From contig PLZG01000021.1 in assembly GCA_003152075.1 (NCBI GenBank), positions 1-40,572 on the forward strand: a DNA stretch of 40,572 bases, in the 5' to 3' direction. The translations under genes and the position numbers were made by a program. This DNA comes from a candidate division FCPU426 bacterium (lineage in GTDB: Bacteria; Oederibacteriota; Muellerivitia; Muellerivitales; Muellerivitaceae). Under the pieces are notes generated by a model. It was not told the DNA's origin, ran no database searches, and saw nothing but the letters and a program-made list of their open reading frames with translations. Below are positions 1-40,572 of this stretch, one piece after another (position 1 is the first letter of the stretch; every line of letters starts with the position of its first letter).

Positions 1-1532
1 AGGTTTTTTTCCTCGAGCGCGGATTTAATCTGGACCTGGATAAAAGCTTTCCAGCGGGTGATCTCGGTCCGGCTATGGAGCCAGAAACCAATATAGAGAA
101 GAATAGCGACGGTGAGCGCACCGGTAATTCCTTCCATCAGCTCACGGCCCAGACCGCTGATATTCATCAGCCAGCCCGCGAAGAACCAGGCTGCGAATCC
201 CAAACCAACCGCCGCGAGCCAACCGCCGTGAACCCAGCGTCTCGCTTTTTTCGCGCCTGAGGCCCGGATGATTCCAAGTAATGTCACGATGAGGAGAAGG
301 GCCTCGAAACCTTCCCGGAGAAGGATTCCGAAAGCCAAGGTGAAGGTCAATAGGGGGGTGGGGGCTTGTTGTTGCAAAAGGCTCGAGGCGCCGGTTAAAG
401 CATCCAAGGCTTTTTGAACCGCTAGGTTAACTTCGTTAGCCGACTTGCGGCCGTTGATGGCGGAACGAACCAATCCCATGAGTTGCTCAAGGTTATTCAC
501 GGCCTGTGGGTCGTTGGCCTTTAACCTGGGCTCCACTGGTTCCACCCCTTCCACATAAGCCATCAGTGCTTTCCGGGAAGCGGACTCGAAATGATTCCCT
601 TGGTAATCGGCCAGCGCGTCCTGGAGTTTGAATCGGGCCATCGCTAGGGAATCTTGCGAGGTGTCACCAGCGCTATGCAGACGCAAAGCTGAGATTTGGA
701 GAGCTTTTTGATCGGGTGGACCGAAAAGTTTTTTTTCCAATTCCTTGTCGGGGGTTACGGACACGGTCGTTAAAAGCTGATCGTCAGATAATTTTAAGGT
801 CTCCTGAAATTGGGCGAAGGATTGGTTTTGGGTAGCTGGTCCGGATTTTTGATAGCGCAGTGACAAGATATAGAAGGCCACGTTCCAGGTGTCCTGGTCC
901 GAGTAAGAAGGAAAGGGGGCCATGGGAGTGCCCGGAACACCCAGGCGTACCGTATTGAAGACCTGGAAAGGAGTCATTTCCCTCATCTTGTCCATGTCCT
1001 GGAAATTCGCCGGTTTAGTCGCGAGGCTTCGCGCCGAAGGGCCGTCGCCCCGGCCTTCCATGCCGTGGCATTTGGAACAGGTGTTTTGAAATATTTGCCT
1101 GCCTGAGATCAGATTCGGCCACTTTTCGGGTGCGACCGGAAGATGAACCAGGTCGATGACCTTGGCCTGGGTTTGCCGGGACTCAGTGGCAACCTTTTCC
1201 GGATCGGCTTTGGATTTAATGAGATTACTTAAGTTTAGAACCCGGGTTTGGATTTCGGGTGAAGCCTTTATTTCTGGAAGGGTTTGGCTTAACTCGACGG
1301 CTTTTTTAACGAACTCCAACTGTTCCTTGTATTCGGAAAAGCTCAGGACCTTCCCGTTCTTGACCGCGCCGCCATAATCCACCGCCAGGTAATCCAACAA
1401 GTGGACCAGAAGCCGGGGGGAATTATCCCCTTCGTCGACGCTGGAAGCGGCGGCCAGCGCTTGGCGAATAGGGGCCAGGGCCACGAGGAGGATCAGGGTT
1501 AAAAAGAAGTAAGTGAATAATTTTTTTCGCAC
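1..1532 (-). CDS. Cytochrome c / FTR1-family iron permease (3' end beyond window)
   Basis: I translated this by hand from a GTG at 1532-1530; it stays open for 510 codons and runs off the left edge. Order: signal peptide (about 1-28), an FTR1-type periplasmic region with HLLDYLAVDYGGAV near 44-57, a c-type cytochrome domain with heme motif CSKCH (C152, C155, H156) and likely axial Met204 in GTPMAPF, a helical linker, then the permease membrane domain with the iron-binding motif REGFE at 406-410 (family consensus REGLE). Family members move iron across the inner membrane; a fused cytochrome suggests coupling to Fe(II) oxidation, which is inference. AAGGAA lies about 6 bases before the GTG. It follows mrp on the same strand but has its own promoter with a Fur-like site. 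The second REGxE-type motif is not clearly seen (REL.MEG near 464). Fused cytochrome/FTR1 proteins are a known architecture. Confidence 0.9.
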   Translation of the reverse strand, partial: MRKKLFTYFFLTLILLVALAPIRQALAAASSVDEGDNSPRLLVHLLDYLAVDYGGAVKNGKVLSFSEYKEQLEFVKKAVELSQTLPEIKASPEIQTRVLNLSNLIKSKADPEKVATESRQTQAKVIDLVHLPVAPEKWPNLISGRQIFQNTCSKCHGMEGRGDGPSARSLATKPANFQDMDKMREMTPFQVFNTVRLGVPGTPMAPFPSYSDQDTWNVAFYILSLRYQKSGPATQNQSFAQFQETLKLSDDQLLTTVSVTPDKELEKKLFGPPDQKALQISALRLHSAGDTSQDSLAMARFKLQDALADYQGNHFESASRKALMAYVEGVEPVEPRLKANDPQAVNNLEQLMGLVRSAINGRKSANEVNLAVQKALDALTGASSLLQQQAPTPLLTFTLAFGILLREGFEALLLIVTLLGIIRASGAKKARRWVHGGWLAAVGLGFAAWFFAGWLMNISGLGRELMEGITGALTVAILLYIGFWLHSRTEITRWKAFIQVQIKSALEEKN

Positions 1533-1556
1533 AAAAGTTCCTTCAAAAGATCGAAT

Positions 1557-1585
1557 ATCTTATTGAAAACCATTCTCAATTACAA
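1557..1585 (-). promoter_or_regulatory. Promoter of the iron permease with a Fur-box-like palindrome in its spacer
   Basis: Reading the minus strand, TTGTAA (1585-1580) and TAAGAT (1562-1557) are separated by exactly 17 bases. The spacer is almost entirely a palindrome, ATTGAGAAT-G-GTTTTCAAT (1580-1562), with 7 of 9 arm positions symmetrical. It resembles the 7-1-7 Fur site TGATAAT-N-ATTATCA. The predicted start point is about 17 bases before the GTG. Placing a Fur site between -35 and -10 is the classic repression geometry. That Fur is the regulator is inference. Confidence 0.6.
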
Positions 1586-1610
1586 TCGCGGCGGATCATC
1601 CTGGCGTGGC

Positions 1611-1641
1611 TTAAAAAGCCGGCAAAAGCCGAAAAGCCAGC
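1611..1641 (-). terminator. Rho-independent terminator after mrp
   Basis: On the minus strand GCTGGC (1641-1636) pairs with GCCGGC (1623-1618) with one G-U pair, around a 12-base loop, and is followed at once by TTTTTAA. It lies 55 bases after the mrp stop and just before the iron permease promoter, so it should separate the two transcription units. Confidence 0.6.
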
Positions 1642-1695
1642 AATTGGAAAGAGGGGATTATAGTTGGGAATGGTCGGAGGGAAAAATGATTTGGG

Positions 1696-3054
1696 TCATT
1701 CCCCAAGTTTACGCAGGGTATCGAAGGAATAGAGTCCCGTGCCGTGGCCGTCGGACCACTGGAAATGCAAGGCATAGCGGCCCACGGGGGCGACAGCCAA
1801 AATTCGAACCGCAGGATCAATAGACTCTACTTTGATCATTCGTTCGCCCGTCACTTCATTCACGCATTGGGCGCAGGGGCACATGCTTCTCAAGTAACGG
1901 TTGGGGTAACGCGCCACCTTGCCATCCTCCCAGGTAATGATCGTGACGGAGGGGTCCTTGGTATCAACTTCTTTGGGACGGGCAGTTACCTTGGAAGTGG
2001 CGTTGTTGATGATGGAAAGCTGGGCAGCCATTTGCATGGCTATGAGTTCATAAGCCTTGCCTGAGGGTGATTCGGGATGGGCCGCCACTGTCGGCACGCC
2101 GTAGTCCCCGTCGGCCGCGATAATTTGCTCAAGCGGTATCTCTCCAAGGAAGGGAACCATGAGTTCCTCCGCCATTTTTCGTCCGCCGCCCTTCTTGAAG
2201 ATGGGCGTCACTTCATGACAGTGCTCGCAAACGAATCCGCTCATGTTTTCCACTATCCCAATGATGGGGACTTGTAATTGTTGGAACATCCGCAAACCCT
2301 TCTGGGTGATCGTGCGGGCAACGTCCTGGGGGGTTGTTACGATGATGGCACCAGCCAAGGGAACGGACTGGGTCAGTGTTAATTGAATATCGCCTGTGCC
2401 AGGGGGCAGGTCAATCAAGAGGTAATCTAAGACGCCCCATTCCACCCCGCCTAAAAACTGTTGAATGAGTTTGCTGGCCATTGGACCGCGCCAGATTAAA
2501 GCCGTGTCGCTTTCGGCCTGAAGCATTCCGACGGACATGAACTTGATGCCATGTTTCTCAAAGGGAATCATTTTTTTGGATAGGGGATCGGTTTCGGGTT
2601 GCTTGCCGATGACACCCAACATGCGAGGGATGGAGGGTCCATAAACGTCGGCGTCCATAAGTCCGACCGCCGCGCCGGTCTTAGCTAGGGCCAATGCCAG
2701 ATTGGCTGAGACGGTGCTTTTACCCACGCCGCCCTTGCCCGAGGCAACCGCGATGAGATTTTTCACGGTGGGCATGTTCAGGTTCTTGATGCCCGTAGGG
2801 GCCTGGCGCACGTTGGAAGTCATCGTCACGTCTACCTCAGTAACACCGGATATTTTTTTAACCTCCGCGATAGCCTGCGCTTTAAAAAGATCCTTCACCG
2901 GGCAGGCGGGCGTCGTCATTTCAATGTCGAAGCCGACTTTGCTCCCGTTGATTTTCATGTTCTTGATAAAATTCAGGGACACAATGTCCTGGTGCAAATC
3001 CGGGTCCTGGATCTTGCGAAGGGCTGTTAAGACATCCTGTTCGGAAAAACTCAT
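1696..3054 (-). CDS. mrp: Mrp/NBP35-type Fe-S carrier P-loop ATPase with C-terminal DUF971
   Basis: Three domains. Residues 1-85 form a MIP18/DUF59 domain with the conserved Cys in TTPACPVKD (C51). Residues about 95-345 form the ParA/MinD-like ATPase with deviant Walker A GKGGVGKST (106-114), DADVYGPSIPRMLG, DLPPGTGD, and the cluster-binding CxxC (C276, C279) in VCEHC. Residues about 370-452 form a DUF971 domain with MCPCAQC (C392, C394, C397). Mrp/ApbC proteins bind a bridging [4Fe-4S] cluster between two subunits and deliver it to apoproteins in the cytosol. The DUF971 tail is a less usual fusion; its cysteines could add a metal or cluster site (inference). ATG with AAAGAGACTCCTTC upstream. 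It is divergent from the mannose-1-phosphate guanylyltransferase gene. Confidence 0.93.
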   Translation of the reverse strand: MSFSEQDVLTALRKIQDPDLHQDIVSLNFIKNMKINGSKVGFDIEMTTPACPVKDLFKAQAIAEVKKISGVTEVDVTMTSNVRQAPTGIKNLNMPTVKNLIAVASGKGGVGKSTVSANLALALAKTGAAVGLMDADVYGPSIPRMLGVIGKQPETDPLSKKMIPFEKHGIKFMSVGMLQAESDTALIWRGPMASKLIQQFLGGVEWGVLDYLLIDLPPGTGDIQLTLTQSVPLAGAIIVTTPQDVARTITQKGLRMFQQLQVPIIGIVENMSGFVCEHCHEVTPIFKKGGGRKMAEELMVPFLGEIPLEQIIAADGDYGVPTVAAHPESPSGKAYELIAMQMAAQLSIINNATSKVTARPKEVDTKDPSVTIITWEDGKVARYPNRYLRSMCPCAQCVNEVTGERMIKVESIDPAVRILAVAPVGRYALHFQWSDGHGTGLYSFDTLRKLGE

Positions 3055-3134
3055 GAAAGAGACTCCTTCTTTTAAGAGGCGGCTATAACATCGATTTTTA
3101 CCGTTCTAAATGCAAGGCGGCCGTGCTTTTCTTT

Positions 3135-3170
3135 TGTCATCCCCCGGGGCGGAGGCCCAGGGGAGGTGTA
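3135..3170. repeat. GC-rich hairpin (GTCATCCCC-type repeat fragment)
   Basis: TGTCATCCCC at 3135 opens a stem in which CCCC-C-GGG pairs with CCC-A-GGGG across the short loop GCGGAGG. It lies in the divergent gap between mrp and the guanylyltransferase gene. It resembles the solo palindromic repeats common in some bacterial genomes, but one copy in this window cannot establish a family. Confidence 0.35.
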
Positions 3171-3187
3171 TTTTGCCATGAGGGTAT

Positions 3188-3210
3188 GAAAATAGAAAAG
3201 TTCTATTTTC
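3188..3210. repeat. Perfect 10-bp inverted repeat with 3-base loop
   Basis: GAAAATAGAA (3188-3197) and TTCTATTTTC (3201-3210) are exact reverse complements around AAG. No T-run follows on either strand that would make it an obvious terminator. In the middle of a divergent gap it may be an operator or a cruciform-forming site; the function is unknown. Confidence 0.5.
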
Positions 3211-3253
3211 CCGTGAAAGTAAGATAAAATACCCATTATTGTTTGTCATTAGC

Positions 3254-3402
3254 TGTCATTGGGAGGAGTAGTCCCCGAATAGGGGGCCGATTACGACGAA
3301 GCAACCTCAGTTTAAATAAGCCTGTCAGCGAGCAAGGATAAAAGATTAAACAACCCATGAACTTAGGTTGTTTCGACCCAAAGTTCGTGTCTCGCAATGA
3401 CA
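3254..3402. mobile_element. MITE-like palindromic element with TGTCATTG-type ends
   Basis: The left end TGTCATTGGGAG (3254-3265) and right end CTCGCAATGACA (3391-3402) are inverted repeats matching at 11 of 12 positions. The arms remain related inward: GACGAAGCAACCT on the left corresponds to TCGAAACAACCT read inward from the right. Inside is a perfect hairpin, AAACAACC/GGTTGTTT (3348-3355 and 3366-3373). No coding capacity is seen in 149 bp. Together with the two hairpins upstream this fills the 368-bp gap without genes. The guanylyltransferase ATG lies only 20 bases beyond its right end, so the element may supply part of that leader. Confidence 0.6.
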
Positions 3403-3422
3403 AATAAAAAAGGTATCAACAT

Positions 3423-5924
3423 ATGAAAGCCGTCATCATGGCCGGTGGGTTTGGAACCCGCATGCGCCCCCTCACCATTAACCTTCCCAAACCCATGATC
3501 CCCATGGTGAACCGGCCCATTATGGAAATCATCGTGGACCTCTTGAAAAAGCACAAACTTACCGACTTGATCAGCGTGGTTTTTTACCAACCCGAAGTCA
3601 TCACCGAGTATTTCCACGATGGCGCCAACCTGGGCATCCAAATGATGTACAAAGCCGCGGAGTCGGACCTGGGAACGGCCGGCTCGGTCAAGAATTGCCA
3701 GTCCCTTATCGGCAAAGAACGGTTTGTGGTTATCTCGGGCGACGTCCTGACCGATTTCGACCTGACGGCCGCCATCAAGTTCCACGAGCAAAACAAGGCC
3801 AAGGCCACCATGATCCTCACCCGTGTGGAAAACCCGCTGGCCTTCGGGGTAGTGATCACGGACAAGATTGGAAAAATCGAACGATTCCTGGAAAAACCAA
3901 CTTGGGGCGAGGTTTTCTCCGACACGGTGAATACGGGCATCTATATTTTAGAACCGGATGTGCTGGACCTTATCCCTGAAAGGTCCGAGTTTGATTTCTC
4001 GAAGGACCTTTTCCCTCTCATGCTCAAGGAAGGGATGCCCCTTTACGGCTATGTCGCGCAAGGCTATTGGGCGGACATCGGTAACTTGGATCAATACCGA
4101 CTTGCCCATCAGGATATTTTCGCGGGCAAGGTGGATGTCAATATTCCCGGCCAGCGCCAGAACAAGGTCGGTAAGGAAATTTGGGCCGGGGAAAAAACCC
4201 ATATTGACCCAAGCGCCCAACTTTTCGGAACAGTGGTCCTGGGAAACAACTGCAACGTGGGAAAAAACGCCAAGATCACCAACTCGGTTCTGGGCGACGG
4301 CTGCCAAGTGGAAGAAGGCGCGGTCTTGACCAACGCCATCCTCTGGCGCAATGTTTCCATCGGCGCCGAGGCCCAAGTTAGGGAATGCGTTATTTCCTCT
4401 GGTACGGACGTGCATGAAAAGGCTGAGATATTTGAAGGAGCCATCATCTCGGAGAACTGTACCATCGGTAAGGAATCCATTATCAAGGCGGGCGTTAAGG
4501 TTTGGCCCAACAAGGTTGTGGAGGACGGGGCACAGCTTGCCACTTCCCTGATCTGGGGCGATAAGTGGGCCAGGTCCATCTTCGGACAGCACGGCGTTAC
4601 CGGCATGGCCGGCATCGACATCACCCCTGAATTCGCCGCCAAACTTGGAGCGGCCTATGGGGCATCCCTTCCCAAGGGCTCTACCATCGTGACGGCCCGC
4701 GATATCCACAAGACGAGCCGGATGATCAACCGCGCGCTCATTTCCGGCATTCTCTCCTCCGGTGTCAACGTTCATGACCTCCAAGAAATGCCCATCTCGG
4801 TGGCGCGTTATGCCGTGCCGAAGCTTTCCGACGCGGGCGGGCTTCACACCCGAAAAAGCCCTTTCGACAATCAATTCATCGACATTAAGTTTTTCGACGG
4901 CAGGGGAATGGCCCTGTCCTCCGGCAAGGAGAAAGGAATCGAGAACCTTTTTTACCGGGAGGACTTCCGCCGGGCCATGATGGAAGAAACGGGTGAACTT
5001 TCCTTCCCGCACCGGCTTTTGGAGTTTTATCACGAGGGATTCCTGGAATCCCTGAACGTGAAAAGTATCGTGGACTACAAACCCAAAGTGATTATCGATT
5101 ACGCCTTCTCGGCGGCGGCTCCCATTTTTCCCTGGCTCCTGGGCAAGTTGGGCTGTGAGGTGGTGGCCCTGAACGCCTATATGGATGAGACCAAACTCAC
5201 CAAAAGCCAGGAAGAATTCCAGGCTTCCTTGAAACAATTGTCCGATATCGTGCCGACATTACGGGCGAACTTCGGCGTGTTATTCGATTCGGGCGCGGAA
5301 AAGATTTTCGTGGTGGATGAAAAGGGGCACTTGTTGCACGGCACCGAACTCCTGGCGCTTTTCTCCCTTTATGCCTACCACAAACAAAAAGGCGCTAAGA
5401 CAGTGGTGCCGGTGAATGGTTCCCAGATTCTTGATGATTTGGCTAAGGCCAACAGCGGCAAAATTCAGCGCACCCGCATTAACTACTATTCATTAATGGA
5501 AGCCGCTACCCAGAAAGACGTGGCCTTTGTGGGCGAGTCTGACGGTGGGTTTATTTTCCCGTCCTTCGCGCCCTTTATGGACGCCATGATGTCCACCGCC
5601 AAGCTGATGGAATTCATCGCCCTGGAAGGAAAGCCTATTTCCTTTTACCTTGAACAGATATCCAAGAAGATCCAGGTTAGCCAGAAGGTGCCCTGCTCCT
5701 GGGAAATGAAGGGAACCATCATGCGCCATTTGATTGAGGATACGGCCAACGAGAAACGCGAGCTTATCGATGGGGTAAAGCTAGTCATGAATGGTTCAGC
5801 GGTCATGATTTTGCCCGACGCCGACATGGCTCTTTTCCATGTTACTGCCGAGGCTGAGAACGAGAAGAAGGCCCAGGATCTTGTTACCACTTACGTGGAC
5901 AAGATCAAGAAGTGGCAGGGATGA
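3423..5924 (+). CDS. Mannose-1-phosphate guanylyltransferase with left-handed beta-helix and degenerate phosphomannomutase domain
   Basis: 833 residues. 1-235: nucleotidyltransferase with MAGGFGTRMRPLT (6-18) and PKPMIPMVNRP, the activation loop that makes GDP- or NDP-sugars. About 255-370: hexapeptide repeats (left-handed helix). About 385-833: a domain with the alpha-D-phosphohexomutase fold. In the last part the catalytic-serine loop is GGLHTRKSP (472-480) instead of TASHNP, the metal loop is DSGAEK (622-627) instead of DGDADR, and the phosphate loop RxSGTEP is not recognisable; only GESDGG (704-709) resembles the sugar-binding loop. The first half should be active; the mutase half probably is not a normal mutase (inference). 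This fused layout is known in actinobacteria and cyanobacteria. It likely feeds GDP-mannose or a related sugar into surface polysaccharide. The stop overlaps the next gene by ATGA. Confidence 0.88.
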   Translation: MKAVIMAGGFGTRMRPLTINLPKPMIPMVNRPIMEIIVDLLKKHKLTDLISVVFYQPEVITEYFHDGANLGIQMMYKAAESDLGTAGSVKNCQSLIGKERFVVISGDVLTDFDLTAAIKFHEQNKAKATMILTRVENPLAFGVVITDKIGKIERFLEKPTWGEVFSDTVNTGIYILEPDVLDLIPERSEFDFSKDLFPLMLKEGMPLYGYVAQGYWADIGNLDQYRLAHQDIFAGKVDVNIPGQRQNKVGKEIWAGEKTHIDPSAQLFGTVVLGNNCNVGKNAKITNSVLGDGCQVEEGAVLTNAILWRNVSIGAEAQVRECVISSGTDVHEKAEIFEGAIISENCTIGKESIIKAGVKVWPNKVVEDGAQLATSLIWGDKWARSIFGQHGVTGMAGIDITPEFAAKLGAAYGASLPKGSTIVTARDIHKTSRMINRALISGILSSGVNVHDLQEMPISVARYAVPKLSDAGGLHTRKSPFDNQFIDIKFFDGRGMALSSGKEKGIENLFYREDFRRAMMEETGELSFPHRLLEFYHEGFLESLNVKSIVDYKPKVIIDYAFSAAAPIFPWLLGKLGCEVVALNAYMDETKLTKSQEEFQASLKQLSDIVPTLRANFGVLFDSGAEKIFVVDEKGHLLHGTELLALFSLYAYHKQKGAKTVVPVNGSQILDDLAKANSGKIQRTRINYYSLMEAATQKDVAFVGESDGGFIFPSFAPFMDAMMSTAKLMEFIALEGKPISFYLEQISKKIQVSQKVPCSWEMKGTIMRHLIEDTANEKRELIDGVKLVMNGSAVMILPDADMALFHVTAEAENEKKAQDLVTTYVDKIKKWQG

Positions 5925-6559
5925 AGGGAAAAGCAAAGAAATTTAAGCTTTTACTCCAAATCGGTTTTGCTATTAGTGTCCTCCTCGCTTTTCAATCAAC
6001 TACCGCCCTAAAAATTAATAAGAACTCCTTTCAAATAGACTCGAAGGAAAGTTACTACTTCCCTGGCGGGCTTTTCGATAACTTTACCGTTCAGTGGTAT
6101 TCAAAACATTTGAAAACTATGAAGGAACCATCGCTTTGGAGAATTTCCAAGGAATCAAAAACGAAAAATGAAGTTTATCGATTTTTATGGCTGAGAACTT
6201 TTCACCATCCAGTAGCCGTCTGTTTGACGGTTGAACAGGATGGAACAGGGAAGTTGATTGGGAAGATGACAAGCGGGGCTGGTGGGTATGCTCCAGGAAC
6301 TCTTTTAACAAATAAAAATATTTCGCTGACAGCGGTGCAAGTATCTTCCTTTTTAAAGCAACTTGAAAAATTAAAATTTTGGGAAATGCCTTCCAAGGAT
6401 AAAGGCATGGGAAATGATGGCGCTGAATGGATCATTGAGGGAGTGAAAAATCAAAAATATCATTTAGTCGACCGTTGGTCACCCGAGTCTGGAGAATTTC
6501 GAAAGGCCGCCCTCATGCTTTTCCAATTTTCCGAACTGAAAGTCGATGAAGTATATTAA
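5921..6559 (+). CDS. Secreted conserved hypothetical protein
   Basis: I chose ATG 5921, which overlaps the upstream stop as ATGA; a GTG three codons earlier is also possible. The start has a lysine-rich n-region (KGKAKKFK) and a hydrophobic core (LLLQIGFAISVLLAF), so a signal peptide of about 28-30 residues is likely. The mature part has no motif I can assign to a function. Its last third (GAEWIIEG, YHLVDRWSPESGEFR) resembles a widespread uncharacterised family in which a variable is compared per residue of gene product; I cannot name it with confidence. Base composition is clearly more AT-rich than the preceding gene, which may reflect recent acquisition. Translational coupling to the fusion enzyme suggests co-expression only. 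Confidence 0.7.
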   Translation: MKGKAKKFKLLLQIGFAISVLLAFQSTTALKINKNSFQIDSKESYYFPGGLFDNFTVQWYSKHLKTMKEPSLWRISKESKTKNEVYRFLWLRTFHHPVAVCLTVEQDGTGKLIGKMTSGAGGYAPGTLLTNKNISLTAVQVSSFLKQLEKLKFWEMPSKDKGMGNDGAEWIIEGVKNQKYHLVDRWSPESGEFRKAALMLFQFSELKVDEVY

Positions 6560-6621
6560 AGCGAGCCAAATAAAGGGACTTGACTTACACCTTACATTTC
6601 AGGTCTCGATAAGCCGTCCGT

Positions 6622-8502
6622 TTAGGCCTTCCGCAGAACTTCCAGGAAAGCCGTTCCATAGCGCTTCAACTTCGTTTCGCCCACGCCAGGGATCTGTGCG
6701 AATTCCTTCAGGGTGGTGGGCCGCCGGGAGACCATTTCGCGTAGGGCGCTGTCGTGAAAGACCACATAGGCTGGGAGGTTTTGTTCCTGGGCTAGTTTCG
6801 CTCGTAGGGAACGAAGGGCTTCAAAAAGGGTAGATTCCTGACCTTCCAAGACAACCAGCGGTCTTGGGGTGGATTTGCTCTTGCGGGCTCCCTTTTCGAT
6901 TTTGCGGAGGGGCGGGTCTTCCCTCAACCAGACCTTTTGGCCTTCCTTTAGGACGGACCAGGATTTTGGGTTCAGCTTAAAGGTGCCGTAGCCTTCTAAA
7001 TCCACCTCAACATAATCCGCACCCACCAATTGTCGGAAGACCGAGTCCCATTGCCTTTTTTCAAGTTCCTTGCCGACTCCGAAAAGACTTAGCTTGTCAT
7101 GGCCGTTCTGGGTGCCTTTTTCCGTTTCCTTGCCCATCAGGACATCAATCACATGGCCCGCGCCGAAGCGCTGGCCGGTGCGGTAGACGCAGGAAAGAGC
7201 CTTTTGGGCGGCCACTGTGGCGTCCCAGGTTTTGGGGGGCTGGAGGCAATTGTCGCAACCGCCGCAATTTCCGGGATGGTCCTCGCCGAAATAAGACAGT
7301 AGGGACTTACGGCGGCAGTTCACTGTTTCGCAAAGGCCCAGCATGGCGTTGAGCTTTTGCCCGCCCAGCCGTTTGTAGGCTTCCTCTCCCTCGCCACCTT
7401 GGATCATGCGCCGTAGTTTCACCACGTCGTCCAGGGAATAGGCCATCCAGGCGGAAGCGGGTTCGCCGTCACGCCCGGCTCGGCCGGTTTCTTGGTAATA
7501 GGATTCCACGCTCTTAGGAATTCCCAGGTGGGCCACGAAGCGCACGTTGGGCTTGTCGATGCCCATGCCGAAGGCAATGGTGGCCACCATGACCAACCCC
7601 TCCTCCCGCAGAAAGCGGGCCTGGTGCTTGCGCCGCAAATTGGCGTCCAACCCGGCGTGATAGGGCAGGGCTGGCACTCCCTTTTGCGACAGCCAGGCGG
7701 CGGTTTCTTCCGTATTGGTGCGGCTAAGGACATAGACGATTCCGGCCTGGCCGGGATGGTGGGTGCGGATGAAATCCAGCAACTGCTCGCGGCCCGCGTC
7801 CTTGACCGTGATTTGGTAGCGGATGTTGGACCTGTCGAAGCTGGAGGAAAAAACAGGGTCCTGCGCCAGGCCCAACCGGTCGCGGATTTCTTTTTGAGTT
7901 TGGGGATCGGCGGTGGCCGTAAGGGCCACGAGGGGAGCGGAAGAAAAATGTTCCCGCAAGTGGGCGATTTGGAGGTACTCAGGACGGAAGTCATGGCCCC
8001 ATTGGGAAACACAATGGGCCTCATCCACAGCGATGAGGCTTAAGGGGAGGTCCTCGATAAAATCCCGGAAGCCGGGGCTGTTGAGGGTTTCGGGAGCTAC
8101 ATATAGAAGGTCCAATTTCCCTTGCTGGGCCTGACGGCGAATTTCATTTTTTTGACCCCCATCCAAGGTGGAGTTGTAAAAGGCGGCGGCCACCCCGTTC
8201 TGAACTAAGGCATCCACCTGGTCCTGCATCAAGGCGATGAGGGGGGAAATAACCAACCCCAGGCCGGGCCTCAACATGGCCGGAATTTGGAAGCAAAGGC
8301 TTTTGCCGCCGCCGGTCGGCATCAGCACCAGGCAGGAACCGCCGCCCATGACGTGGCGGATGATGTCTTCCTGCCGGCCGCGAAAGGACGGGTAGCCGAA
8401 GACGCGGTTGAGGAGGGAAAGTGGTGTTGTGGGCATTTCTAAAGGTTGCAGTTCACCTTCTCCTTTGACGGGAGAAGGTTGGGATGAGTGTGGAATAAGC
8501 AT
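6622..8502 (-). CDS. recQ: ATP-dependent DNA helicase RecQ
   Basis: Complete RecQ layout in 626 residues: Walker A PTGGGKS (62-68), DEAH (160-163) followed by [13 protein letters not shown], helicase motifs [30 protein letters not shown] and [10 protein letters not shown], the zinc site (C396, C413, C416, C419 in CGGCDNC), a winged-helix RQC region, and an HRDC domain from about 545 to the end. It unwinds 3'-5' in recombination and fork repair. The start is uncertain. ATG 8502 has AGGGG about 10 bases upstream, but the first 22 residues (including PSPVKGEGE) are read from a palindromic repeat. ATG 8436 ([15 protein letters not shown]) matches the usual family N-terminus better and has a weak ribosome site. 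It is convergent with the preceding gene, separated by 62 bp. Confidence 0.95.
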
Positions 8503-8547
8503 GTTTTATTACCCCTCACCCTACCCTCTCCCGCAAGGGTCGAGGGT
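8455..8547. repeat. Inverted pair of CTCACCCTACCCTCTCCC-type hairpin repeats
   Basis: One copy reads CTCACCCTACCCTCTCCCG then CAAGGGTCGAGGG (about 8515-8546), folding as CCCTC-T-CCC / GGG-TC-GAGGG. The second copy lies in reverse orientation at 8456-8487, with hairpin CCTTCTCC (8456-8463) and GGAGAAGG (8471-8478). Read on the minus strand it begins CTCATCCCAACCTTCTCCCG. Both belong to one repeat family. The inner copy overlaps the possible 5' extension of recQ. The rest of the gap to 8747 shows no other clear feature beyond AT-rich sequence and the leader of the next gene. Confidence 0.6.
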
Positions 8548-8747
8548 TTAAAAAATTTTTCAGAAGCGCCCTTATGTTTGTCGAGGATTTCATAAGAGGT
8601 GGTTGTGGGTTATTAATTTTTTTGATCTCAAGATGATAACGTCCTGTTTGAACCGGTACCAGGGGTTTAAAACCGTTGCGTAGATAAAGCTTTTTCCGTA
8701 AACTTTCCCCTCGTTTTCCTCATTCACAAATAAAGGATTTTTAAACC

Positions 8748-10172
8748 TTGGCTAAGATAACCTTCGGAACTTCAGGTTGGCGGGCCATATTGGCGGACGA
8801 TTTCACCTTCGCCAACGTGAAGATAGCCGTGGCGGCCATCGCCCAGCACCTCCAGCAGGCGGGCGAAGCCTCCAAAGGCGTGCTCGTGGCCGGGGATTAC
8901 CGGTTCCTCTCCGAGGAGTTCATGCAGTTGACCGTGCAGGTATTGGCGGGTCATGGCATCACTTCCTATATGTGCCCTGTGGGAACGCCCACTCCGACCG
9001 TTTCCTATGAGCTTCTGCGCCGCAAAGCCGCTGGCGCGATCAATTTTACCGCAAGTCATAATCCTGCCATCTATCAAGGTTTGAAGTTCAACGGCTCCGA
9101 TGGCGGGCCCGCGCCAGTCCAAGTCACTCTGGCCCTGGAAGCTTTGGCCGAAACCATTGGCATCAAGGGAACCAAAATTCCCGAGATGCCGTTTGCCCAA
9201 GCCCAAGAAAAAGGCCTCGTTGTTCCGATTGACCCCAAAGCGGAATATTTCAAACGCATTTGGGAAATCGTTAATTTTGACGTGCTCAAAAAAGCCAGGC
9301 TCAAGATCGTGGTGGACTTGATGCATGGCAACGGCACCGGCTATTTGGACAGCCTACTTCAGGAAGCTGGCGTGAATATGAAGGTCCTCCACAACAACCG
9401 CGATCCTTTTTTTGGGGGGCATCATCCTGAGCCCGGCGCAGATGATTTAAAAGAAGCCATCCAATTGGTTAAGACCTGGCCCGCCCATTTGGGTTTAGCC
9501 AATGACGGTGACGCCGACCGCTTCGGGGTTATCGACGCCGACGGAACCTACATCAGCCCTAACGAAGTCTTGGCTATCCTCTTCGACCATCTGTTGAATA
9601 CGCGCGAATGGAAAGGATGTGTTGTCCGCACGGTGGCCACCACCCATCTCATTGACGCCATCGCCAAGGCCCACAATGTTCCCCTGAAGGAAACTCCGGT
9701 CGGGTTCAAGTACATCGCTGAGATCATGGGGAAAGAGCCGATCATTATCGGCGGGGAAGAATCGGGCGGATTGACGGTCCATGGCCACGTGCCGGAAAAA
9801 GACGGCGTTCTTGCTTGTTTACTGATGGCCGAGGTAGTGGCTTCGGCAGGGAAGAACCTGTCAGCGATTTTGAAAGGCCTTTACCAAGAATATGGCGGAT
9901 TTTACAGTGACCGGATCAATCTCAAATTAAAAGACGGCATGAAGGAAGTGATGACCGCTAAGTTAAAAGACAACCCTCCCACGGACATCGCCGGGCAAAA
10001 AGTTACGGAAATTGTTCGCAAGGACGGAACCAAGTTCATTCTGGCCAGTGGCGAATGGCTCATGGTGCGCTTCTCGGGAACCGAACCTCTCATGCGCTGT
10101 TACATGGAAGCCCATTCCCCCGAAGGGCTTGAAAAACTAAAGCTGGCAGGACAAGAACTCACCAAAGTCTAA
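8748..10172 (+). CDS. Phosphoglucomutase/phosphomannomutase (alpha-D-phosphohexomutase)
   Basis: 474 residues with all four signature loops: TASHNP (101-106, phosphoserine Ser103), metal-binding DGDADR (253-258), sugar-binding GGEESGG near 337, and phosphate-binding RFSGTEP near the C-terminus. It interconverts hexose 1- and 6-phosphates. Preference for glucose or mannose cannot be read safely here. It starts with TTG; AAAGGA about 10 bases upstream supports this. It may supply mannose-1-phosphate to the guanylyltransferase fusion encoded 5 kb upstream, whose own mutase half lacks catalytic residues; that partnership is inference. It is divergent from recQ. Confidence 0.93.
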   Translation: MAKITFGTSGWRAILADDFTFANVKIAVAAIAQHLQQAGEASKGVLVAGDYRFLSEEFMQLTVQVLAGHGITSYMCPVGTPTPTVSYELLRRKAAGAINFTASHNPAIYQGLKFNGSDGGPAPVQVTLALEALAETIGIKGTKIPEMPFAQAQEKGLVVPIDPKAEYFKRIWEIVNFDVLKKARLKIVVDLMHGNGTGYLDSLLQEAGVNMKVLHNNRDPFFGGHHPEPGADDLKEAIQLVKTWPAHLGLANDGDADRFGVIDADGTYISPNEVLAILFDHLLNTREWKGCVVRTVATTHLIDAIAKAHNVPLKETPVGFKYIAEIMGKEPIIIGGEESGGLTVHGHVPEKDGVLACLLMAEVVASAGKNLSAILKGLYQEYGGFYSDRINLKLKDGMKEVMTAKLKDNPPTDIAGQKVTEIVRKDGTKFILASGEWLMVRFSGTEPLMRCYMEAHSPEGLEKLKLAGQELTKV

Positions 10173-10305
10173 GGGCAGCTGATAGTTCGCAGCGGACAGC
10201 AATAGATTTGGCTTAAAGACCCTCTTTGAGCGTACCAATCCACCTCTGTTTGCGATAAACTAAAGCCATAGTTTCTCGATTTCCCTTGAACGAGAAGGTC
10301 ACTCC

Positions 10306-11352
10306 ATGGCGAATCCCTTAACTCCCGCGATAAAAGTTCTTGAGGCGAAATTCAAAAGCGTCATGTTTAGCCTTATTCTCTGGTTTGCCTTTAGTTTTGG
10401 CGCCGGGGCGATTGCCTCCCAATTCATTCAGGACGATGTAACAGTCCACTATATTGTCATTGGTACCGCTCTCCTTCTGCTCATTTGGTGGTGGATCCTG
10501 GCTTGGCGGTTGGGAAACCGTTGGTTGATGGATATTCAGGACCTGTTCGTCAAGAACCAGATGATTCCCTATAACTTCCCCCGTTTCACCGGAAGCATGC
10601 CGTGGAACACTTCCGCTCGAAGGGAAAAATTATTAACGACCACCGCTGGCGAGTATCAGAAACTCGTGGCACAAGCTAAAAACTCTAACCAGACCCTGGA
10701 AAAATACGTCGGAACCGGCGTGACCGAAAGGGCTTCCAAAAACGCCTTATCCTCCGAATTGGGCGGTGAACTTCGGAGGGTTTATGTCTTGTTTTCCGAT
10801 TTGCGAGGCTTTACCCACATGACCGAGCAGATCAAACCGGAGGAAACGGTCGAGATCCTCAACAAGATGTTCACGGGGATGGAAGAAGTCATCACCCAGA
10901 ACGGCGGGGACATCAACAAATATATTGGGGACGCGATCTTCGCTTTCTTCCGTCGTCCCTATGGCAACGAGGGCGAGGCCGCCAAGATGGTTTTACGGAC
11001 CGCTATGCGGATGCAGGACAAATTCGAGATCCTAAATCAAAGTTTTAAAGTAGCCTACAGCAAACCTTTAAGTATTGGGCTGGGGGTCGGTGTCACGGCG
11101 GGGGAAGCCATCATGGGGAACTTGGGATCGGTCAACCGGATGGAATTTACCTTGATCGGCGACACGGTGAACATGGCATCCCGGCTTTGCGGGGTAGCCA
11201 AGCATGGACAGGTTTTGGTTAACGAGGAAATGGCCAATGCCGCGAAAGAATATTTCGAGCTAACTCCCTTGCCTCCTATGGCCATCAAGGGTAAGTCCGA
11301 AATGCAAACGCCCTACTTGGTTCAAGGGGAGCGTCTCGCCAGGACCATTTAA
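10306..11352 (+). CDS. Membrane-anchored class III adenylate/guanylate cyclase
   Basis: 348 residues. Two transmembrane helices (about 18-41 and 47-68) are followed by a linker and a catalytic cyclase domain (about 155-345). Catalytic residues are visible: metal-binding Asp165 in FSDLRGFT and Asp209 in KYIGDAIFAFF, base-contacting Lys205, Thr282 before the LIGD motif, and the transition-state pair Asn289 and Arg293 in TVNMASR. Lys with Asp or Thr at the second position is usual for bacterial ATP-using enzymes, so cAMP is the likelier product. No periplasmic sensor of useful size and no HAMP is seen. GAGAAGG lies close upstream of the ATG. The gene before it is a mutase, 133 bp away, with nothing notable between. 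Confidence 0.9.
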   Translation: MANPLTPAIKVLEAKFKSVMFSLILWFAFSFGAGAIASQFIQDDVTVHYIVIGTALLLLIWWWILAWRLGNRWLMDIQDLFVKNQMIPYNFPRFTGSMPWNTSARREKLLTTTAGEYQKLVAQAKNSNQTLEKYVGTGVTERASKNALSSELGGELRRVYVLFSDLRGFTHMTEQIKPEETVEILNKMFTGMEEVITQNGGDINKYIGDAIFAFFRRPYGNEGEAAKMVLRTAMRMQDKFEILNQSFKVAYSKPLSIGLGVGVTAGEAIMGNLGSVNRMEFTLIGDTVNMASRLCGVAKHGQVLVNEEMANAAKEYFELTPLPPMAIKGKSEMQTPYLVQGERLARTI

Positions 11353-11375
11353 AAGTCAATTTTAAATTGTTGAAC

Positions 11376-11394
11376 ATTTTCACGGAGTGAAAAT
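11376..11394. repeat. Short perfect hairpin after the cyclase
   Basis: ATTTTCAC (11376-11383) and GTGAAAAT (11387-11394) pair exactly around a GGA loop, 24 bases after the cyclase stop. It is followed by TTCC rather than a T-run, so it is at best a weak terminator or an mRNA 3' stabiliser. Downstream, 11400-11430 is low-complexity sequence with repeated CAAAAC and GAACTCAAAAC. Confidence 0.4.
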
Positions 11395-11432
11395 TTCCTT
11401 AATTCAAAACTGCGAACTCAAAACTTTAAACT

Positions 11433-12695
11433 TTGGCGGCACGATTGAAAAAAAAGCGAAGCATCAAACCCAGCCTAAAAAAATCCAAACCTTCTGCGAA
11501 CGCGGCCTTCAAGCATTTCGGGCTCAAGACCGATCCCTTTACCACCCTCGCCCTTCAAAAACACAACCTGGACTATTTTCTGGGGCGGGAAGCCTTAATC
11601 GAGCGATTGTCCTCGGCCATGTTTTCCCTTTCCAACGTTGGGGTGGCGGGTGAGCCTGGTGTTGGAAAAAGCAGTGTCCTTCAGCTTTTGAAAAGCCGGG
11701 TGCCCGCGAGTTTTTTTTCGGTTTCCATCGGTGTTCCGTTGGATGATGCTTCCTATTTTCTTTCCGAGTTACTACGTGAAATGCTGGTGGCCATCCCCAA
11801 GGTTCCCAGCTTAAATTTAAAAGAAATCGGGCGGCGATTAGAAGCCGAAGACTTGAGCAAGAACGCCATTCTCTCCCTCATCCGGTCCATCGTGAGCCGC
11901 CTGAAAAAACCGCTTTTGGTTTTTGTGGATGACCTGGAAAAGATCAAAGGAGACCGGATCCAGCATTTGACACGCTCCGAGAGGACCCTCCAGCTATTGG
12001 AGGAATTGAAACCTCTTTTAGAATTGCCGAATATCGCCTTCGTGATCGCGCTCCAGGAGGAGTTCTATTCTAAGGTCAGCCAGGTGGTCAAAGAGGGAGC
12101 CGAGCCCACTGTGCTCGGGCTTTTCAAGCATATGGTGCTGGTTGAAAAATTCAGCCAGGCGGAATTAAAGAAAATCCTCGCCCTGCGTTTAGCGCGAGCC
12201 GGGTTCAAGAAAAGCGTGGAGGAGTTTCTGGAGCCGGAGGCGCTGACCCTAGCCTTGTCACTAGCCGCGGGCAATTGCCGCCGTTTTATCTACCTTCTTT
12301 CCGAGGGCATGTACCGGGGTTTCCAGCGGAAGGGAACCAGGGTGGAATTTCAGGACTTTTTTGAAGCGGTGAACGAGCACTTGAAACTGGACCTGGTTTG
12401 CAAAAAAATTCTTTATTTCCTGGCGAAGTCGGGCCGGGCCGTGGCGTCCAATTCGGACCTGCAGGCTTTCATGGGACTCGACGTGATTTCCCTCGCCCGG
12501 CGTTTGGAAATCCTTTCCAAGAACCGGCTGGCGGAAGTGGTCGACTTCGCCGATGGAATCAAGGTTTACTCCCTTCCGGGGAGCCGGGAAGCCGCTGTTT
12601 TGACCGCTAGCCCCCAATTGAAAATCACGCAATCAGCGATCGGCGAGAAAATCTACAATTTGCCCGGCGACGCTTCCGGCGGGGAAAGCGAGTGA
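11433..12695 (+). CDS. AAA+ ATPase with C-terminal winged-helix-like region (Orc1/Cdc6-like layout)
   Basis: 420 residues, basic N-terminus (KKKRS, KKSK), then a typical FGLKTDPF...FLGREALIERL lead-in, Walker A GEPGVGKS (73-80), Walker B LLVFVDD (161-167) and a possible sensor strand FVIALQEEF. A lid follows, and a C-terminal helical region at about 330-400 (SGRAVASNSDLQAFMGLDVISLARRLE, split here only by domain) looks like a winged helix with a short basic turn. The order resembles Orc1/Cdc6 and related STAND/AAA+ proteins; the true substrate is unknown. Start is TTG 11433, just after an in-frame TAA; TTG 11445 is the alternative, and neither has a good ribosome site. The stop overlaps a GTG that begins a cutA remnant. 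Confidence 0.7.
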   Translation: MAARLKKKRSIKPSLKKSKPSANAAFKHFGLKTDPFTTLALQKHNLDYFLGREALIERLSSAMFSLSNVGVAGEPGVGKSSVLQLLKSRVPASFFSVSIGVPLDDASYFLSELLREMLVAIPKVPSLNLKEIGRRLEAEDLSKNAILSLIRSIVSRLKKPLLVFVDDLEKIKGDRIQHLTRSERTLQLLEELKPLLELPNIAFVIALQEEFYSKVSQVVKEGAEPTVLGLFKHMVLVEKFSQAELKKILALRLARAGFKKSVEEFLEPEALTLALSLAAGNCRRFIYLLSEGMYRGFQRKGTRVEFQDFFEAVNEHLKLDLVCKKILYFLAKSGRAVASNSDLQAFMGLDVISLARRLEILSKNRLAEVVDFADGIKVYSLPGSREAAVLTASPQLKITQSAIGEKIYNLPGDASGGESE

Positions 12696-12789
12696 AACTC
12701 TGCATCGTTTTGGTGACAAGCCCCAACCGGCGAACGAGCCCTTCGAGAGCATCAGGGCAGGCCTTGTCGAGATTTCCAAGGAATGCTTC
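12692..12789 (+). pseudogene. Truncated, frameshifted cutA remnant directly before intact cutA
   Basis: From GTG 12692 the reading frame gives VKLCIVLVTSPNRRTS, closely matching VKFYLVLVTTPNRRIS at the start of the intact cutA 98 bp downstream (10 of 15 residues after the start). The frame then diverges and stops after 33 codons. In the next frame the sequence reads EPFESIRAGLVEISKEC, which resembles the CutA segment that follows (IA..LVE..LAAC). The piece ends exactly where the intact gene starts. The spacing between the two matching blocks is 5 bases longer than in cutA, consistent with a frameshift. The first block is convincing; the second is suggestive. Nucleotide identity is only moderate, so the duplication would be old or the copy acquired. 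Confidence 0.5.
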
Positions 12790-13107
12790 GTGAAATTTTA
12801 TCTGGTTCTCGTGACAACGCCTAATCGAAGAATTAGCGAAAAATTGTCCAGGGGGTTGGTCGGCGGCAAATTGGCCGCCTGCGTGAATATCCTTCCCGGT
12901 TTAAAGAGCCGTTATTGGTGGAAAGGAAAGGTTGAAATTGCCCCGGAGGAACTGCTCCTGATCAAGACAAGCCAATCCCGCCTTTCTCGGCTTACCCAGT
13001 GGGTTAAGAAAAACCATCCTTACAAAGTTTGTGAAGTAGTCGCCCTTCCTATCGCCGCTGGTAATAAACTATACCTGGATTGGATCGCCAAAAGCATTGG
13101 CCGTTAA
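12790..13107 (+). CDS. cutA: Divalent-cation tolerance protein CutA
   Basis: 105 residues, usual for the CutA1 family. Family signatures are present: LVTTPNRR, KLAACVNILPGLKSRYWWKGK, EELLLIKTSQ and KKNHPYKVCEVVALPI (each in order along the protein), ending LYLDWI. CutA1 forms a PII-like homotrimer in the cytosol; it is tied to copper tolerance in E. coli, but its real role is unsettled. GTG start with AAGGAA six bases upstream. It directly follows the remnant copy and the AAA+ ATPase gene. The nearest downstream gene starts 46 bp later. Confidence 0.9.
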   Translation: MKFYLVLVTTPNRRISEKLSRGLVGGKLAACVNILPGLKSRYWWKGKVEIAPEELLLIKTSQSRLSRLTQWVKKNHPYKVCEVVALPIAAGNKLYLDWIAKSIGR

Positions 13108-13152
13108 TTGGGCGGATGATTTCAAATTCGCGGCGGGACCTTCGAGGACTTT

Positions 13153-14559
13153 ATGCCTTCTATTGAAACCAAAGCTCAAAATTTTAAAATCCTTATTCGA
13201 GTCAGGACGCTCTGTCTGGCTTTGATGATTTTCCTGCTTTGGTGGGCTGAGGGCACAGAAACCTCGAGCGCCGTAATCGTTGGCTGGAAAATATTAATCT
13301 TTGCGGGAATCCTGGGTTTGGTTTTCGTGGTTTTGGGTAAAATCAAAAAAATCACCGGTATTCTTCTTCCCTTCGTTTTACTGTTGGATAGTGTCCTCGT
13401 GGGGCTCTGGGTCTCAGTTTCAGGCGGCCCGGTTAGCTATTACATTCCTTTTTTTATGCTCACTTTAATCAGCGCCATTATGGTATTGCCCGCTCGAACA
13501 GTAGTAGTGGTGATCCTTGGGATCTTGGGAGTGTTTATCGGCACCATTTACCTGGATTTTATTTGGAATCTTCCCGCTTCTTTTGAGGCTGGAAAAATAA
13601 ATTTCATTTCGGACGCGCTTGAAAAATTGCCGCCGGCGGACCGAGAAACTATTTACCACCAGCAGACTGTAAGATGGTTTTTCTTTTTTGTGATGATGAT
13701 TGCTACGGGTGTTTTGCTGATGCGGCAGGTTTGGTTGAGGGAAGAAAGGGTGAGGATAAGGGAAAAGGCTCTGGAACAAAAGCGGCACTTGATCCAGATG
13801 GGGGAACTCACTGGCCGGATCGCCCATGGGGTTAACACACCCCTGGGGCTCATTTCGGGAAACTTGGAGCTCCTGATGGCCGAAACCCGCAAGGGAAGCA
13901 GCACATTAAAACAATTAACCCAAATTGACCAGTATGTCCAAAGGGCCATTCGAACTGTCCGGGACATTTTGGATTTTAGCCGCCAAAGCATGTCGGAAAT
14001 TAAACCCGTTTCACTTCTCCAAGTCATCCAAGCTGTGACTTCAGCCGTGCAAGCCAAACTCAAAAAAGTTGGGGGGACATTGATCCTTGATGTGGACCCC
14101 AAGCTTCCCGATGTTACGGGTTATCCAGAAGGGTTATTCCAGGTCCTCCTGAACCTGTTGGAAAATGCAGTAGATTCCATCCGGGATGGGGGGATTGTTA
14201 CCTTATCAGCCCATTTCCAATACCGGTCCTTGAGGTTAAGCGCCCATGACCGGCGGGGGGAGATCAAGATTGTAGTACGGGACACGGGAAGAGGAATCGC
14301 CGCGGACGAGCTTAAGCGTATTTTTGAGCCCTTCTACTCTACTAAGGGTTTCGGGAAGGGCACAGGGTTGGGGTTGGCGATCGTCAAGCGCATTGTGGAT
14401 GAGCATCAGGGGAGCATAAAAGTCGAAAGCCGCTTGAGTGAAGGTACCGTTTTCACCTTATTACTTCCCACCGACGGGCTGGCCAGGGAAGAATCTAATC
14501 ATCCGGATGATTTTTACTATAATGAACCCATTACTCATCAAAAGGAAACGAGCGAATGA
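13153..14559 (+). CDS. Membrane sensor histidine kinase
   Basis: 468 residues. Residues 1-190 hold about six hydrophobic segments (for example 20-32, 43-61, 69-88, 97-112, 116-134 and 175-190) with no large extracytoplasmic domain, so it may sense membrane state or a small ligand. A short coiled segment leads to the phosphoacceptor box GRIAHGVNTPLG with His225. The ATPase domain has the N box LLNLLENAVDSI, G1 DTGRGI, F box FEPFYSTKG and G2 GTGLGLAIV. It should autophosphorylate His225 and pass the phosphate to the response regulator encoded next, with which it overlaps by ATGA. GAGGA lies just before the ATG. Confidence 0.93.
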   Translation: MPSIETKAQNFKILIRVRTLCLALMIFLLWWAEGTETSSAVIVGWKILIFAGILGLVFVVLGKIKKITGILLPFVLLLDSVLVGLWVSVSGGPVSYYIPFFMLTLISAIMVLPARTVVVVILGILGVFIGTIYLDFIWNLPASFEAGKINFISDALEKLPPADRETIYHQQTVRWFFFFVMMIATGVLLMRQVWLREERVRIREKALEQKRHLIQMGELTGRIAHGVNTPLGLISGNLELLMAETRKGSSTLKQLTQIDQYVQRAIRTVRDILDFSRQSMSEIKPVSLLQVIQAVTSAVQAKLKKVGGTLILDVDPKLPDVTGYPEGLFQVLLNLLENAVDSIRDGGIVTLSAHFQYRSLRLSAHDRRGEIKIVVRDTGRGIAADELKRIFEPFYSTKGFGKGTGLGLAIVKRIVDEHQGSIKVESRLSEGTVFTLLLPTDGLAREESNHPDDFYYNEPITHQKETSE

Positions 14560-15038
14560 AGAAGTCCTCCTCCAAGAAAAGGCCAGCCGCGAAAAAGCCC
14601 GCCAAAAACCCCGTGGGTAAGGCGCATTTGCTGGTAGTGGATGACGAGGCGGATTTCGCCAAGATGATCCAAAAAACCCTGGTCCAATCCGGTTACCGGG
14701 TGGACGCAGCCACCAGCGCCACCCAAGCCATCGCCCTTCAGCGGAAACATTCTTACGACCTGGCCCTGGTGGACATGCGAATGCCCGAAATGACAGGACT
14801 TGAGCTTCTGCAATATTTAAAGGTAAGGGATAAAAAGATTTTCGTGCTCATCATGACCGCATATGGTTCCTTTACCATCGGCATCGAGTCGCTTCGAAAA
14901 GGCGCGAGCGATTATTTGTCCAAGCCTTTTAAGCTCAAGACCTTAAAGGACAAGGTGGGGGAAGCCCTCAAACGACGTGCCCAGTTTTTAGAAGAACAGC
15001 GTGTTCATCCCGAGCGGGCCACGATGGACGAGCTTTAG
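14556..15038 (+). CDS. Response regulator with receiver domain only
   Basis: 160 residues. A very basic N-terminal tail (many K, S, P and R in residues 1-22) precedes a CheY-like receiver domain: acidic pocket VVDDEAD (D29, D30), phosphoacceptor Asp73 in LVDMRMPEMTG, switch Thr101 in MTAYGS and Lys123 in LSKPFK. After residue 135 there is only a short helical tail, with no DNA-binding or enzymatic output domain. It probably works by protein contact or as a phosphorelay intermediate. It overlaps the kinase gene by 4 bases, so it is the cognate partner. Confidence 0.92.
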   Translation: MKKSSSKKRPAAKKPAKNPVGKAHLLVVDDEADFAKMIQKTLVQSGYRVDAATSATQAIALQRKHSYDLALVDMRMPEMTGLELLQYLKVRDKKIFVLIMTAYGSFTIGIESLRKGASDYLSKPFKLKTLKDKVGEALKRRAQFLEEQRVHPERATMDEL

Positions 15039-15083
15039 TAACGGCAATTTTGAATTCTTAATTATGAATTTTAAATTATTGAA

Positions 15084-15110
15084 ATCTTTGAACTAAATTT
15101 TTTCAAAGAT
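15084..15110. repeat. Perfect 9-bp inverted repeat between the response regulator and rex
   Basis: ATCTTTGAA (15084-15092) and TTCAAAGAT (15102-15110) are exact complements with a 9-base loop. It sits in an AT-rich 123-bp gap made of AATTTTGAATT and TTAAATT-like runs. It lacks a T-tract directly after the stem; a weak terminator or a regulator site ahead of rex are both possible. Confidence 0.4.
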
Positions 15111-15161
15111 GACCATTGTTCAAAATTAAGAACACAAAATTTGAAATAGAGGATTCTCAAG

Positions 15162-15827
15162 ATGGCTAAAAAGACCACATCTTCGCCCAAACACCGAAAC
15201 ATACCCGAGCCGACCATCGCTCGCCTGCCTCGCTACTTGCGCAGTTTTGCGGAGTTTGCCCACAACCAGCACACGGTCATTTCCTCCAAGGAGCTGGCGG
15301 GAGCTTCCGGTATCAATCCGGCCCAGGTGCGCAAGGACCTAGCTTACTTTGGCCAGTTCGGCCAAAGGGGCATTGGCTATGACGTCAAAACTTTGGATTC
15401 CAAAATGCGGGAAATCCTGGGGCTTCACAAAGCCTGGCGAATCGCGCTGGTTGGCTGCGGTAATTTAGGAATGGCCCTTCTTCAATACGGGGGATTCGCA
15501 AAGGCGGGGTTCAGGATTGAGGCGGCTTTTGACGTGGACCCCTCCAAGGTTGGGTGGGAATTGGAAGGCGTGAGAATTTGGGCCACGCCCGCGATTCGCC
15601 AGGTGGTGCGGGAGAAAAAAATCGAGATCGCCATTATCGCCGTTCCGGCTAGCCAGGCCCAAAGAGTGGCCGATGACCTGGTGGACGCGGGAGTCCGGGC
15701 CATCGTGAATTTCGCTCCTTGCGTTTTGACAGTCCCCAAGTCCGTTTTGGTCCGAGGTGTGGACCTGGCTTCCGAGTTGGAACATTTGACTTATTTCCTC
15801 GAAAAATCAAATCGAACCGAAAAGTGA
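15162..15827 (+). CDS. rex: Redox-sensing transcriptional repressor Rex
   Basis: 221 residues, normal Rex length. The N-terminal winged helix contains PEPTIARLPRYLR and SGINPAQVRKDLAYFGQFGQRG, the recognition region. The Rossmann domain starts with LVGCGNLG (97-103, GxGxxG NADH-binding motif) and continues through FDVDPSKVG and FAPCVLTVP. Rex is a homodimer that binds operators such as TTGTTAA-N4-TTAACAA when NAD+/NADH is high and leaves DNA as NADH rises, controlling respiration and fermentation genes. Leader AGAGGATTCTCAAG precedes the ATG. The stop overlaps the next gene's GTG. A good Rex-operator-like site is found at 17092, two genes downstream. Confidence 0.96.
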   Translation: MAKKTTSSPKHRNIPEPTIARLPRYLRSFAEFAHNQHTVISSKELAGASGINPAQVRKDLAYFGQFGQRGIGYDVKTLDSKMREILGLHKAWRIALVGCGNLGMALLQYGGFAKAGFRIEAAFDVDPSKVGWELEGVRIWATPAIRQVVREKKIEIAIIAVPASQAQRVADDLVDAGVRAIVNFAPCVLTVPKSVLVRGVDLASELEHLTYFLEKSNRTEK

Positions 15828-16372
15828 AAACCCGCCCCACAAGGTTAACAACGAAAAGACTTTGTTTGCGTGAGCCACGGTTTTCCGATTGGCCTTGGAT
15901 CCATGAATACGCTTCCGATCCTCGGTTTGTCCGCTATGTGGTTTGGGGACCCAACACCGAATCCCAAACTAAAGCTTTCCTGAAAAATTGTCTTCTTCAA
16001 CAAAAGAAAAAGCCTCGGAGTCGGTATGACTGGGTGATTGAAGAAAAGACATCTGGAAAAGTGGTGGGAATGTGCGGTTTTACAGTTGTTTCGACCAAGG
16101 ACAGGGAAGGTGGAGCGATGGGCTATGGGGTTAATCGGACGGTCTGGGGAAGAGGATACACCACCGAAGCCGCCAAGGCCATGATCCACTTTGGCTTTCA
16201 AAAGCTTGGTTTAAGGCGGATTACCTCCACTTGCGACGTTAAAAACAAAGCTTCGGCTAGGGTTATGGAAAAGGCTGGTATGAAGCGGGAGGGTTTATTT
16301 CGAAAAAATGTGTTTCAAAAAGGTAAATGGCGTGATACTTTTTTCTATGCGATTTTGAAGCACAAACGATGA
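15824..16372 (+). CDS. GNAT acetyltransferase, RimJ/RimL-like
   Basis: I chose GTG 15824, which overlaps the rex stop as GTGA; longer readings run inside rex. The 182-residue product starts KTRPTRLTTKRLCLREPRF, typical of the RimJ/RimL branch. The acetyl-CoA loop is visible as VWGRGYTTEA, followed by GFQKLGLRRITSTCDVKNKASARVME, the usual late helix and strand of this family (parts in order). Such enzymes acetylate protein N-termini, antibiotics or small amines; the substrate here cannot be told. Translational coupling to rex suggests shared expression only. Confidence 0.85.
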   Translation: MKTRPTRLTTKRLCLREPRFSDWPWIHEYASDPRFVRYVVWGPNTESQTKAFLKNCLLQQKKKPRSRYDWVIEEKTSGKVVGMCGFTVVSTKDREGGAMGYGVNRTVWGRGYTTEAAKAMIHFGFQKLGLRRITSTCDVKNKASARVMEKAGMKREGLFRKNVFQKGKWRDTFFYAILKHKR

Positions 16373-16389
16373 AATCGATTTAGGACTAA

Positions 16390-17040
16390 ATGCAAAACAC
16401 CGAAAAAATAGTTGAGACTAAAACATTCCAGGGCTTCCGCAAAATGTACCACGTTCTGGCCGCCTCCCTTTTTCCCCTGGCCTATCTTTATCCCCCGTTT
16501 CATTTAAGCGTGGGGGAAACAAGAAAATGGCTTTTAATTGTTTCCGCCGGCTGTTTTCTGCTCTCCTTTGTTCTGGACCTGTTAAGACTGCGGGATCACG
16601 AGTTTAATTCATGGTTTATGGGGTTATTTTCCGAGTTTATTCGCCGCACTGAAACCAACAAATTCAACGGTTCCACTTTTCTTTGCGTGGCCTTCTACCT
16701 GGTTATTTTCTTCTTCAACCGGAATGTGGCTATCAGCGCCATGTTCTTCCTTTCCCTTGGTGACGCTGCCGCGGAATTAGGCGGTAAAAATTTTGGACGC
16801 CTGAAAATTTTCGGTAAGTCTTTTGAGGGGACCTTGGCTTTCTTTTTGGTCGCCTTCTTGATCGCTTATTTACTTTTTGAGAATTGGCAAATCGCCTTGG
16901 TTGGTGCCTTGGCGGGCGCTTTGGTGGAGCTTTTATCCTTCGAATTAGACGATAATTTGACCGTTCCCATTGGTTCAGCAATAGCCCTTTCCCTTGCACT
17001 GGGCTTGTTGCATTTAGGCACTCCCCTTATCCTTTTCTAA
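16390..17040 (+). CDS. Polyprenol/diacylglycerol kinase-like integral membrane protein (DGK1/VTE5/SEC59 type)
   Basis: 216 residues with about six or seven hydrophobic helices. It has the family's typical features: a basic/His entry (FRKMYHVLAA), an N-G-S motif in TNKFNGSTF, the LGDAAAELGGKNFGR segment and the GKSFEGTLAFF segment. Relatives use CTP or ATP to phosphorylate lipid alcohols such as dolichol, phytol or diacylglycerol in the membrane. The lipid used here cannot be read. It follows the acetyltransferase by 17 bp and may be cotranscribed with rex. The usual annotation could also be phosphatidate cytidylyltransferase-like. Confidence 0.75.
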   Translation: MQNTEKIVETKTFQGFRKMYHVLAASLFPLAYLYPPFHLSVGETRKWLLIVSAGCFLLSFVLDLLRLRDHEFNSWFMGLFSEFIRRTETNKFNGSTFLCVAFYLVIFFFNRNVAISAMFFLSLGDAAAELGGKNFGRLKIFGKSFEGTLAFFLVAFLIAYLLFENWQIALVGALAGALVELLSFELDDNLTVPIGSAIALSLALGLLHLGTPLILF

Positions 17041-17091
17041 TTTTTCAAAGCTAAAACCCTTTAAATAACCGATTTTAGGTTTTTTAGTTTA

Positions 17092-17109
17092 TCGTTAAAT
17101 ATTTAACAC
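17092..17109. promoter_or_regulatory. Rex-operator-like palindrome
   Basis: The core is the exact 14-base palindrome GTTAAATATTTAAC (17094-17107). The 18-base site TCGTTAAATATTTAACAC fits the Rex consensus TTGTTAA-N4-TTAACAA at 12 of 14 defined positions. The window encodes Rex 1.3 kb upstream. It lies in the 346-bp gap between the lipid-kinase-like gene and the zinc-finger gene. Which promoter it would control is unclear. Confidence 0.45.
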
Positions 17110-17244
17110 AAATGGCATAAAAGCACCTTTTTAAACACTATATTAAAACGGTTTTTCCGATTTTCGATGAACTAAAGACCGGTGGAAGCGTCTAAAAGGT
17201 AGAACGAAGGTTAAAGAAGACCAAGAGTTAACCCTATTCCTTCT

Positions 17245-17259
17245 TGGCACATTTGATGC
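17245..17259 (+). promoter_or_regulatory. Sigma-54-like promoter
   Basis: TGGCACATTTGATGC has the required GG-N10-GC spacing (GG 17246-17247, GC 17258-17259) and matches TGGCAC-N5-TTGC at all but one defined base. A start point near 17271 would give a leader of about 115 bases before the zinc-finger gene. No sigma-54 activator is encoded in the window, so this stays a pattern match. The rest of 17041-17386 shows nothing else I can support. Confidence 0.35.
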
Positions 17260-17386
17260 CTTTATAAAAGTTATAAGTTGTTTTGGTTATGAGCCGCCCG
17301 CTTGCCAGCGACGCCTCGGGACCGGAATTAGAAATGGTTTCCAAGAGTTGCCCAATGCCTATGGATGCCAGAAAGCGAGGAAGGCC

Positions 17387-17542
17387 ATGGATGAGAACTG
17401 CAATAGAATAAAAAGACTGTTGGAGCTTTATCGGGAAGGAAGACTGAACGACGAGCAAAAAGCGGATGTTGAATACCATTTGTTGTATTGCCCGGAATGC
17501 ATTTTCCTTCTGACCCTGGTGCCGTCGTTAAGCCCAGATTAA
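17387..17542 (+). CDS. Small zinc-finger protein of the anti-sigma (ZAS / zf-HC2) type
   Basis: 51 residues from ATG 17387, supported by GAGGAAGG directly upstream; an in-frame TTG 13 codons earlier has no such site. Cys5, then His31, Cys35 and Cys38 form the C...H-x3-C-x2-C pattern of zinc-binding anti-sigma domains (YHLLYCPEC). The helix LLELYREGRLNDEQ is typical of this group. There is no transmembrane segment and no second domain, so it is only the zinc module. It may bind a sigma factor or another regulator in the cytosol (inference). A strong terminator follows within 24 bp, so it may be a one-gene transcript. Confidence 0.6.
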   Translation: MDENCNRIKRLLELYREGRLNDEQKADVEYHLLYCPECIFLLTLVPSLSPD

Positions 17543-17565
17543 GACGGTAAAGCGGATCAATTTAG

Positions 17566-17600
17566 AAAGCCCGCCAAGCCCTAGGTGGGCTTTTTTATTT
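17566..17600 (+). terminator. Rho-independent terminator after the zinc-finger gene
   Basis: AAAGCCCGCC (17566-17575) pairs with GGTGGGCTTT (17584-17593) with a single G-U pair and an 8-base loop. The right arm runs into TTTTTTATTT. This is the clearest terminator in the window. Confidence 0.85.
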
Positions 17601-17608
17601 CCGGCTGT

Positions 17609-17690
17609 TGATTGATGGTTCGACGGATTCGACTCTCTTCGGTCACTCACCGCAGGCAGGCTCTCCATCAATTCTGAGCAAAGTCGAAGG
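17609..17690. repeat. TTCGAC-type palindromic repeat before mfd
   Basis: ATTGATGG (17611-17618) and CCATCAAT (17665-17672) are exact inverted repeats. Between and beyond them are TTCGACGGATTCGACTC, CGGTCACTCACCG and GAGCAAAGTCGAAGGG, motifs that recur in palindromic intergenic repeats of many genomes. Immediately after it, TTGACA (17692-17697) with CAAGAT 17 bases on could be the mfd promoter, though the -10 is poor. The rest of the gap to 17849 shows no gene. Confidence 0.45.
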
Positions 17691-17849
17691 GTTGACATTC
17701 CACCCAATGCTAGGCAAGATTCCCAAGACATTTTGAGGTTTTTGTAAGGGGTTCTGGTTGGTTTTTCCCATGAAACGATATGGGTAAGCCCGCTGGAAGC
17801 CCTTACTGTGTTTACAAACAGTCCTTAATAATTGAATTTGGAAAGATTA

Positions 17850-20800
17850 ATGTCCACACCCACAACTAACGATCAAGTTCCGCTGGCACGGGCACCATTT
17901 TCTTTTCAAAAACTTTCTTGGCCTTCTGCGGAAGAGGCTTTGGAATCACTTAGAAAAAAGACGCCAAATACTCTCGTCTATGGAACCCCTGGTTCGGCCA
18001 AGGCGTTCCTCTTGGCTTGGTTTTATGAAAACCTGAAGGAAACCCATCCCTGGCTGATTGTGACGCCGACCCGGGAAGAGGCCTTGATTCTTCAAGACGA
18101 CCTGGGCAATTGGCTCCCCGGGGTACCCGTTTATCTTTGTCCCTCCTGGGAAACCCTGCCGCAGGACGTTGAGATGCCCGACCCGGAATTGATCGGCGAA
18201 AGACAAAGGGTTTTTTACCAATTGCTCCAGGGCGAGTCTTGCATCGTCATTTCCCCGCTGATGGGAGCGCTTCAATATACCCTTCCGCCCGAGGAGTGGC
18301 TGGACCAAGTCATGATCTTGAAAAAGAATCAGGAGGCTCCGGCCGATTTAAAACAACGCCTTGTCGCCATGGGGTATGAACCGGTCACGCAAGTCGTCAA
18401 ACTGGGACAGTTCGCCACGCGGGGTGGGATACTGGACCTGGCCTCGCCAGGCTCGCCCTCGGGCCCGGTGCGCTTGGAGTTTTTCGGCGATACCTTGGAG
18501 ACCATCCGGCCCTTGGATATTCTCAACCAACGATCCAGCGGCAACCTGGAAGAAGTTTACGTTTTTCCCGCTCATGAAATTGTCCTGAAGGATGAAACTC
18601 GTTACAACCTGAGACAGACGCTTAAACAGAAATTAAAGGAAGACCCGGCAAGCCACGCCTATCGTTGGGCACAAGACGCCCTGGAACTATTCAATCAAAC
18701 TTTTCAATTTCCCGGCTGGGAATGGAACGCAGTGGGGGCGTTGGAAAAACGCGCTTGCCTTTTCGATTACCTACCGAAGGAATCCAGGATTTTCCTCCTG
18801 GAACCCCTGGCTTTCGAACGCAAATGGGAGGACTTTCAAGAGGTCCTGGCTGGATGTAATAAACAGGCCAATGAAGACGGCTCGGATCTTTTTGAGTCCG
18901 AAGACCTGTTTTCCGATATTAAGTTTTTAAAGAAAGCCCTAGAGAAGGGCCGGGCCGCCACCTTGACCCAAATCAACCAGGACCTATTTCAAAAACCGCC
19001 AGATTTTTCCTTTAGCGTTCCGGGCCGTTCCCTAGCTCCTTACTATGGCAAGTTTGCTACTTTCACCTCGGATTTAAAGAAGTGGATTAGCCAAAAATCT
19101 CAAGTCGTCATCTGGTGCCACAATAAGGGGGAGCGTGAAAGACTTTCGGAGCTTTTAAAGCAGGAGGAAATTGCCCCCAAGGATAATCCTCACCTCTCAA
19201 TCCTATTGGGTGAGATCGAGCAAAGCTTCGCCTTGGACGACCTTAACTTGTACGTCCTCCCTGACCACGACCTTTTCCGCCGGTACCGGGGAGGGCGCCG
19301 TCGCCAAAGGATCCGAGCGGTTTCGGGGGGGAAACCCCTGGGTTCTTTAAGCGAAATCTCCATCGGCGACTGGACTGTCCATGTGGACTCGGGGATTTGT
19401 CTTTACCGGGGATTAACGCCCCTGACCATTGACGGCTTCACTCGGGATTACATACAGCTGGAATTCGCTGACAACGAAAAGATATACCTACCCACCGACC
19501 AGATCGCAATGATCCAGCGATTTATTGGAAGCGAGGGCTCGCCGGTCCTTTCCAAATTGGGCGGCGAGCAATGGAGCCGGGCCAAGGCCAAAGTGAAGCG
19601 GGAAGTGGAGGCCATCGCCCGGGAATTGATGGCGCTTTATTCCACCCGCCAAGTGTTAAAGAAGAAACCCTTCTCGCCCGACACGCCTTGGCAGCACGAG
19701 TTCGAGGATTCATTCCTTTACGACCTCACCCCCGGCCAATACACATCGGTTCGTGACGTGAAGAGGGATATGGAATCGGAGAGGGTGATGGACCGCCTGG
19801 TTTGCGGGGATGTGGGCTATGGTAAGACCGAGGTGGCCATGAGAGCCGCCTTCAAGGCCGTGCAGGACAAGCGGCAGGTGGCCATCCTGGTCCCCACCAC
19901 CATTTTGGCCCAACAGCATTACAACACCTTCAAGGAACGCATGGCCGAATACCCGTTGGAAATCCAAATGCTCTCACGTTTTCGTTCCAAGGCAGAGATA
20001 AAAAAAAGCCTGGACATGACCCGGGAAGGAAAGGTCGACATCCTTATCGGCACCCACCGCCTGCTCACCAAGGACGTTAAATTCGCCAAGCTGGGGTTGT
20101 TGGTTATCGACGAAGAGCACCGCTTCGGCGTAGCCCAGAAGGAAAAAATAAAATCGCTCCGGCATGACGTGGATGTTTTGACCCTGACGGCCACGCCCAT
20201 TCCCCGAACGCTACATATGTCCCTCTCGGGCATCCGGGAAATCTCGGTCATTGACACGCCACCCAAGAACCGGCGGTCGGTTCTGGCCCAGGTTTCCCCC
20301 CTGGACGACCGTCTGGTGGCCGAGGCCATTCGAAGGGAAATGAACCGAGAGGGCCAGATCTTTTACGTGCATAACCACGTGAAGGATATCGAACGCATCG
20401 CCGACCGCCTGCACAAACTGGTGCCCGAGGCCAAACTGGCCGTGGCCCATGGCCAGCTTTCGGAGCACGAGTTGGAATCCATCATGATGGATTTCGTGGA
20501 TAAGGAATACCACGTGCTGGTCTGCACCTCGATCATCGAGTCAGGGCTCGACATGCCCAACGTGAACACCCTTATCGTCGAGCGGGCCGATTCTTTCGGG
20601 CTAGCCCAGCTTTACCAACTCAAGGGACGGGTGGGTCGCACCGACCGCCAAGCCTATTCCTACTTTTTCTACCCTCGCCACGTTACCCTACGGGAACTGG
20701 CCCAGAAGCGCTTGGAAGTTTTGCAGGAGTTCTCCTCGCTCGGGTCGGGCATGCACGTGGCCATGAAGGACATGGAGATCCGCGGGGCGGGAAACGTTCT

Positions 20801-21362
20801 GGGTTCCCAACAACACGGGAACATGGATTCCATCGGGTTCGACCTTTATAGCCGCATGTTAAGCCAGGAAGTGGCCCATATGAAGGGCGAGGAAACGGCT
20901 GCCGAATTCACGCCTCTTCTTTCCCTGGGCATCACCGCTTATTTACCAAAGGAATATATTCCCGACGAAACCCTGAAGATCGAATTTTACCGACGCTTGG
21001 CGGAAATGAACGAGGACGAGCAACTTTCCCAAATCGAGGAGGAGCTCAAGGACCGGTTCGGGCCCTTGCCCCTGGAAGCGCAGATGCTCCTGAAAATCGC
21101 TTCCTTCCGTCCCCTGGCCAAAAAGCTGGGTATCCAGCGCTTGGAAGTCCAGAACGGCTGGGCGGCCTTGCAGTGGCATCCGGATTTGACGCCTCCCGCG
21201 GAAAAAGTGGCCGGGTGGTTCAAGCAGTGGCCTCCGACGCGCATCCGCTTCGCCCCCCAGGACCCCAACTCGGTTTCCTTCCGAGTGATGAAGGGGGATG
21301 AGGTACCGGAGAAACAGTTGGAAGCGGTTCAAAAGTTATTGAAGGAATTGAGCCCTTCTTAA
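17850..21362 (+). CDS. mfd: Transcription-repair coupling factor Mfd
   Basis: About 1170 residues, normal for Mfd. ATG 17850 is preceded by GGAAAG; an in-frame TTG six codons upstream is less likely. In order: UvrB-like N-terminal domains (VYGTPGSAKAF, LCPSWETLPQD), the RNA-polymerase-interacting CarD-like domain at about 503-560 (GDWTVHVDSGICLYRG), the helicase with Walker A GDVGYGKTE (near 653), DEEH (near 753), TATPIPRTL, and the translocation motifs GRVGRTDRQAYSY and RGAGNVLGSQQHG, and the C-terminal TRCF domain. Mfd removes RNA polymerase stalled at lesions and recruits UvrA. It lies upstream of three SurA-family genes, separated by 256 bp holding a repeat. Confidence 0.97.
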   Translation: MSTPTTNDQVPLARAPFSFQKLSWPSAEEALESLRKKTPNTLVYGTPGSAKAFLLAWFYENLKETHPWLIVTPTREEALILQDDLGNWLPGVPVYLCPSWETLPQDVEMPDPELIGERQRVFYQLLQGESCIVISPLMGALQYTLPPEEWLDQVMILKKNQEAPADLKQRLVAMGYEPVTQVVKLGQFATRGGILDLASPGSPSGPVRLEFFGDTLETIRPLDILNQRSSGNLEEVYVFPAHEIVLKDETRYNLRQTLKQKLKEDPASHAYRWAQDALELFNQTFQFPGWEWNAVGALEKRACLFDYLPKESRIFLLEPLAFERKWEDFQEVLAGCNKQANEDGSDLFESEDLFSDIKFLKKALEKGRAATLTQINQDLFQKPPDFSFSVPGRSLAPYYGKFATFTSDLKKWISQKSQVVIWCHNKGERERLSELLKQEEIAPKDNPHLSILLGEIEQSFALDDLNLYVLPDHDLFRRYRGGRRRQRIRAVSGGKPLGSLSEISIGDWTVHVDSGICLYRGLTPLTIDGFTRDYIQLEFADNEKIYLPTDQIAMIQRFIGSEGSPVLSKLGGEQWSRAKAKVKREVEAIARELMALYSTRQVLKKKPFSPDTPWQHEFEDSFLYDLTPGQYTSVRDVKRDMESERVMDRLVCGDVGYGKTEVAMRAAFKAVQDKRQVAILVPTTILAQQHYNTFKERMAEYPLEIQMLSRFRSKAEIKKSLDMTREGKVDILIGTHRLLTKDVKFAKLGLLVIDEEHRFGVAQKEKIKSLRHDVDVLTLTATPIPRTLHMSLSGIREISVIDTPPKNRRSVLAQVSPLDDRLVAEAIRREMNREGQIFYVHNHVKDIERIADRLHKLVPEAKLAVAHGQLSEHELESIMMDFVDKEYHVLVCTSIIESGLDMPNVNTLIVERADSFGLAQLYQLKGRVGRTDRQAYSYFFYPRHVTLRELAQKRLEVLQEFSSLGSGMHVAMKDMEIRGAGNVLGSQQHGNMDSIGFDLYSRMLSQEVAHMKGEETAAEFTPLLSLGITAYLPKEYIPDETLKIEFYRRLAEMNEDEQLSQIEEELKDRFGPLPLEAQMLLKIASFRPLAKKLGIQRLEVQNGWAALQWHPDLTPPAEKVAGWFKQWPPTRIRFAPQDPNSVSFRVMKGDEVPEKQLEAVQKLLKELSPS

Positions 21363-21467
21363 TTGGGTTTATCAGGTCCATCGCTTTAATTGAAACGACC
21401 TCCTTGGTATTGCGGGAGTAGGGGGGGCGTGTTACCATACCCCGTCTTTGGGGCCCTTATTCTGTAA

Positions 21468-21603
21468 TTTAGGATGCTGAAAAAGTCCCCAGGACGGACT
21501 TTTTCAGCTGACGACATTTGTAGAAACCCCACGATTCCTGCGGAATCTTTGGGTTAACAGACTGCTTTGTGGGCCAATTTAAAATTTTCAACAGCCTGTA
21601 ACA
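21468..21603. repeat. CTGAAAAAGTCC palindromic element between mfd and the chaperone genes
   Basis: GCTGAAAAAGTCC (21476-21488) and GGACTTTTTCAGC (21496-21508) form a perfect 13-bp stem with a 7-base loop; the T-run inside the right arm could let it end mfd transcription. About 90 bases on, TTTTCAACAGCCTGTAA (21586-21602) is an imperfect inverted partner of the left border (AGGATGCTGAAAA). The unit looks like a non-coding MITE-type repeat. AAAGGAG directly after it is the ribosome site of the next gene. Confidence 0.5.
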
Positions 21604-21618
21604 CTAAAAGGAGTTTTT

Positions 21619-22377
21619 ATGTTTTCTCGCTCGAAAAATGTTTTTTTCTACGCGGTCGCGGCCGCGCTTTTCTTCATGGCCGGCTGGGCTTGCGACAAGT
21701 TCGCCAATAAATCTGGAATCTCAAACAGCCAAGTCGTTGCCGTTGTGGGCGACCATAACATCACCTTCGGCGATTGGATGAAACAAATGGACCTGTTGAG
21801 GGTCTTTGCCTCCTCGATCGACCCCGACAATTCGGAACAGGTCAAGGCGGTCCTGGACAGCCTCATCGATCAGCAATTGGTCTTGGACGCGGCTCAAAAA
21901 GCCAAATTCTCCGACCCGGCGTTTGACGAGGCCTTGAAGAAAAAACTGTTGGAATCCGACCTAAAGGTCAAAGAAATCAAAGACAAGCTGGAAAAGGACA
22001 TTCAAACGGTCCAACGCATCCAGAATGGTTACCAGGAACCCTACAAAAAAATGCTCTTGGCGCGGGAGTTCGCCGCCAGCCAGGTGAACAATGTATTCGT
22101 CACGGAAAAAGAAAAAAGGGATTGGTACGAACAATACGCCGCCCAAGCCCAAAAAGCAGGTCAAAGAATGCTTCCCTATGAGAAGGTGAAAAAAGAAGTT
22201 GAACCCAGCGTCAAGGCGGAAAAATTCCTGAAAGACCTTCAAGCACAAGCCAAGATCGACCGCAAACAGGATGTCATCGAAAAGTACTTGAACAGCCTCT
22301 CCATTAGCTCACAAATGCTGGATTCCAAGAACAACCTTCCCTCCGCCATTGACAGCAAGGTTGACGGAAAGAAATAA
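21619..22377 (+). CDS. SurA N-terminal-domain chaperone-like protein, probable lipoprotein
   Basis: 252 residues. Charged start (FSRSK), hydrophobic core to residue 24 and GWAC with Cys25, so lipid modification is likely though the -3 position is not the usual Leu. Asp26 follows the Cys; in E. coli that would keep it in the inner membrane. VVAVVGDHNITFGDWMKQM and the helices QVKAVLDSLIDQQLVLDAA are typical SurA_N features, and the C-terminal helices (VTEKEKRDWYEQYA, FLKDLQAQAKI) also match. There is no parvulin domain, so it would be a pure chaperone. AAAGGAG stands five bases before the ATG. It leads a run of three related genes. Confidence 0.75.
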   Translation: MFSRSKNVFFYAVAAALFFMAGWACDKFANKSGISNSQVVAVVGDHNITFGDWMKQMDLLRVFASSIDPDNSEQVKAVLDSLIDQQLVLDAAQKAKFSDPAFDEALKKKLLESDLKVKEIKDKLEKDIQTVQRIQNGYQEPYKKMLLAREFAASQVNNVFVTEKEKRDWYEQYAAQAQKAGQRMLPYEKVKKEVEPSVKAEKFLKDLQAQAKIDRKQDVIEKYLNSLSISSQMLDSKNNLPSAIDSKVDGKK

Positions 22378-22403
22378 CGGTTTTTGGACGCAATGGTGGC
22401 GCA

Positions 22404-23411
22404 TTGGTTCATTCCTCTAAAAATACTTGGGTTTGGACGGCCGGATTCCTTCTCTTAGGGAGTCTAAACCTTATCCTGGCTGGCTGTCATTCCCAACCAC
22501 TAGTTGACCTGGTTCCCCTCCCGGTTTTGCCGGATAAAACGGTGGTAACGGTTAATGGCGAGCCTCTCTCACTGGAAGAATTCGACAACGAATTCCGGCT
22601 TATGTCGATCCATTACAGCGCCGTCACCGAAGGCGATATGAGGGCCATTAAAAGGAGGCTTTTCGAGCAAGTCATCAATCGAAGGCTTTTGGTTCAGGAA
22701 GCCCGGAAAATCGGTTTGAAATTGACCCAGGTGGAAGTGGAGGAGACTTTTCACGAAGCCCTTAAGGACTCCCCGGATGATTTTTTATCCATTTTAAAAG
22801 TTCAAGGCGTGGGGGAACAGTCCTGGAAAAGGAAACTTCTTCAAGAAAGGCTCGCTCGTAAGCTGGTGGACCAGGAAGTTAACGCGAAAGTCGAAATCAA
22901 GCCCGAGGAACTGGAAGATTATTACTGGTCCAATCTGTCGGGTTATTGGAAATCCGAGGCGGTTCGGGCGAGGCATTTGGTCGTAAAGAAATCGACGGAT
23001 TTGCAGAAGGTCCTGTCAGGCTTGAAAAAAGGGGAGGATTTCCAAAGGTTAGTCTCCACTTTTTCAGCTGGTCCGGAAAAGGCCGAGGGGGGAGATTGGG
23101 GATTCATGGCCCTGGACCGCATTTCGGAGGCCTATCTCAAGGCTCTTTCAGCATTGAAGCCTGGGGAGATTTCGAAACCCCTGAAGGATGATTTTGGGTA
23201 TCATTTGTTCCAGTTGTTGGAGTGGCGGCCGCGAAGAATGCAGCCCTTCACCGAAGTGAAAAACCAGATCAACGAAAGTTTATTGAAGGAAGAGCAGGAT
23301 CAACGTTTCGACCAGTGGATGGCCGGCTTAAAAAAGAAGGCTACCATCCGAGTGAATCAAGAAATGGCCCCGGTGGTTGGGGTAACCCTGGAGGGTTTAC
23401 GTGAGGAATAA
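22404..23411 (+). CDS. Parvulin-type (PpiC) peptidyl-prolyl isomerase lipoprotein
   Basis: 335 residues from TTG 22404, the only start giving the signal peptide; GGTGG lies six bases upstream. Lipobox LAGC with Cys28 is textbook, and His29 follows, so outer-membrane sorting would be expected by the E. coli rule. A SurA_N part (VVTVNGEPLSLEEFDNEF, INRRLLVQEARKIGL) precedes a parvulin domain at about 185-275 (VRARHLVV, GEDFQRLVSTFS, GGDWGFM, LKPGEISKP, GYHLFQLLE). C-terminal helices then complete the SurA-like chaperone. It would fold or escort outer-membrane or secreted proteins in the periplasm. Its end overlaps the next gene by 11 bases. Confidence 0.9.
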   Translation: MVHSSKNTWVWTAGFLLLGSLNLILAGCHSQPLVDLVPLPVLPDKTVVTVNGEPLSLEEFDNEFRLMSIHYSAVTEGDMRAIKRRLFEQVINRRLLVQEARKIGLKLTQVEVEETFHEALKDSPDDFLSILKVQGVGEQSWKRKLLQERLARKLVDQEVNAKVEIKPEELEDYYWSNLSGYWKSEAVRARHLVVKKSTDLQKVLSGLKKGEDFQRLVSTFSAGPEKAEGGDWGFMALDRISEAYLKALSALKPGEISKPLKDDFGYHLFQLLEWRPRRMQPFTEVKNQINESLLKEEQDQRFDQWMAGLKKKATIRVNQEMAPVVGVTLEGLREE

Positions 23412-25167
23412 TCGCCTATTGGCTTATGTGTCACTTTTTATTTTAGGAATGGCCGGGTTTTTCCTGACCCGCCTCTCTTACGCCAAAACCGTGGATGAGG
23501 TCGCCGTGGTAGTGGACCACGATTCCATGACCCGGGGTGAGTTAGAGGAAGCCATCCAAGCCTATTTTTTCAGCCAGTTTGGCCCAAAATTCAAACTTCC
23601 TGCCCCCCAAACTCCCGAATTTCAAGCCGCGAAAAAGGACGTGGTAGAGGCTTTCATTCGTGAGGTTTTATTGTCGGAGGAGGCGGACCGGTTAAAAATC
23701 GAGGTGTCCGACGGGGAAGTTGACCATGAGGTCAATAACGAAATTGAGAACATGAAAAAGGGTTACAGCGACCAGGATTTCAACGAGGAGTTGAAAAAAG
23801 AGGGCATCACGGTAGACGACTTGAAGCAAGACACCCACGACAAGCTTTTGCGTCGCATCAAGGCCAACCGGGCGCTACGGATGAAGCAACAGGATTTACC
23901 CAGCTCGGCGGTGGTCAGCGACGAGGATATCCGCCAATATTTTAACGCGCATCCCCAGGATTACGAGCAGGTCAAATTCGACATTATTTTATTTCGGATA
24001 GGTCCCAAAACCAAACCCGAGGTAGTCAAGGAACTGGAAACCCAGTCCCGACAGGTTTTAAAGGAGCTTAAGGGCGGGGCTGACTTTGCCGCGTACGCCA
24101 AAAAATATTCCGAGGATCAGGGATCTGCCGACAAGGGCGGCGCCGTGGGCACGGTTTTTCGGTCCGAATTGGAACCTAAATTAGCCAAGGGCGTTTTTTC
24201 CATCCCCGAAAAAGGCTTAGGATTGGTGAGGGCGGACGAAGGTTTTTATATCGTGAAGGTTGATTTTAAGGGCAGTGCGGATTACGTCTCGGTGGCCCCG
24301 GACATCAAAGAACATTTGCGCAAGGAAAAACAGGACTCGGGTTTAAAGGACTGGTTCATCAGTTTGAAGAAGAAGGCTTACATCGTCGTGGATGGAAAGG
24401 TCGTAATCATCACTGGGGACGAAAGTCCCGACGAATCCGCCAAGATGAGGAATGCCACCCCCGGCGCTGAAGCTGACGAATCATCGAAGACTCCCGGCGA
24501 AGAGGCTAAAACCAACAAGCCAACCCCCGCCGAACCATCGGAAGAAGCAAAAGAGTCATCGAAAGAAGGGGTATATCCCAGTCTTCCGCCTGGCGACAGC
24601 TTCACGCTATATTTTGGGGGAGAAGGCTTTTTTTATGGAACCCAAGATTTGGCCAGTTACTATCCCTCGGGAACCAATGTCACCCAATCCTTCCCCTTTG
24701 GTTATGGGCTGAACGCTGGGCTGGATTGGTCGCTGGATCCCACATTTCAAGTGGGATTGATGGGGGAACTACTGAGGAAGTGGGTGGAAACCGCCAATAC
24801 TTCCGACCAATGGACCGAATTAGCCGGCGGACCCGCACTTACGTTGAAACTCCTCATTCCCTTGGATGAAAGCACCAACTTTACTATTTGCGGGGCGGGA
24901 GGCTATTACTTTTTATTCGGATCCACTTTGTTCACCTCGGGCCAATTCACGAACCTAAACGGTTCGAATTGGGGCGCGCGGGCGGGCGGTACGCTTGATT
25001 TTTTATTGGATGAACAAAAGAACACGGCTCTTGAGATGGGCGGCGGTTATCGTTACCTCAAATTCAACCCCACTTCCGTCCTGAACTCCGATGGCACCCA
25101 GGCGGCTTTGGATTTTTCCGGCCCTTATGTTGAGGCAGGGCTAAAGTTTTTCCTCGGAAAAGATTAA
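23401..25167 (+). CDS. SurA/PpiC chaperone-isomerase fused to a predicted outer-membrane beta-barrel
   Basis: 588 residues from GTG 23401. 1-29: signal peptide ending in LSYAK, with no lipobox. 30-165: SurA_N region (DEVAVVVDHDSMTRGELEE, FIREVLLSEEADRL). About 190-290: parvulin domain (VKFDIILFRIG, GADFAAYAKKYSED, KGGAVGTVF, GFYIVKV). 300-340: closing helices. 341-397: Glu/Pro/Ser/Lys-rich linker. 398-588: alternating amphipathic strands with Gly and aromatic residues; I count eight (near 400-411, 432-445, 448-460, 470-486, 493-507, 523-536, 541-556, 574-585), like an OmpA/OmpW-size barrel, ending in VEAGLKFFLGKD. Known SurA proteins have no such domain. No internal stop or shift separates the two parts. 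It would tether an isomerase beneath the outer membrane. Confidence 0.85.
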   Translation: MRNNRLLAYVSLFILGMAGFFLTRLSYAKTVDEVAVVVDHDSMTRGELEEAIQAYFFSQFGPKFKLPAPQTPEFQAAKKDVVEAFIREVLLSEEADRLKIEVSDGEVDHEVNNEIENMKKGYSDQDFNEELKKEGITVDDLKQDTHDKLLRRIKANRALRMKQQDLPSSAVVSDEDIRQYFNAHPQDYEQVKFDIILFRIGPKTKPEVVKELETQSRQVLKELKGGADFAAYAKKYSEDQGSADKGGAVGTVFRSELEPKLAKGVFSIPEKGLGLVRADEGFYIVKVDFKGSADYVSVAPDIKEHLRKEKQDSGLKDWFISLKKKAYIVVDGKVVIITGDESPDESAKMRNATPGAEADESSKTPGEEAKTNKPTPAEPSEEAKESSKEGVYPSLPPGDSFTLYFGGEGFFYGTQDLASYYPSGTNVTQSFPFGYGLNAGLDWSLDPTFQVGLMGELLRKWVETANTSDQWTELAGGPALTLKLLIPLDESTNFTICGAGGYYFLFGSTLFTSGQFTNLNGSNWGARAGGTLDFLLDEQKNTALEMGGGYRYLKFNPTSVLNSDGTQAALDFSGPYVEAGLKFFLGKD

Positions 25168-25190
25168 TAGTACTTCATAATCTTTGTACG

Positions 25191-25253
25191 CCGATAACGA
25201 CCGATCAAATCCGATAAATGTTGTGAACTTATCGGGCTTTATCGGGGTTGATC
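25191..25253. promoter_or_regulatory. Cluster of CCGATAA / TTATCGG units forming alternative hairpins
   Basis: CCGATAA occurs at 25191 and 25211 (plus CCGAT at 25201), and TTATCGG at 25229 and 25239. GATCAAATCCGATAAA (25203-25218) pairs with TTTATCGGGGTTGATC (25238-25253) at 14 of 16 positions. A competing short hairpin uses 25211-25217 with 25229-25235. Mutually exclusive stems 30 bases before the S4-protein start could attenuate transcription or translation, or be a small mobile palindrome. Confidence 0.45.
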
Positions 25254-25283
25254 TGCGCACAAAGCTTTTGATTTGGAGGTTTT

Positions 25284-25544
25284 TTGAGGATAGACCTTTA
25301 TCTTAAGTTGATGGGAATTACCAAGACCCGCATGGCGGCCAAACGGTTTTGCGATTCGGGAAAGGTGTTGGTGAGCGGCAAGGCCGTCAAACCCTCCCAT
25401 GAAATTCTCGCGGATGATTCCCTGGATTTGTTCCTGCCTCAAAAAGAGATGAAGCTCAAGGTGGTCGAGGTCCCTTCCTCCAAATCGGTAGCCAAACAAG
25501 ATCGCCCTCAATTCATGGTTTTGGAAGTCACCAAAGAATTTTAA
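25284..25544 (+). CDS. S4-domain RNA-binding protein (Hsp15/RlbA-like)
   Basis: 86 residues from TTG 25284, with GGAGG five bases upstream. The S4 RNA-binding fold is evident: RIDLYLKLMGITKTR, AAKRFCDSGKVLVSGKAVKPS and HEILADDSLDL. The C-terminus (VVEVPSSK, MVLEVTKEF) resembles Hsp15-type proteins, which bind the large ribosomal subunit carrying a stranded peptidyl-tRNA; a general S4 protein is also possible. It is separated from the chaperone fusion by a hairpin-rich gap and is probably independently controlled. Confidence 0.85.
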   Translation: MRIDLYLKLMGITKTRMAAKRFCDSGKVLVSGKAVKPSHEILADDSLDLFLPQKEMKLKVVEVPSSKSVAKQDRPQFMVLEVTKEF

Positions 25545-25610
25545 AGACCTCCTGGCTTAACTAAAGTTGAAAATTTCCTGTCCTAACCGACCTTTCGATA
25601 AAATGATTTC

Positions 25611-27128
25611 ATGAATCCAACCCGGGCCAAAGCCCAACAACGAATTCCCTTTTTAATATTTTTGTCCCTTTACCTTCTTTTCTCCCTTTTGACCTACCGG
25701 GATTATGGGGCGACTTGGGATGAGCAGGAGGCTTACCAGGGGGGCACGGCCCTTTACAACTACGTCGTCCACGGGGTTAAGCCGGCTTATTTTGATCCGG
25801 AGCACAGTTACCCCTATACCTTTCTCCTGAATTTCATTACCTCGAAAATGGATTTTGAGTTTCTCCATCTTCTAAACCTTTTGTTCGCCGTTTTTTTGTT
25901 TTGGGCTATTTTTGAAACACTTTTGGCCCAGTATGGAAAACAATGGTGGGCCTTGGCTGGCCCGGTATTCTTATTCTTTAACCTCCCCTTTTTGGGAAGT
26001 ATCCCCGCGAACCCCAAAGATATCCCGTTCGCGATTTTTTATTTTTTGAGCCTTGCCGCGATTTATCTTTTTGAAGAAAAGTTTCCACGATTTAAGGTCC
26101 GTTGGGCCATCCTGGGAGGTCTTTTCGGTTTCACGATTACGTCCCGAGTAGTGGGGTTTACCCTGTTCCCCGTTTTGATTTTTTTCGACGCCTATGTTTT
26201 TTGGATAGAGAAGAAAAAAAGAGGATCGAAAGAATTTAAGGAATGGTTTAAGCGAAAGGCGATTGACTGGTTGGGAGTCTTGGTTATTTCCCAGATTTTT
26301 TGCGCGCTTTTGTGGCCTTACCTGGGGCAAAATTATTTATCAAACCTCGCAAATGTTTTTTGGTTAAGCGCCCACTTCCCCCCGAAATTTGGAATTTTAT
26401 TTATGGGTGGGATGACGGATTCGTTGAATTATCCTTGGTATTACCTGCCTCTTTGGATTGTCATCACCACGCCCTTATTTATTCTGGGTTTTTTCGCTTT
26501 TTCATTGATAAGGTTTAAAGTTTCCAAAACAAACAAACTTTATGTTTTGTTGGGAGGAACGTTTTTCCTCAATATGGGTTTGTACTTATTTCTGCATCCC
26601 GCCATCTATGATGGTTTGCGTCATTTTTTATTTCTACTTCCCATTCTTTCCACTTTGGCGGCCCTCGCTTTTATTGAATACTTTGGAAAAAAGACTTTTT
26701 CGTTTCTTCGTAAGGCGATTGGGTTTCTTACTCTGTTAAGCCTCGGGGTAACGGGGTCGCACTTGGTCCGACTCCATCCTTACGAGTATGTGTATTTCAA
26801 TGAGTTGGTGGGTGGGTTCAAAGGCGCTTACGGAAAATACGAGACGGATTATTGGGTAACCAGCATGAAGGAGGCGGTGGAATGGTTAAAGTCTAAGGAA
26901 CTCAAGGATCCCAACCGGACTTATAAAATTTTTGTCCTTGGACACCCGCCCCAATACCAGATTTATTTCAGCCCCCAAATGCAGTATGTCCCTATGGTGG
27001 AAGGGGCGGATTACTCCATTGTGATGACGCGCGCCGGCCTTAAGCCCGAACCAAAGGATGAAGCCAAGGTCATCCACCGTGTGGAAAGGGAAGGGGCACC
27101 GCTAAGTTTTATCTTGAAATTGCGTTAA
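25611..27128 (+). CDS. GT-C fold membrane glycosyltransferase (ArnT/PMT, GT39-like)
   Basis: 505 residues with about ten hydrophobic segments. After the first helix the first extracytoplasmic loop carries YGATWDEQEAY, the acidic D-E motif of GT-C enzymes, and a further IPANPKDIPFA motif follows, as in PMT_2-family transferases. It lacks cysteine or soluble donor-binding domains, so it should use a polyprenyl-phosphate sugar on the outer face of the inner membrane. The C-terminal segment (SMKEAVEWLKSK, PPQYQIYFSPQMQYVPM) is soluble. It ends one base before the oppositely directed gph stop. The acceptor is unknown. Confidence 0.75.
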   Translation: MNPTRAKAQQRIPFLIFLSLYLLFSLLTYRDYGATWDEQEAYQGGTALYNYVVHGVKPAYFDPEHSYPYTFLLNFITSKMDFEFLHLLNLLFAVFLFWAIFETLLAQYGKQWWALAGPVFLFFNLPFLGSIPANPKDIPFAIFYFLSLAAIYLFEEKFPRFKVRWAILGGLFGFTITSRVVGFTLFPVLIFFDAYVFWIEKKKRGSKEFKEWFKRKAIDWLGVLVISQIFCALLWPYLGQNYLSNLANVFWLSAHFPPKFGILFMGGMTDSLNYPWYYLPLWIVITTPLFILGFFAFSLIRFKVSKTNKLYVLLGGTFFLNMGLYLFLHPAIYDGLRHFLFLLPILSTLAALAFIEYFGKKTFSFLRKAIGFLTLLSLGVTGSHLVRLHPYEYVYFNELVGGFKGAYGKYETDYWVTSMKEAVEWLKSKELKDPNRTYKIFVLGHPPQYQIYFSPQMQYVPMVEGADYSIVMTRAGLKPEPKDEAKVIHRVEREGAPLSFILKLR

Positions 27129-27797
27129 CTACTGAAAGATATCGATCAACTCTTCCAGTGAATCGACAAGCCAATCAGGATCGGAAGCGTTTAAAACCTC
27201 TTTAGACACATAGCCGTGGGTAACCACTCCCACCAGCATTTTGGCCGCGCGGGCGGCTTCGATATCCACGGGCGAATCCCCAATCATGACTCCCTCGGAA
27301 GGTTTCACGCCTAAACGTTCTAAGGCGATTAAAAGGGGTTCGGGATTGGGTTTTTTGTTCACGGTGGCTTCCGGGCCGAAGGCCAGCTCAAAATAATCAG
27401 ACAGGTCCAATTTTTTCAGAATGAGATCGGTGAATTCCTGGGGTTTATTGGAAATCACCGCCATTTTGATTCGCTTGGTTTTTAGTAAATCTAAAAGCTC
27501 AAAAGTTCCCGGGTAGGGGCGGGTGAAATCCACGCAATGCGTCCGGTAATGTTCCTTGAAAATCTGATGGGCTTCCTTAAGACGGGGTTCATCCTCTGTT
27601 TCGACAGCTTTGGACAAGAGGGCCATGATGCCGTAACCAACAAAGGTGCCAATCACATCCTCTGGAAGGGGACCGAAACCGTAATGCTGGCGTGTGGCGT
27701 TGGCCGAGGCCGCGATGTCCCGCTTGGAATCGATCAGGGTCCCGTCCAAGTCGAAGAGAACGGCTTTCAGTTGAATCTCGGCGCCTTTACAACGCAT
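27129..27797 (-). CDS. gph: Phosphoglycolate phosphatase-like HAD hydrolase
   Basis: 222 residues from ATG 27797, which has AAAAGGA upstream; a TTG seven codons earlier is less likely. HAD motifs: I FDLDGTLIDS, II VISNKP, III lysine in NKKPNPEP, IV GDSPVDIEAA. A four-helix cap between motif I and II fits the Gph branch that removes phosphate from 2-phosphoglycolate (from DNA repair or oxygenase side reactions). Other small phosphoesters are possible. It is divergent from argJ and converges with the glycosyltransferase gene with no spacer. Confidence 0.85.
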   Translation of the reverse strand: MRCKGAEIQLKAVLFDLDGTLIDSKRDIAASANATRQHYGFGPLPEDVIGTFVGYGIMALLSKAVETEDEPRLKEAHQIFKEHYRTHCVDFTRPYPGTFELLDLLKTKRIKMAVISNKPQEFTDLILKKLDLSDYFELAFGPEATVNKKPNPEPLLIALERLGVKPSEGVMIGDSPVDIEAARAAKMLVGVVTHGYVSKEVLNASDPDWLVDSLEELIDIFQ

Positions 27798-27918
27798 TCC
27801 AATTCCTTTTGAGTTCAATGGGGCCCAATGTTAGGTGGTTGAAGGTCATTTTAAAAGGCGCCTATTTAGTTTTTATAACCACCTGCTAGAATGCTTTAAC
27901 TTTTTTGAGGGAAATCAC

Positions 27919-29118
27919 ATGAAAAAACCTTATCTTCCCCTGCCGTTGGGCTTCCTGGCTTCGGGCGTTCACGCGGGTCTAAAGAGCAACCAAAAACTGG
28001 ACATGGCGCTTTTTTGCTCTCAACTTCCGGCCATGACTGTTGGAATGATTACCACTAACAAGGTAAAGGCCGCGCCCGCCAAACACACCGAAAATGCGTT
28101 AAAAAGCGGAGCCAAGATTCAAGCCATTGTGGTGAACACCAAAAATGCCAACGCACTAACGGGAAAACAGGGAGAAAAAGATGTGTTCCAAACGGCCACG
28201 TTGGTTTCGAGTTCCCTGGGTCTGCCCAAAAGTTCGGTTTTGGTTCATTCCACCGGGGTGATAGGAGTACCCCTTCCCATGTCCAAAATCCTCGGGGGTG
28301 TGAGACAAGCAGTGTTGAGACTTTCCCGGAACGGCGGAATGGACGCGGCCGAGGCGATCCTGACCACCGATACCTTCACGAAATTTAGCGCCAGGCCCCT
28401 GTGGATTGAGGGCAAGAACGCGTGGCTGACGGGTTTTGCCAAAGGCTCCGGCATGATCCACCCCAACATGGCTACCATGCTGGTTTATCTTTTGACGGAT
28501 GTGGCGATGAGCAGGTCCCTTTTAAAGGAAGCCCTCCGGGAAGCCGTGGAACCCAGTTTTCACCGGATCACAGTAGATGGGGATGTTTCCACCAACGACT
28601 CGGTCATCCTCATGGCCAATGGCGCTTGCGGGAACAAACCCTTGGCCTCCAAAGGAGAAGGTTACAAGCAATTCGTGAAAACCCTCAAAGAAATCTGCCT
28701 GGACCTTGCCAAAGCGGTTGTTCGGGACGGGGAAGGGGCCACCAAGCTGGTCTCAGTGACGGTCCAAGGGGCAAAGTCAGACAAGGACGCCTACCTGGCC
28801 GCCATGGCGGTGGCCAAATCACCACTGGTCAAGACCGCCATTTTCGGAGCCGACCCCAACTGGGGACGGGTTCTCGCCGCGGTGGGATATTCGGGAGCTT
28901 CGGTGGATGAATTTAAGGTGTCCGTGCAAATAGGCGGATATCAACTTTATAACGGCGGCAAAAAAGTCTCCTGGTCCCGTGAAAAATTAAAAAAAATCCT
29001 ATCGGCTAAGGACGTAGAGATCGTGGTTGATTTAAAACTGGGAAAGGCGAAAACCACCGTTTATACCTGTGACTTGACGGATGGTTACATCGACATCAAT
29101 GGCCGCTACACCACCTAA
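27919..29118 (+). CDS. argJ: Bifunctional glutamate N-acetyltransferase / ornithine acetyltransferase
   Basis: 399 residues from ATG 27919, with GAGGGAAATCAC upstream; earlier starts lack a ribosome site. The protein cleaves itself before the nucleophile Thr186 in HPNMATMLVY, leaving alpha and beta chains. STGVIG (111-116) forms the oxyanion hole; GADPNWGRVLAAVGYSG and the terminal YIDINGRYTT are family signatures. It moves the acetyl group from acetylornithine to glutamate in the cyclic arginine pathway; monofunctional and bifunctional types cannot be told apart safely. A TAGAAT box at 27887-27892 could be part of its promoter. It overlaps thiL. Confidence 0.95.
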   Translation: MKKPYLPLPLGFLASGVHAGLKSNQKLDMALFCSQLPAMTVGMITTNKVKAAPAKHTENALKSGAKIQAIVVNTKNANALTGKQGEKDVFQTATLVSSSLGLPKSSVLVHSTGVIGVPLPMSKILGGVRQAVLRLSRNGGMDAAEAILTTDTFTKFSARPLWIEGKNAWLTGFAKGSGMIHPNMATMLVYLLTDVAMSRSLLKEALREAVEPSFHRITVDGDVSTNDSVILMANGACGNKPLASKGEGYKQFVKTLKEICLDLAKAVVRDGEGATKLVSVTVQGAKSDKDAYLAAMAVAKSPLVKTAIFGADPNWGRVLAAVGYSGASVDEFKVSVQIGGYQLYNGGKKVSWSREKLKKILSAKDVEIVVDLKLGKAKTTVYTCDLTDGYIDINGRYTT

Positions 29119-30154
29119 AAAAAATTCCTCCTCTGGCAAAGACACACTTAAAAGCGTGGGGGAATTTGGGTTCATCGAAAAGATTCGCGAATCCTTGAAA
29201 ACCAAAAATCCGTCCGTGGTATTGGGTTTGGGTGACGACGCGGCTATTTTCAAACCAACTAAGGGCCACGAGATGGTCTTTACCACCGACATGCTGGTGG
29301 CTGGCAGGCATTTTGACCTCAAAACGATAACCCCGTGGCAATTAGGCGCGAAGACCATGGCGGTCAACATCAGCGACTGTGCGGCCATGGGGGCCAAACC
29401 AACCGTGGCGGTCGTTTCCCTCGGGGTACCGAAGGACTTTCACGTGGCGGACCTGGAAGCCTTTTACGACGGCATGAAAAGCTGGGGCGAACAGTACGGG
29501 GCCCAGATTGTTGGCGGAGACACAGTGGGGAGTGACAACTTTGTGGTAAACATCGCCATGATCGGCGAAGTGGAAGCGGGCCATGCTTTGAAGCGAAGCG
29601 GAGCCAAGGCGGGTGACGCCTTATTCGTTACCGGAACAGTCGGAGACTCGGCGGCGGGGCTTCACCACCTCCAACATCCCTCCGACAAAGGAAATGAAAC
29701 CGCGTCGCTATTGGTTAAAAGGCATTTAACTCCCGTGCCACGTTTCACCGTGGGACGCGCTCTTTCCACGAAAAAATGGGCTACCTCCGCTATCGATATT
29801 TCGGACGGGCTTTCCAGTGAAATCCACCACCTTTGCGAGGAATCGGGTGTCGGTGCCGAGATTCATGAAGAAGCTATTCCGCTTTCCACCTCATTACTTC
29901 ACTATTGCGAGGAGAACCAATTGAACCCATTGGACTTCGCCCTTCATGGTGGTGAGGATTACGAACTTTTATTTACCGTTCCCCTTACCAAGATTTCTGA
30001 AGCTGTCCGTAAATTACCGGGGGAAACGGGAGTGGCTTGTAAATCCATCGGCCGGATGGTTCCCAAGGTTAAGGGCATTATCCTCATTACCCGCAAAGGT
30101 GAAAAAATTCCCTTGAAAGCCAAAGGTTTCGACCACTTCGCCGCCAAAGGATAA
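29081..30154 (+). CDS. thiL: Thiamine-monophosphate kinase
   Basis: Up to 357 residues. Start is unclear: ATG 29081 overlaps argJ by 38 bases, ATG 29099 by 20, and neither has a clear ribosome site; the family N-terminus (GEFGFIEKI) begins about residue 27. Signatures in order: VLGLGDDAA, TTDMLVAGRHF, KTMAVNISDCAAMGAKP, GGDTVGSDNFV, AIDISDGLSSEIHHL and HGGEDYELLF. ThiL phosphorylates thiamine monophosphate to the active diphosphate using ATP and Mg2+. It leads on to a DJ-1/PfpI gene five bases later. Confidence 0.95.
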   Translation: MVTSTSMAATPPKKNSSSGKDTLKSVGEFGFIEKIRESLKTKNPSVVLGLGDDAAIFKPTKGHEMVFTTDMLVAGRHFDLKTITPWQLGAKTMAVNISDCAAMGAKPTVAVVSLGVPKDFHVADLEAFYDGMKSWGEQYGAQIVGGDTVGSDNFVVNIAMIGEVEAGHALKRSGAKAGDALFVTGTVGDSAAGLHHLQHPSDKGNETASLLVKRHLTPVPRFTVGRALSTKKWATSAIDISDGLSSEIHHLCEESGVGAEIHEEAIPLSTSLLHYCEENQLNPLDFALHGGEDYELLFTVPLTKISEAVRKLPGETGVACKSIGRMVPKVKGIILITRKGEKIPLKAKGFDHFAAKG

Positions 30155-30158
30155 AACC

Positions 30159-30716
30159 ATGAAAATTGGTTTTGTCATTTATGACGGAATGACCGCGCTG
30201 GACTTTGTAGGCGTTTTTGACCCTCTCAGTCGGCTCAAGATCATGGGTTTTCTTAAAAATGTCAGCTGGGATATTTGCGCCCCCACCGAGCAGGTGACTG
30301 ACGGGGCTGGACTCGTATTCAGACCAACACAGGTGGGAATACCCCTAAATCGTTACGATCTAGTCGTGGTGCCAGGCGGCTTAGTAACCCGGCGATTGCG
30401 TTATGAGGGGAGCTTTATCGATTGGTTAAAAACGATGGAGCCCTGTTCCTTTAAAACGTCGGTATGTTCGGGTGCGTTGCTTTTAGGCGCGGCAGGTTTT
30501 TTGAAAGGGAAGAAAGCCACCACCCATCCCAGCGCCCGGGTAGAATTGGCGGAATACTGTACGCAGGTTGTAGATCAGCGGATCGTGGATGAGGGATCGG
30601 TTATCACCTCAGGGGGAGTCACCTCGGCGATTGACTTGGGTCTTTACCTCTGTGAAAAGTTCGCGGGCTTCGACGTGAAGGAAAAAATACGTGTTCAAAT
30701 GGATTACTACGGCTAA
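30159..30716 (+). CDS. DJ-1/PfpI-family protein, isonitrile hydratase-like
   Basis: 185 residues, the whole of a DJ-1 domain. Nucleophile elbow TSVCSGALLLGAAG with Cys103, the conserved PGG (72-74), and an Asp near residue 15 in place of the Glu common in other subfamilies; that and GGVTSAIDLGLYL are usual in the isonitrile hydratase (InhA) branch. The substrate is not certain: relatives include glyoxalase III, chaperone-type and transcriptional-regulator proteins. It lies 5 bp after thiL and its stop overlaps the tsaE ATG (TAATG). Confidence 0.85.
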   Translation: MKIGFVIYDGMTALDFVGVFDPLSRLKIMGFLKNVSWDICAPTEQVTDGAGLVFRPTQVGIPLNRYDLVVVPGGLVTRRLRYEGSFIDWLKTMEPCSFKTSVCSGALLLGAAGFLKGKKATTHPSARVELAEYCTQVVDQRIVDEGSVITSGGVTSAIDLGLYLCEKFAGFDVKEKIRVQMDYYG

Positions 30717-31189
30717 TGTTAAAAACCAGTTTTAATTGCGACACAGTTGAACTAACCCATCAATTGGGCCTGATGATCGGCCAAAAGGCCAAGCCCGGGG
30801 ATATTTGGAGCCTTAGCGGGCCCCTAGGCGCGGGGAAGACCCAATTCGTGAAGGGCTTAGCGAAGGGCCTGGGGTTCGAGGGTATGGTGACCTCGCCAAC
30901 ATTCACCCTTCAACATATATATGAAAGCCCTATTCCTCTCTATCACTTCGATTGGTACCGGCTGAACCAATCCAAGGAAGTGGAGGATTTGGGTTGGATG
31001 GAATGGCTGGGGCGTGGCGGTGTCGTGGCGGTAGAATGGGGGGACAAATTCCCGAAGTTATTGCCCCCGGCGACGATTAATCTGAGTTTTGAAATACTTT
31101 CCGAAGAGGGGCGCCGTTTGTCCGTCGAAGCGGCCCATCCGGAAAGCATCCCCCGCGTGGAGGAGCTCATCCTTTGCTGGCCGCCATAG
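30716..31189 (+). CDS. tsaE: tRNA threonylcarbamoyladenosine biosynthesis ATPase TsaE
   Basis: 157 residues. Walker A GPLGAGKT (35-42) is followed by QFVKGLAKGLG, the switch VTSPTFTLQHIY, YHFDWYRL and VVAVEWGDKF, all TsaE landmarks. TsaE helps reset the TsaB-TsaD complex, which makes t6A37 on ANN-decoding tRNAs. It is 1 bp overlapped by the DJ-1 gene and overlaps tsaB by 16 bases, so the three are probably translated together. TsaD is not in this window. Confidence 0.95.
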   Translation: MLKTSFNCDTVELTHQLGLMIGQKAKPGDIWSLSGPLGAGKTQFVKGLAKGLGFEGMVTSPTFTLQHIYESPIPLYHFDWYRLNQSKEVEDLGWMEWLGRGGVVAVEWGDKFPKLLPPATINLSFEILSEEGRRLSVEAAHPESIPRVEELILCWPP

Positions 31190-31866
31190 AAGTCTCGACC
31201 CGCATTTCAAGCGTCGCCCTTTTTGACCTGGTCACCGGTGAGGAGCTGGCCGAATGCCCCTTGCCTGCGGACTGGGAAAGTTCCGTTACCCTTATTCCCG
31301 CTTTGGAAGCCCTTTTAAAACAAAAAGACATGACCGCTCAGGACCTGGCGGCGGTGGCGGTTTCAACTGGTCCGGGGAGTTTCACCGGAATTAGGGTGGG
31401 CATCGCTACGGCGGAGGGCCTCTGTTTGCCTTCCAACCTGCTGGCCTTTGGCGTTTCTACTTTGGAAGGCCTGGCGGAAAACCTAAGAGCGGCCGAAATG
31501 CAAGGGGAAGCACTTTGCCTGGTGGACGCGCAAAGGGGTGAATGTTTCGTCGGCCATTACGACATAGGGAAAGACCATGTAAAGGAATTGAGTCCACCTC
31601 AAATTTTAGCTTTTGAACAGTTTTACACCCTGCTGAAAGGCAAGACCTGGATCGTGGGGCCAGGTGCCTTGAAATATGAAAGGGAAATCCGTGAGAGCCT
31701 GGGCACTTTGGGGATGTTCGCCTTCAATTCTTTCCACCAACCCAAGGCCATGAGCATCGCCCGAATCGCTTACCGGGAATGGCAGGCCGGTTTGCGCCCC
31801 ACCCTGCAGGATTTGAAACCGCTTTACCTGCGCCCACCCGCCGTCGATGAAAAAACCCAACCATGA
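31174..31866 (+). CDS. tsaB: tRNA threonylcarbamoyladenosine biosynthesis protein TsaB
   Basis: 230 residues from TTG 31174, with GGAGGAG nine bases upstream inside tsaE. ASKHA-fold signatures: AAIEVSTRISSVALFD at the start and VSTGPGSFTGIRVGIATAEGL. TsaB is the partner of TsaD in t6A synthesis. The C-terminal half (ECFVGHYDI, LKPLYLRPP) fits full-length TsaB. Its stop overlaps rimI as ATGA. Confidence 0.95.
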   Translation: MLAAIEVSTRISSVALFDLVTGEELAECPLPADWESSVTLIPALEALLKQKDMTAQDLAAVAVSTGPGSFTGIRVGIATAEGLCLPSNLLAFGVSTLEGLAENLRAAEMQGEALCLVDAQRGECFVGHYDIGKDHVKELSPPQILAFEQFYTLLKGKTWIVGPGALKYEREIRESLGTLGMFAFNSFHQPKAMSIARIAYREWQAGLRPTLQDLKPLYLRPPAVDEKTQP

Positions 31867-32303
31867 TTTTCCGTCCCATGTTGGAGGTCGATCTGGAAGC
31901 GGTCGTTGAAATCGAAAAAGCCTCCATGCCATCCCCCTGGTCCAAGGAACTCTTCGAGGAGGAATTGAAGAGGGAAGCGGCCCATTATTTCGTGATTGAG
32001 GAAGAGGGCCAAGTGGCGGGTTACATGGGCTATTGGGTGGCGCCGCAAGAAGCCCATATCATCAACCTAGCCATCGCCCCCCAGTTCCGAAAGAGGGGTT
32101 TAGGTCATCAAATGGTGGAAGCCTGCCTGGAATACGCGCGAAAAATGGGTGCCGAGCTGGCCACCCTGGAGGTTCGGGAAAGCAACGAGTCCGCCAAGAG
32201 ACTTTATGAAAAATGCGATTTCAAAATCGTGGCCATTCGCAAAAAGTACTACAGCGACAATCAGGAAAACGCTATCGTGATGATTCGTGAGATGAGGGGT
32301 TGA
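31863..32303 (+). CDS. rimI: Ribosomal protein S18-alanine N-acetyltransferase
   Basis: 146 residues. FRPMLEVDLEAVVEIE and MPSPWSKELFEEEL at the front are typical of RimI. The acetyl-CoA loop QFRKRGLGHQMVE and the VRESNESAKRLYEKCDF segment follow. It acetylates the N-terminal alanine of ribosomal protein S18; fused or adjacent tsaB-rimI is common. Its last 32 bases overlap the end of the opposite-strand membrane gene. Confidence 0.93.
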   Translation: MIFRPMLEVDLEAVVEIEKASMPSPWSKELFEEELKREAAHYFVIEEEGQVAGYMGYWVAPQEAHIINLAIAPQFRKRGLGHQMVEACLEYARKMGAELATLEVRESNESAKRLYEKCDFKIVAIRKKYYSDNQENAIVMIREMRG

Positions 32304-34452
32304 GGTTATTTCCTTGTGGCTTTTCTGGAATATTTTTTTCCAGTAAATCCAGTATCCGAAGATTTTCTTTCGCGGAGGGCGAATTGAAGGGGGCCTGAAG
32401 GGCCTTTTTAAAAGCTTCCCTTGCGGCCTGGGGATGACCAGTTTTTTGAAGATAGACTCCTTCCCGAACCAGTAGATGGGGAAGGGGGTAGCCGTTCTCG
32501 AGGGCTTTTTGAACCCAAGTCAAAAGTTCGGACTCTGGCGCGTCAACCCGCCTGTAATAAAATACATGTTCAAAGAAAACTGATTCAAGGAACGGATCGC
32601 CCTGGAGATGGTTTTCCAGGGACAGGAGATGATTAAAGATTTCGGGTTGATGTTTTCTGGAGTTGTCGAAGTAAGTTTCGCGGGTGATATTATGTAGTTG
32701 TTGGTCGAGCTCAAGCCAGTGCAGGAAATCGGGACGATTTGAATCGCCAATGGGGATAACCCACAGCATCAATCCGCCATCATTCCAGAAAGGATCGGGA
32801 CCGATCTCATACCCTTGTCCAAGGGGAAAGCGTTTCGCGAGGAAACTTTTATAATTGGTGTTTTCTATGACCGCGACCCAACGGGCTAGGGATGGATTAA
32901 GTTTCGGGTTGTTCGCCGGGTTAAATGAATAGGTGGCGATCCCAAGGGTTTGGTTTTCAAAGTTAGGAAGAAGATCTTGAAGTATCAGCCCTTGACCCTC
33001 CCGCCCCTCAACCTCGCGTAAGATTTCATAAGCCTGGCGGAGAGTCTGGCCTTCGGTGAAGTGGGAAGGGCCGGCCTGGTCCCCCTTGGGTTCGAAAGTT
33101 TTTTCCAGGTGGATGATGTTCAAGGACGCGAAAGACAAAATAAGTACGGCCAATGTCGCTAAGCGTTTTTGGAATGGAAGGGATATCAAGAGGGTTTGTG
33201 TCCCTAAGGCGCAAACCACGATCAGGATGGGAATGACGAGGGAATTCCTAAACATTTCAAAGGCTTGGGTGATGGTTCCGGGAATCATAAAAAGAAAAAA
33301 AGAGGTTAGAATCCATTTGGAGAAAGCTGAATGACGGTTCCGGATAAGGTCTAAAATTCCAACGAAAAACAATCCCCCTTCCACTGGGTTTAGCATTCCT
33401 CCCCAAATGGGGCCATAGGAATTCTGTGGATTACACCCCCAGAAAAGCGCGGTCCAGTTTGAAAGGCTATCGTTCAAGCGTTTGACCCAGTTTTCACTGG
33501 GAGATAAGGAAAGAAGATCCCTAACGTGCTGACCGTTTCCCTCTTGAAATGAAAGGAAATAATAAAGAAGAGCGGAAAGGAGGAGGGGGATAAGAAATAA
33601 AAGAAATGGTTTCAAGTTCCTCCCGAATAATTGGGATTTTAATTTATTGAAAACAGCCGCCCCAATCATGAGAGCGGACAAAGGCCAGGAAATCCCAGTC
33701 CAGAATCCTAAGCTTGTCCAGAAGCCTAATAATGAGGCTTGTTTGGGCAGGCCAGCAGAGGAAGGGGCTCGCAAGAATCGAGCGAGACTACCCATCGCCA
33801 ATAGCTCTATTAACAGTAGCAGCTGGTTATTTATGCAAAACCTAGATCCATAGAGCGGCCAAAACCCAAAAGCACAAAAGATAAAAAGCAAAAAGGCCAG
33901 GGATTTAGAAAAAAACTGGTTGGCCGCAGTATAAATGAAAATCAACGCTAATGTGGAAAGTGAAAATAGGTAAAGACGCATTGAAAATAGGGAAGGGACA
34001 AAAATTTTAAAAAACAGCGCCAAGATCCAGTTGAAAAGCGGCGGAAGCTGGCCCACGGTAAAGCAAAAATGCCATTCCCAGCTTTTAGACAACTCGACAG
34101 AGGGAAGCGCAGTAAGAGCGTCATCGGGAAGGGGCCAGGCGTTATTTAAAAGAATGTAAAGCCGAATGAAGATTGCCGACAGGGCCAAGGACCACCAAAC
34201 CCATCTTGGTATTGATGGAAGCACTTCCTGTTTATGGAGTTCCAGTTTTTCCGGCTTGGCCGCTGATAGGGTAACCAGACCAAGTCCAAAAGGAACCGCC
34301 CAACCCAAGATCCCAACCCAAAGTTTTGTTTCTAGGCCAAAGGAACAATAGGAAAGCATTAAGTTGGTCGCGACAAATATCGAAAAATAAAACCACGGTT
34401 GATATAGAATTACCGGAAAACCAGCGGTTTTTTTTTCGTGAGATCGAGGCAT
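32272..34452 (-). CDS. Membrane GT-C-like glycosyltransferase with C-terminal repeat region
   Basis: 726 residues. Residues 1 to about 430 hold about twelve hydrophobic segments. The first large loop has NNAWPLPDDALTAL, an acidic pair placed as in GT-C enzymes, and a second loop FTVGQLPPLFNW follows the next amphipathic stretch. 470-630 is a soluble extracytoplasmic part (SLARWVAVIENTNYKSF). 640-715 is helical with one clear TPR-like unit (HLLVREGVYLQKTGHPQAAREAF, in two helices). GAAGGG precedes the ATG by seven bases. The function is inferred from the fold only; substrates are unknown. It converges on rimI with overlapping 3' ends. Confidence 0.65.
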   Translation of the reverse strand: MPRSHEKKTAGFPVILYQPWFYFSIFVATNLMLSYCSFGLETKLWVGILGWAVPFGLGLVTLSAAKPEKLELHKQEVLPSIPRWVWWSLALSAIFIRLYILLNNAWPLPDDALTALPSVELSKSWEWHFCFTVGQLPPLFNWILALFFKIFVPSLFSMRLYLFSLSTLALIFIYTAANQFFSKSLAFLLFIFCAFGFWPLYGSRFCINNQLLLLIELLAMGSLARFLRAPSSAGLPKQASLLGFWTSLGFWTGISWPLSALMIGAAVFNKLKSQLFGRNLKPFLLFLIPLLLSALLYYFLSFQEGNGQHVRDLLSLSPSENWVKRLNDSLSNWTALFWGCNPQNSYGPIWGGMLNPVEGGLFFVGILDLIRNRHSAFSKWILTSFFLFMIPGTITQAFEMFRNSLVIPILIVVCALGTQTLLISLPFQKRLATLAVLILSFASLNIIHLEKTFEPKGDQAGPSHFTEGQTLRQAYEILREVEGREGQGLILQDLLPNFENQTLGIATYSFNPANNPKLNPSLARWVAVIENTNYKSFLAKRFPLGQGYEIGPDPFWNDGGLMLWVIPIGDSNRPDFLHWLELDQQLHNITRETYFDNSRKHQPEIFNHLLSLENHLQGDPFLESVFFEHVFYYRRVDAPESELLTWVQKALENGYPLPHLLVREGVYLQKTGHPQAAREAFKKALQAPFNSPSAKENLRILDLLEKNIPEKPQGNNLNPSSHESSR

Positions 34453-34523
34453 AATACCCTTCAGTTGGAATTTTTTTATTTTAACAGAAGCGGATTGTGG
34501 CGCTAGTTGTTACTGTGAAGGTT

Positions 34524-34556
34524 GAAATTTTTGTCATTCCGACGATTCCTAGGAAT
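34524..34556. repeat. TGTCATTCCGA repeat fragment upstream of the MFS gene
   Basis: TTGTCATTCCGACGATTCCTAGGAAT resembles, in shortened form, the TGTCATTCCGA...AGGAAT palindromic repeats seen in many bacterial genomes (quoted here in its two halves only). It supplies the AGGA ribosome site of the next gene. A single degraded copy is weak evidence. Confidence 0.25.
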
Positions 34557-34558
34557 AT

Positions 34559-35923
34559 ATGCTCCAGCCCGTTCAAACTTTCCTCTCCTCCGCTTATGAC
34601 CTCGCTGAAGAAGGCTATGAGAATTTCCTGAAGAAACCCCTGTTCCTTTTGGGTGACCATGGTAAGAAGGTCGGTGGATTGTTTCTCGGGCTGCCCCGAC
34701 GGCAAGCGATCGCGGTTTACGGCGGCCTCCTATGGGTTGTCCCCATCGCTATGGTCACGCAATTTGAAAGCCTCTATATGGTTAGACTTGGACTTTCGGA
34801 AACAGAGGTCGGAGTTTACAAGGCATTGATGAATATTGTGGGCCTAGCCGGTTTCTTTATTGGGGGTTATGTCGCGGATTTCTGGGGGCGTCACAAGGCG
34901 ATTGTTTTGTTCGATTCCATCAGTTGGGGGGGCTACTGCCTCTCCCTGGCCTTTGCCTCGGGAAAATGGTGGTGCGTGTCGGCCATGTTCTTCATGGCCC
35001 TGGTTTCGGCTTCCGTGCCGGCCTATTACGGACTGCTTTCCGAGGGGATTACGTCACGGAAACGAACGGTCGTGTTTACCGTTCTTCAGATCGTGAATCA
35101 GGCCCCTTTTGCCCTTTTTTTTCCACTCCTGGGCGGACTCTGGGTCGATCATAGCGGTTTTTTTCCCGCGAACCACCAGATGTACGGGCTCTTTACGGCC
35201 CTGGTTGGAGTGGGGGTTTTCCTTCGCTGGCGTCTTCTACCCGAATCGAAAGCCTATGAGAAGCCACCGGCATCATGGTTTCACGGTTTGCGAGAAGGCG
35301 TCGGGCAATACCGCAGGGCGCTCGGGGGTTTTCTCAAAAAAACCGCCTGCAAGGAGCTCCTTTTTTGCGCCTTCCTGAACGATTGGATACTCAATGTCTG
35401 GGCCATCTACGCTTCCCTTTATTACGTCAACCACCTGGGCCTGAGGGACTCAAATTTGTCCGTTATTCAACAGGGTTCCACTTACGTTGGCATACTGATC
35501 CTGTTCGTATTGATTCCCAATCTCACCCAAAAGTTCATGACCCGCATCCTGGGCCTAGACCATCTCTTTGGAATAGCGGCCCTCCTGATCCTGCTCCTTA
35601 ATGGCGGGGGTGGGAGTAATCCGCTGTTGGTCTGCCTCATCTCGGCTGGGTTAGGCGCGGTGGGCAATGCCCTTCACAATTCCATCACTGTCTCCACCTG
35701 GATGAACATCGTCCAAGAAAAGGAACGGGCGAAGGTGGTGGCCGCTTGTATGGCGCTCATCAAGGTGGGTCTGGTCACGGGCTCACTTGGCGCGCTCTTG
35801 TATGGAAAGGTTTCGCCTTTCAGCCTTCTTTGGCTGATGATTGGGCTTCGAATCTTGGGGTTTGTACTTTTGCGCCGTGTATCGTCCAAACTGGAATTAA
35901 ATAAAAAACGGCAAAGGGGTTAG
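34559..35923 (+). CDS. Major facilitator superfamily transporter
   Basis: 454 residues with about twelve helices. The inter-helix motif A is GGYVADFWGRHKAI, after helix 2. A cytoplasmic N-terminal extension (residues 1-50) is longer than usual and contains AYDLAEEGYENFLKKP. PAYYGLLSEGITSRKR and the GGLWVDHSGF loop are usual positions. The substrate is not identifiable. AGGA precedes the ATG. Two bases separate it from the next transporter gene, so the two are cotranscribed. Confidence 0.85.
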   Translation: MLQPVQTFLSSAYDLAEEGYENFLKKPLFLLGDHGKKVGGLFLGLPRRQAIAVYGGLLWVVPIAMVTQFESLYMVRLGLSETEVGVYKALMNIVGLAGFFIGGYVADFWGRHKAIVLFDSISWGGYCLSLAFASGKWWCVSAMFFMALVSASVPAYYGLLSEGITSRKRTVVFTVLQIVNQAPFALFFPLLGGLWVDHSGFFPANHQMYGLFTALVGVGVFLRWRLLPESKAYEKPPASWFHGLREGVGQYRRALGGFLKKTACKELLFCAFLNDWILNVWAIYASLYYVNHLGLRDSNLSVIQQGSTYVGILILFVLIPNLTQKFMTRILGLDHLFGIAALLILLLNGGGGSNPLLVCLISAGLGAVGNALHNSITVSTWMNIVQEKERAKVVAACMALIKVGLVTGSLGALLYGKVSPFSLLWLMIGLRILGFVLLRRVSSKLELNKKRQRG

Positions 35924-35924
35924 G

Positions 35925-36800
35925 ATGGAAATAGGTTACCTTTACGCTTTGGGGGCCTTCGCCTGCATTGGAAGCTACCTGGTTCCCAGCCGGTTGGCGA
36001 CGGCCAAGGGGCTGGCTTTTTTCCCCTTTATGGGCTTGGGTATGGTGGCGGCCGATACGCTTCTTTGGCCTTTCTTGAAGAACCTTTGGAGCAACCCCCT
36101 TTGGTTTTGGGGCTCGGTTCTTTCAGGCTTGTTATGGGCTTGCGGCCAGGGGCTGGGAAATTTGGCATTGGAAGAGGTGAGCCTGGCCAAGGCCGCCGTT
36201 TTTTTTAATGTCAATTCCTTCATCAATATTGGCGTTGGGTTGGTGGTTTTTCACGAAGCTTCGGGAATACAAACCTATGTGATTCTTCTTGCCGGAGGGG
36301 GCCTTCTTTTTGTGGGGGCTTGGTGGGTGACCCATGTTACCGCCACTCCGTCGAAGGAAGGGAACCTGAAGAAAGGCATCCTCCTCAGTCTGGCGGCGGG
36401 ATTTTTTTGGGGTATCTATTTTGTCCCCGTGAGGGCCCTTGAGGCCTGGCATCCGCAAGCGGGCCTTTCGGCGTTAGACTCCCTCAGCGGGCTATTGTTG
36501 GGCGGCTCCATTCCCGCTTTGCTGACGGGGTTATTCCAAAGAACCTGCTGGACTCTCCGAAATATCGGATTAGGTGCGGCCACCGCCGGGCTTTGGACGG
36601 TGGGTACGGCTGGTTTCCTCTTGGCTATCCAATCCCTTGGGCTTTCCCGGGCGGTTCCCATCATCAACTCCAACACACTGGTCTACGCGGGCTGGTCGCT
36701 TTTCGTGTTCAAGGAATTCCCCTTCTCGCAATGGCCTAAAGTTTTAGCCGGCACGGTGGTGGTGGTGGCCGGGGTTATCCTGATGGCTTTTTCAAAATAA
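35925..36800 (+). CDS. GRP-type sugar transporter (drug/metabolite transporter superfamily)
   Basis: 291 residues, ten hydrophobic helices in two homologous halves. The first half has GAFACIGSYLVPSRLA and SGLLWACGQGLGNLALEEVS; the second has AAGFFWGIYFVPVRAL and INSNTLVYAGWSLFVFKEF. These are typical of the GRP/RhaT/glucose-uptake branch rather than of EamA. It probably imports a hexose or similar by proton symport. It directly follows the MFS gene, which may supply a complementary activity. Confidence 0.8.
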   Translation: MEIGYLYALGAFACIGSYLVPSRLATAKGLAFFPFMGLGMVAADTLLWPFLKNLWSNPLWFWGSVLSGLLWACGQGLGNLALEEVSLAKAAVFFNVNSFINIGVGLVVFHEASGIQTYVILLAGGGLLFVGAWWVTHVTATPSKEGNLKKGILLSLAAGFFWGIYFVPVRALEAWHPQAGLSALDSLSGLLLGGSIPALLTGLFQRTCWTLRNIGLGAATAGLWTVGTAGFLLAIQSLGLSRAVPIINSNTLVYAGWSLFVFKEFPFSQWPKVLAGTVVVVAGVILMAFSK

Positions 36801-36854
36801 CGAATCTGTTTCCCGCTTGAAAGTTCCCGTTGAAATCCACATAATCTTATTCTT

Positions 36855-37430
36855 ATGAAAACTCAAAATAACATCGCGCTTAAGGAATGGGCCGTCGTGT
36901 TGAAGGCCCTCGAGGAAGGGAAGCAAACCATCCTTCTTCGAAAAGGAGGCATTCAGGAAGAGGGCGGGGAATTCAAACCCGAACACTCCGAATTCTTCCT
37001 TTATCCCACCTTTGAGCACGAAACCGCCCAGGACATGAAACCCGATTGGCGCCCACGCCTTGCCGCCATCGAAAAGGAAAATAAAGACCCCAAACGGGTT
37101 CATTTTCGCTTATACGCGGTCGCCGAAAAGGTGGAGAAGGTCACCGATTGGGAAGTCTGCAAAAGGATCATTCCGTTCACCGTGCTGAGCGATTCGGCCA
37201 TCGAAAAAAAATTCAATTATGGCGACTGGCAGGGCCTTTACGTTTTCATTACGCGGGTTTATTCCTTGCCTGTACCCTTGGAACTTCCGATCAAGCCAGC
37301 CTATGAAGGATGCAAGTCCTGGGTTCCACTGGAGACTTCCATGTTCACGGCAGGGTCCTTTTCGGTCATCCCCGAAGAAGCTTGGCCCTATACCCGCGAC
37401 AAGATCTCCAAAGTTTTAACTACCGCCTAA
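36855..37430 (+). CDS. DUF1802 family protein
   Basis: 191 residues. It starts ALKEWAVVLKALEEGKQTILLRKGGI and continues with HSEFFLYPTFEHE and FRLYAVAEKVEKVTDW, features of DUF1802 proteins. No catalytic motif is evident. It has no signal peptide or membrane segment, so it is cytosolic. A gap of 54 bp separates it from the transporter; downstream lies a palindromic repeat. The function is unknown. Confidence 0.8.
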   Translation: MKTQNNIALKEWAVVLKALEEGKQTILLRKGGIQEEGGEFKPEHSEFFLYPTFEHETAQDMKPDWRPRLAAIEKENKDPKRVHFRLYAVAEKVEKVTDWEVCKRIIPFTVLSDSAIEKKFNYGDWQGLYVFITRVYSLPVPLELPIKPAYEGCKSWVPLETSMFTAGSFSVIPEEAWPYTRDKISKVLTTA

Positions 37431-37452
37431 ACAATCCAACCTAAATAATTTT

Positions 37453-37543
37453 AACCACCAAGGCACCAAGAATGGCAAACCTTGGGGTAGTTCTTTTTTT
37501 TTTAAATCAAGTCTTACTTGGTGCCCTTGGTGCCTTGGTGGTT
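37453..37543. repeat. Palindromic CCACCAAGGCACCAAG element
   Basis: AACCACCAAGGCACCAAG (37453-37470) and CTTGGTGCCTTGGTGGTT (37526-37543) are perfect 18-bp inverted repeats. A further CTTGGTGCC unit lies at 37518-37526, inside the right end. Between them is unrelated AT-rich sequence with TTCTTTTTTTTTT. The CCAAGG-type palindrome is widespread in bacterial genomes; this copy is non-coding and ends 20 bases before the next gene. Confidence 0.7.
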
Positions 37544-37562
37544 GATGCCTTATAGTGTTTGT

Positions 37563-38396
37563 ATGAAACTTCAACCTGTTGTGGCGGGTTCCTTTTACCC
37601 CGGGAAATCCAAAGAACTAGAAAGGGTATTCGACTCTTTCGAAAAAGAAAAAGCTCAGTCGATCGAGGGTGAGACTATTGGCATGATGTTACCGCATGCG
37701 GGGTATATCTATTCAGGGGCCATTGCGGCGTTGGGTTACCGTTCGTTATCGGCCTCCTTTGAAACGGTAGTTTTGGCCGGGCCCAGCCATTACGTTTCTT
37801 TTAAAGGCGTCTCCATCTTCGCCGGGGAATCGGTCATGACTCCCTTGAGAGAGATACCCGTTGACCAGGAAGCCTGTCGTTTTCTTATGGATTTTGATTC
37901 CCATATCGCCGAAATTCCCCCGGCCTTCGTCAAGGAACACTCCGTTGAAGTGCATTTTCCATTGGTCCAGCGCTATTTGCCCAAAGCCAAAGTGGTTCCG
38001 ATTGTCATGGGACAGGGGATTCAACAGGCGGTAAAACCCCTGGCTGATGCCCTTCTACTCCTTTGGAAAAAAAAGAAGTTCTTATTCGTCGCCTCCTCGG
38101 ACCTTTCCCACTACCCCACCTATGAAACCGCCGTGGGGGCGGACCAGGAATTTTTAAAGGCTTTGTTGACGGGGGATGAGAAAAAAGTAGATCAAACTGA
38201 TGAGAAAATCATGGGGAAGGGTTATCCGGATTATTATTGTACCCACTGCGGCAAGGAGCCTGTTTCCACCTTGCTTCGGTTCGCCAAGGGGGTGGGGGCC
38301 GAAAGGATTAAGCTTTTGGCTTGCCGGAATTCGGGCGATGTGACGGGAGACCATTCCCGGGTCGTGGGCTATGGAGCGGTGGCATTCTCCAGATAG
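37563..38396 (+). CDS. amrB: Memo-family protein, AmmeMemoRadiSam system protein B
   Basis: 277 residues from ATG 37563; a longer reading only adds residues encoded by the upstream repeat. Memo landmarks: LQPVVAGSFYPGK, MLPHAGYIYSGAIAALGY (His conserved), VVLAGPSHYVSFKGVSIF, KEHSVEVHFPLVQRYLP, ASSDLSHYP (Asp, Ser, His) and YCTHCGKEPV. The family has a dioxygenase-like fold; Memo binds iron or copper in eukaryotes. The bacterial function is uncertain. Its AMMECR1 partner lies 46 bp downstream. Confidence 0.92.
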   Translation: MKLQPVVAGSFYPGKSKELERVFDSFEKEKAQSIEGETIGMMLPHAGYIYSGAIAALGYRSLSASFETVVLAGPSHYVSFKGVSIFAGESVMTPLREIPVDQEACRFLMDFDSHIAEIPPAFVKEHSVEVHFPLVQRYLPKAKVVPIVMGQGIQQAVKPLADALLLLWKKKKFLFVASSDLSHYPTYETAVGADQEFLKALLTGDEKKVDQTDEKIMGKGYPDYYCTHCGKEPVSTLLRFAKGVGAERIKLLACRNSGDVTGDHSRVVGYGAVAFSR

Positions 38397-38442
38397 GAAA
38401 TTTCCATAATTCAACATTCAGAATTCAAAATTGAGGTTTTAA

Positions 38443-39048
38443 ATGAATCCAGCGGAGATGGTTTCGGAAACTGAAAAAGGATTATTGCTTCAATTAGCCC
38501 GTAACGCCATCCAGACTACGGTCCAAAAGGGCCGGAAACTGCCGATGGTGGAATCCCTTTCCCCCCTGCTCCGGGAAAAACGGGGGGTCTTTGTAACCCT
38601 ATGGATGGAAGGGGAATTAAGGGGTTGCGTCGGATTACCATACCCCGTGAAGCCCTTGGCGGAGGCAGTCCAGGAAGCATCAGTTAGCGCGGCTTTGCAA
38701 GATCCCCGCTTTCCACCCGTCCGAGCCGAGGAACTTCGCCAGATTGAAATTGAAATATCGGTTTTGACGCAACCTAAGGATATTGAGCCGGACCAAATCA
38801 AAGTGGGGGTCCATGGATTGATCATCCGCCGCGGCAACCGATCGGGTCTTTTACTTCCCCAAGTAGCTATTGAATACGGCTGGGACAGGGAAACTTTTTT
38901 GTCTCAAACATGCGTTAAAGCCGGCCTTCCGCCGACCGCTTGGAAGGAAATAAGTTCGAACCTTGATGAGCCTGAAGAATCAGATTTTCTTTTAGGGTTC
39001 GAGGCACAAGTTTTCAGTGAAAGTGATTTAAGAAAGAAAACGAAATAA
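38443..39048 (+). CDS. amrA: AMMECR1-domain protein, AmmeMemoRadiSam system protein A
   Basis: 201 residues. The AMMECR1 core shows REKRGVFVTLWMEGELRGCVGLP, with LRGC(I/V)G the family hallmark, then DPRFPPVRAEELRQIEIEISVLTQP and GLLLPQVAIEYGWDRETFLSQTC (each less than a domain, in order). It is found with Memo and a radical SAM enzyme in the AmmeMemoRadiSam set; the radical SAM gene is not in this window. Biochemical role unknown. An AT-rich CAAAATTGAGG leader precedes the ATG. Confidence 0.92.
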   Translation: MNPAEMVSETEKGLLLQLARNAIQTTVQKGRKLPMVESLSPLLREKRGVFVTLWMEGELRGCVGLPYPVKPLAEAVQEASVSAALQDPRFPPVRAEELRQIEIEISVLTQPKDIEPDQIKVGVHGLIIRRGNRSGLLLPQVAIEYGWDRETFLSQTCVKAGLPPTAWKEISSNLDEPEESDFLLGFEAQVFSESDLRKKTK

Positions 39049-39082
39049 ACCCAACTTTTTGTATTTCTTTTTTCCCCCTTCA

Positions 39083-39111
39083 TTGAAAGGAACTTCATTC
39101 AGGCTTATAAT
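39083..39111 (+). promoter_or_regulatory. Sigma-70-like promoter
   Basis: TTGAAA (39083-39088) and TATAAT (39106-39111) are separated by exactly 17 bases. The -10 is perfect and the -35 lacks one base. A start near 39118 gives a leader of about 125 bases before the bifunctional-nuclease gene. The leader has no clear terminator or riboswitch fold by eye. Confidence 0.75.
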
Positions 39112-39243
39112 AGCTTTGTAATAAGGCCTTACGTTTCTTTCGACCCATTGGTTGGTTGACTCCTGCCCTTGCAATATCAGTTGCTATTTCTCGTGATAAG
39201 TTGCTGAATAGAGTAAATTTGCCGGTTTTATGGAGCTTTGACC

Positions 39244-39747
39244 ATGATTGAAATGAAGGTGCGGGGTATCGCCGTCGACCCCAATCTTAAAACGCCCGCG
39301 GTCATTTTGACCGATGAGGAAGAAAAACGTTACCTGCCTATTTGGATCGGTGTCGCCGAAGCTACGGCCATTTTTATCCAACTCAACGAGCAGGTTATCG
39401 CGAGGCCCATGACCCATGACCTTTTGAAAAACGTTATCGACACTTTGGGGGCCAAAGTTACCAAGGTATTGGTTAACGACATCAACCAAAATACTTTTTT
39501 CGCCCGCATTTTCCTGGAAATACTCGATTCCACCGAAAAATACGAAATTGACGCGCGCCCTTCCGACGCGATCGCCTTGGCCCTTCGAACCGGTTCCCCC
39601 ATTTTTGTGGCGGAAAAGGTAGTCATCAACGCCACGATTGTGGACAAGGAAAAATATAAGGAAGAAATGAGCGAGTTTAAGAAATTCCTGGAGAATTTGA
39701 CCCCGACGGATTTCAAAGACTTACCCGGCCAAACCCACGAGGGCTGA
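39244..39747 (+). CDS. Bifunctional nuclease family protein (DUF151/BFN)
   Basis: 167 residues from ATG 39244, with GGAG eight bases upstream. Family landmarks: MKVRGIAVDP, LPIWIGVAEATAIFIQL, RPMTHDLLKNVIDTLGA, FFARIFLEI and IDARPSDAIALALRTGSPIFVAE. Plant members show RNase and DNase activity; the bacterial role is not established. It has its own near-consensus promoter and begins a group that leads into the ATP synthase genes. Confidence 0.9.
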   Translation: MIEMKVRGIAVDPNLKTPAVILTDEEEKRYLPIWIGVAEATAIFIQLNEQVIARPMTHDLLKNVIDTLGAKVTKVLVNDINQNTFFARIFLEILDSTEKYEIDARPSDAIALALRTGSPIFVAEKVVINATIVDKEKYKEEMSEFKKFLENLTPTDFKDLPGQTHEG

Positions 39748-39807
39748 TTTTTTTAATGGCTTTTCCATGTTAAACCAGGGTTTCGGCTGGCCCCTGAAGG
39801 AGCGTCC

Positions 39808-40134
39808 GTGACAGCCCCCCAAGAGTCTCCTGGCCGTTTGGCGTTAACTGATAAGCATTACGTTTTGCTTTTCCACACCACGCACGAAACCATGCACGCC
39901 GAATCGATTCTCAAGAAAAGCCGGATGCGTTTTAAATTGATCCCCCGGCCCCGGGACATCCAGGACGACTGCGGCCTGGGCCTGGTGATCGTTAAGGAAG
40001 ACCAGGCCAAGGCAGAAACCCTGCTTTCCCCGGAGGACGTCTACATCAAGGCGGCTTTTCACATTGAAAAGGACGGACAATGGACAAGGAAAAATTATCC
40101 ACCAGCGCCGATCTCCTACGACTCTCAACCCTAG
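39808..40134 (+). CDS. DUF3343 (putative Se/S carrier-like) protein
   Basis: 108 residues from GTG 39808, with AAGGAG six bases upstream. The core KHYVLLFHTTHETMHAESILKK followed by KLIPRPRDIQDDCGLGLVI is typical of DUF3343 (each below 22 in two parts); Cys in DCGLGL is the conserved candidate sulfur/selenium carrier. Its last 17 codons overlap atpZ in another frame, which fits the poorly conserved tail. A role in energy metabolism is only suggested by place. Confidence 0.85.
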   Translation: MTAPQESPGRLALTDKHYVLLFHTTHETMHAESILKKSRMRFKLIPRPRDIQDDCGLGLVIVKEDQAKAETLLSPEDVYIKAAFHIEKDGQWTRKNYPPAPISYDSQP

Positions 40135-40316
40135 GAATCAGTTTTGTTCTCTGTACTTTCGCGGGACTCGGTTTGGGTTTGCTAATCCATAAATATCTTC
40201 ATTGGGGAACCTGGGTGATCATGGCTGGTTTTGGGTTCGGAGTTATCGCCAGTTACGTGATTCTTTTTGAGGATTTAAAGGCCCTCGATAGCCCAAGAAA
40301 GCCACCTGCTCCATGA
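40080..40316 (+). CDS. atpZ: AtpZ/AtpI-family membrane protein
   Basis: 78 residues with two transmembrane helices (about 15-37 and 41-62: SFVLCTFAGLGLGLLI and GTWVIMAGFGFGVIASYVI). Such proteins precede the F0 genes in many ATP synthase operons and help assemble the c-ring or handle Mg2+. AAGGACGGACA precedes the ATG inside the DUF3343 gene. The stop overlaps the next gene as ATGA. Confidence 0.85.
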   Translation: MDKEKLSTSADLLRLSTLGISFVLCTFAGLGLGLLIHKYLHWGTWVIMAGFGFGVIASYVILFEDLKALDSPRKPPAP

Positions 40317-40572
40317 CGAGTCCCGGTTTTTATAAAAGAAAAAACTTCAAAAACGTTTCCGATAAAAGATCCGAATGGATCTCGTGGGTCGCGGGAGCCG
40401 GCGGCGTCGGAATCCTCGCCTCGCTGATCGCCTATTATTTCCGCCAGAAGGATTTGGCTATCGGGCTTGGGTGGGGAAGTGTTTTCAATGTCCTTAACTT
40501 TTACTGCCTAAAAATCTTAACGGAAAAAGTTTTAAGCCGGGGTGAAGTGGATGGCCCCAGGTTTTTTTGGAT
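40313..40572 (+). CDS. atpI: ATP synthase subunit I (AtpI), partial at window edge
   Basis: Translated by hand from ATG 40313: open for 86 codons to the edge. After a basic N-terminus (YKRKNFKNVSDKRSE) comes a helix SWVAGAGGVGILASLIAYYF and a second one around GWGSVFNVLNFYCLKIL, the usual pattern of ATP synthase protein I, which assists c-ring assembly. The F0 genes would be expected beyond the window. Confidence 0.8.
   Translation, partial: MTSPGFYKRKNFKNVSDKRSEWISWVAGAGGVGILASLIAYYFRQKDLAIGLGWGSVFNVLNFYCLKILTEKVLSRGEVDGPRFFW

Follow-up and report, generated by a model that had tools for sequence, protein, structure and literature searches.

Can a periplasmic chaperone of the SurA type carry its own outer-membrane barrel? 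The question arises from a gene in a 40,572-nucleotide stretch of DNA of a candidate division FCPU426 bacterium (contig PLZG01000021.1 of assembly GCA_003152075.1, hereafter the window), in which SurA-like and barrel-like parts appear to share one frame.

An uninterrupted frame with a SurA-like core

The gene, which lies with all its parts on the forward strand, runs without interruption from a GTG start at 23401 to the stop at 25167. The 588 encoded aa comprise, in this order, a probable signal peptide, a SurA-like core that contains a single parvulin domain, a linker of 54 residues and a C-terminal domain of 197 residues. An earlier reading made from the sequence alone (the sequence-only reading) had claimed one uninterrupted frame and the order SurA_N, parvulin, linker and barrel-like part. 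Both claims hold, as full-length relatives are present in six other genomes of the same family, the order is conserved in all seven species genomes, and no full-length copy contains an internal stop, ruling out a frameshift or read-through. The same reading had raised the worry of an assembly join at 24400–24620. Given that the identical fusion occurs in seven independent species genomes at 43–56% identity, such a join or chimera is excluded without read mapping.

The first 28 residues (23401–23484) were read by eye as a signal peptide, which signal peptidase I could plausibly cleave after residue 28 (..LSYA/KTV) and which has no lipobox; AlphaFold2 places a helix at residues 3–26. The SurA-like N-terminal domain follows (residues 29–186; 23485–23958), with matches to Pfam SurA_N_3 (residues 6–151, 51.2 bits against a cut-off of 27.2) and SurA_N (residues 31–149, 31.1 bits against 30.8) and a model pLDDT mostly of 80–93. 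The single parvulin domain (residues 189–289; 23965–24267) matches Rotamase_3 over residues 186–288 (58.6 bits against 22.5), so that at least one parvulin domain, as expected of a SurA-like chaperone, is present. Behind it, a helix (residues 295–325 of the model) and a strand (328–330), also supported by alignment, complete the N-terminal domain as in a SurA core (residues 290–337; 24268–24411). In the full-length AlphaFold2 run (30 alignment rows, two of them spanning the C-terminal domain), residues ~31–340 were confidently predicted, most blocks having a pLDDT of 80–94, and the closest PDB match of this modelled core was E. coli SurA minus its second parvulin domain (2pv3, E 1.2e-14). The model thus shows a SurA fold for residues ~31–340. 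The fusion scored 64.7 bits with the NCBIfam SurA equivalog PRK10770, far under the cut-off of 394, and we therefore call the protein SurA-like and not SurA proper.

The fusion shares with E. coli SurA the core fold, a plausible signal of the signal peptidase I type and an N-terminal strand resembling the POTRA-1-binding segment. In our own sequence comparison, the strand KTVDEVAVVV at the start of the N-terminal domain is positioned like this segment (PQVVDKVAAVV), the first residues of E. coli SurA being known to bind BamA POTRA-1 via beta-augmentation (PMC11366764). The strand is thus compatible with a contact to BamA. E. coli SurA differs in having two parvulin domains, whereas the fusion has one, has lost its histidines and has gained a linker and a barrel at the C-terminus. 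One parvulin domain in a SurA/PrsA-type core is also found in H. pylori HP0175, C. jejuni PEB4 and PrsA, which, however, have no barrel; PrsA is lipid-anchored on the cytoplasmic membrane, so lipid anchoring of such foldases is already known.

The sequence-only reading had spoken of a chaperone-isomerase. The chaperone part of that name is supported by Pfam and the model, which agree on a core of the SurA/PpiC type, while the isomerase part is doubtful. In the alignment, both canonical active-site histidines are replaced, by Ile/Leu and by Tyr, in all eight family copies (FDIILF and GFYIVK in the window), and none of these copies has the two conserved histidines of a catalytic parvulin; in the window copy the Asp of YSED is retained. 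The histidines are likewise replaced in most homologues outside the family. Their absence does not suffice to call the domain dead: E. faecium PpiC carries the same two replacements and is described with isomerase activity (PMC12524980), so that the fusion may yet be active.

The core is followed by an unstructured linker (residues 338–391; 24412–24573), recognised by its composition (11 E, 7 S, 7 A, 6 P and 6 K in 54 residues) and a pLDDT of about 25–30. The linker had thus been rightly recognised earlier, although its length had been put at 57 residues. Across the fused relatives it measures 44–72 aa, and no conserved motif was found in the linkers of the fused copies.

The C-terminal domain as a probable outer-membrane barrel

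The remaining residues, 392–588 (24574–25164), very probably form an 8-stranded outer-membrane barrel, judging from the OMP_b-brl match of an orthologue, profile comparison and the pattern of alignment gaps. The region had earlier been described as about 190 residues with eight strands; it comprises 197, and eight alternating segments are readable in a 12-sequence alignment (proposed strands 399–412, 433–445, 448–462, 470–487, 491–507, 521–534, 541–556 and 571–584). Insertion in the outer membrane, also part of that description, would follow from family and topology. Alternation alone gave a modest signal in a shuffle test at a threshold that we picked ourselves (10 peaks against 5.6 ± 1.8, P about 0.016).

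Pfam OMP_b-brl (PF13505) recognised the orthologue in genome G024 with 35.7 bits against a cut-off of 28.7 and gave 17.2 bits for the G029 copy and no match for the window copy, which matched no barrel family at its cut-off. In hhalign, the family profile built from 12 sequences matched a set of 20 OMP_b-brl proteins from the same phylum with a probability of 95% (E 4.6e-8, for a single comparison); the fused copies alone gave 88% and reversed-profile controls 0.2–0.9%. Homology to OMP_b-brl is therefore found by a controlled profile comparison. Moreover, internal gaps in the alignment are confined to 424–431, 468, 514 and 559–566, which are the four expected outer loops; the short turns, three in number and located near 446, 489 and 537, are free of gaps. 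The loops also differ between species. OMP_b-brl barrels thus share with this domain both profile-profile homology and the loop/turn pattern of eight strands; they differ in normally standing alone, whereas here the barrel is a C-terminal anchor behind a chaperone.

The last strand has aromatic residues at or near its end, as in a beta-signal: the fused copies have GLKFF/RFY near the end, followed by a short tail. In the G024 orthologue (L047 1441–3288, reverse strand), a Gly/Ser-rich tail of ~20 residues extends beyond the last barrel strand.

Structure prediction of the C-terminal region, which the sequence-only reading had called for, was run and was uninformative either way (AlphaFold2 pLDDT 33). 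We attribute the low pLDDT to the shallow alignment, which had two rows in the barrel-alone run, and read it as no evidence against a barrel. Foldseek with this poor model returned noise only, and a search of PDB sequences with the barrel profile gave nothing useful.

Distribution, relatives and gene neighbourhood

We surveyed 45 species genomes of candidate phylum FCPU426, eight of them from the family of the window. The complete architecture is present in all seven family genomes in which it can be read (G000, G024, G025, G027, G028, G029 and G030, the last being L005, a public 'candidate division FCPU426' MAG), each time as a single frame that is open throughout (588 aa in the window, 611–631 aa in the others). 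In the eighth (G026), the SurA part runs off the contig end and the architecture is unreadable. The 17 homologues compared from other parts of the phylum have nothing beyond the SurA core, and no SurA-barrel fusion was found in the rest of the 45 genomes. Nor did the barrel profile (E 1e-6) find a fused barrel outside the family among 384 relatives; a scan of genome contigs, of limited sensitivity, yielded one fused copy, that of L005. In another family, the long frames of two SurA homologues (681 aa in G001, 456 aa in G002) proved to be upstream frame extensions without a C-terminal barrel. In G023, which belongs to the same order but another family (97% complete, 2.0 Mb), there is no SurA-parvulin match at E 0.001; this genome has two OMP_b-brl proteins.

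The alignment of homologues indicates that the phylum-wide SurA-like gene predates the addition of the barrel. In the tree, the fused barrels group together in a single clade (99/99, the bootstrap not being fully settled), separate from the TPR-type barrels, a pattern that fits a single origin. Since equally degenerate parvulins occur without a barrel outside the family, the degeneracy is not a consequence of the fusion.

The TPR-type barrels belong to paralogues in which TPR repeats are followed by a linker and then by the same barrel. They are patchily distributed, in 4 of the 8 family genomes (G000 C85; G024 C17, C24 and C26; G025 C2, twice; G029 C69), and are apparently confined to this bacterial family. 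One lies at L002 923–1984 on the reverse strand and others are in L094, L095, L096 and L101; all are relatives of the fusion's C-terminal domain. These proteins resemble the fusion in placing the same barrel subfamily behind an N-terminal periplasmic part and a linker; they differ in having TPR repeats where the fusion has SurA and in that the chain ends at the last barrel strand. The C-termini of five paralogues were read and are typical of outer-membrane proteins: RFF in three of them, RLY and RFVH in one each.

Within the locus, the fusion gene overlaps by 11 bases the gene of a PpiC-type lipoprotein (22404–23411, forward strand) identified by Pfam and alignment, with the lipobox LAGC and the parvulin histidines kept; in other family loci the two genes overlap or abut. 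The order mfd-like gene, SurA_N-only gene, PpiC lipoprotein and fusion is common to the window and L005, the mfd-like gene being one that we take to be such from its sequence. The SurA_N-only protein (21619–22377, forward strand, in the window; 4842–5678 in L005) scores above the cut-offs with SurA_N_2 (30.3 bits) and SurA_N_3 (29.1 bits) and has lost its parvulin domain; its gene lies between the mfd-like and the two parvulin genes, and it has a Cys after the hydrophobic stretch without a canonical lipobox. Downstream of the fusion, a conserved 505-aa protein (25611–27128 in the window, 9108–10631 in L005) appears by eye to be multi-spanning and has no Pfam match at 1e-5. Farther away, at 3423–5924, one protein combines NTP-transferase, hexapeptide and phosphomannomutase domains I–III.

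All eight family genomes encode a homologue of Skp (OmpH) and a protein resembling Omp85/BamA; in G000 the Omp85 match lies at C70:22741–23709. Parvulin proteins (PF00639) number three in each of seven genomes and two in G026 (65% complete). The three are a protein of ~500 aa, which has the best parvulin score and is PpiD-like by domain content and length, the upstream lipoprotein, and the fusion. As the other two are a PpiD-like protein and a lipoprotein, the fusion is the only parvulin protein in the family genomes that is built like classical SurA.

A tethered chaperone and its alternatives

N-terminal periplasmic modules ahead of a C-terminal barrel are generally known, as in BamA, PgaA and BcsC, and SurA-like proteins are known as well; it is their natural combination that appears to be new. 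In the literature searched, we found no natural SurA-barrel or PpiC-barrel fusion and no outer-membrane-tethered chaperone.

Given the evidence for the barrel, the SurA core, the conservation of the fusion in the family, the presence of Omp85 and Skp without another classical SurA, the POTRA-1-like strand and a natural linker at the same junction as in engineered proteins, we propose that the fusion is probably a periplasmic SurA-like chaperone whose own C-terminal 8-stranded barrel tethers it to the outer membrane. What speaks against this is the low-confidence model of the barrel, the lack of a barrel-family match for the window copy and the loss of both parvulin histidines. Export of the chain would go through Sec, and the Omp85/BAM machinery would fold the barrel into the outer membrane. 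Because the strand number is even, both barrel ends would be periplasmic, so that the SurA core would remain in the periplasm and hang below the outer membrane on a flexible tether of 44–72 residues, where it could capture unfolded outer-membrane proteins and present them to BamA. Membrane insertion, topology, client binding and contact with BamA are what we infer from these parts. A position at BAM, the site that the sequence-only reading had suggested, would be a further step, as the anchor places the fusion in the outer membrane and not necessarily at BAM.

The closest precedents are engineered SurA-OmpX and SurA-EspP chimeras (PMC11366764; PDB 8qpv, 8qp5), in which a barrel is likewise joined to the C-terminus of SurA and which reach BAM in E. 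coli. Their authors argued that the barrel must have a linker to complete folding, which OmpX without one could not do, and presumed that EspP gains the required length from its 76 extra residues; SurA-EspP has a long natural linker, and the fusion described here has a linker too. The chimeras differ in being made in the laboratory to trap a complex, whereas here a conserved fusion occurs in nature and seems to be the genome's sole classical SurA.

Other readings of the same parts were weighed. The barrel could be a general anchor, and the SurA-derived part could have turned from a chaperone of outer-membrane proteins into a module that binds or docks a different periplasmic partner, in line with the TPR repeats on the same barrel subfamily and with the loss of the parvulin histidines. 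We consider this unlikely, because the SurA core is complete, well conserved and still in a parvulin operon, the family genomes have no other classical SurA, and homologues with equally degenerate parvulins outside the family have no barrel. Somewhat less likely still is that the SurA part is retained at the N-terminus chiefly to help its own barrel fold, and that the barrel, as a surface protein, does the actual work. In the covalent SurA-OmpX chimera OmpX does stay bound in the SurA core (PMC11366764), and the loops vary between species; however, the TPR-type paralogues evidently manage without SurA, and other clients would be left without a classical SurA, although the phylum-wide gene predates the barrel.

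A beta-rich C-terminal domain that is soluble, or attached at the periphery, and forms no membrane barrel would agree with the unconfident two-row model and the sub-threshold scores of the window copy. We nevertheless regard it as very improbable, in view of OMP_b-brl homology by two routes, the loop/turn pattern and the aromatic C-terminal strands of the paralogues. Finally, a long, unstructured and sequence-variable linker might be cut after insertion, releasing soluble SurA as with the passengers of some autotransporters. To this we give hardly any credence, since the linker has no conserved motif and the unfused homologues demonstrate that a soluble protein can be exported without any barrel.

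The chances seem even that the family has replaced diffusible SurA with a version built covalently into the outer membrane, and runs the chaperone step of outer-membrane biogenesis from a membrane-tethered station. In that case the very machine that the chaperone supplies would have the chaperone itself among its clients. Artificial SurA-barrel fusions, which trap the complex, have served to study how SurA finds BAM and releases its clients. From a fusion that is natural, conserved and equipped with a long linker, one would learn that a cell can live with permanently tethered SurA; it would make the need for chaperone diffusion testable and would offer a ready construct for structural work on BAM and SurA. 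In this lineage, moreover, a small barrel seems to have been put to repeated use, anchoring different periplasmic modules (SurA and TPR) in the outer membrane.
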